From the NCBI GenBank assembly GCA_017537565.1, contig JAFYKQ010000047.1:1-38231 (forward strand): 38,231 bases of DNA, given 5' to 3'. The stretch comes from Flavobacteriales bacterium. GTDB taxonomy: Bacteria > Bacteroidota > Bacteroidia > Flavobacteriales > UBA1820. A program made the position numbers and the translations under genes. Within the stretch, counting starts at the first letter, position 1, and the number at the start of each line of letters is the position of its first letter. Below, in pieces: positions 1 through 38,231 of the stretch. A model generated the notes under the pieces. That model did not search any database, had not been told where the DNA came from, and worked only from the letters and a program-made list of their open reading frames with translations.

Positions 1-23
1 GGGAAGTAAAAGCGACAAGTAAA

Positions 24-31
24 AATATTTG
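24..31 (+). promoter_or_regulatory. Weak -7-like box before the nuclease-helicase gene
   Basis: The octamer ends in TATTTG and resembles the Bacteroidota -7 element TAnnTTTG with its first base changed. It would leave a leader of only a few bases before the ATG at 41. The -33 region is close to the window edge and not convincing. Confidence 0.25.
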
Positions 32-40
32 CCTATATAG

Positions 41-3000
41 ATGGTGTGTAGTAAATTTACTCTTTCGTTTGATGATATGAAAAAACTTCCTGCACATATA
101 TTTGAGGGAATGTACTCCCGCCTCATAAATATAGACCGAACAGCATCGTGTAGTTCGGTGGTGGACTATGCTCCTATTGTAGCTATGTGGGAGGAACTCA
201 TAGCAATGATGATAGATGGCGAGATGAGAGTCTTTGCTTCGTCATATTCGCGGGTGGTGTATGCTTGTCGTAATTATAATGTAGAAGCATCTACAGAACG
301 TCTGTGTGGGGAGTTCCATAGACGTATGAAGGATAGAGAGAGGGCAGATGATGTAGAAGAATATATGAGGGCTATATCTACACTGTCCTGTATAATAGAA
401 CAGATATCTGATGTAACGTTGCCTGCTGAACTGTCTAGAATAGTAGAACAGTACAAGCCTTATAGTGTAAAGAGTATTCCAAGTACAGGACTGGGTAAAA
501 AACTCACGGGAGTGGTAGATGATGTCTCGGGGGTGGAGTATGATGAGAAAGGGCGATATTATACTATATACTTGCTGCTAGAGGAAGATACGGGTAGAAG
601 TAGGGGTATAGAACACAAGATAAGTCTCATAGTAAGAGAAAATTATAACGAAACGTCTCGTGATGACCTTTTTGATATAAGGGAGATGTTACGGGAATAT
701 GACTATATAAATGTAACCAATGTAGAATATAGAGAGGGGGATATATACAGCACGACAGATTATTCGCTTATAATATTGGAGCCAGATTATCTGGTGGACG
801 TGACAGACCTTGCCGCGTGTTTTACTGCCAATGGTTTTAACGAATATCTTTTCCTGCTTTCAAAATTTACTTCCGATAAGGATAGTATCTCTCTGCTGAA
901 AGGTACACTGGTCAATGATGTTCTGGACGCCAGCCTGGAAAGTGAGAACGTGGAACTGAATGATGTTTACCGCCACGCCCTTTCCAAAAACATACTTAAA
1001 TCCATACGCTATGGCGGCGAGGTGGTAAAAAACATCTGGCAGGAAGTAGGACGATGTCACTGGACAAATATAGAGCGTTTTGCCTCGACATTAAGAGATA
1101 GACGTGTGACGGTAGAGCCTTCGTTTATATCGCCGCTATATGGGATACAGGGACGTTTGGACGTGATGGTAGAATATGACAACTATCCTTTGCGTAAAGA
1201 TATATATGAACTCAAAAGCGGCAAAGCCCCATCGGGAGATTTGCTGTGGAAGGGAAATGCTATGCAGGTGGCTTGTTATAATATGTTGCTGGAATCTACC
1301 TATGGACAGGATAGGAGAGGGACATCGGCTGTGTTTTATTCGGGGTGTGCTGGAGCTCCGTTGCGTAACTATCTGTCAACGATAGAGGATAAAAAGAGCA
1401 TCTGTCTGTTGCGTAACAGGATAGTGCGTATGGTGTATGATATGGCTTGTGGGGATTTTACGGTGTTGGAAAAAATAAAGATAGGACAGATAGGGGATTA
1501 TCCATCGTATAGCAGGGAGCGAATAGAGGATTTTGCTAAGTTTTATGAGCGACTGGAAGGAGTGAGAAGAGCATACTATCATTCTTTTGTGGCTTTTTAC
1601 CTGCGTGAGATGATATGTGCCAAAACAGGTGCTATGGGAGATGTGGCTCGTGATAGACGCGATGCTTACAGTAGGCTGTGGAGGGCGTCTGATGATGAAA
1701 AGACACATAATTTTGCGATGTTGCCTTCGCTGGTGTATAAGTGTAGTGATAAAGAAACGTCTAGTGTTGTTTTTGAGGTTAAACGAACCGTAGAGCATAG
1801 TTTTCGTACGGGAGATGTTGTCATTCTCTACCCTCATAAAGAGGGGTTACGAGATGCACACCTTTCACAGGTGCTCAAAGGAGTCCTACGTGATATAGAC
1901 GAAGATAGAGTGGTGGTGGAATTGAGAGGCAAGGTCTATGAACGTTATATGAAGAGTCGTGATAACTGGGCTATGGAACACGATGTGATGGAAAAAGGTT
2001 ACTGGAGTGGGGTGGCCTCCCTCAGAGAATTTGTGGAGAGTGATGGTATGACCTCTCGGGTGGTCTTTGGAGAGCAGGAACCACAGGTAGGAACCACTAC
2101 TTACAGATGGGACGATAGGCTTACAGATAATCAAAATGCCTGTGTGGAGAAAGCTATAAGTACAGATGATTTCTTCCTGCTGCAAGGGCCTCCGGGTACA
2201 GGTAAGACATCGGGTGCTATAATGTCTATGGTGCGTCATATACTCTCATCGAGCAGTGACACTCTTACCCTGCTGGCCTTTACCAATAGAGCAGTAGAGG
2301 AACTAGGTGCCAAATTGCGTGCGGCAGGGATAGATTACCTGCGTATAGGTCACGAGAATGCCGACGAGAAAGAACAGACGCTCTCCAGTATATCGGTAGG
2401 GCGTAAGATAAATAAGGTGAGGGATATGGTACAGTCATATCGAGTGTTCCTGTCTACGGTGAGTGCCTTTGCTGTCAGAGCAAATGATTTGGCAGAGGTT
2501 GTGAAACTGGACCAAGTCATAGTAGATGAAGCCTCACAACTCACCGAGATACAATTGGTAGGTTCATTGGCGTATTTCAAGAAATGGATATTGGTGGGAG
2601 ACCAGATGCAGCTACCATCGGTCGTGGTGCAGAGCGAATGTCTTTCTGTAGTAAAAGATGAATCTTTACACGGTATTGCTGTGACAGATATGCGTCATTC
2701 TCTTTTTGAACGCCTACAACGAATGCTTGATATGAAATCCATAGATAGCCATAGTGCTATGCTGGACGTTCATTTCAGAATGCACGAAGATATAGCGGCA
2801 CTGGTCAATGATTTCTATGATGGCAAACTTCATAGCGGTAGTGAAAGACAACGAGCGTCCAGCGACCGTACAAGGGTGATGTATTATCCTTCGCCACACG
2901 AGGATTCGTATAAAAAACACATCGCCGAAGCCCGCCGTGTGGTGAGTTTATTGCAGGAGATAAAACAGGAGTATGGCGAGAACTTTTCTTATACTACTGT

Positions 3001-3322
3001 GGGTGTGGTAACACCTTTCAGGGCACAGATAGCCGTTATAAGAGATATGATAGAGGACGATGAATTGAGAGAGAAAGTCGTGATAGATACCGTAGAACGT
3101 TTCCAAGGCGGAGAACGTGATATTATCATAGCCTCTATGGCGGTATGTAATGCAGGGCAGATGAAGATGGTCTCTTCGCTAGATGCTAGTGGAAGGGTGG
3201 ACAGAAAACTTAACGTGATGGTGTCCCGCTCCCGCGAACGTTTTATACTACTGGGAGAAAAAGAGGCATTGCAGGGGAGTGAGTTTTATAGTGAACTGCT
3301 GGATAGATGTACTACTATGTAG
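41..3322 (+). CDS. Dna2-like fusion of PD-(D/E)XK nuclease and SF1 helicase
   Basis: This 1093-residue protein probably cuts and unwinds DNA. The N-terminal third (about 1-340) is not recognised. The middle carries a Cas4/RecB-type nuclease core: D374 in the motif GRLDV, then E390-L-K392, and the QxxxY helper motif at Q409-Y413. I see no clear downstream cysteine triad for the iron-sulfur cluster of many Cas4/Dna2 nucleases. The C-terminal part is a UPF1/Dna2-like SF1 helicase: Walker A GPPGTGKT at 716-723, Walker B DEAS at 829-832, motif III VGDQMQLP, motif V ERFQGGERD and motif VI MVSRSRER. An in-frame TAG at 38-40 directly precedes the chosen ATG, so the gene cannot start further upstream. 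By family knowledge the helicase group moves 5' to 3'. Roles in replication, repair or phage defence are all possible, and the neighbours do not decide between them. Confidence 0.85.
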   Translation: MVCSKFTLSFDDMKKLPAHIFEGMYSRLINIDRTASCSSVVDYAPIVAMWEELIAMMIDGEMRVFASSYSRVVYACRNYNVEASTERLCGEFHRRMKDRERADDVEEYMRAISTLSCIIEQISDVTLPAELSRIVEQYKPYSVKSIPSTGLGKKLTGVVDDVSGVEYDEKGRYYTIYLLLEEDTGRSRGIEHKISLIVRENYNETSRDDLFDIREMLREYDYINVTNVEYREGDIYSTTDYSLIILEPDYLVDVTDLAACFTANGFNEYLFLLSKFTSDKDSISLLKGTLVNDVLDASLESENVELNDVYRHALSKNILKSIRYGGEVVKNIWQEVGRCHWTNIERFASTLRDRRVTVEPSFISPLYGIQGRLDVMVEYDNYPLRKDIYELKSGKAPSGDLLWKGNAMQVACYNMLLESTYGQDRRGTSAVFYSGCAGAPLRNYLSTIEDKKSICLLRNRIVRMVYDMACGDFTVLEKIKIGQIGDYPSYSRERIEDFAKFYERLEGVRRAYYHSFVAFYLREMICAKTGAMGDVARDRRDAYSRLWRASDDEKTHNFAMLPSLVYKCSDKETSSVVFEVKRTVEHSFRTGDVVILYPHKEGLRDAHLSQVLKGVLRDIDEDRVVVELRGKVYERYMKSRDNWAMEHDVMEKGYWSGVASLREFVESDGMTSRVVFGEQEPQVGTTTYRWDDRLTDNQNACVEKAISTDDFFLLQGPPGTGKTSGAIMSMVRHILSSSSDTLTLLAFTNRAVEELGAKLRAAGIDYLRIGHENADEKEQTLSSISVGRKINKVRDMVQSYRVFLSTVSAFAVRANDLAEVVKLDQVIVDEASQLTEIQLVGSLAYFKKWILVGDQMQLPSVVVQSECLSVVKDESLHGIAVTDMRHSLFERLQRMLDMKSIDSHSAMLDVHFRMHEDIAALVNDFYDGKLHSGSERQRASSDRTRVMYYPSPHEDSYKKHIAEARRVVSLLQEIKQEYGENFSYTTVGVVTPFRAQIAVIRDMIEDDELREKVVIDTVERFQGGERDIIIASMAVCNAGQMKMVSSLDASGRVDRKLNVMVSRSRERFILLGEKEALQGSEFYSELLDRCTTM

Positions 3323-3327
3323 TACTA

Positions 3328-3355
3328 TAAAAAAGCCCCGCACAGTGTGCGGGGC
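3328..3355 (-). terminator. Intrinsic terminator of the PUR-like gene
   Basis: A perfect 9-bp GC-rich stem (3335-3343 with 3347-3355, loop AGT) is followed on the minus strand by a run of six T. The plus side has no T-run, so it mainly serves the minus-strand gene ending at 3364, although the hairpin also lies just past the plus-strand helicase stop. Confidence 0.85.
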
Positions 3356-3363
3356 GAGGTAGA

Positions 3364-3759
3364 TTAAATATCTTCAAATTCTATGTTTGTAAATCTGCTG
3401 GAAAGAGAGTTGTCTTCCTCTACTTTTTCATCAGATTTTTCTTCTGTGTGATAAGATGGTTTCTTAAAGTCTTTTATATGACGTTCAGAAATGACTTCTT
3501 CGCCTTTCTCACGCAGAATAAAGCTAGTAGTTTCTTCCAAAAAATTCTTAAACGATGCAAAATCTTCTTTATATAGATAGATTTTGTGTTTTTTGTATTC
3601 TCCATCACCGCCTTCGTTTGAGAATTTTTTGCTTTCAGTAATAGTAAGATAGTAATCTCCTGCTTTGGTGGTTCTTACATCAAAGAAATATGTTCTACGG
3701 CCAGCTCTTAGGGCTTTTGAGAAAATTTCTTCGTTCTCCATAAAATCGCGTTCTTCCAT
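3364..3759 (-). CDS. DUF3276 / PUR-like nucleic-acid-binding protein
   Basis: This 131-residue protein matches the small PUR-alpha-like family (DUF3276) that is common in Bacteroidota. The recognisable core is about residues 10-85: a segment around GRRTYFFDVRTTKAGDYYL, then LTITESKKF, then KIYLYKEDFASF, consistent with the beta-beta-beta-beta-alpha PUR repeat. The tail (about 95-131) is charged and low in hydrophobic residues. Family members bind single-stranded DNA or RNA; the target in this organism is unknown. The gene is monocistronic, with its own -7 box upstream and a strong terminator right after the stop. It converges on the nuclease-helicase gene. A second Met at residue 7 is an alternative start. 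Confidence 0.8.
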   Translation of the reverse strand: MEERDFMENEEIFSKALRAGRRTYFFDVRTTKAGDYYLTITESKKFSNEGGDGEYKKHKIYLYKEDFASFKNFLEETTSFILREKGEEVISERHIKDFKKPSYHTEEKSDEKVEEDNSLSSRFTNIEFEDI

Positions 3760-3789
3760 CTGTGTTACAAGTATTGTTTAAGTGTGCTA

Positions 3790-3797
3790 CAAATCTA
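3790..3797 (-). promoter_or_regulatory. -7 box for the PUR-like gene
   Basis: On the minus strand this reads TAGATTTG, an exact match to TAnnTTTG, about 30 bases before the start codon. No clear TTTG is seen at the -33 distance. Confidence 0.55.
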
Positions 3798-3870
3798 AAA
3801 ATTTTTTTATATAATCCTACGTTTTTCTTCATATTTTTCGTCTCTTTGGTAAAAAAATATCTCTCAAAAT

Positions 3871-3901
3871 TTTGTCGTGGAGGGAGAAAGTAGTATTTTT
3901 G
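3871..3901 (+). promoter_or_regulatory. Promoter of tRNA-Lys(CUU)
   Basis: TTTG at 3871-3874 and TATTTTTG at 3894-3901 are separated by 19 bases, an exact fit to the Bacteroidota housekeeping sigma promoter. The tRNA begins 13 bases downstream. Confidence 0.85.
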
Positions 3902-3914
3902 CAGCCGTAAAAAG

Positions 3915-3987
3915 GTCTTGATAGCTCAGTTGGTAGAGCAATTGACTCTTAATCAATGGGTCGAGGGTTCGAGTCCCTCTCAGGACA
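3915..3987 (+). tRNA. tRNA-Lys (anticodon CUU)
   Basis: The 73-base cloverleaf has acceptor arms GTCTTGA and TCAGGAC (one T-G wobble), a D-arm with AGCTCAGTTGGTAGAGC, the anticodon loop CTCTTAA giving CTT, and the T-arm GAGGGTTCGAGTCCCTC. The discriminator is A. CCA is not encoded, so it must be added after transcription. It reads AAG and has its own promoter and terminator. Confidence 0.95.
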
Positions 3988-4004
3988 CAAAATGTGTAGT
4001 ATGT

Positions 4005-4041
4005 AAAAAGCCTTCATAACGTGTGTTGTGGAGGCTTTTTT
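4005..4041 (+). terminator. Terminator after tRNA-Lys(CUU)
   Basis: A long hairpin pairs AAAAAGCCT with AGGCTTTTT and continues through CATAAC/GTTGTG with two wobble pairs and a GTGT loop. The T-run forms the end on the plus strand, and the matching A-run makes it potentially bidirectional. Confidence 0.8.
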
Positions 4042-4142
4042 ATGTTCAAGAGGAATTTCTTCCATCTACACATTGTAGAAAACTATATGTAGTGTAAATA
4101 AGGATAAACAATAGTGTGGTGTTTGTAATTTTATGATTTTTA

Positions 4143-4174
4143 GTTGGGGAATATAACAAAAAATTATAATTTTG
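4143..4174 (+). promoter_or_regulatory. Likely promoter of the acyl-CoA ligase gene
   Basis: GTTG at 4143-4146 and TAATTTTG at 4167-4174 (exact TAnnTTTG) are 20 bases apart. The resulting leader is about 80 bases, AT-rich, with no hairpin or riboswitch that I can recognise. Apart from this promoter I see nothing else in 4042-4258. Confidence 0.6.
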
Positions 4175-4258
4175 TAACTTAAAGGGGTGAAATTATAGAG
4201 TAATAATCAGCATCTAAATAATTTTTCCAGCCACATATAAACATAACAATAAATTTAT

Positions 4259-6049
4259 ATGAAAGAACTATCACAGGTAAAAAGATTATTTGACATTAGC
4301 CAGTATCAACGAGACAGATATAATCGTCCGGTGGCATTTGGACATCGTGTTAATGGACCATGGAAGACTATTTCTTCACAGGAATGGCTAGACGATGTCA
4401 ATACTGTAGCAAGAGCTTTTGTAAACTATGGAATAAAGAAAGGAGACAAAATAGCTATAGTATCTGGTAACCGTATAGAGTGGCAGGTGCTAGACCAAGC
4501 TATTCTTAAGGCTGGTGCTATATCTGTTCCTGTATATCCTACTATCTCGATAGATGATTATAAATATATATTTAATCATTCAGAAATACGTCTGTGTTTT
4601 ACGTCAGATAAAGGTCTGTATAACAAAATCCTGAAGGTAAAAGACGATACTCCTGCCCTGGAAGGTGTATTTACATTTGATGAAGGCGAAGGTATGCCAT
4701 CGTGGAAGGAATTTGTGAATAAATATGATGATGTTACTATTCAAGAAAAACTGGAAGAGGTAGCATCTACCGTAGAAGAAGATGACGTGGCGACACTTAT
4801 CTATACTAGTGGTACTACGGGTACTCCAAAAGGTGTACAGCTTACTCACCGCAATATCCTTACAAATGCCATAGTGGCTATGCCTCTTGTTGCCGAAGTG
4901 GAAGAAAAAGTAGCATTGAGCTTTTTGCCATTGTGCCACGTGTTCCAGCATACGGTAGACGTAGCATATCAGCTTTTGGGTTGTTCTATATACTATGCCA
5001 AAAGTACAGAAACCATAGCGACCGATGCACAGGCGGTACACCCTGTGGTAATGATGGTCGTACCTCGTGTGATAGAACGTATCTATGCCAAGGTCATCGC
5101 CAAAGGTCAGGCATTGAAGGGTATTAAAAAGGCTATATTCTTCTGGGCGGTAAGCGTAGGCCGTAAGTATAAACCATACAGCAAGAATGTGTTTTATAAT
5201 GCACAGTTGTGGGTGGCCCGCAAACTGGTGTTCAATAAATGGCGTGAAGCGCTGGGAGGTGATTTGAATCTTATAATAAGTGGTTCATCGGCTCTTGACC
5301 CACGTCTATCACGTCTTTTCTGTGCTACGGGTATGATGCTTAACGAGGGTTATGGTCTTACAGAATCATCACCTATCATATCGACCAATATATACAAAGG
5401 TAAAGGATTGAAAATAGGTTCGATAGGGCGTCCGCTGCCTTGTAACGAAGTGAAAATAGCCGAGGACGGTGAGATACTGGTGAAAGGACCTTGTGTGATG
5501 AAGGGTTATTACAAAGACCCAGAACGTACGGCCGAGGCTATTGACAGTGATGGTTATCTGCATACGGGAGACGTGGGTTACCTTAAAGGTGGATTCCTGT
5601 ATATTACAGACCGTAAGAAAGAAATGTTCAAGACATCGGGTGGTAAGTATATCACACCTCAGCCTATGGAAATACGTCTATGCCGTTCAAAATACATAGA
5701 ACAGGCTATGGTTATAGGTGATAATCGTCAGCACCCAGGCGTTATAATAGAGCCAGATATGGCCGAACTTAAAGCTTGGTGTGTGGAACAAGGTATAGAT
5801 ACGAGTGACCTTAAAGCAATGGTGGCTCACGAAAAAGTACAGAAGTTGTACCGCGGGGAAGTAAACGAAGTGAATAAAAAACTTTCTTCTTGGGAAAAGA
5901 TGAAACGTTTCCACGTGGTAACAGATACTTGGACGGTGGACAACAAACTTATAACTCCTACACTTAAGCTTAAACGTAAGAACCTTATGGAGTTGTACGC
6001 GAGTGAGATAGCCGAAATGTATAAGGACGAAGAAAAAAATAATCTTTAA
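4259..6049 (+). CDS. Long-chain fatty acid-CoA ligase (AMP-forming)
   Basis: This 596-residue enzyme of the ANL superfamily activates fatty acids to acyl-CoA through an acyl-adenylate. The AMP-binding P-loop YTSGTTGTPKG is at 182-192. YGLTESSP begins at 365, GYLHTGDVGYL is the adenylate-binding aspartate motif, and the hinge/C-terminal domain has DRKKEMFKTSGGKYITP. Its length and motif order fit the long-chain group (FadD/FAA type) common in Bacteroidota. The gene has its own promoter and a very strong terminator, so it appears monocistronic. Chain-length preference cannot be read from sequence. A role in recycling fatty acids for lipids is more likely than a dedicated beta-oxidation operon, since no beta-oxidation genes are next to it. 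Confidence 0.9.
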   Translation: MKELSQVKRLFDISQYQRDRYNRPVAFGHRVNGPWKTISSQEWLDDVNTVARAFVNYGIKKGDKIAIVSGNRIEWQVLDQAILKAGAISVPVYPTISIDDYKYIFNHSEIRLCFTSDKGLYNKILKVKDDTPALEGVFTFDEGEGMPSWKEFVNKYDDVTIQEKLEEVASTVEEDDVATLIYTSGTTGTPKGVQLTHRNILTNAIVAMPLVAEVEEKVALSFLPLCHVFQHTVDVAYQLLGCSIYYAKSTETIATDAQAVHPVVMMVVPRVIERIYAKVIAKGQALKGIKKAIFFWAVSVGRKYKPYSKNVFYNAQLWVARKLVFNKWREALGGDLNLIISGSSALDPRLSRLFCATGMMLNEGYGLTESSPIISTNIYKGKGLKIGSIGRPLPCNEVKIAEDGEILVKGPCVMKGYYKDPERTAEAIDSDGYLHTGDVGYLKGGFLYITDRKKEMFKTSGGKYITPQPMEIRLCRSKYIEQAMVIGDNRQHPGVIIEPDMAELKAWCVEQGIDTSDLKAMVAHEKVQKLYRGEVNEVNKKLSSWEKMKRFHVVTDTWTVDNKLITPTLKLKRKNLMELYASEIAEMYKDEEKNNL

Positions 6050-6056
6050 TATGTGT

Positions 6057-6086
6057 ACGCCTCGGCATAGCCGAGGCGTTTTTTTT
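6057..6086 (+). terminator. Strong terminator after the acyl-CoA ligase gene
   Basis: A perfect 10-bp stem (6057-6066 with 6070-6079, loop ATA) runs into eight T. It ends only 16 bases before the start of the next gene. Confidence 0.9.
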
Positions 6087-6088
6087 AT

Positions 6089-6095
6089 AAAGGAG
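6089..6095 (+). promoter_or_regulatory. Strong Shine-Dalgarno of the LysR gene
   Basis: AAAGGAG lies 7 bases before the ATG at 6103. Good Shine-Dalgarno sites are rare in this window and in Bacteroidota generally, so this one supports the start and is unusual. Confidence 0.7.
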
Positions 6096-6102
6096 TATAA
6101 AG

Positions 6103-6987
6103 ATGCTGGACTTCCGTCTCAAAGTGTTTTTTTCGGTGGCATCAGAAATGAGCTTTACCAAAGCCGCTGCTCGTCACCATATCACACAGCCTGCCGTTTC
6201 CAAACATATACAGGAATTGGAAAGGATATACGGTATTACGCTATTTGAGCGTAAAGGTAGCAGCGTGGTACTTACCGAGGCAGGGCGTATCCTCTATGAC
6301 CAAGCCAAAAACATAGATTCCATATATCGAGAGATAGATTATCGCATATCTTCGCTTAAAGAAGAACACAAGGGAGAGCTACGTCTTGGGGCATCTACAT
6401 CTATCGCACAGTATGTGTTACCTCGTGAAATAGCACGTTTTTATAACCGATATCCATCTATAAATCTTTCGCTTATAAGCGGTAATACAGAACAGATAGA
6501 GGACGCTTTGTTGGAAAAACGCATAGACTTGGGATTTGTTGAGGGACTCCCTTCCAATCACCTGCTACACTATACAGAATATATGGACGATGAACTGCTG
6601 CCTATCACACGTAAGGGAGGACTTTATACGCTTAAAAAGTATTCGCTGGAGGATATAAGGGAATTGCCACTTGTTATGCGTGAGGACGGGTCGGGTACAC
6701 TGGATATCGTCCAGAAAAAACTCTTGGGCGAAAGCCAATCATCTAGGGACGCAGGGCTTAATATCATTATCAAACTTGGTAGCACAGAAAGCATCAAGGC
6801 ATTTGTGTGTGAGACAGACTGTGTGGCCTTTATATCCAAACAAGCATTGCAGCACGAGTGGGAGCAGGAAAATCTGGCAGTACTTTCTATAAAAGGGCTG
6901 GAACTTAAACGTAAATTCTACCAAGTGTCATCACGAGGAGAACTATCTGGTAACGCATCGCTGTTTATAAAGACATTGAGAGGGTAG
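6103..6987 (+). CDS. LysR-family transcriptional regulator
   Basis: This 294-residue regulator has a winged helix-turn-helix at about residues 4-61 (AAARHHITQPAVSKHIQELE is the recognition part) followed by a LysR-type effector domain from about 90 to 290, with the usual opening GELRLGAST. The length is normal for the family. The effector ligand cannot be told. LysR proteins often control a neighbouring gene; here the nearest are the upstream acyl-CoA ligase (same strand) and a convergent YkvA-type gene. No promoter is visible between the ligase terminator and the gene, so it may depend on readthrough or on a promoter inside the ligase gene. Confidence 0.9.
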   Translation: MLDFRLKVFFSVASEMSFTKAAARHHITQPAVSKHIQELERIYGITLFERKGSSVVLTEAGRILYDQAKNIDSIYREIDYRISSLKEEHKGELRLGASTSIAQYVLPREIARFYNRYPSINLSLISGNTEQIEDALLEKRIDLGFVEGLPSNHLLHYTEYMDDELLPITRKGGLYTLKKYSLEDIRELPLVMREDGSGTLDIVQKKLLGESQSSRDAGLNIIIKLGSTESIKAFVCETDCVAFISKQALQHEWEQENLAVLSIKGLELKRKFYQVSSRGELSGNASLFIKTLRG

Positions 6988-6990
6988 GGC

Positions 6991-7401
6991 TTATTCTTCT
7001 TTGCGGGTGGTGTCTTTTTTATCATCGCTCCACCATTTGTTAAGTTTTTGAAGGGCTTTTTCTTTTATTTCGGGGGTGATGTTGCGCATAACTCGCGTAG
7101 CTGCCAAAACCAATGCTGCGAGGTCATCTGTAAAACCTACCATAGGTAAAAAATCGCTCACAAGGTCGGTAGGAAGAATAAAATATGCCAATGCTCCATA
7201 TATGAGAGCCTTGTCTTTGGAGGATACAGCAGGACTTTGCAGGGTGTAGTGCAGTGTGAGAGCATAGTAGAGGACTTTTCTTCCTGCACGGCGAGGCAGG
7301 TGTTTTACCTTGCTCCAAAAACCTTTTTCGGTATATGAAGAGCCGTGTTTTTCTATATAGGCTTCGTCTATTTTCTTTATCTCTTTATCCTCTCTTGTCA
7401 T
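6991..7401 (-). CDS. YkvA-family (DUF1232) membrane-associated protein
   Basis: This 136-residue protein carries the DUF1232 core at about 60-105, with two hydrophobic stretches around the hallmark PTDLVSDFLPMVGFTDD. The N-terminus (1-45) is basic and charged, and the tail is Lys-rich. Family members are small and usually membrane-associated, and their biochemical role is unknown. Its stop faces the LysR stop with only three bases between, with no terminator there, so the transcripts should overlap at their 3' ends. The upstream region holds no perfect -7 box. Confidence 0.8.
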   Translation of the reverse strand: MTREDKEIKKIDEAYIEKHGSSYTEKGFWSKVKHLPRRAGRKVLYYALTLHYTLQSPAVSSKDKALIYGALAYFILPTDLVSDFLPMVGFTDDLAALVLAATRVMRNITPEIKEKALQKLNKWWSDDKKDTTRKEE

Positions 7402-7470
7402 AGCCGATGATTTTAAGTTTTTATACTGCTAATGTACAAAAAAGCTTTAAATGAGTGTCACTATATTATA

Positions 7471-7502
7471 TAAAAACTCGCCCCCTCTTTCGAGGGGGCG
7501 AG
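7471..7502 (-). terminator. Terminator of the mutA-mutB operon
   Basis: An 11-bp perfect GC-rich stem (7477-7487 with 7492-7502, loop of four) is followed on the minus strand by five T. It lies 28 bases past the mutB stop. Confidence 0.9.
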
Positions 7503-7529
7503 ACTATGTAAAAGTATGATTAAATCATA

Positions 7530-9677
7530 TTATTTACGAGCGTCAAGCAATATGCCCAACATCTTTTTGGCACATTCTGGAATCTTGGTACCAGGGCCAA
7601 ATACAGCTGCTACACCACGGTCATATAGATACTGGTAGTCTTGAGCAGGGATTACACCGCCGGCAAATACCACGATGTCCTCACGTCCAAGTTTCTTAAG
7701 TTCTTCTATAAGCTGTGGGATAAGAGTCTTGTGTCCAGCTGCCAATGAAGAAGCGCCTACCATATCAACGTCTGCTTCTGCAGCCTGACGTGCAGTTTCT
7801 TCTGGTGTCTGGAACAATGGGCCCATATCAACATCAAAACCTATGTCTGCAAGAGATGTTGCTACCACTTTTGCTCCACGGTCGTGACCGTCCTGACCCA
7901 TTTTTGCCACCATCACACGAGGACGGCGACCTTCTATTTCCTCAAATTTGTCTGCCATAGCTTTTGCTTCCTGGAAGACAGCGTTGTTCTGAGCTTCTTT
8001 TGAATACACGCCAGATATTGTTTTAATTACAGCTTTGTGACGACCAAATATTACTTCTAGAGCGTCTGATATTTCACCCAATGATGCACGTACACGAGCA
8101 GCATTAACAGCCAATTCCAATAGGTTGCCTTCGCCTGTTTTTGCACATTCTGTAAGAGCATCAAGAGCTGCTTTAACGGCTTCGTTGTCACGTTTTGAAC
8201 GCATATCGTTAAGACGTTCTATCTGTTCTTTACGTACCGCAGTGTTGTCCACTTCCAGGATTTCGATATTTGAAGGTTCATCTGTAAGGTATTTGTTTAC
8301 ACCTACCAATGTTTCCTTACCAGAGTCTATACGAGCCTGTTTGCGAGCAGCAGCTTCCTCGATACGCATCTTAGGTACACCAGTTTCGATAGCTTTGGCC
8401 ATACCACCCAATTCTTCTACCTCTTCTATCAGTTTCCAAGCTTCCTGTGCTATCTTTTCTGTCAAGTATTCTACATAGTAAGAACCTGCCCATGGGTCAA
8501 CCACGCGGCATACGTTTGTCTCGTCTTGAATGTACAACTGTGTGTTACGAGCGATACGAGCCGAGAAGTCTGTAGGAAGAGCGATAGCTTCGTCTAGGGC
8601 ATTTGTATGCAGTGACTGTGTGTGACCAAGAGCAGCACCCATAGCTTCGATAGCCGTACGAGCTACGTTGTTGAATGGGTCCTGTTCAGAAAGTGACCAA
8701 CCAGATGTCTGGCTGTGTGTACGCAATGCCATTGATTTAGGGTTTTTAGGCTCAAATGACTTAACGATTTTTGCCCACAACATACGTGCAGCACGCATCT
8801 TGGCTATTTCCATAAAGTGGTTCATACCTATCGCCCAGAAGAATGACAAACGAGGAGCAAACTGGTCAACTGTAAGACCAGCCTTGATACCTGTACGTAT
8901 GTATTCCATACCGTCTGCCAATGTGTATGCCATTTCGATAGCCGATGTAGCACCTGCTTCCTGCATGTGGTAACCAGATATAGAGATAGAGTTGAATTTA
9001 GGCATATACTGTGATGTGTAACGGAAGATATCACCTATGATACGCATAGAAGGTAGCGGAGGATAGATGTATGTGTTACGCACCATAAATTCTTTAAGAA
9101 TGTCATTCTGGATAGTACCAGAAAGCTGTTCTTTTGAAACGCCTTGTTCTTCGGCTGCTACGATGTAGAATGCCAATACTGGAAGCACGGCACCGTTCAT
9201 AGTCATAGATACAGACATCTTATCCAATGGAATACCATCAAATAGGACCTTCATATCTTCTACAGAACAGATAGATACACCGGCTTTACCTACGTCACCT
9301 ACTACACGTGGGTGGTCGGCATCATAACCGCGGTGAGTAGCCAAGTCAAATGCTACAGAAAGACCTTTCTGTCCAGCAGCCAAGTTACGACGATAGAATG
9401 CGTTACTTTCTGCCGCAGTAGAGAATCCCGCATACTGACGCACAGTCCAAGGACGCTGTACATACATCGTAGAATAAGGACCACGCAAGAATGGTGGAAG
9501 ACCAGCAGCATACTGTAGATGCTCTGCATCTTTAATATCTTCTTTTGAGAAACATGGTTTTACGTCTATGTGTTCGGCAGTTTCCCATACAGGAACACCA
9601 GCCACATCACATTTACATTCTGCCATGTCTTTAACCCCTAAGGTTTCGACTTTTATTTTGGAGAAATCTGGTTTCAT
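7530..9677 (-). CDS. mutB: Methylmalonyl-CoA mutase, large (catalytic) subunit
   Basis: This 715-residue subunit interconverts succinyl-CoA and methylmalonyl-CoA with adenosylcobalamin. The N-terminal catalytic barrel is about residues 30-560, and the B12-binding Rossmann domain is at the C-terminus. The base-off ligand motif DxHxxG is D596-G-H598-D-R-G601, with H598 as the cobalt ligand. The substrate-side sequence [12 protein letters not shown] is present. It lies 32 bases downstream of mutA in one operon that ends in a strong hairpin. In Bacteroidota this step sits in the succinate-to-propionate route. No epimerase or decarboxylase genes are in the window. Its isoleucine codons lean to ATC/ATT, unlike most other genes here, which suggests high expression. 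Confidence 0.97.
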
Positions 9678-9709
9678 CTTTTATTCTTTTTTTATGAGAA
9701 CTATTTATC

Positions 9710-11560
9710 TTATTTGATGCCAAGTTTTTCCTGATAACCGTTAAGGGCTTCAAGAGTATTGACACGTACGTGAATGAAGTCGTTAAGACCAGCTGCTTTA
9801 AGTTCTTCGGCTATTTCCACAGGGTTACCAGCTAGGACTAGTTGTTTTTCTGTGTTCACAGCACGGAATGCTTTTACAAAGTCAAGAGCACTAGCTGCAT
9901 AGTCGTCGTCTGATGAACAGATAACTACTATTTCGGCATCTACTTTTGCACTTTCGTTGGCTGCAGTAACAGCATCTGTGTATGTTACCTCTGGTAGTAT
10001 CTCAAATGATGCAGCACCAAAGAAGTCTCCTGCAAACATACAACGTGCTGTTCTCATAGCTGGGTTACCAAATCCTGCCAAGAATACGCGTGGACGACGG
10101 CCATTCTCTTTGGCATACATTTCTGTACGCTGACGTAGGCATTCGTATGGTTTTGCTGCATGCTGGCAAGGTAGAAGTTCTAGACCTTCGCCTTTTTCTT
10201 TACATTTTGTACCACCGCAGCACTGTGGGTCTGCCAATTCTTCTTTGATATTTGGATAACGGTTTACACCCACATAGTTGCGTTTACGAGAAGCTATGTC
10301 TTTGCGTTTTGCATTGCGAGTAGCTTCTATCTGTTTCTGGATTTCGCCAGCGGCAAACTGTGCTACATAACCACCAGCCTCTTCTGTTGCTTTGAAAAGT
10401 TCCAAAGCTTTTTCCATAAGGGTAGTAGTAAGGTTTTCTATGTAGTAAGAACCACCTGCTGGGTCAACAACCTTGTCAAAATAGCTTTCTTCTTTAAGAA
10501 GGTGAGAGATGTTAAGAGCTATACGAGAAGAGAATGTAGTAGGCTCTTCAAATGTAGCGTTGTATGGAGCGATAGAAAGTGCATCTACACCACCTAGGAT
10601 AGCAGACATACCTTCTGTTGTAGCACGCAACATATTTACATATGGGTCATATTTTGCAACTGCCCATACAGAAGATTCTGCACCTATCTTAACGCCTTTG
10701 GCGTCCATACCAGACTCATATAGAGCCGCAAATTCTATCCACAATGCACGTACGGCACGATATTTGGCTATTTCAAAGAAATAGTCTGTGTTCATACCCA
10801 TAATAGGCATTGCACTAGCAAATACTTCGGCAGCACTTACGCCTTCTGCTTCTAGTTTTTCTATATAATCTGTAAGTTTTGCAAATGTGAATGCTATCTC
10901 CTGTGTGTAAGAAGCACCGGCGTTTACAAATGGAACACCCTGTATAGTAAGTGCATAGAAACCAGGAGCGGCAGCAGTAGCCTTGATAGCTTTAGCTAGA
11001 CATTTGTAGCAAGGTTCTTCGCCCTTAGTGTTCCAGCGTGCGATAGGGTCATTGTAAACATAACCTGTTACTTTTTCTAGGTTTACACCAGCAGTAGCTA
11101 GGTATTCCATATAAGCAACAGTAAGTTTACCGTGGCATTTTGCGTTTTTGAATGAAACGGCTATACATTCTACTTCTATGCCTTTAAGAAGGGCAGCAAA
11201 ATCTACTTCTTCTTTTTCTTTAAGGTCAAAAAGTAGGCCGTCTGCTCCGCGTTCTTCTAGGCATACTAGAGCTTCGGCGTTGGCGCTGGCTTCGTCGGCT
11301 ACGGCGATAGTTGCATAGTTAACCCAAGAGCGGGCTCCTGTAGCGTTACAATCATGAGCAAATGCCTTGCTCAAAGATGTTACAGATTCTTTTCCGTCCA
11401 TATCTTCGGCGGTATAGAACGGCTGGATAGAAAAACCGTCGTCTGTTTTCCAAACGAGTTTTTTCTCAAAATCTGCACCTTTAAGGTCTTCTGTGGCCTT
11501 TTTTACCCATTCTTCTTTGGATACGGGTGCAAATTCACTGAATAATTTTTTACTACTCAT
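9710..11560 (-). CDS. mutA: Methylmalonyl-CoA mutase, small subunit
   Basis: This 616-residue partner of MutB forms the heterodimer. It shows the same barrel-plus-Rossmann layout (for example the conserved DPAGGSYYIENLT), but its C-terminal domain reads GFGNPAMRTARCMFAGDFF where the large subunit has the DxHxxG cobalamin motif. The histidine ligand is therefore missing, as is normal for the non-catalytic subunit. It is the first gene of the mutA-mutB operon, with a -7 box about 85 bases upstream. The intervening leader is too short for a classical cobalamin riboswitch. Confidence 0.95.
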   Translation of the reverse strand: MSSKKLFSEFAPVSKEEWVKKATEDLKGADFEKKLVWKTDDGFSIQPFYTAEDMDGKESVTSLSKAFAHDCNATGARSWVNYATIAVADEASANAEALVCLEERGADGLLFDLKEKEEVDFAALLKGIEVECIAVSFKNAKCHGKLTVAYMEYLATAGVNLEKVTGYVYNDPIARWNTKGEEPCYKCLAKAIKATAAAPGFYALTIQGVPFVNAGASYTQEIAFTFAKLTDYIEKLEAEGVSAAEVFASAMPIMGMNTDYFFEIAKYRAVRALWIEFAALYESGMDAKGVKIGAESSVWAVAKYDPYVNMLRATTEGMSAILGGVDALSIAPYNATFEEPTTFSSRIALNISHLLKEESYFDKVVDPAGGSYYIENLTTTLMEKALELFKATEEAGGYVAQFAAGEIQKQIEATRNAKRKDIASRKRNYVGVNRYPNIKEELADPQCCGGTKCKEKGEGLELLPCQHAAKPYECLRQRTEMYAKENGRRPRVFLAGFGNPAMRTARCMFAGDFFGAASFEILPEVTYTDAVTAANESAKVDAEIVVICSSDDDYAASALDFVKAFRAVNTEKQLVLAGNPVEIAEELKAAGLNDFIHVRVNTLEALNGYQEKLGIK

Positions 11561-11645
11561 CGTTGTTATTATATGAAGTTTAGAATATAAATTTCATTTT
11601 TGCTGCATATATGTGTGTAGTAGGTACACATACTGTATAGCTTGG

Positions 11646-11653
11646 CAAATTTA
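11646..11653 (-). promoter_or_regulatory. -7 box of the mutA-mutB operon
   Basis: The minus strand reads TAAATTTG, an exact TAnnTTTG. A TTTA 19 bases further upstream is a near match to the -33 element. The predicted leader to mutA is about 80 bases. The rest of 11561-11759 holds nothing else I can name. Confidence 0.6.
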
Positions 11654-11759
11654 GGGATTTATAATCAGTAGGTAAAATTTTAAGGGCTTTATTTTTATCT
11701 TTTTGGTGTATTTTGTGTCCTGTGTGGGGGAAATTTTTTCAAAAAATTATTAAAAAACG

Positions 11760-11790
11760 CTTGCAGGAATGAAAAAAAGACGTACCTTTG
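11760..11790 (+). promoter_or_regulatory. Promoter of the tRNA-Leu/tRNA-Lys unit
   Basis: CTTG at 11760-11763 and TACCTTTG at 11783-11790 (exact TAnnTTTG) are 19 bases apart. Both tRNAs lie downstream before the next terminator. Confidence 0.75.
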
Positions 11791-11824
11791 CATCGCTGTT
11801 CCGAAAGGGCGGCTCACCAAGAGA

Positions 11825-11910
<86 letters not shown>

Positions 11911-11937
11911 CATAGTTCTTTAAGATAAAAATATGGA

Positions 11938-12010
11938 GATCCAATAGCTCAGCCGGTAGAGCATTTCACTTTTAATGAAAGGGTCCTGGGTTCGAGTCCC
12001 AGTTGGATCA
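11938..12010 (+). tRNA. tRNA-Lys (anticodon UUU)
   Basis: This 73-base tRNA has acceptor arms GATCCAA and TTGGATC, anticodon stem TTTCA/TGAAA with loop CTTTTAA giving TTT, and T-arm CTGGGTTCGAGTCCCAG. The discriminator is A and CCA is not encoded. It is 27 bases after tRNA-Leu and probably shares its transcript. It is the second lysine isoacceptor of the window. Confidence 0.95.
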
Positions 12011-12018
12011 CTCGATAG

Positions 12019-12046
12019 GCCTTCGCAGAAGCGAAGGCTTTTTTTT
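12019..12046 (+). terminator. Terminator of the tRNA-Leu/tRNA-Lys unit
   Basis: An 8-bp perfect stem GCCTTCGC/GCGAAGGC with loop AGAA is followed by eight T. Confidence 0.9.
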
Positions 12047-12093
12047 GTTCATAACTTTTGAGAGTGGGATATATTTTTCCCCATCAAAATTAT

Positions 12094-12101
12094 TATTTTT
12101 G
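12094..12101 (+). promoter_or_regulatory. -7 box of the parE-parC operon
   Basis: TATTTTTG is an exact TAnnTTTG, about 45 bases before the parE start. Only a T-rich stretch is found at the -33 distance. Confidence 0.55.
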
Positions 12102-12146
12102 CACATTGTCGTATATAGAGCTTAATAGCATAGAATAATTTTCTAG

Positions 12147-14012
12147 ATGGAAGAAAACATACAAAGCATTTATACAGAAGATAGTATCAAGACGCTTACA
12201 CCGCGTGAACACGTGCGTTTGCGTCCTGGTATGTATATAGGAAAATTGGGTGATGGTTCATCGGCAGATGACGGTATATATATCCTGCTTAAAGAAGTGG
12301 TGGATAACTCGATAGACGAGTTTGTGCAGGGAGAAGGTAATCGTATCGATATCTCGATAAGCGAGGAAGGACAGGTGTGTGTGAGAGACTATGGTCGTGG
12401 TATTCCTCTGGAAAAGGCGGTGGATTGTGTGTCTGTGATGAATACGGGTGGTAAGTACAATACCGAAGCATTTAAGAAAGCGGTAGGTCTTAATGGTGTA
12501 GGTACCAAGGCGGTAAACTTCCTGTCGAGTGCATTTGAGGTGATGTCTTGTCGTGATAAGAGATGCAAACGCGCTGTCTTTGCTTCGGGAGAGGTGGTGG
12601 AAGATGCTCCTATCACAGACACGAATGAAAAAAATGGTACCCGTATAACATTTACGCCAGATACGACGGTTTTCCCTCCGTTCCGTTATCGTATGGAATA
12701 TGTGGAGAGAATGTTGCGTAACTATTCATACCTTAACCCAGGGCTTACGCTATACTGCAACGGTGTGCCATTCCGTAGTGAGAATGGACTTAAGGACCTT
12801 ATAGAGGATAAAATAGACACGGGTGTGGCATATCCTATCATACATCTCAAGGGTGATGATATAGAGGTGGCTATAACTCACTCTACGTCTCATTACAGCG
12901 AAGACGTTTATTCGTTTGTAAATGGACAATACACTCCGCTGGGAGGAACACATCTGGCGGCTTTCCGCGAGGCAGTGGTAAAGGTGGCTCGTGATTTCTG
13001 GAATAAGCCTTTTGACCCGGCCGATGTACGTAAGTCTATCGTTGCGGCTATAAGTATAAAGGTGATGGAGCCTGCATTTGGTGACCAGACAAAAACCCGC
13101 CTTACGTCCAACGAAATGGGGGGTAGTAAGCCTTCTATACGTAGCTATATCGTAGATTTTATCTCTCGTGAGATGGATAACTATCTGCACAAAAATCCCG
13201 ATACGGCGGCCGTATTGCTTAAGAAGATACAGGAGGCAGAACGCGAACGCAAGGAACTTTCGGGTATACGCAAGGCTGCCAAAGAACGTATAAAACGCAC
13301 GAGTCTTAACAACCGTAAATTGCGTGACTGTCGTGTGCATCGTACCGATATAAAAAATGAACGTCGTCTAGATTCATCGATATTCATTACCGAGGGTGAT
13401 AGTGCGAGTGGGTCTATTACAAAAGCTCGCGATGCCAATACACAAGCGGTGTTCTCGTTGCGTGGTAAGCCCCTTAACTGTTACGGAATGAGTAAAAAGG
13501 TGGTGTATGAAAATGAGGAGTTTAACCTATTACAGGCGGCGTTGGATATAGAAGAGGGTATAGAAAACTTGCGTTATAACAATATCATCATCGCTACCGA
13601 TGCCGATGTAGATGGTATGCACATACGTCTGTTGCTTATGACGTTCTTCCTGCAATTTTTCCCAGAACTTATCAAGGAAGGACACGTGTATATTCTCCAG
13701 ACTCCGCTATTCCGTGTGCGTAATAAAAAGGAAACGATATACTGTTATAGCGAGGAAGAGAAAATGGCTGCTGTTAAAAAATTGAAGGGTAGTCCAGAAA
13801 TCACCCGATTTAAGGGTCTGGGAGAAATTTCTCCCGATGAATTTTCGGGATTTATAGGTCGTGATATACGTCTGGACCCTGTGATGATAGATAAAGAGTC
13901 ACGTATCCCTGCACTGCTTGAATTTTATTCGGGAGCCAATACTCCACAGCGTAAAGATTTTATAGTGAGCAATCTGCGTGTACAGCAGGACGGTATCACG
14001 ATAGAGGATTAG
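12147..14012 (+). CDS. parE: DNA topoisomerase IV subunit B
   Basis: This 621-residue ATPase subunit of topoisomerase IV drives strand passage in decatenation of daughter chromosomes. The GHKL ATPase domain has LRPGMYIG at 25-32, the Mg-binding Asn region VVDNSIDEF (N54), DYGRGIP at 81-87 and GLNGVGT at 114-120. The TOPRIM domain has TEGDSASG (E416) and DADVD at 485-489. It is shorter than many GyrB proteins and lies 39 bases upstream of a GyrA/ParC-type partner, which in Bacteroidota marks topoisomerase IV rather than gyrase. The start follows a TAnnTTTG box and gives a full N-terminal strap. Confidence 0.93.
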
Positions 14013-14051
14013 TATAATTGTTAAAAGACAGAAAGTAAGACAATCATAATA

Positions 14052-16745
14052 ATGAGTGAGGAAAATCTACATAATGACACGCCCTCAACTAGTGCGATTA
14101 AAACAGACCGCATTATAAAGGTAGACTCTATGTTTGAGGATTGGTTTTTGGACTATGCCTCATACGTTATATTGGAACGTGCTGTTCCCGATATAAACGA
14201 CGGTTTTAAACCTGTACAACGACGTATAATGCATTCTATGAGAGAGATGGAGGACGGTCGTTATAACAAGGTGGCCAACATAGTGGGTAATACTATGAAA
14301 TATCACCCTCACGGTGATGCTTCTATAAAAGATGCTCTTACACAGCTGGGACAGAAGGAACTGCTCATAGATACGCAGGGTAACTGGGGTAACATACTCA
14401 CGGGAGATGGTGCTGCGGCGGGACGTTATATAGAGGCTCGCCTTTCAAAATTTGCACTGGAGACGGTCTATAATCCTAAAATTACCAAATGGCAGACCTC
14501 GTATGACGGTCGTAACCAGGAACCTATACATCTGCCTATGAAGTTCCCTTTGCTGCTATTCCAGGGTGCCGAAGGTATCGCTGTGGGACTATCTACCAAG
14601 ATACTTCCTCATAACTTTAATGAACTGCTCGATGCATCGGTAGCTATACTGGAAGAACGTCCGTTTGAATTGTATCCAGATTTTCCACAGGGAGGTATAG
14701 CAGATGTTTCGGCATATGCAGATGGTGTACGTGGAGGAAAGGTAAGGGTGCGTTCACGCATACGAGTGGCCGATAAATCTACACTTATAATAGACGAGAT
14801 ACCGTATGGTACTACGTCGGCATCGCTTATAGAGTCTATACTTAAGGCCAATGATAAGGGTAAAATAAAGATAAAACGTGTAGATGATAATACGGCACAG
14901 AAAGTAGAGATAGTCATACATTTGGCATCGGGTATTTCACCAGACAAGACGATAGATGCACTGTATGCCTTTACAGACTGTGAGGTGTCATTATCGCCGC
15001 TATCGTGTGTTATCAAGGACGAAAAACCTGTGTTTATAGGAGTGTCAGACATATTGAGATACTCTACGGCTCGTACACAGGAGATGTTACGTGCCGAACT
15101 ACAGGTAAAACTCGATGAACTGCAAGGCAAATGGCACGCTACGACTCTAGAGAAGATATTTATAGAGGAGGGTATATATAAGGAGTTTGATGGACTTACA
15201 TATGAAGAGGCGATAGAGCTTACTCGTGAGCGACTACGTCCATATGAAGAGAGGTTGTTGTTGCCTATCACACAGGAAGATTTGGAACATCTTATGGAGA
15301 TAAAGATGCGTCGTATAACTCGTCACGATGCCGATGCTGCCGACCGTCTTATAGCCGAACTCGAAGACCAGATAGCTGTCGTGGAAGACAAATTGGCTCA
15401 TATGGTACGTACGGCGATAGAGTATTTCCGTGCACTTAAAAAGAAATATGGTCAGGGTCGCGAACGCCGTACAGAACTACGTGCATTTGATAACATAGAG
15501 GCTGCAAAAGTAGCTATCCAAAACACCAAACTCTATGTAGATAAAGAGAGTGGTTTTATGGGATACAATATGAAAAAAGGCGAAGGCGAATATGTGTGTG
15601 ACTGTTCAGACCTGGACGATATCATTGTATTCTTTAACGATGGTTCGTTTACGGTACAGAGAATAACGGCCAAAAGTTTTGTGGGTAAAGGCATTGTTTA
15701 TGCCGGTGTGTGGAAAAAGAAAGATAAACGCACGATATATAACTTGATATATAAGGACGGAGCGTCTGGTTGGGCATATATGAAGCGATTTGCGGTGACG
15801 GCAGTAACGCGAGACAGACGTTATGAGCAGGGTAAAAAAGGCTCACAACTGCTTTATCTTACGGTCAATGCAAATGGTGAGGCTGAAAAAGTAAATGTCT
15901 ATTTGCGTAGCCAAGCAAAATTGCGTAAACATAAACTGGAGATAGACTTTGCTACACTGGCTGTGAAAGGTCAGTTGGTGAAGGGTAACCTGGTTACTAA
16001 ATTCCCGGTGCGTAAGATAGAACTGGCCGAAAAAGGTGTATCGACGCTTTCGGCACGAGAGATATGGCTGGACGAGACTATTATGCGTCTTAATGACGAA
16101 GGTCGTGGTCGTCTTTTGGGACGTTTCCACGGTGATGACCGCATAGTAGAAATAACGTCGGGTGGTGAATTGAGAATGCTTACATATGATTTCACGACAC
16201 ATTTTGAGACAGATAGTCCTGTGATATGTCGATGGAAGAAAGGTATGGTGGTGACGGCCGTTTACTATGATGGGGAGAGAAAACGCTACTATGTAAAACG
16301 TTTTTCGCCAGAAAAGACTCAACGCCCAGATGTGTTCATAGCCCAGAGTAAAGGTTCGTTCCTGGCATTTGTATCGGTAGATTATCTGCCACAGATAAAG
16401 GTGTCGTTTGCTCGTGAAAAAGGCAAGGAAAAACGTGAGGACGAAATAATAAATCTGGCTGAATTCATAGCTGTGAAAGGATTTAAGGCGATAGGTAATC
16501 AGTTGTCGAGTGATAAAGTAAAAACGATAACTGCCCTTGAACCACTGCCTTATGAAGAGGTGGAAGATGAGGAGGAAGATGATGATGTGGTGGAAGATGC
16601 GGTAGATGAAATAGATGAGGTAGAGGTGGTGGAAAACGATGTGGAACAGGCGGAAGTAGAGGCTGGTAGTGTGATGACGGAGGGTGTAGATGATGATGTG
16701 CCACAGGGTGCGGTGAGTGATGATGGGCAGGTTTCGCTATTTTGA
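14052..16745 (+). CDS. parC: DNA topoisomerase IV subunit A
   Basis: This 897-residue breakage-reunion subunit carries the catalytic tyrosine Y126 next to R125 in GRYIEARLSKFA. The DNA-gate helix region has YHPHGDASIKDAL at 84-96. The C-terminal part (about 500-830) is a beta-pinwheel-like region without a clear GyrA-box, which again favours ParC over GyrA. The last 65 residues are very acidic, with runs of Asp and Glu, then a short end QVSLF. At the position of E. coli GyrA Ser83 this protein has Ala90. The gene is operonic with parE, and the next gene follows after 28 bases. Confidence 0.93.
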   Translation: MSEENLHNDTPSTSAIKTDRIIKVDSMFEDWFLDYASYVILERAVPDINDGFKPVQRRIMHSMREMEDGRYNKVANIVGNTMKYHPHGDASIKDALTQLGQKELLIDTQGNWGNILTGDGAAAGRYIEARLSKFALETVYNPKITKWQTSYDGRNQEPIHLPMKFPLLLFQGAEGIAVGLSTKILPHNFNELLDASVAILEERPFELYPDFPQGGIADVSAYADGVRGGKVRVRSRIRVADKSTLIIDEIPYGTTSASLIESILKANDKGKIKIKRVDDNTAQKVEIVIHLASGISPDKTIDALYAFTDCEVSLSPLSCVIKDEKPVFIGVSDILRYSTARTQEMLRAELQVKLDELQGKWHATTLEKIFIEEGIYKEFDGLTYEEAIELTRERLRPYEERLLLPITQEDLEHLMEIKMRRITRHDADAADRLIAELEDQIAVVEDKLAHMVRTAIEYFRALKKKYGQGRERRTELRAFDNIEAAKVAIQNTKLYVDKESGFMGYNMKKGEGEYVCDCSDLDDIIVFFNDGSFTVQRITAKSFVGKGIVYAGVWKKKDKRTIYNLIYKDGASGWAYMKRFAVTAVTRDRRYEQGKKGSQLLYLTVNANGEAEKVNVYLRSQAKLRKHKLEIDFATLAVKGQLVKGNLVTKFPVRKIELAEKGVSTLSAREIWLDETIMRLNDEGRGRLLGRFHGDDRIVEITSGGELRMLTYDFTTHFETDSPVICRWKKGMVVTAVYYDGERKRYYVKRFSPEKTQRPDVFIAQSKGSFLAFVSVDYLPQIKVSFAREKGKEKREDEIINLAEFIAVKGFKAIGNQLSSDKVKTITALEPLPYEEVEDEEEDDDVVEDAVDEIDEVEVVENDVEQAEVEAGSVMTEGVDDDVPQGAVSDDGQVSLF

Positions 16746-16773
16746 TAAGATAGATATATAAACGTATAATGGT

Positions 16774-17610
16774 ATGAAAAAGATATTGATGAGTGTTGCG
16801 GCACTTGTGATGTGTGCCGTAGCGATTACTTCTTGTGAAGAAGAAAAACAACGTCTGACGGTGGTCTCATATAATATGCGTGTGGGTACGGCAGATGATG
16901 GAGAAAATTCTTGGGAGAAGAGAAAACGTGCCACTCCGCTTATGTTGAGAGACAAGATGCCAGATATATTTGGTGTGCAAGAAGCACTGGGTTTCCAGGT
17001 GGATTATATAATGGAAAACTGTCCCGAATATGCTTGTGTGGGTGTGGGACGTGATGATGGAGTGGAAAAAGGAGAATATATGTCTATATTCTGGAATACG
17101 TCATATGTAGAGATGAAGGATTGGGGTACGTTCTGGCTTTCAGAAACACCAGAAGTGCCTTCTATGGGTTGGGACGCAGCTTGTATGCGTACGGCTACTT
17201 GGGCGCTTATGAAAGACAAACGCAATGGTAGAGAATTTTATTATGTGAATACTCATCTGGACCATCGTGGACGTGAGGCACAGAAGAGAGGGCTGTCTCT
17301 TATCGTTTCACGTATCAAGGAAATGAATCCAGAGGGGTGGCCTATGGTGCTTACAGGTGATTTCAATGTGAAACCCGGTGCAGAAGCACTCACATCTCTC
17401 GATGGATATATGCAGGACGCACGTTCTACTGCTGTGCAGACAGATACATTGGCGTCGTTTACAGGGTGGGGTAAAAGAGCAGATGTGTTGGATTATGTGT
17501 ATTACAGTGATTTTGCCTCTTGTGAGAGATTTGAAACGGTGGTAGATGAATATGACGGAGTGCCATATATTTCAGACCACTATCCTGTGGGGGCTGTACT
17601 GGTATGGTAA
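16774..17610 (+). CDS. Secreted endonuclease/exonuclease/phosphatase-family lipoprotein
   Basis: This 278-residue protein has a lipoprotein signal peptide (residues 1-20, lipobox ITSC with Cys21) followed by acidic residues EEEK, which may act as a surface-export signal in Bacteroidota. The mature part is an EEP (exonuclease III / DNase I-like) fold: VVSYNMRVG, the metal-binding Glu in GVQEAL, HLDHRG, TGDFNVKPG and the closing SDHYPVGAV. Family members hydrolyse phosphodiester or phosphomonoester bonds of nucleic acids, inositides or sphingolipids; the substrate is not decidable here. It starts 28 bases after parC and probably shares its transcript. A second ATG 5 bases upstream is out of frame. 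Confidence 0.85.
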   Translation: MKKILMSVAALVMCAVAITSCEEEKQRLTVVSYNMRVGTADDGENSWEKRKRATPLMLRDKMPDIFGVQEALGFQVDYIMENCPEYACVGVGRDDGVEKGEYMSIFWNTSYVEMKDWGTFWLSETPEVPSMGWDAACMRTATWALMKDKRNGREFYYVNTHLDHRGREAQKRGLSLIVSRIKEMNPEGWPMVLTGDFNVKPGAEALTSLDGYMQDARSTAVQTDTLASFTGWGKRADVLDYVYYSDFASCERFETVVDEYDGVPYISDHYPVGAVLVW

Positions 17611-17624
17611 GGTATAGGAAGGAT

Positions 17625-17657
17625 AAAAAAAAGGTCGTGCTACGCACGACCTTTTTT
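17625..17657. terminator. Bidirectional terminator between the EEP lipoprotein and cysQ
   Basis: A near-perfect palindrome consists of an A-run, GGTCGTGC, loop TAC, GCACGACC and a T-run. It has T-runs on both strands and lies between two convergent genes. Confidence 0.9.
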
Positions 17658-17672
17658 TATGGATAAGTGATG

Positions 17673-18482
17673 TTATTTACGTTTTACGGTAAAATCACTA
17701 CTGTTGAGGATTTCTTTGTTGTAAAGTAAAGGTTTCCCTGTGTGTATGTCAACGAGAGGCATACCCATAGAACGTAATAATGCATCGCCGGCTGCAGTGT
17801 CCCACTCTTTCACACTGCCAAAACGTGTGTATTCGTCGGCCTCGCCGCTCGCTATATGGCAATACTTCACACAACTGCCCACCGGGCATATGCTTACATC
17901 TGGAATATCACGACGTAGGCTTTCATAGTAGGCTATCGTTTCCTCGCTGCGGCGGGATTTGCTGGCTAGGCATATGTAACCCCTATCTTCCTGCTGTTCT
18001 AGTGGGAGAATACACGACTCTATATCCTCTATACTGGAAAAAGAAATTACAGTGTCTTTTATCACGGCCTTGCGAGCCTTGATGCTTTCTGTACCATAAT
18101 AAAGTTCCTTTTGGCTAGGGAGGTATATCACGCCCGTCACAGGAATGCCGTCACGACATAGTGCTATGTTTACACCATATTCGTCTGTGCCGTTTATGAA
18201 TTCTCCCGTCCCGTCCAATGGGTCTATGATGAACACCTCTTTCCACCCCTTGCGTATCTCATACGGCATAGATTCCTCTTCCTCGCTTATCATAGGGATA
18301 GGGAGGTGAGAAATCATATCTACTATAGTGTGCTGCGAAGCATAATCGGCATCGGTAACAGGAGAATTATCGCTCTTGCTGTGTATGGCAAATGAACGAG
18401 AATTTTTGACCTCTTCTATTGCACGACCTGCCGCTATGGCAGCATTTATCATAGATAGTAATATGTCGTTATCGATATTCAT
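17673..18482 (-). CDS. cysQ: 3'(2'),5'-bisphosphate nucleotidase
   Basis: This 269-residue enzyme of the inositol monophosphatase superfamily probably removes the 3'-phosphate from pAp/PAPS. Metal-site motifs are the acidic run SEEEES at 66-71, DPLDGTGEFI starting at D87, and WDTAAGDALL near residue 222. The second motif and the following VNIALC resemble CysQ more than inositol-1-phosphatase. It lies 8 bases after deoC on the same strand, so the two are very likely co-transcribed. The downstream terminator is shared with the convergent gene. Other members of the superfamily (inositol or fructose-1,6-bisphosphate phosphatases) are less likely. Confidence 0.85.
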   Translation of the reverse strand: MNIDNDILLSMINAAIAAGRAIEEVKNSRSFAIHSKSDNSPVTDADYASQHTIVDMISHLPIPMISEEEESMPYEIRKGWKEVFIIDPLDGTGEFINGTDEYGVNIALCRDGIPVTGVIYLPSQKELYYGTESIKARKAVIKDTVISFSSIEDIESCILPLEQQEDRGYICLASKSRRSEETIAYYESLRRDIPDVSICPVGSCVKYCHIASGEADEYTRFGSVKEWDTAAGDALLRSMGMPLVDIHTGKPLLYNKEILNSSDFTVKRK

Positions 18483-18490
18483 ATAGTAGA

Positions 18491-19234
18491 TTAATATGCA
18501 GAAGATGTGCTGCCTTCTTTGTATAGTTTAAGAGCAGATGATGTTCCTATGCGTGTAACACCCATCTCTATCATAGTGATGGCTGTAGCCATATCGCGTA
18601 CGCCTCCCGCAGCTTTAAGTGGTAGAGGAGAACCCCATTCTTTCATCACTTCCAGTGCTTCTATTGTAGCACCGGCAGGTTTTCCGCCTTCGGTCTTATA
18701 GAAACCGGTAGATGTTTTAAGGAATACTCTGTGTGCATTTTCCTCTCCGAAGTTGTCTATTACAGTGTCTTTTATAAGTTCACAGATGCCTTCTATCTCG
18801 TCCTCGCGTAGGGCAGCAGTCTCTATTATCCATTTGGCTGTTTTCCCTGCTTTAAGAGTAAGTTCTGTGCAACGACGTACCTCTTCGCTTATGGTTTCTA
18901 CCTTGCCACGTTTATACATAGGGTAGTTCACAACAAAATCAAGTTCGTCGGCACCGTCCTCGATTACTTTGCTGGCCTCGGCCAATTTTTCATCTATCGA
19001 TGCTGTGCCTTCGGGGAAAGCGATGACCGTTCCCACCAGTACCTGGCTGCCAGCCTCATCTATCATCTTGCGAGCAGTAGAGACGACATCTGGGCGTATC
19101 ATTATGAGTTTAAAATCATTTTCTATGGCTTCTTTTATATAAGAAGAAGCGATGGCGAGGTTTTCTTCCTGTGAGATGCCTCGGCTTTCGGCGGTTTCCA
19201 GATATGTGGAATCCAGATATTGACGTATGTCCAT
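18491..19234 (-). CDS. deoC: Deoxyribose-phosphate aldolase
   Basis: This 247-residue class I aldolase splits 2-deoxyribose-5-phosphate into glyceraldehyde-3-phosphate and acetaldehyde during deoxynucleoside breakdown. The Schiff-base lysine is K173 in LKTSTGF, the acid/base residues include D99 in DELDFVVNY, and the second lysine lies in LKAAGGVRD. The length is typical. It is the first gene of a deoC-cysQ pair. Its promoter (TTTG-N20-TAAATTTG) overlaps the terminator hairpin of a separate upstream short transcript. Confidence 0.93.
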   Translation of the reverse strand: MDIRQYLDSTYLETAESRGISQEENLAIASSYIKEAIENDFKLIMIRPDVVSTARKMIDEAGSQVLVGTVIAFPEGTASIDEKLAEASKVIEDGADELDFVVNYPMYKRGKVETISEEVRRCTELTLKAGKTAKWIIETAALREDEIEGICELIKDTVIDNFGEENAHRVFLKTSTGFYKTEGGKPAGATIEALEVMKEWGSPLPLKAAGGVRDMATAITMIEMGVTRIGTSSALKLYKEGSTSSAY

Positions 19235-19275
19235 TCTTTTTTATGTGATTAAAGGTGTGTTGTATAATAGTTCTA

Positions 19276-19307
19276 CAAATTTAGATATAAAAAAAGAACT
19301 TGCCAAA
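19276..19307 (-). promoter_or_regulatory. Promoter of deoC-cysQ
   Basis: On the minus strand TTTG (19307-19304) and TAAATTTG (19283-19276) are separated by 20 bases, an exact fit. The -33 box lies inside the 3' arm of the upstream terminator hairpin. The deoC leader would be about 35 bases. Confidence 0.7.
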
Positions 19308-19322
19308 GAAGATTTGACAAGT
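19289..19322 (-). terminator. Intrinsic terminator upstream of deoC
   Basis: The minus-strand RNA forms a 10-bp stem ACUUGUCAAA/UUUGGCAAGU with loop UCUUC, followed by UC and seven U. One pair is G-U on this strand but would be C-A on the other strand, so it is built for the minus direction. Confidence 0.8.
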
Positions 19323-19380
19323 CCTAAAAACTAACCTAAACTCAAAACTATAACTATGAAACTACTACTTTCTTTTTTAA
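19289..19380 (-). ncRNA. Candidate small RNA of about 90 nt
   Basis: The unit has its own promoter (-7 box TATCTTTG), no usable ATG start in the transcribed part, and a strong intrinsic terminator. About 58 bases between promoter and hairpin are nearly free of C on the RNA strand (one C apart from the last base before the stem) and should stay single-stranded. An accessible segment followed by a terminator hairpin is the usual layout of trans-acting small RNAs. deoC has its own promoter after the terminator, so this is probably not just a deoC leader. I cannot assign it to a named RNA family. Confidence 0.5.
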
Positions 19381-19385
19381 CGGTG

Positions 19386-19416
19386 CAAAGATACGACTTT
19401 TCTGCAAACTAGCAAT
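19386..19416 (-). promoter_or_regulatory. Promoter of the candidate small RNA
   Basis: The minus strand reads ATTG (19416-19413), 19 bases, then TATCTTTG (19393-19386), an exact -7 box followed by C as often seen. A second TTTG at 19408-19405 is too close to act as -33. Confidence 0.65.
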
Positions 19417-19453
19417 AGGTCATAGTGTTAAATTTTGAAGGTCTTATATCGTT

Positions 19454-19750
19454 TTATCTCATTACCATTTGTAAGGGTGACACACCGTGGCGTAAAACGG
19501 TCTTAAAGTCGTAGTATTCGTTGGGAGATACAGAAATGTCTATATCTTCAGACGTAGTAAGTGGTAGCCAATGCCTGTCCAATTCATCTACATTTACTAC
19601 GTGGAAGAGTCTTCCCTGTACTATGTCTGTGTTCTCTGGAATGATGGTTTGTTGAGGGGAGTAGTCATTGTTTTTGCTACACGCTACTATAAATAGTATG
19701 GATATAATAGTGATGGGAAGTAATAGTCCCTTATATAAAAAGTTTTTCAT
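19454..19750 (-). CDS. Small orphan lipoprotein of unknown function
   Basis: This 98-residue protein has a lipoprotein signal: a hydrophobic segment at about 8-23 and lipobox IVAC with Cys24. The mature part is only 75 residues, polar, with VVNVDELDRHWLPLTTSEDIDISVSP in the middle. I recognise no family. It lies 40 bases downstream of a flippase-like membrane gene on the same strand and probably shares its transcript. No terminator of its own is visible before the next promoter, so the hairpin at 19289-19322 may end this transcript too. Confidence 0.7.
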   Translation of the reverse strand: MKNFLYKGLLLPITIISILFIVACSKNNDYSPQQTIIPENTDIVQGRLFHVVNVDELDRHWLPLTTSEDIDISVSPNEYYDFKTVLRHGVSPLQMVMR

Positions 19751-19789
19751 ATAGGTATAAAATTGATAGGGTTAATAAATAAAATCATT

Positions 19790-20836
19790 TTATGATTTCT
19801 GTTTCGTGATTTTTTTAAGTCTTATATGCTGGGCACGGCTTATGAGGATAAGAGCTATGGCTCCGGTAGATAGCTGCATGATGGTCTGTGTGGCGTGGTT
19901 GAGCGTAGCAAATGCCATTGCTACGTCGGGCGTAATGGCAGCTATGCCCAGTATGGGGATACCTATCTTCATCGCCGAATGATAAGCTCCTATACCTCCC
20001 TGTACAGGCACTAATTGTGCCAGTCCACCTACTGTCATCAGGTACAATATGTTGGCGGCGGTAAGAGAACCCGTCTGTTCAAAGGCGTATGACATAAAGA
20101 ATATCATAAGGTAATACATCACCCATATAGCTATCGTGTATCCTACGAAAGCCCATTTGTGTGGCATACGGGCTATGGTGGCTATGCCTGTCATCATACC
20201 GCGGGTAAAGTCCTCAATCTTGTGATATAGGATAGTGTGGCGTAAACGACGGCGGAAGATAAATACTATCACAGCTATAACAACTATGGCTATGAGAATA
20301 ATAGCTTTGTAGCTTATGGCGTGTTCTGTGGGAGTGTCCTGTCGCAATGTGAGTAGCTTATATGCAAAGGCTTCCATATGGTCATACTGTAGTATGATAG
20401 TGAGAAGTATACTGCCTCCTAACATAATGACATCTATTGCTCTTTCCAGTATGACAGTTCCCAATAGTCGGCTTACAGGTATACCTTCGGCTTGGTTCAT
20501 GGCGGTGCAACGAGCAACTTCACCAGCACGAGGTATCATAAGGTTTATGATGTAAGTAACCGTTACTGCATTTATGGAATTAAGACGGGATATGCCTTTA
20601 TATCCCATAGATTCCAGTGGGATAATCCATCTCAATCCTATAAGTATAAATGCGACATAGCCCGTTAAAAACGATAGTGCTACATAAAAATAATTGGCAC
20701 TCTTGATGATAGTCCATATCTCACGCAAGTCCATGCCACCAAACGCATAATAAAGAAGTCCTATGGCTAGCAATGGCAGTAGAACAAATTTTATTATAAA
20801 TCCAGTTATTTTTTTTGCGTTTTCCTTACGTGTCAT
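19790..20836 (-). CDS. Flippase-like integral membrane protein (LPG synthase TM family)
   Basis: This 348-residue protein has about eight hydrophobic segments and matches the lysylphosphatidylglycerol synthase transmembrane region / AglD-like family (UPF0104). Characteristic parts are the N-terminal LLPLLAIGLLYYAFGGMDL, a RAGEVARC segment, and the later GGLAQLVPVQGGIGAYHSAM. Members without the synthase domain are thought to handle lipid-linked or glycolipid substrates, but biochemical evidence is thin. It is transcribed divergently from an lpxL-type gene, which fits an envelope lipid role. The terminal segment is basic (IRLKKITKQKS). A clear promoter lies upstream. Confidence 0.85.
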   Translation of the reverse strand: MTRKENAKKITGFIIKFVLLPLLAIGLLYYAFGGMDLREIWTIIKSANYFYVALSFLTGYVAFILIGLRWIIPLESMGYKGISRLNSINAVTVTYIINLMIPRAGEVARCTAMNQAEGIPVSRLLGTVILERAIDVIMLGGSILLTIILQYDHMEAFAYKLLTLRQDTPTEHAISYKAIILIAIVVIAVIVFIFRRRLRHTILYHKIEDFTRGMMTGIATIARMPHKWAFVGYTIAIWVMYYLMIFFMSYAFEQTGSLTAANILYLMTVGGLAQLVPVQGGIGAYHSAMKIGIPILGIAAITPDVAMAFATLNHATQTIMQLSTGAIALILISRAQHIRLKKITKQKS

Positions 20837-20865
20837 AGGGTGGAATAAATGATGTTTAAAGTATG

Positions 20866-20895
20866 CAAATATAGTTTTTTTAGAAAAAAATCAAA
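20866..20895 (-). promoter_or_regulatory. Promoter of the flippase-like gene
   Basis: On the minus strand TTTG (20895-20892), 18 bases, then TATATTTG (20873-20866), an exact -7 box, about 30 bases before the start codon. Confidence 0.75.
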
Positions 20896-20929
20896 ATATT
20901 GTTGTGGTAAAATAAAAAATAAAATATAG

Positions 20930-20959
20930 GTTGCTAGTGGGTAAAATTGTTTAAATTTG
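20930..20959 (+). promoter_or_regulatory. Promoter of the lpxL-led operon
   Basis: GTTG at 20930-20933, 18 bases, then TAAATTTG at 20952-20959 (exact -7 box). This shows that the upstream in-frame TTG at 20957 is promoter sequence, not a start codon. Confidence 0.7.
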
Positions 20960-20986
20960 CCTTTTATATATAGACTAAAAATAGAT

Positions 20987-21883
20987 ATGGAAAAGATAGG
21001 TTTATTTATAGTTACTATTATTTCACGAATGCCATTTGCAGTGATGTATCTGCTTTCAGACATAGTGGCTTTTATGCTTTATCATATAGTGCGTTATCGT
21101 CGTAGAGTGGTGAGAGATAACCTTAAACGTTGTTTCCCTCATCGTTCAGAAAAAGAGATAATAAAGATAGAAAAAGATTTCTATCGTAGCTTTACAGATG
21201 TCATACTTGAAATAGTAAAATCGTTCACCATATCTCGTGAAGAGATAGAAAAACGTTTCTCTATGGAGAACGAAGAGCAGTTGAGGTCTTATTTTAAGGC
21301 TGGCCATGATAACATAATGATATTTGGGCATTGTTTTAACTGGGAGTGGCTTATGTTCCTCAAAGTCCTTATGCCAGATATGGAGGCATTGGCACTATAC
21401 CAACGTATAGAAAACCACGAGGTGAATGAGTTTATGAAAAAGACTCGTCAGCGTTTTGGTATGCGTGTGGTGGAATCGAGAGTGTCGCTGCTGGAACTAT
21501 CTCGCCTGCCAAATGTAGGTAATACGATGATAGCATTCGTAGCCGACCAATCACCTGCACGTACGCTTATAAAACACTGGGTTAAACTATTTGGACAGAT
21601 AGCACCTGCTCATATAGGAGCTCACGATATAGCCACCAGACTTAAATTTGGTGTGGTGTTCCTATATATGAAACGTGTAAAAAGAGGTCATTATACCGTG
21701 TGTGCCGAAAAGATCTATACGCCAGGTGACGAAGTAGAGAAATATGATATAATAGATAAATTCTACACACGACTGGAAAAACAGATAGAGGAAAATCCTG
21801 TATGTTGGCTGTGGAGTCACAGAAGATGGAAATATGAGGGCGAATACCAGAAAGTATTGGAAAAAAAGGATAAAGAGAAATAA
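20987..21883 (+). CDS. Lipid A biosynthesis (KDO2-lipid IVA) acyltransferase
   Basis: This 298-residue protein of the LpxL/HtrB family adds a late (secondary) acyl chain to lipid A at the inner membrane. A hydrophobic N-terminal segment (5-35) anchors it. The catalytic HX4E motif is H115-CFNW-E120. Later family features include FVADQSPA and the C-terminal WLWSHRRWK. I chose ATG 20987 rather than the in-frame TTG at 20957, which falls inside the -7 box. The next gene overlaps by one base (TAATG), so translation is coupled. Bacteroidota usually have penta-acyl lipid A with a single late acyltransferase. LpxL and LpxM types cannot be told apart here, so I give no symbol. Confidence 0.88.
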   Translation: MEKIGLFIVTIISRMPFAVMYLLSDIVAFMLYHIVRYRRRVVRDNLKRCFPHRSEKEIIKIEKDFYRSFTDVILEIVKSFTISREEIEKRFSMENEEQLRSYFKAGHDNIMIFGHCFNWEWLMFLKVLMPDMEALALYQRIENHEVNEFMKKTRQRFGMRVVESRVSLLELSRLPNVGNTMIAFVADQSPARTLIKHWVKLFGQIAPAHIGAHDIATRLKFGVVFLYMKRVKRGHYTVCAEKIYTPGDEVEKYDIIDKFYTRLEKQIEENPVCWLWSHRRWKYEGEYQKVLEKKDKEK

Positions 21884-22902
21884 TGATAAAGGATAGAAAG
21901 AAACTTACGTTTGCGGTGGTGATACTCAACTGGAATGGCAGGGAATTGTTGGAGAAATTCTTGCCGTCGGTAGTGCGTTATGCTCACCCGCAAAGCAAGA
22001 TATATGTAGCCGATAATGCTTCTAGTGATACATCGCTGGAATATGTGAGGGAAAATTTCCCACAGGTAGGCATCATACGCAATGATGATAACTACGGTTT
22101 TGCCAAGGGCTATAACGTGGCATTAAAGGGACTGAAAGAAGACGTATTTGCACTGGTAAATAGCGATATAGAGGTAGAGGAAGGCTGGATGGACGCCTTG
22201 GTAGAAGAGTTTGAAACCAGAGAGGATACGGCTGCTGCACAGCCACGACTGCTGGACTACAAGGATAAAAATATGTTTGAATATGCGGGTGCGGCAGGGG
22301 GCTTTATAGACCGTTTTGGGTATCCATATTGCAGAGGGCGTATCTTTACGGTGATAGAAGAGGATAAAGATCAGTATGATGAAAATTCAGATATATTCTG
22401 GGCGACGGGAGCTTGTCTTTTTGTACGTCGAGAGATGTTTGAACGTTTGGGAGGATTTGACGATGACTTTTTTGCTCATCTAGAAGAGATAGACCTATGC
22501 TGGAGGATACACAACAGTGGAAAGAAGGTGCGTTATGTAGCAGGTTCACGTGTGTATCACGTGGGAGGAGCGACACTTAAAAAATATGATGCCCGCAAGA
22601 CCTTCCTTAACTTCCGCAATAGTCTGTTTGCGATAGTGAAAAATATGCCTACACGCCGTATGTGGTACGTGATATTGGTAAGATTGATATTGGACGGGGT
22701 GCAGGGTGTGAGATTTTTGGGAGAGAAGCGTCCGCGTCATACTTGGGCATTGGTAAGGGCACATTGGTCTTTTTATGCTGGATTTAGAAAGATGTGGAAG
22801 AAGAGAAAACAGACGCCTGTCAAGACACGTCGTTACTATCATACAGAAAGCGTAGTGTTCTCACATTTTATGTTCAGAAAGAAATATTTTAACGAGTTAT
22901 AA
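21883..22902 (+). CDS. Family 2 glycosyltransferase (rhamnosyltransferase-like)
   Basis: This 339-residue enzyme has a GT-A fold: AVVILNWNGRELL at 11-23, the nucleotide-binding DNASSDTS at 44-51, the DxD-like NSD at 93-95, and the ED-type motif EEIDLCWRI near residue 202. The C-terminal third (about 255-339) is basic with an amphipathic or membrane-touching segment. The sequence type is close to WbbL-like rhamnosyltransferases of polysaccharide synthesis, but the donor sugar is not certain. Its translation is coupled to the acyltransferase before it, and it is followed after 4 bases by an RluA-type gene. Confidence 0.9.
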   Translation: MIKDRKKLTFAVVILNWNGRELLEKFLPSVVRYAHPQSKIYVADNASSDTSLEYVRENFPQVGIIRNDDNYGFAKGYNVALKGLKEDVFALVNSDIEVEEGWMDALVEEFETREDTAAAQPRLLDYKDKNMFEYAGAAGGFIDRFGYPYCRGRIFTVIEEDKDQYDENSDIFWATGACLFVRREMFERLGGFDDDFFAHLEEIDLCWRIHNSGKKVRYVAGSRVYHVGGATLKKYDARKTFLNFRNSLFAIVKNMPTRRMWYVILVRLILDGVQGVRFLGEKRPRHTWALVRAHWSFYAGFRKMWKKRKQTPVKTRRYYHTESVVFSHFMFRKKYFNEL

Positions 22903-22906
22903 CTCT

Positions 22907-23611
22907 ATGCGTACTACCAAGGATAACATACAGGTCATCTATGAAGACAACCATATCATAGTGGTCAATAAACGTGCGGGAGATATAGTGCAGGGGGATA
23001 AGACGGGAGATGTGCCACTGGTGGACATAGTGAAGGACTATCTCAAGGAAAAATACTCCAAACCGGGAAATGTTTTCTGTGGGCTGGTGCATCGTATAGA
23101 CCGTCCTACTACGGGGGCGGTGATATTTGCCAAAACGTCCAAAGGACTCTCACGTATGGCCGAATTGTTCCGTCTGGGAGGGGTGCACAAGACATATCAC
23201 GCGATAGTGCCGCTGGGGGATATAAAAGAGAGCGATACGCTGGTGGGGTATATGATAAAGGACGGTCGTCTTAATCGTTCACGGTGTTATGCCACGCCTC
23301 CTAATGCTACGGCCAAACGAGCTATAACTCATTACAGGGTCATAGGGCGAGGAGATAAATATATGGCGGTGGACGTGACACTGGAAACAGGACGCCATCA
23401 CCAGATAAGATGTCATTTTGCAAGTCTTGGACTGCCTATAAAGGGCGACCTTAAATACGGCTCTCCACGTAGCAATGATGACGGAGGTATCTCGCTTCAC
23501 GCACGCCGTGTGGAGTTCATTCACCCGGTGAGTGGAGAGAAGGTATCGATAACGGCTCCCTATCCACAATCAGATGCTGTGCTATGGCAAAATTTGGGAG
23601 AAAAAGAATAG
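22907..23611 (+). CDS. RluA-family pseudouridine synthase
   Basis: This 234-residue enzyme converts uridine to pseudouridine in rRNA or tRNA. The catalytic aspartate is D65 in HRIDRPTTG (motif II). Other family parts are the opening VIYEDNHIIVVNK, the KTYHAIV segment, and the arginine-rich TGRHHQIRCHFA. There is no S4 domain in front, so it is a compact type similar to RluA/TruC or RluC-like without S4. The target site cannot be told. It is packed tightly in the envelope-type operon. Confidence 0.9.
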   Translation: MRTTKDNIQVIYEDNHIIVVNKRAGDIVQGDKTGDVPLVDIVKDYLKEKYSKPGNVFCGLVHRIDRPTTGAVIFAKTSKGLSRMAELFRLGGVHKTYHAIVPLGDIKESDTLVGYMIKDGRLNRSRCYATPPNATAKRAITHYRVIGRGDKYMAVDVTLETGRHHQIRCHFASLGLPIKGDLKYGSPRSNDDGGISLHARRVEFIHPVSGEKVSITAPYPQSDAVLWQNLGEKE

Positions 23612-23635
23612 AATAAGAACTTAAACTATAAAACG

Positions 23636-25069
23636 ATGGAACAGATAAGTGTTTTTGATATATTGAAGGTGGGCATAGGCCCTTCGTCTTCTCATACTCT
23701 GGGGCCTTGGAGAGCGGCCGGCAGATTTTTATCTACACTACGAGAGAAAGAATTGTTTGAAAAAGTAGATAGAGTGAGTGTAACGTTATATGGTTCGCTG
23801 TCTCTTACAGGTCGTGGACACTATACAGACCTGGCTGTTATACTGGGATTGTGTGGTGCCGACCCCGAAGTCATTCCTCCCGAAGACATACGTCCTATGG
23901 TGTCTTACATAGAGCAGTCGGGCTGTATGACATTGGGGGGAGAGAGAGACATTACATTCTGTCCATTGCAAGACATAGTGTTTGAAAAGACATTCCTGCC
24001 TTTCCATTCAAATGGTATAACATTTGTGGCAAGTGATAAAGACGGTAAGGAACTGGATAGTGAGACGTATTACTCGATAGGAGGAGGATTTGTGGTGCAG
24101 GAGGGAGAGATGCCTCACGTGGGTGAAGGTGTGGATGTGAAAAAATTCCCATATCCTATACAGAAAGCAGATGAACTACTGTCATATACCAAGAGGGAAA
24201 AGTGCTCTATTGCCGATGTAGTGCTGGAGAATGAAAAAACGATAAGAAGCGTGCCAGAGATACGAGAAAAACTGTTGGGTATATGGGACGTGATGTTGCA
24301 GAGTATATATACGGGGTGTCATACACTGGGAGAACTGCCCGGAGGATTGCGTGTAAAACGCCGTGCGGCATATGTTTATGGCCGTATCAAGCCATATCTT
24401 ATATATAATGACCACCGCGAGTGGGCTCGTGAATTACGTCACGTGCAGGCCGATGCCAAAAACGTGTTTACCTGGGTGAGTACGTTTGCCATAGCGGTAA
24501 ACGAAGTTAATGCTTCGCTGGGACGTATAGTTACCGCTCCTACCAATGGTTCGTCGGGTGTGATACCTGCCGTACTGCTTTATTATCTATCATTTGTAAA
24601 TCCCAAAGCGACAGATGACCACATAATAGAATATCTATTGGTATGTGGTGAGATAGGTTCTATATTTAAGAAAGAGGCTACTATATCGGCCGCACAGGGT
24701 GGTTGCCAAGCCGAGATAGGTGTGTCATCGGCTATGGCGGCAGCAGGATTGTGTCATCTTATGGGAGGTCTGCCACAGCAGTGTCTGGCAGCAGCCGAAA
24801 TAACGATGGAACATCATCTGGGGCTTACGTGTGACCCAGTGGGAGGTCTTGTGCAGGTGCCGTGCATAGAGCGTAACTCTATGGGTGCCATCAAGGCGAT
24901 AACGGCTGCCGGTTGGGCGCTTAATAATGACCCATCGGTGCCTGTGGTGTCGCTGGATAGCGTGATAAAGACTATGTGGGAGACGGCACTGGATATGAAT
25001 ACCAAGTATAAAGAAACGGCATTGGGAGGATTGGCAGCACAGGTGCCAGTTAACCACCCCGATTGCTAG
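23636..25069 (+). CDS. sdaA: L-serine dehydratase, iron-sulfur type, single chain
   Basis: This 477-residue enzyme deaminates L-serine to pyruvate and ammonia with an oxygen-sensitive 4Fe-4S cluster. The beta domain is N-terminal ([20 protein letters not shown] at 5-24) and the alpha domain C-terminal, with [47 protein letters not shown]. Cysteines in the last two motifs are the likely cluster ligands. The fused two-domain form is the E. coli-like type. It sits between rluA-type and murB genes with short gaps (24 and 14 bases), so the placement looks like operon packing rather than a pathway link. Confidence 0.93.
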
Positions 25070-25083
25070 TATTATGAGATATA

Positions 25084-26169
25084 ATGATGAGTATTATGGA
25101 AAAGAACAAAAATCTTTACGGTCTTAATACCTTTGGAATGAGTGCCGTGGCAGACTATTATGTGAGAGCCACCAGTGAAGACGATGTGATGCGAGCCATA
25201 GAACTATCGTGTGAGAAAAAATTGCCGCTATTGGTGCTATCGGGAGGTAGTAATATGCTTATAGTCGAGGATTTGCACGCTGTGGTGCTTCATATGGATA
25301 CACGAGGAATAGAGGTAGAGGGACGTGATGGTAGTGATACACTTGTGAGAGTGGCAGCGGGAGAGGATTGGCACGAGACGGTGATGTGGAGTATAGAGAA
25401 TGGGTATGCTGGTATGGAAAACCTGGCATACATACCGGGCAAGGTAGGCTCGTCGCCAGTGCAGAATATAGGAGCTTATGGTGTGGAGGCTCGTTGTGTG
25501 ATAGAGAGTGTAGAGGTTATAGATATATCGAGTGGGGAACGTCGTGTGATAGCTGCTAGCGAATGTGAATTTGGCTATCGAGAGAGTATATTCAAAAACT
25601 CGGCAAGGGGGCGTTACGTGATAATGTCTGTTCTTTTCCGTCTGCATAGTACAGAAGGATATAAACTGCATCTGGATTATGGAAATATAAGAGCCGAACT
25701 GGAAAAACGAGGCATAGAAAACCCTACGGTTGCCGATGTTGCCGATGTTGTAACATTTATACGCCGTAGTAAACTTCCAGAACCCTCACAGGTGGGAAAT
25801 TGTGGTTCTTTCTTTAAGAATCCTGTCATATCTCGCCAGTTGTATGAGACGCTTATAGAAAAACATAATGATATGCCTTCCTATGATGTAGAGGGAGCAA
25901 ATGATGAGCATTGGAAGAAGATACCGGCGGCTTATCTTATAGACCGCGCAGGCTGGAAAGGCTATCGTCGTGGGTGTGTAGGTGTCCACCAAAATCAGGC
26001 ATTGGTACTGGTGCATTATGGTGGTGGTACGGGAAAAGATGTCTTGATGCTATGTCAAGATATATGCCGTGATGTAAAGGAAAAATATGGGGTTGAGATA
26101 TCTCCCGAAGTAAATATAATAAACAGTGATTTTTTGGCACGTTGTGCGGTGGGAGGAAAGGTTGAATGA
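25084..26169 (+). CDS. murB: UDP-N-acetylmuramate dehydrogenase
   Basis: This 361-residue FAD enzyme reduces UDP-GlcNAc-enolpyruvate to UDP-MurNAc in peptidoglycan synthesis. FAD-binding motifs are LSGGSNMLI at 52-60 and IPGKVGSSPVQNIGAYGVE. The catalytic Ser lies in GNCGSFFKNP and the Glu in SPEVNII. The size and motifs are those of type I (E. coli-like) MurB. Two further Met (residues 2 and 5) are possible starts. It overlaps the next gene by four bases (ATGA), so translation is coupled. Confidence 0.95.
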   Translation: MMSIMEKNKNLYGLNTFGMSAVADYYVRATSEDDVMRAIELSCEKKLPLLVLSGGSNMLIVEDLHAVVLHMDTRGIEVEGRDGSDTLVRVAAGEDWHETVMWSIENGYAGMENLAYIPGKVGSSPVQNIGAYGVEARCVIESVEVIDISSGERRVIAASECEFGYRESIFKNSARGRYVIMSVLFRLHSTEGYKLHLDYGNIRAELEKRGIENPTVADVADVVTFIRRSKLPEPSQVGNCGSFFKNPVISRQLYETLIEKHNDMPSYDVEGANDEHWKKIPAAYLIDRAGWKGYRRGCVGVHQNQALVLVHYGGGTGKDVLMLCQDICRDVKEKYGVEISPEVNIINSDFLARCAVGGKVE

Positions 26170-27284
26170 TGGAAATGGGGGTTGTTATTTTCTGGACGCT
26201 GTATGTGATGGCAGTCATAGCGATGTTGGCTATGGGGGTGTTTATGCTTATAGCGGTATATGGTAAAAGAAAATCTTCTGTAAAAGATAATACGGCAGAG
26301 GGCGTTTCTGTGATAGTTGTCGCTCGTAATGATATAGATGAATTACGTAATATAATACCAGCACTTATAGCACAGGACTATCCCAGATATGAAGTGATAG
26401 TGGTAGATGACCGCAGTAGTGATGGTACGGCACATTTTCTATCTACGGTGCAGAAGAACTACTCTTCGCTTATAAAGACGGTATATGTGAGAGAGGATAC
26501 ACCATATCCTTGGCCAGGGAAGAAGTTTTCTATATCGATGGGGGTAAAGGCGGCCAGTTATGAACGTATAGTGATACTGGACGTAGCAGACCGTCCCTGT
26601 TCAAATTCTTATCTCACGTCTTTTATGAGAGAGGTAGGAGATAAACGCTATGTCATAGGGCAGTGTAAGACGCGTATGATAAAGGGTTTAGGTGCTTGGT
26701 GGGATATGCTGGTAGGGTATTCGGGACGAGTGTGGGCTATATCGTGTGCGGTGATAGGGCGTCCATTTGCGGCACAATCTTCCAATTTTTCGTTCCTTAA
26801 AAGTGATTTCCTATCGGGAGGAGCATATATGAATAATATGCGTGTGCCAAGCGGTGAGGCTTCGTTTCTTTTACAGGGAAAGACGAGAGATAGCGTGAGG
26901 GTGATGTGTGGAGTAGAGACCATGGTGGAACGTGCCAGTGTGGCAGGCTTTAAGACTCTGTGGGAAAAGAGTGTAAGACGTGTTGCTATGTGGCGTATTA
27001 TGAGCAATTGGTATCGTGCGGCGGTGGTTGTAAATCCAGTGATAAGGTTGTTTTTCCTATGTGTGGTGATATGGGGTGCAGTAGTGATGTATGATAATTG
27101 GTTGTATTGGGCGATGATGGCTTTTACGGTGATTTTTATCAGTGGGGTGTATTATCTTACAGCTGGGGTGATAAAGGTAAACAAGATGGTGGCTATATCT
27201 CCTCTTACAGATGTTTTTTTGCTGCCTATGAATATCATTATGCGTATGATAGCATATATAAGAATACCTGCTAGATGGAAGTAA
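26166..27284 (+). CDS. Membrane-bound family 2 glycosyltransferase-like protein
   Basis: This 372-residue protein has an N-terminal membrane segment (about 7-32), a GT-A domain with VSVIVVARND at 47-56 and EVIVVDDRSSDGT at 76-88, and two or three membrane segments in the last third (about 290-345). This is the layout of processive or lipid-linked GT2 enzymes. The usual DxD site is altered: the expected place reads ILDVAD (D139, D142) rather than DAD or DGD. I also see no clean QxxRW motif. It may be a diverged or inactive enzyme, or use metal differently. It overlaps murB by four bases and the sigma factor gene by ten. Confidence 0.8.
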   Translation: MMEMGVVIFWTLYVMAVIAMLAMGVFMLIAVYGKRKSSVKDNTAEGVSVIVVARNDIDELRNIIPALIAQDYPRYEVIVVDDRSSDGTAHFLSTVQKNYSSLIKTVYVREDTPYPWPGKKFSISMGVKAASYERIVILDVADRPCSNSYLTSFMREVGDKRYVIGQCKTRMIKGLGAWWDMLVGYSGRVWAISCAVIGRPFAAQSSNFSFLKSDFLSGGAYMNNMRVPSGEASFLLQGKTRDSVRVMCGVETMVERASVAGFKTLWEKSVRRVAMWRIMSNWYRAAVVVNPVIRLFFLCVVIWGAVVMYDNWLYWAMMAFTVIFISGVYYLTAGVIKVNKMVAISPLTDVFLLPMNIIMRMIAYIRIPARWK

Positions 27285-27826
27285 AAGAAACGGTGCTTAT
27301 AAATAGGGCTTTGGGTGGAGAGCAGAGTGCATTTGCAGCTCTGCTTGGAATGTATTGGGGAGAAGTCTATGCTTTTTTGTCCAGTAAAAATATATGTGAT
27401 GAGGACGCCGAAGACCTATGCATAGAAACTTTTTCCAAGGCATTTGAAAAATTATCTACCTATGACTCGCAGTATAGTTTTAAGACTTGGTTGTTGTATA
27501 TAGCCCGCAATAACTATGTGGACTTTATGCGTAAGAACTCACATCTTATGACTCTTTTTTCAGAAAAAATACTGGAAGATTTGGAATATGATGCAGATAT
27601 GGTGGGAGATGAAACTCCCGAAAGCCGTATGATAGAAAAACAATCGGTGGAGCAGATGAGAATGTCGTTGGAAAGGCTGCAACCACGTTACCGAGAAGTG
27701 ATGCGGCTTTACTATATAGAAGAAATGTCTGTAAATGAAATATCGGCACGTATGGATATTTCACTCTCCAATGTAAAAGTTATACTTATGAGAGCCCGCA
27801 AGATGTTGTGCCGCGATGTAGAATAA
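27275..27826 (+). CDS. ECF-type RNA polymerase sigma factor
   Basis: This 183-residue sigma70-family protein has region 2 at about 20-90 (with DEDAEDLCIETFSKAFEKL and the -10 recognition part FKTWLLYIARNNYVDFMRK) and region 4 at about 128-180 (LQPRYREVMRLYYIEEMSVNEISARMDIS, then LSNVKVILMRARKML). There is no C-terminal extension. It starts inside the previous gene, ten bases before that gene's stop. No anti-sigma factor, TonB receptor or sensor gene is adjacent, unlike many Bacteroidota ECF units. Nine of its ten isoleucines are AUA. Confidence 0.92.
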   Translation: MEVKETVLINRALGGEQSAFAALLGMYWGEVYAFLSSKNICDEDAEDLCIETFSKAFEKLSTYDSQYSFKTWLLYIARNNYVDFMRKNSHLMTLFSEKILEDLEYDADMVGDETPESRMIEKQSVEQMRMSLERLQPRYREVMRLYYIEEMSVNEISARMDISLSNVKVILMRARKMLCRDVE

Positions 27827-27877
27827 CGTTATATCTTTTTTACACAGGGCAATTTACCACAGTCTTTTGATATATTT

Positions 27878-27912
27878 ATAATCGTGCTTTTATGCATTAA
27901 AAATGCGATTAT
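27878..27912 (+). promoter_or_regulatory. Hairpin covering the start of the next gene
   Basis: ATAATCG (27878-27884) pairs with CGATTAT (27906-27912), and inside this TTTTA pairs with TAAAA around a TGCAT loop. The 3' arm includes the first two bases of the ATG at 27911. Two minimal ORFs (27892-27900, 27903-27914) lie in the hairpin. It is a possible translational control element. Confidence 0.35.
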
Positions 27913-28669
27913 GAGATGTCTTTTGCTTTTTTTTAATCTGTCGTTATTCTATGTATCTCTCACTGCACAGAGCCTAGAAGATGACTATCTACCATCGATA
28001 GATGCAGGGGTGGATAACCGTGAGATAATTTATACCAAATATGCCAGTGGAGGACTTTCATATCTCACACACGGTTATCAAGCTTCGTTCCGGCGTCAGC
28101 ATACACGTAGTGCTTTCTATGAGCACGGTTATGAGATAGACCTATCCCTTATACGCCACCCCAAGGAAGTCAATGTGCGTAGCGGTGTGTATCTGGGAGG
28201 AATGCCCTACTGCTCTGGAAAGATAAACACACACATAAACTTACGTGCAGGCTATGGTCTTAATAAAGAAATAGCCGACAGGGTAGATATGGGAGCCGTA
28301 GAGATAAATGCCTATGTGGCAGCAGGGCTTTCATTGGCACTTCTTAAACCTGTATACCTCTATGTGGCAGATGATGATGGTATAGTAAAACGGCGTTATG
28401 ATCCCGATAAATACCCTCAGAGCAGCATAATGGGTGGCACTTGGTTCTTTAATGGACTGGACCGCATCAATTTTCACCCCGGGGTATATCTTAAAGCTGG
28501 GATAAACTTTGACTATTCTATGCGTGAAGCCCGTATATTGACTCTAGAGATAGGAGCGGTTATAGATTATTATTTTACCGATGTGAAAATTATGAAAGCC
28601 CCAGCCAAAAATTATAGTCTTTACAATGCATTTTATATATCAATGTTTTTTGGGAAGAAATGGAATTAA
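27911..28669 (+). CDS. Putative secreted or outer-membrane protein of unknown function
   Basis: This 252-residue protein has a Sec signal peptide (MRCLLLFFNLSLFYVSLTAQ, cleavage near residue 20). The mature part alternates polar and hydrophobic residues with many Tyr and Gly (for example YASGGLSYLTHGYQASFRRQ), which fits a small outer-membrane beta-barrel. I recognise no named family. An in-frame GTG at 27884 would add nine residues before the signal peptide and is unlikely. It lies between the ECF sigma gene (84 bases upstream) and lipA, and could belong to the sigma regulon by position only. Confidence 0.7.
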   Translation: MRCLLLFFNLSLFYVSLTAQSLEDDYLPSIDAGVDNREIIYTKYASGGLSYLTHGYQASFRRQHTRSAFYEHGYEIDLSLIRHPKEVNVRSGVYLGGMPYCSGKINTHINLRAGYGLNKEIADRVDMGAVEINAYVAAGLSLALLKPVYLYVADDDGIVKRRYDPDKYPQSSIMGGTWFFNGLDRINFHPGVYLKAGINFDYSMREARILTLEIGAVIDYYFTDVKIMKAPAKNYSLYNAFYISMFFGKKWN

Positions 28670-28683
28670 AGCATAATTTTTCA

Positions 28684-28691
28684 TACATTTG
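28684..28691 (+). promoter_or_regulatory. -7 box of lipA
   Basis: TACATTTG matches TAnnTTTG exactly, 20 bases before the lipA start. No good TTTG is seen at the -33 distance. Confidence 0.45.
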
Positions 28692-28710
28692 AAACTGCAA
28701 AATAACTATA

Positions 28711-29592
28711 ATGATAGATAAGGAAAATAAAGAAACAAGAACGGCCAGCGGACGATTGAGAAAACCCGAATGGCTCAAAGTGCGTATGAGCGGTGGAGAG
28801 TCATACGGTGCTGTAAGTCAGACATTAGGAGAGAGAGGCCTGCATACTATATGTCGTAGTGGCTCTTGTCCCAATATAGGTGAGTGTTTCAGGGCTGGGA
28901 CAGCCACGTTTATGATAATGGGTGATATATGTACGCGTTCCTGTCGTTTCTGTAATGTGAAAACAGGACGTCCTCTACCTATTGACCCACTAGAGGCACA
29001 GAAAGTGGCACTCTCGATAAAAGAAATGAAGTTGCGTCACGCTGTTATAACATCGGTAGATAGAGATGACTTGCCAGATGGTGGAGCATCTGTATGGGCA
29101 AATGTCATACGTACAGTGCGTACTGTATGTCCAGATACAACTATCGAAGTCCTTGTCCCAGATTTCAAAGGTGTGGAAAAAGACATTCGTACTGTGGTTG
29201 AAGCCGCTCCAGATATTATATCACATAATGTAGAAACGGTAGAACGACTTACCCCTCACGTAAGGGTACAGGCCAAATACCGTCGTTCACTGGAAGTATT
29301 GCGTCTTATGAAAGAGATGGGCAGTCGTCGTACCAAATCGGGCATAATGCTGGGACTGGGCGAGACCGAAGAAGAAATCATCACAACGATGGAGGATATG
29401 CGTGCTGTGGGAGTAGATGTTATAACCATAGGCCAGTATCTTCAACCTACGCGTGCTCACCTGATGGTAGAGGAATATGTACATCCCGATAAATTTGCAT
29501 ATTATGGTTCGTTGGCACGAAAGATGGGATTTCTCTTTGTTCAGAGTGGACCATTGGTACGCTCCTCATACCACGCCGAAGAACAAGTATAG
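28711..29592 (+). CDS. lipA: Lipoyl synthase
   Basis: This 293-residue radical SAM enzyme inserts two sulfur atoms into octanoyl groups on lipoyl domains. The radical SAM cluster is bound by C74-x3-C78-x2-C81. The auxiliary cluster that donates sulfur is bound by C48, C53 and C59 (CRSGSCPNIGEC). The C-terminal RSSYHAEE carries the serine ligand of the auxiliary cluster. The size is typical. lipB is not adjacent. It is probably transcribed from its own -7 box. Confidence 0.97.
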   Translation: MIDKENKETRTASGRLRKPEWLKVRMSGGESYGAVSQTLGERGLHTICRSGSCPNIGECFRAGTATFMIMGDICTRSCRFCNVKTGRPLPIDPLEAQKVALSIKEMKLRHAVITSVDRDDLPDGGASVWANVIRTVRTVCPDTTIEVLVPDFKGVEKDIRTVVEAAPDIISHNVETVERLTPHVRVQAKYRRSLEVLRLMKEMGSRRTKSGIMLGLGETEEEIITTMEDMRAVGVDVITIGQYLQPTRAHLMVEEYVHPDKFAYYGSLARKMGFLFVQSGPLVRSSYHAEEQV

Positions 29593-29669
29593 ACATCCTG
29601 TTTTTATAATAGACATCAGTTCATATTAAACAGATAATAAAACCATTACCACACACCAGGAAGCGATTT

Positions 29670-31784
29670 ATGAGTCATAAGAAATCACAGGTATCACATT
29701 GCGATAAAGACGTGCAACACTCCATAAGTGCAGGTAAAGCGGCTCCGTTGGGAGCGAGTATCACACCAGATGGTGTAAACTTTTCTATTTATTCTCATTA
29801 TGCACAGGCGGTAGAACTGTGGCTCTTTCACCGTAAAGATGATGTTGTCCCATATCAAGTCATTCGTCTGGACCCACAAGAAAACCGTTCATATCACTAC
29901 TGGCACGTAATGGTACACGGTGCTACGGCAGGTCTTTACTATGGATATAAGATATATGGTGAATATGCTCCATCACGAGGGCTTTATTTTGATGGTAGTA
30001 AACTGCTTTCAGACCCTTTTTCCAAAGGCCTATATGGCTCCAAATATCAGCGAGGTGATGCATCTATCTATGGTATAGATAATACTGCTACGGCATTTAA
30101 GAGTGTTGTAATAGGAAATGATGAATATGACTGGGAGGGAGATAAACCGCTTCGTCGTTCTCTTTCTACGTCTGTGATATATGAGATGCACGTGGGAGGC
30201 TTTACTGCCAATCCCAATTCTGGTGTAGAAGAAACGCGTCGTGGTAAATTCCTGGGTGTGATAGATAAAATCCCATATCTTAAAGAGATAGGAATAACAA
30301 CGGTAGAACTTATGCCTGTGTATGCTTTTGACCCACAAGACGCTCCGTTGGGACTGAGAAACTACTGGGGTTATTCACCTGTTAGTTTTTTTGCACCTCA
30401 CTGGGAGTATGGCACTACCGATGACCCTATGACTACCATTCGTGAGTTTAAGGATATGGTAAAGGCTCTGCACGCTGCTGGGATAGAGGTCATACTGGAC
30501 GTGGTGTATAATCACACTGCCGAATCTGGACAAGTGGGACCTTGGCTCAATCTCAAAGGTCAGGGAGCAGATACATATTATATGCTGGATAAATGCCACG
30601 ACAATGCTTTCCTTAATTATACGGGCTGTGGAAATACGCTTAACGTATCTCACCCTGTTGTAAGACGACTGATGAGAGAGTCATTGCGTTATTGGGTGGA
30701 GGAGATGCATATAGATGGTTTCCGTTTTGACTTGGCGTCTATTCTTACGCGTGGTACAGATGGTGCGGTGCTGGTAAATTCGCCTGCTGTTGGTTCAATA
30801 GAGGCCGACCCTTGTCTTTCAGACACCAAACTGATAGCCGAGGCTTGGGACGCTGCGGGGCTTTATCAGTTGGGATTTTTTGCGGGTCGTAACGGGGATA
30901 CGCGTTGGGCAGAATGGAACGGAGCATATCGTGATGATATACGCCGTTTTGTGAGAGGAGATGAAGGAATGGTGCCAAAACTCGCCGCTCGAGTGCTTGG
31001 CTCGCCCGATATTTACTCAAACCCTCACCAAGATATAAACCAAAGTATCCATTTCATATCGTGTCACGATGGTTTTACGATGGGAGACTTGGTGAGTTAT
31101 GACCATAAACACAATGAGGAAAACGGCGAAGATAATCGCGATGGCCTTAATGAAAATTACAGTTATAACTATGGCGAGGAAGGACCTAGTGATGACCCTC
31201 ATATAAATGCTATACGTAGTCGTCAGGTGCGTAACTTTATGACTATGATGTTCTTTACACAGGGTACTCCTATGCTCAATATGGGAGATGAGGTATGTCG
31301 CACACAGGGAGGAAATAACAATGCATACTGCCAGAATAACGAGACGTCTTGGTTTAATTGGGACGATGTAGAACGTCATAGAGATACGTTGGATTATTTA
31401 AGGGGGCTTATAAAATACACACATTCGCTTAAACTTTTTGGATTGAGTAATCGTATAAAAGTGGGTGTGGATATGGAACAGCCATACATAGTGTGGCACG
31501 GTATAAATCAAAGTCAGGCAGACTGGAGCCCAACATCTCATACACTGGGAATGGAGATGGTACACCCTACGCTGGGAGAGCACTTGTATGTGATATTTAA
31601 TATGTATTGGGAAGATTTGGATTTTGAACTGCCAAAGACTATGTTTGGGCAGTGGCATCTGGTGGCAGATACATATCTGGACCAGGGAGAGAACTTCTGC
31701 AATACACTTCTTGTAGACCAAAAGAACTATCTGGCCAAGGACCGCTCTATTGTTATACTTTCAGATTTTGCAAAAAAAGAGTAG
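29670..31784 (+). CDS. Glycogen-debranching type GH13 enzyme (GlgX/isoamylase-like)
   Basis: This 704-residue enzyme hydrolyses alpha-1,6 branches of glycogen-like glucans. An N-terminal CBM48 domain (about 20-130; PLGASITPDGVNFSIYS) precedes the GH13 barrel. The catalytic triad is nucleophile D354 in GFRFDLAS, acid/base E391 in AEAWDA, and the stabiliser D467 in SCHDGFTMGD. Overall it is closest to GlgX/TreX-type enzymes. No signal peptide is seen, so it is cytoplasmic, acting in storage glycogen turnover. The 77-base upstream gap has no exact -7 box. uvrA follows after 25 bases and may be co-transcribed. Confidence 0.9.
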   Translation: MSHKKSQVSHCDKDVQHSISAGKAAPLGASITPDGVNFSIYSHYAQAVELWLFHRKDDVVPYQVIRLDPQENRSYHYWHVMVHGATAGLYYGYKIYGEYAPSRGLYFDGSKLLSDPFSKGLYGSKYQRGDASIYGIDNTATAFKSVVIGNDEYDWEGDKPLRRSLSTSVIYEMHVGGFTANPNSGVEETRRGKFLGVIDKIPYLKEIGITTVELMPVYAFDPQDAPLGLRNYWGYSPVSFFAPHWEYGTTDDPMTTIREFKDMVKALHAAGIEVILDVVYNHTAESGQVGPWLNLKGQGADTYYMLDKCHDNAFLNYTGCGNTLNVSHPVVRRLMRESLRYWVEEMHIDGFRFDLASILTRGTDGAVLVNSPAVGSIEADPCLSDTKLIAEAWDAAGLYQLGFFAGRNGDTRWAEWNGAYRDDIRRFVRGDEGMVPKLAARVLGSPDIYSNPHQDINQSIHFISCHDGFTMGDLVSYDHKHNEENGEDNRDGLNENYSYNYGEEGPSDDPHINAIRSRQVRNFMTMMFFTQGTPMLNMGDEVCRTQGGNNNAYCQNNETSWFNWDDVERHRDTLDYLRGLIKYTHSLKLFGLSNRIKVGVDMEQPYIVWHGINQSQADWSPTSHTLGMEMVHPTLGEHLYVIFNMYWEDLDFELPKTMFGQWHLVADTYLDQGENFCNTLLVDQKNYLAKDRSIVILSDFAKKE

Positions 31785-31809
31785 CAAGTAAAATTACCAC
31801 TATACAATA

Positions 31810-34638
31810 ATGAAAAAGACTATCCCTACCATAGACGTTTACGGAGCCAGAGAACACAACTTAAAGGACGTTTCTCTCACTATCCCACGAGACCGCCTGG
31901 TGGTGATAACAGGGCTTTCGGGTAGTGGTAAGTCTTCGTTGGCGTTTGATACCATATATGCCGAGGGACAGCGACGATATGTAGAGACATTTTCGTCGTA
32001 TGCACGTCAGTTTTTGGGGGGTATGCAGCGTCCAGATGTGGACAAGGTAGAGGGACTTTCTCCCGTTATATCCATAGAACAGAAGACTACGGGCAAGAAT
32101 CCGCGTTCTACGGTGGGTACTATTACCGAAATTTATGATTTCTTGCGATTGTTATATGCCCGTGCAGCCGATGCCTATTCTCCTGCCACGGGAGAGAGAA
32201 TGGTAAGCTACACCGATGAACAGATACAGGATATCATAGCGAGGGATTATACAGGGCGTAAGATAACGGTCTTGGCGCCAGTTATACGCTCACGCAAGGG
32301 GCATTATAGAGAGTTGTTTGAAAGCATAGCCAAGATGGGTTTCCTGAAGGTAAGGGTAGATGGAGAGATACAGGATTTGACACTAGGTATGCGTCTGGAC
32401 CGTTACAAGACGCACGATATAGAAATTGTGATAGACCGCATAGCCTCACCCGAATGTGATACTGCTCGCCTGGGCGAAGCTATCAAGGCCGCTATGTATC
32501 GTGGTGAAGGTACGCTTATGGTGCAGGACGTTGAAACGGGAGAATTGAGATATTTTTCGCGAGCACTTATGTGTCCTTCTACTGGTGTGTCATATCCGCT
32601 GCCAGAACCGAATACTTTCTCGTTTAACTCCCCAAAGGGAGCGTGTAGTGAATGTTCGGGACTGGGTGAAGTGCTGCTCATAGATATGGAAAAAGTAATA
32701 CCCGACAGGAAGATGAGCATACGTGCAGGAGGTATAGTCCCGTTGGGTGTGTATAAAAAAACGTGGATATTCCAGCAGGTTGAGACCATAGCACGACGTT
32801 ATAATTTTACGCTGGATACCCCCATAGAGGATATTCCAGATGAAGCGATGAGTGTACTGCTCTATGGAGGACAGGATAGTTTTTCTCGTCTTATAGAAGA
32901 TGTGGGTGTAACGTGTAGTTATGAGATAGACTTTGAGGGGATAGTGCAGTTTATACGTTCACAGGCCGAAGACACAGAAAGTAAAACATTGTCGCGTTGG
33001 GCTCGTGAGTTTATGAACGAGACGGTGTGTCCAGCCTGTGGAGGTACTCGTCTTAAAAACGAATCTCGTTGTTTTCATATAGCAGGAAAAGATATCACAC
33101 AGGTAGCCGATATGGCACTGGATGAACTACCAGCGTGGTATGATGAGGCTTATGAGACGATGAGTGATAAACAGAAGAAAATATCGGTTGAGATATTTAA
33201 GGAACTATCTACTCGTACACAGTTCTTGCTGGACGTAGGATTGGGTTATCTTTCGCTTTCGCGAGGCAGTAAGACGCTTTCGGGAGGAGAGAGTCAACGT
33301 ATAAGACTCGCTACACAGATAGGTTCACAACTGGTAAATGTGCTGTACATATTGGACGAGCCATCGATAGGTCTTCATCAGCGAGATAACCAGAAACTTA
33401 TAACGTCGCTTTCGCGTTTGCGTGATGCGGGTAACAGTGTCATAGTGGTGGAACACGACCGAGATATGATGTTGGCTGCCGATTATATCGTAGATATAGG
33501 TCCTGGGGCTGGTTATGGCGGCGGAGAGATAGTATGGAGTGGTACACCATATGAACTCAAAGAGGCTCATACCCTTACGGCCGATTATATAAACGGAGTA
33601 AAACGTATAGAAATCCCTGTGAAGACTCGCGAGGGTAATGGACGTACACTTACACTGGTAGGGGCGAGGGGTAATAACCTTAAAAATATAACTGTTGATT
33701 TTCCTCTGGGGAAACTTATATGTGTAACAGGGGTATCGGGTAGTGGAAAGAGTACGCTTATAAACGATACTCTCTATCCTATACTCAATACACATTTCTT
33801 TAATGCTCTTAAAAAGCCATTGGCGTATGAGGCTATAAATGGACTTGACAATATAGACAAGGTCATAGCGATAGACCAATCACCTATAGGACGTACACCC
33901 CGTTCCAATGCTGCTACATACATAGGTGTGTTTTCAGATATAAGAGCATTGTATGCATCGCTGCCCGAAGCACAGATAAGAGGGTATAAGACAGGGAGAT
34001 TTTCGTTTAATGTGAAAGGTGGACGTTGTGAAGAATGTCAGGGAGCAGGAGTGAAGGTGATAGAGATGAATTTCCTGCCAGATGTTCACGTGATGTGTCC
34101 GGTATGTGCAGGCAAGCGTTATAACAGAGAAACGCTAGAGGTAAGATATCGCGGTAAGTCTATATCAGATGTCCTGGATATGAGCATAGACGAGGCGGTA
34201 GTGTTCTTTGAGGCGATACCTACTATATATCGCAAAATCAAGACTCTTCAAGACGTAGGGTTGGGTTATCTCACATTGGGACAGAGTAGTACTACACTGT
34301 CGGGAGGAGAAGCCCAACGTGTTAAATTGGCTGCCGAATTATCCAAAAAAGATACAGGAAACACGTTCTACATACTGGACGAACCTACTACAGGGCTGCA
34401 TTTTGAAGATATACGTGTGCTGATGGGAATACTCGAAAAACTGGTAGAGAGAGGCAATACGGTTCTGGTTATAGAACACAATATGGACGTCATAAAACTA
34501 GCCGACCACATAATAGATATGGGGCCTGAAGGTGGTAGCGAAGGCGGTTATATCGTTGCCGAGGGAACACCTGAAGATATAGTAAAAGCAAATAAAGGTT
34601 ATACGGCTGCTTTTATGGCAGAGGAATTAAAAAGATAG
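31810..34638 (+). CDS. uvrA: Excinuclease ABC subunit A
   Basis: This 942-residue damage-recognition ATPase of nucleotide excision repair has two ABC modules: Walker A GLSGSGKS at 35-42 and GVSGSGKS in the second half, signatures LSGGESQR and LSGGEAQR, and Walker B ILDEPSIGLH and ILDEPTTGLH. The second zinc site is intact (C740, C743, C763, C766). The first is incomplete: the second pair is C279-SE-C282, but the first pair reads C255-P-S-T, with no second cysteine. It is followed by a strong bidirectional terminator. Confidence 0.97.
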   Translation: MKKTIPTIDVYGAREHNLKDVSLTIPRDRLVVITGLSGSGKSSLAFDTIYAEGQRRYVETFSSYARQFLGGMQRPDVDKVEGLSPVISIEQKTTGKNPRSTVGTITEIYDFLRLLYARAADAYSPATGERMVSYTDEQIQDIIARDYTGRKITVLAPVIRSRKGHYRELFESIAKMGFLKVRVDGEIQDLTLGMRLDRYKTHDIEIVIDRIASPECDTARLGEAIKAAMYRGEGTLMVQDVETGELRYFSRALMCPSTGVSYPLPEPNTFSFNSPKGACSECSGLGEVLLIDMEKVIPDRKMSIRAGGIVPLGVYKKTWIFQQVETIARRYNFTLDTPIEDIPDEAMSVLLYGGQDSFSRLIEDVGVTCSYEIDFEGIVQFIRSQAEDTESKTLSRWAREFMNETVCPACGGTRLKNESRCFHIAGKDITQVADMALDELPAWYDEAYETMSDKQKKISVEIFKELSTRTQFLLDVGLGYLSLSRGSKTLSGGESQRIRLATQIGSQLVNVLYILDEPSIGLHQRDNQKLITSLSRLRDAGNSVIVVEHDRDMMLAADYIVDIGPGAGYGGGEIVWSGTPYELKEAHTLTADYINGVKRIEIPVKTREGNGRTLTLVGARGNNLKNITVDFPLGKLICVTGVSGSGKSTLINDTLYPILNTHFFNALKKPLAYEAINGLDNIDKVIAIDQSPIGRTPRSNAATYIGVFSDIRALYASLPEAQIRGYKTGRFSFNVKGGRCEECQGAGVKVIEMNFLPDVHVMCPVCAGKRYNRETLEVRYRGKSISDVLDMSIDEAVVFFEAIPTIYRKIKTLQDVGLGYLTLGQSSTTLSGGEAQRVKLAAELSKKDTGNTFYILDEPTTGLHFEDIRVLMGILEKLVERGNTVLVIEHNMDVIKLADHIIDMGPEGGSEGGYIVAEGTPEDIVKANKGYTAAFMAEELKR

Positions 34639-34649
34639 ATATAAGACAT

Positions 34650-34682
34650 AAAAAAACGCCCGACTGTGTCGGGCGTTTTTTT
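34650..34682. terminator. Bidirectional terminator between uvrA and efp
   Basis: A 14-bp near-perfect stem has core ACGCCCGAC/GTCGGGCGT and loop TGT, flanked by an A-run and a T-run. It works for both convergent genes. Confidence 0.92.
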
Positions 34683-34698
34683 ATGTGTTTGTAAAAGA

Positions 34699-35265
34699 TT
34701 ATTCTTTAACGCGTTCTAGATAAGCACCAGATTCTGTATCTACACGTATCTTGTCACCTTCGTTGATGAATAGAGGTACACGTACTTCGGCACCAGTTTC
34801 AACCGTTGCAGGTTTAAGAGTGTTTGTAGCAGTGTTTCCTTTTTCACCTGGTTCTGTAAATGTAACTGTAAGAACCACGTTGGCAGGAAGCTCACAAGAC
34901 ATAGGAGTGTGGTCTTCGGCGTTGTAAACCACATCTACCATATCACCGTCACGCAAGAACTGTGGAGCGTTTATCATATCTTTCTGAAGTGTAAGCTCAT
35001 CAAAGTCTTCGTTGTTCATAAAGTGATATTCCTGACCGTCATTGTACAAGAACTGATATTTACGGTTTTCTATACGTACAGGTTCAATCTTGTGCCCTGC
35101 TGGGAAAGTGTTTTCTAGGATACGGCCCGTAGAAAGGCTTTTCATTTTTGTACGTACAAAAGCTGCACCTTTACCAGGTTTAACGTGTTGGAATTCTACT
35201 ACTTTATAGATGTCGTAGTTGAATTTTATGCACAATCCGTTTTTGATATCGTTGGAAGTTGCCAT
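34699..35265 (-). CDS. efp: Elongation factor P
   Basis: This 188-residue three-domain translation factor relieves ribosome stalling at polyproline. The tip loop reads VKPGKGAAFVRTK, with K32 at the site that is modified in other bacteria. The domain II/III signature VTFTEPGEKGNTA is present. The length is typical. It is the last gene of the lpxD-lpxC/fabZ-lpxA-efp cluster, 40 bases after lpxA, and ends at the shared terminator. No modification enzyme is nearby. Confidence 0.97.
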   Translation of the reverse strand: MATSNDIKNGLCIKFNYDIYKVVEFQHVKPGKGAAFVRTKMKSLSTGRILENTFPAGHKIEPVRIENRKYQFLYNDGQEYHFMNNEDFDELTLQKDMINAPQFLRDGDMVDVVYNAEDHTPMSCELPANVVLTVTFTEPGEKGNTATNTLKPATVETGAEVRVPLFINEGDKIRVDTESGAYLERVKE

Positions 35266-35305
35266 ATTGTTTTATTTTTATGTTTTGTTAATATTTATTT
35301 AATTC

Positions 35306-36085
35306 TTAATCGTGAAATCCTCTCATCAATCCTCTGGAAGATGAACGTACAAATTCTATGATAGCATCTCTTTCAGCTCCAGGTTCAAATTCTGCCTCAA
35401 TATGATTGATAGCCTGCGTGATGTTCATATCTCCCTGGTAGATGATACGGTATATGTCCTGTATAGCGTGTATCGTGTCTGAACTGAAACCTCGACGACG
35501 CAATCCCGTAGAATTTATACCTATGTAAGACAGAGGTTCTTTACCCGCCAAAACGTATGGAGGAACGTCCTTTCTTACCATCGAACCTCCTGCCACCATA
35601 GCGTGAGCTCCCACTCTTACAAATTGGTGCATTCCAGTCATACCACCTATCACAGCATAGTCATCTATTTCACAGTGACCAGATATGCCACAACCGTTGG
35701 CAATGACTATATTGTCTCCCAAACGGCAATCGTGTGCTATGTGAACCGTACCCATAAGTAAACAATTGCTGCCCACTATAGTAGAGCCCGAAGCATTTGT
35801 TCCGCGGTTTACTGTAACGCATTCGCGGATAGTGGTATTATCACCTATAATACAAGTCGTTTTTTCTCCTTCAAATTTGAGGTCTTGTGGTTCGCCCGCT
35901 ATCACAGCACCTGGGTAAATTTTGCAGTTTTTTCCTATGCGAGCACCGTCCATAATAGTAACATTGGGACCTATCCACGTACCAGAACCTATCTCAACAT
36001 CGCCAGCGATTGTCGTGAATGGCTCAATGATAACATCTTCTGCTATCTTGGCATTGGGGTGAATGTATGCTAATGGTTGATTCAT
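35306..36085 (-). CDS. lpxA: UDP-N-acetylglucosamine acyltransferase
   Basis: This 259-residue enzyme carries out the first step of lipid A synthesis, moving a 3-hydroxyacyl chain from ACP to UDP-GlcNAc. The left-handed beta-helix shows hexapeptide repeats from about 8 to 180, and the catalytic histidine is H118 in HIAHDC. The C-terminal helical part (about 195-259) completes the trimer enzyme. It follows lpxC-fabZ by 23 bases on the same strand. The length fits the family. Confidence 0.96.
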   Translation of the reverse strand: MNQPLAYIHPNAKIAEDVIIEPFTTIAGDVEIGSGTWIGPNVTIMDGARIGKNCKIYPGAVIAGEPQDLKFEGEKTTCIIGDNTTIRECVTVNRGTNASGSTIVGSNCLLMGTVHIAHDCRLGDNIVIANGCGISGHCEIDDYAVIGGMTGMHQFVRVGAHAMVAGGSMVRKDVPPYVLAGKEPLSYIGINSTGLRRRGFSSDTIHAIQDIYRIIYQGDMNITQAINHIEAEFEPGAERDAIIEFVRSSSRGLMRGFHD

Positions 36086-36108
36086 AAATGTGTTGTGTGT
36101 GTTAATTG

Positions 36109-37515
36109 TTATAGAACTGTAGCATCATCTTTGCGTTTAAGCATAGCCATAAGAGATGCTTCACATACTATTTTATTATTTGCATATATTATTCCTTCCA
36201 TATGGCATATGCCACGACGTATAGGAGCTACCAATTTCAAACTGAATATAAGAGTATCTCCCGGTACTACCTGGTTTTTGAACTTGGCATTTTCTATCTT
36301 CATAAAGAATGTCAAGTAGTTTTCAGGGTCTGGAACGCTTCTCAATGCCAAAATACCACCGCACTGTGCCATAGCCTCTATCTGCAATACTCCTGGCATA
36401 ACAGGAGCTCCTGGGAAATGTCCTTCAAAGAAAGGCTCGTTCATCGTTGCGTTTTTAAGACCTACCACGTGTGTGTCAGACAATTCCAAAATCTTGTCTA
36501 TCAACAAAAATGGAGGACGATGAGGAAGAACTTTCATTATGTCATTGATATCCATCAGTGGTTTTTGATAGATGTCAAATTTTGGTATCATAGAACGTTC
36601 TTCTGTGTGTATGATTTTTGCCAATTTTTTGGCAAACTGTGTATTGGTAAAATGTCCTGGTTTATTGGCTATAATTTTACCGCGTATGCGACGTCCCACC
36701 AATGCCAAGTCGCCTATCACGTCCAGTAGTTTGTGACGTGCAGCTTCGTTGGGGTAGTGCAGCGTTAGGTTATCAAGTACACCGTTTGGTTTTACCGATA
36801 CATTATCTCTATTGAACACCTTTTTAAGGTGATTCATAGTACTTTCAGATATTTCCTTATCTACATATACTATGGCATTTGTAAGGTCACCGCCTTTTAT
36901 AAGACCGTGTTCCAGTAGTTGTTCCAGTTCGTGTAGGAAACAGAACGTACGCGATGAAGCTATCTCCTCGCGGAACTGAGAGATATCCTTTATCGAAGCG
37001 TTCTGTGTGCCAAGTCCTTTGGTTCCAAAGTCCACCATTGTCGTTATCTGGAAATCATCTGCTGGCATAGCTATTATCTCGCTACCCGTCGCAGGGTCTG
37101 TATATGTGATAACGTCCTTAATCACATATTCGTGGCGAGGAGCGTCCTGTTCTACTACACCTGCTTCCAGCAGTGCTTCTATAAAGTATTTGGCACTACC
37201 GTCCATAATAGGAGGTTCTGGAGCGTCCATCTCTATGATGAGGTTGTCTATATCACAACCATATGCAGCAGCCAGTGTGTGTTCTGTCGTGAAAACCTTG
37301 ACACCGCGTTTTTCCAGTGTAGTACCACGAGAGGTAGAGCATACTAGATTTGGGTCTGCTTCTATCACCGGGCGACCTTCCAGGTCTATACGTACAAATG
37401 TGTATCCATTATCTACAGGAGCAGGTTTGAACGTCAGGCTCACCTCTTTTCCTGTGTGAAGACCTATGCCCGATATTTTTATCTCACGAGCTATGGTTTT
37501 TTGTTTCTGGTTCAT
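36109..37515 (-). CDS. lpxC/fabZ: LpxC-FabZ fusion (deacetylase / hydroxyacyl-ACP dehydratase)
   Basis: This 468-residue bifunctional protein has an N-terminal LpxC (about 1-305), which deacetylates UDP-3-O-acyl-GlcNAc. Its zinc ligands are H79, H261 and D265, and the catalytic H288 lies in KPGHFTNT. The C-terminal FabZ (about 320-465), dehydrating 3-hydroxyacyl-ACP, has [11 protein letters not shown] and the active site H366 ([12 protein letters not shown]) with E380. This fusion is typical of Bacteroidota. It links lipid A synthesis to fatty acid elongation, two paths that compete for hydroxyacyl-ACP. Its start overlaps the lpxD stop by four bases. Confidence 0.97.
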
Positions 37516-38231
37516 TTGTCTAATTCTTTGAGTTTTTTATTTATCTCGTCTATTTTCTTGGATAGTTGAGGAAGACGACGGAAGTAAACATAAGACTTGA
37601 CATATTCCTTGTGGTCAAAAGCAGGAGCACCCATTATGCCGGCATCGTCTTTCACGTCAGATATAATACCGCTCTGTGCAGCTATCTGTACACGGTCTCC
37701 CACCGTTATATGTCCTGCAAATCCTACCTGGCCACCTATCATACAGCTGGAGCCTATCTTGGTCGAACCAGCTACGCCTGTCTGTGAAGCGATTACCGTG
37801 TTTTCTCCCACCGATACGTTATGTGCTATCTGTATAAGGTTGTCCAGTTTTGTGCCGCGACCTATGACAGTATTTCCCATCGTAGCACGGTCTATGGCTG
37901 TATTGGCACCTACTTCTACGCAATCTTCTATGATGACACCTCCCGTCTGTGGGATTTTTTTATAAGTGCCGTCCATCTGTGGAGCAAAACCAAAGCCATC
38001 GGCTCCTATTACCACACCAGCGTGAATAACACAGTTGCGTCCCACCTTACAACCAGAATAAATCTTGGCACCGGCATAGATGACCGTACCATCACCTATC
38101 GTTACTCCATCGCCTATATATACCTGTGGATAGATTTTAACACCATCTCCTATCACAGCTCCGTCACCCACATATGAGAAAGCACCCAAATATAGGTCTT
38201 TACCTAGTGTCGCTTTTGCACTCTGGAACGA
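37512..38231 (-). CDS. lpxD: UDP-3-O-acylglucosamine N-acyltransferase, 5' end outside the window
   Basis: The visible 239 codons are the C-terminal part of LpxD, which adds the N-linked 3-hydroxyacyl chain in lipid A synthesis. Hexapeptide repeats of the left-handed helix run through most of it. The catalytic histidine lies in [15 protein letters not shown], and the C-terminal helix ([18 protein letters not shown]) is a coiled coil. The frame stays open to the window edge at 38231, so the N-terminal uridine-binding domain lies beyond it; no start is present here. It is upstream of lpxC-fabZ in the same operon. Confidence 0.95.

Follow-up and report, generated by a model that had tools for sequence, protein, structure and literature searches.

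A putative three-copy small RNA family in a Flavobacteriales-like gut lineage, predicted to pair with the start codon of a susC mRNA

Upstream of the deoC gene in the 38,231-nucleotide stretch of DNA analysed here (the window), the minus strand carries two promoters and an intrinsic terminator, which raises the question whether this sequence is a leader of deoC or a small RNA gene in its own right. Read along the minus strand, the locus consists of a promoter (promoter 1), a C-poor segment, a terminator hairpin with a run of seven T and a further promoter (promoter 2). Promoter 1 (19386–19416) has the form ATTG-N19-TATCTTTG of the major sigma type of Bacteroidota, with ATTG at 19416–19413 and TATCTTTG at 19393–19386. 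The predicted sRNA, hereafter paralogue A, would extend over 19289–19380 (about 85–91 nt, its start being derived from the promoter spacing and its end from the terminator). It would comprise the conserved C-poor 5′ segment (19326–19369) and the terminator (19289–19325), whose hairpin arms (19324–19313 and 19307–19296) enclose a 5-nt loop and are followed by the T-run at 19295–19289. Promoter 2 (19276–19307), the putative promoter of deoC (18491–19234, minus strand; DeoC/LacD aldolase family, Pfam PF01791), has the form TTTG-N20-TAAATTTG, with its TTTG box (19307–19304) lying within the 3′ arm of the hairpin and TAAATTTG at 19283–19276.

The two promoters, the C-poor segment and the position of the second promoter box in the hairpin had all been described in a first-pass annotation, and all are present in the sequence. 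The same annotation had described a 10-bp hairpin with a single G-U pair that fixes the direction. The terminator and its seven T were borne out, but the stem comprises 12 bp (13 if A19325-T19295 is counted). There are, moreover, two G-U pairs instead of one (19323/19297 and 19317/19303), both of them C/A mismatches on the opposite strand, and the direction read from them stands. The folding energy of the minus-strand RNA (−18.0 kcal/mol, z −3.1), which is better than that of the plus strand (−8.4 kcal/mol, z −1.9), agrees with this direction. In the predicted folds of A, its orthologue in the related genome G001 and the two paralogues introduced below, pairing is weak in the 5′ part and strong in the 3′ hairpin. 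In the sister genome G002, regions upstream of genes contain TTG-N19-21-TANNTTTG at 0.84 per kb, some 13-fold above the average of 0.063 per kb and strand for the entire genome, which makes the promoter reading reasonable for this lineage. The sRNA is immediately preceded, at 19454–19750 on the minus strand, by a 98-aa lipoprotein-like open reading frame without a Pfam match; the sequence in this region differs in G001.

The window belongs to a genome (G000) of 1.71 Mb which is 97% complete. As the closest deoC relatives (94% and 72% identity) are from Flavobacteriales, one of them recovered from the colon of a water deer, the host is a metagenome-assembled member of a Flavobacteriales-like gut lineage and the earlier label Bacteroidales was wrong. 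A blastn search with the unit revealed two further copies in the same genome, B (C35:8886-8974) and C (C71:1191-1259). A and B have the 5′ arm of the terminator in common, while the terminator of C is unrelated to that of A and the core is the same. All three copies are kept at orthologous places in relatives of the genus, namely A and C in G001 and G002, and B in G001, G002 and G003. A profile of the 45-base core returned, at E ≤ 3.4e-9, exactly ten copies from 396 genomes of the order, all belonging to groups A, B and C, and only the three own copies when 395 genomes of the class were searched. TAnnTTTG-type promoter boxes are found upstream of the copies; the one in G003 starts at a contig end with TACCTTTG.

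The pattern of conservation is that of an RNA with a fixed 5′ part and a flexible terminator. Between the window and the G001 orthologue, 55 consecutive bases from the C-poor segment through the first terminator arm are identical, whereas 30-base windows up- and downstream share only 17–57% and the deoC coding sequence 53–73% identity. Over about 40 bases the core is near-invariant in all ten copies, each of which holds a CAU. The terminator stem, in contrast, is retained although its sequence changes among relatives: within group C, G000 and G001 agree in roughly the first 45 bases but differ in the stem, where the changes compensate each other, and over the ten copies 86.5% of the stem cells are paired, compared with 31–55% in slid controls. 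As the promoter motif is rare genome-wide and the unit both recurs and is conserved, the arrangement is not due to chance. The comparison thus strongly supports the independent RNA of about 90 nt predicted by the first-pass annotation, with paralogues away from deoC, an unchanging 5′ part and terminators that vary by compensation all pointing to an sRNA gene which is not bound to deoC. Whether C-poor segment and hairpin are conserved apart from deoC had been proposed as a check, and the segment indeed recurs in B and C, remote from this gene and each time followed by a terminator hairpin.

Several other readings of the unit have to be weighed against a free-standing sRNA gene. In three species A immediately precedes deoC, which would fit a terminator acting as conditional attenuator of this gene, with the C-poor segment as the sensor of a cis-regulatory element in the leader. 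Yet B and C carry the same segment and the genes downstream of them are convergent, so that they cannot be leaders and the element does not always precede a co-directional gene. In addition, deoC has a putative promoter of its own beyond the terminator, folding gave no stable alternative structure, and Rfam at curated thresholds matched tRNAs only and no riboswitch, all of which makes the attenuator very unlikely. We judge it just as improbable that RNA polymerase pausing at the terminator occludes the overlapping deoC promoter, as the first-pass annotation had suggested. Hairpin and promoter 2 do overlap in the window and in its close relative G002. G001, however, has kept the sRNA intact but lost the overlap: additional bases lie between the T-run and deoC, and a TAAATTTG box is missing at the hairpin. 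This leaves the occlusion unsupported; B and C, too, have no promoter that could be occluded.

A dispersed terminator or mobile element without any RNA function could account for three copies and for the terminator arm common to A and B. This idea has very little in its favour, as there are three copies only, located at orthologous sites and equipped with their own promoters, as group C combines the same core with an unrelated terminator, and as the whole unit is absent from phage and plasmid collections and from IMG/VR. The best phage match to the unit, in a river microvirus, was dismissed because only the terminator is in common. Least credible of all is a short open reading frame or leader peptide on the plus strand (MKLLLSFL...). 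Its ATG is open on that strand in groups A and B (ATGAAACTACTAC), but the frame is not kept, with group C reading ATGAAAAACTAA, the plus strand lacks full terminator pairing, and the conservation extends through the presumed untranslated part into the terminator.

Apart from the multicopy nature of the RNA, the first-pass annotation had overlooked the identity of its C-poor part. This segment is read as a seed; its sequence TTTCATAGTTATAGTTTT, when reverse-complemented, gives a translation start region (AAAACTATAACTATGAAA), and the part conserved in the family, TTTCATAGTTrTAGTTTT...GGTTAG, is antisense to the same start region. Beyond the genus, matches of the core model are rarely sRNAs and mostly lie antisense to start codons. 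Of 51 such matches, some of which are mutual orthologues so that they do not amount to 51 independent events, 40 oppose an ATG that opens a reading frame of 60 aa or more (null 18%), and a hydrophobic N-terminus is encoded in 34 of the 40 (null 3.9%). In three genomes (G502, G639 and G536), the leader of a 96-aa exported protein (AACTAACCCT..AAAACTATTACTATGAAAAA; loci L226, L228 and L246) mirrors nearly the whole sRNA core; an sRNA of the family was not found in these genomes. Within the own lineage, the general resemblance to start regions does not clearly exceed what base composition would give and is therefore, taken alone, no proof of targeting. Duplex energies in broad windows over all start regions did not discriminate, as AT-rich starts pair loosely with everything. 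In-register start-codon matches of A were within the range of flank-shuffled controls without a clear excess, and those of B were about 4-fold over the shuffled mean. With signal peptides assigned by a crude rule, exported genes were not enriched among the top duplexes in G002, and their mean in-register matching was slightly higher.

In Bacteroides thetaiotaomicron, susC mRNAs are repressed by FopS sRNAs, which base-pair with them at the start codon (PMC11697453). For this reason, the ranks of susC genes were singled out before the result was known when the start regions of G002, 1,470 in number, were ordered by duplex energy; they were taken from a simple ORF picker and scored irrespective of accessibility. 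The strongest SusC-family match of this genome (susC-1; C36:20778-23753) took rank 2 with A (−23.9 kcal/mol), rank 15 with B and rank 16 with C. With its orthologue in the window genome (contig C102), pairing was even stronger for A (−29.3 kcal/mol), B (−26.2 kcal/mol) and C (−26.0 kcal/mol), equivalent to ranks 1, 1 and 2 on the G002 scale; the value of A exceeds that of any of the 1,470 start regions of G002. In G001, the rank equivalents were 20 (A), 4 (B) and 3 (C) for a gene with a clearly different leader whose orthology is only probable, as its start lies on another contig than the rest of the gene. Dinucleotide-shuffled seeds reached the observed value in 0, 0 and 6 of 120 cases for A (G000, G002 and G001, respectively), in 2, 5 and 1 for B and in 0, 11 and 0 for C. 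All three predicted duplexes with susC-1 span the AUG. By simple arithmetic, the chance that one of three full-scoring SusC genes falls among the top two of 1,470 is about 0.4%. The complementarity to susC-1 is outstanding; the remaining SusC genes did not stand out as targets. The best-supported predicted target of the family is thus the mRNA of susC-1 on C102, where the gene forms a susCD pair with a SusD gene that follows it, one of only two SusD-type genes in the window genome; the claim is limited to susC-1.

Taken together, the unit is probably a free-standing gene for a trans-acting sRNA, one of three paralogues, which is predicted to repress susC-1 at its start codon. In each paralogue, a 5′ segment with little structure of its own would be followed by an intrinsic terminator. 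This conserved segment would pair with translation start regions, placing its CAU over the AUG, and the duplex over the susC start codon would block initiation. A, B and C together might thereby damp the synthesis of the outer-membrane transporter SusC and perhaps of other proteins. A candidate partner is an RRM-domain protein (RRM_1), encoded once per genome in all four members of the genus; in the window genome (L052:1096-1716, minus strand) it has 206 aa with a long, probably disordered tail rich in RG and NGGY. The computation directly shows the unit with its paralogues, how it is conserved and how outstanding its complementarity to susC is; transcription, repression, a protein partner and a physiological role are what we infer from this.

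The same RRM protein with its RG/NGGY-rich tail would also fit an independent sRNA which mainly binds a protein, either the RRM protein or a ribosome component, or which sponges another RNA. As all start regions are A-rich, any U-rich RNA resembles their antisense, and the likeness would then be a by-product of composition. We consider this unlikely, although not to the degree of the readings discussed above, as susC-1 is exceptional when compared with shuffled seeds and as the near-invariant core and its universal CAU exceed what a loose U-rich protein site needs.

Of the known systems, FopS (Rfam RF04319, BTncRNA_FopS) is also a multicopy family of RNAs of 70–90 nt with a single-stranded conserved 5′ seed and a variable intrinsic terminator. 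TAnnTTTG promoters occur in both, and in both the seed places CAU over the AUG of a susC mRNA, in the family described here by predicted pairing. Paralogue C starts with the same GUUUUUCAUAGU as the R1/R1′ seed of FopS, and its core (GUUUUUCAUAGUUAUAGUUUUUAGGUU) can be compared with GUUUUUCAURGUAUUAGAUUUAAGGUU in FopS. FopS is bound by RbpB, an RRM-1 protein. The middle and the 3′ part of the seed differ, the RRM protein of the present lineage has the long RG-rich tail, and FopS is present with 12–15 copies in Bacteroidaceae as opposed to three copies in the Flavobacteriales-like lineage. The Rfam model of FopS aligns with the RNAs over its full length and on the right strand, with 17.2 bits for A and 23.4 bits for C. 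C is the best match in G000 and G002 and A lies within the background; the cut-off of 56 bits was reached by no member of the genus, whereas phage-borne FopS copies score 74–78 bits with the same model. The top match in G001 (contig C14) was rejected, being a gene-end terminator with a chance CATAG. A search of IMG/VR with a bridging seed pattern found only FopS of the Bacteroides type, which our core model (R1) matches at E 0.06–0.8 and thus below significance. As architecture, start-codon pairing and target class match but the score is far below the cut-off, the family appears to work like FopS without being assignable to it by sequence.

GibS of B. thetaiotaomicron (Rfam RF04182) likewise pairs over start codons with a single-stranded 5′ seed (PMC7366714) and has the R1 seed in common with FopS. 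Unlike the present family, it is a single-copy RNA with a different promoter class, and its model (cut-off 115 bits) did not match the unit even at a permissive E of 10. Rfp18 of Flavobacterium psychrophilum, a conserved sRNA of the Flavobacteriaceae (PMC9723704) which was compared by its description, differs in being strongly structured, pairs via its third stem-loop and is needed for normal metalloprotease mRNA levels. OmrA/B and Qrr of Proteobacteria resemble the family as paralogous sRNAs with a common seed, with OmrA/B also targeting mRNAs of outer-membrane proteins (PMC11697453). They are, however, Hfq-dependent, unrelated in sequence and from another phylum.

Further candidates were observed in more distant genomes. 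In another family of the order, L232 (G030:C94:16164-16134, minus strand) combines a TATATTTGCAGC promoter with TTCATAGTCATAGTATTAAGATTAGGTTAGT and a T6 terminator and is likely a distant sRNA relative. L197 (G432) and L201 (G374), which follow directly after the stop codon of an efp-like gene with TTTTCATAGTTTAGTTTTAGGTTTAGGTT and a GGCTTCGG terminator with T7–8, are candidate FopS-like sRNAs derived from a 3′ UTR; the FopS model gives L201 a score of 31 bits. L212 (G441:C1:308821-308844), with a TAAATTTGCATC promoter, AGTGTTTTCATAGTTTTAGTTTTT and a strong hairpin (z −6.1), is another candidate sRNA. On 24 viral contigs of IMG/VR (L252–L275), FopS-type sRNAs were found whose terminators mostly differ and many of which have a promoter of their own, which extends the single phage case of PMC11697453. 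It is conceivable, although at present no more than a tentative and rather doubtful proposal, that FopS, the present family and the scattered relatives L232, L197, L201 and L212 form one phylum-wide "anti-start" class of sRNAs. Its seed would be the antisense of a typical start region of exported proteins in Bacteroidota, and it would set the translation of transporters and of the exported proteome, probably together with RRM proteins.

In the literature surveyed, control of susC transporters by sRNAs has been described for Bacteroidaceae only. The present findings make it probable that this type of control is not confined to Bacteroides and operates in a remote branch of the phylum as well. 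If true, the regulation of susC by sRNAs would be older and more widespread than thought, or it would have been invented independently. With three RNAs and two SusD-type genes, this lineage would offer a simpler system than B. thetaiotaomicron with its fourteen FopS RNAs, and the predicted pairing of A with susC-1 provides a concrete duplex that can be mutated.
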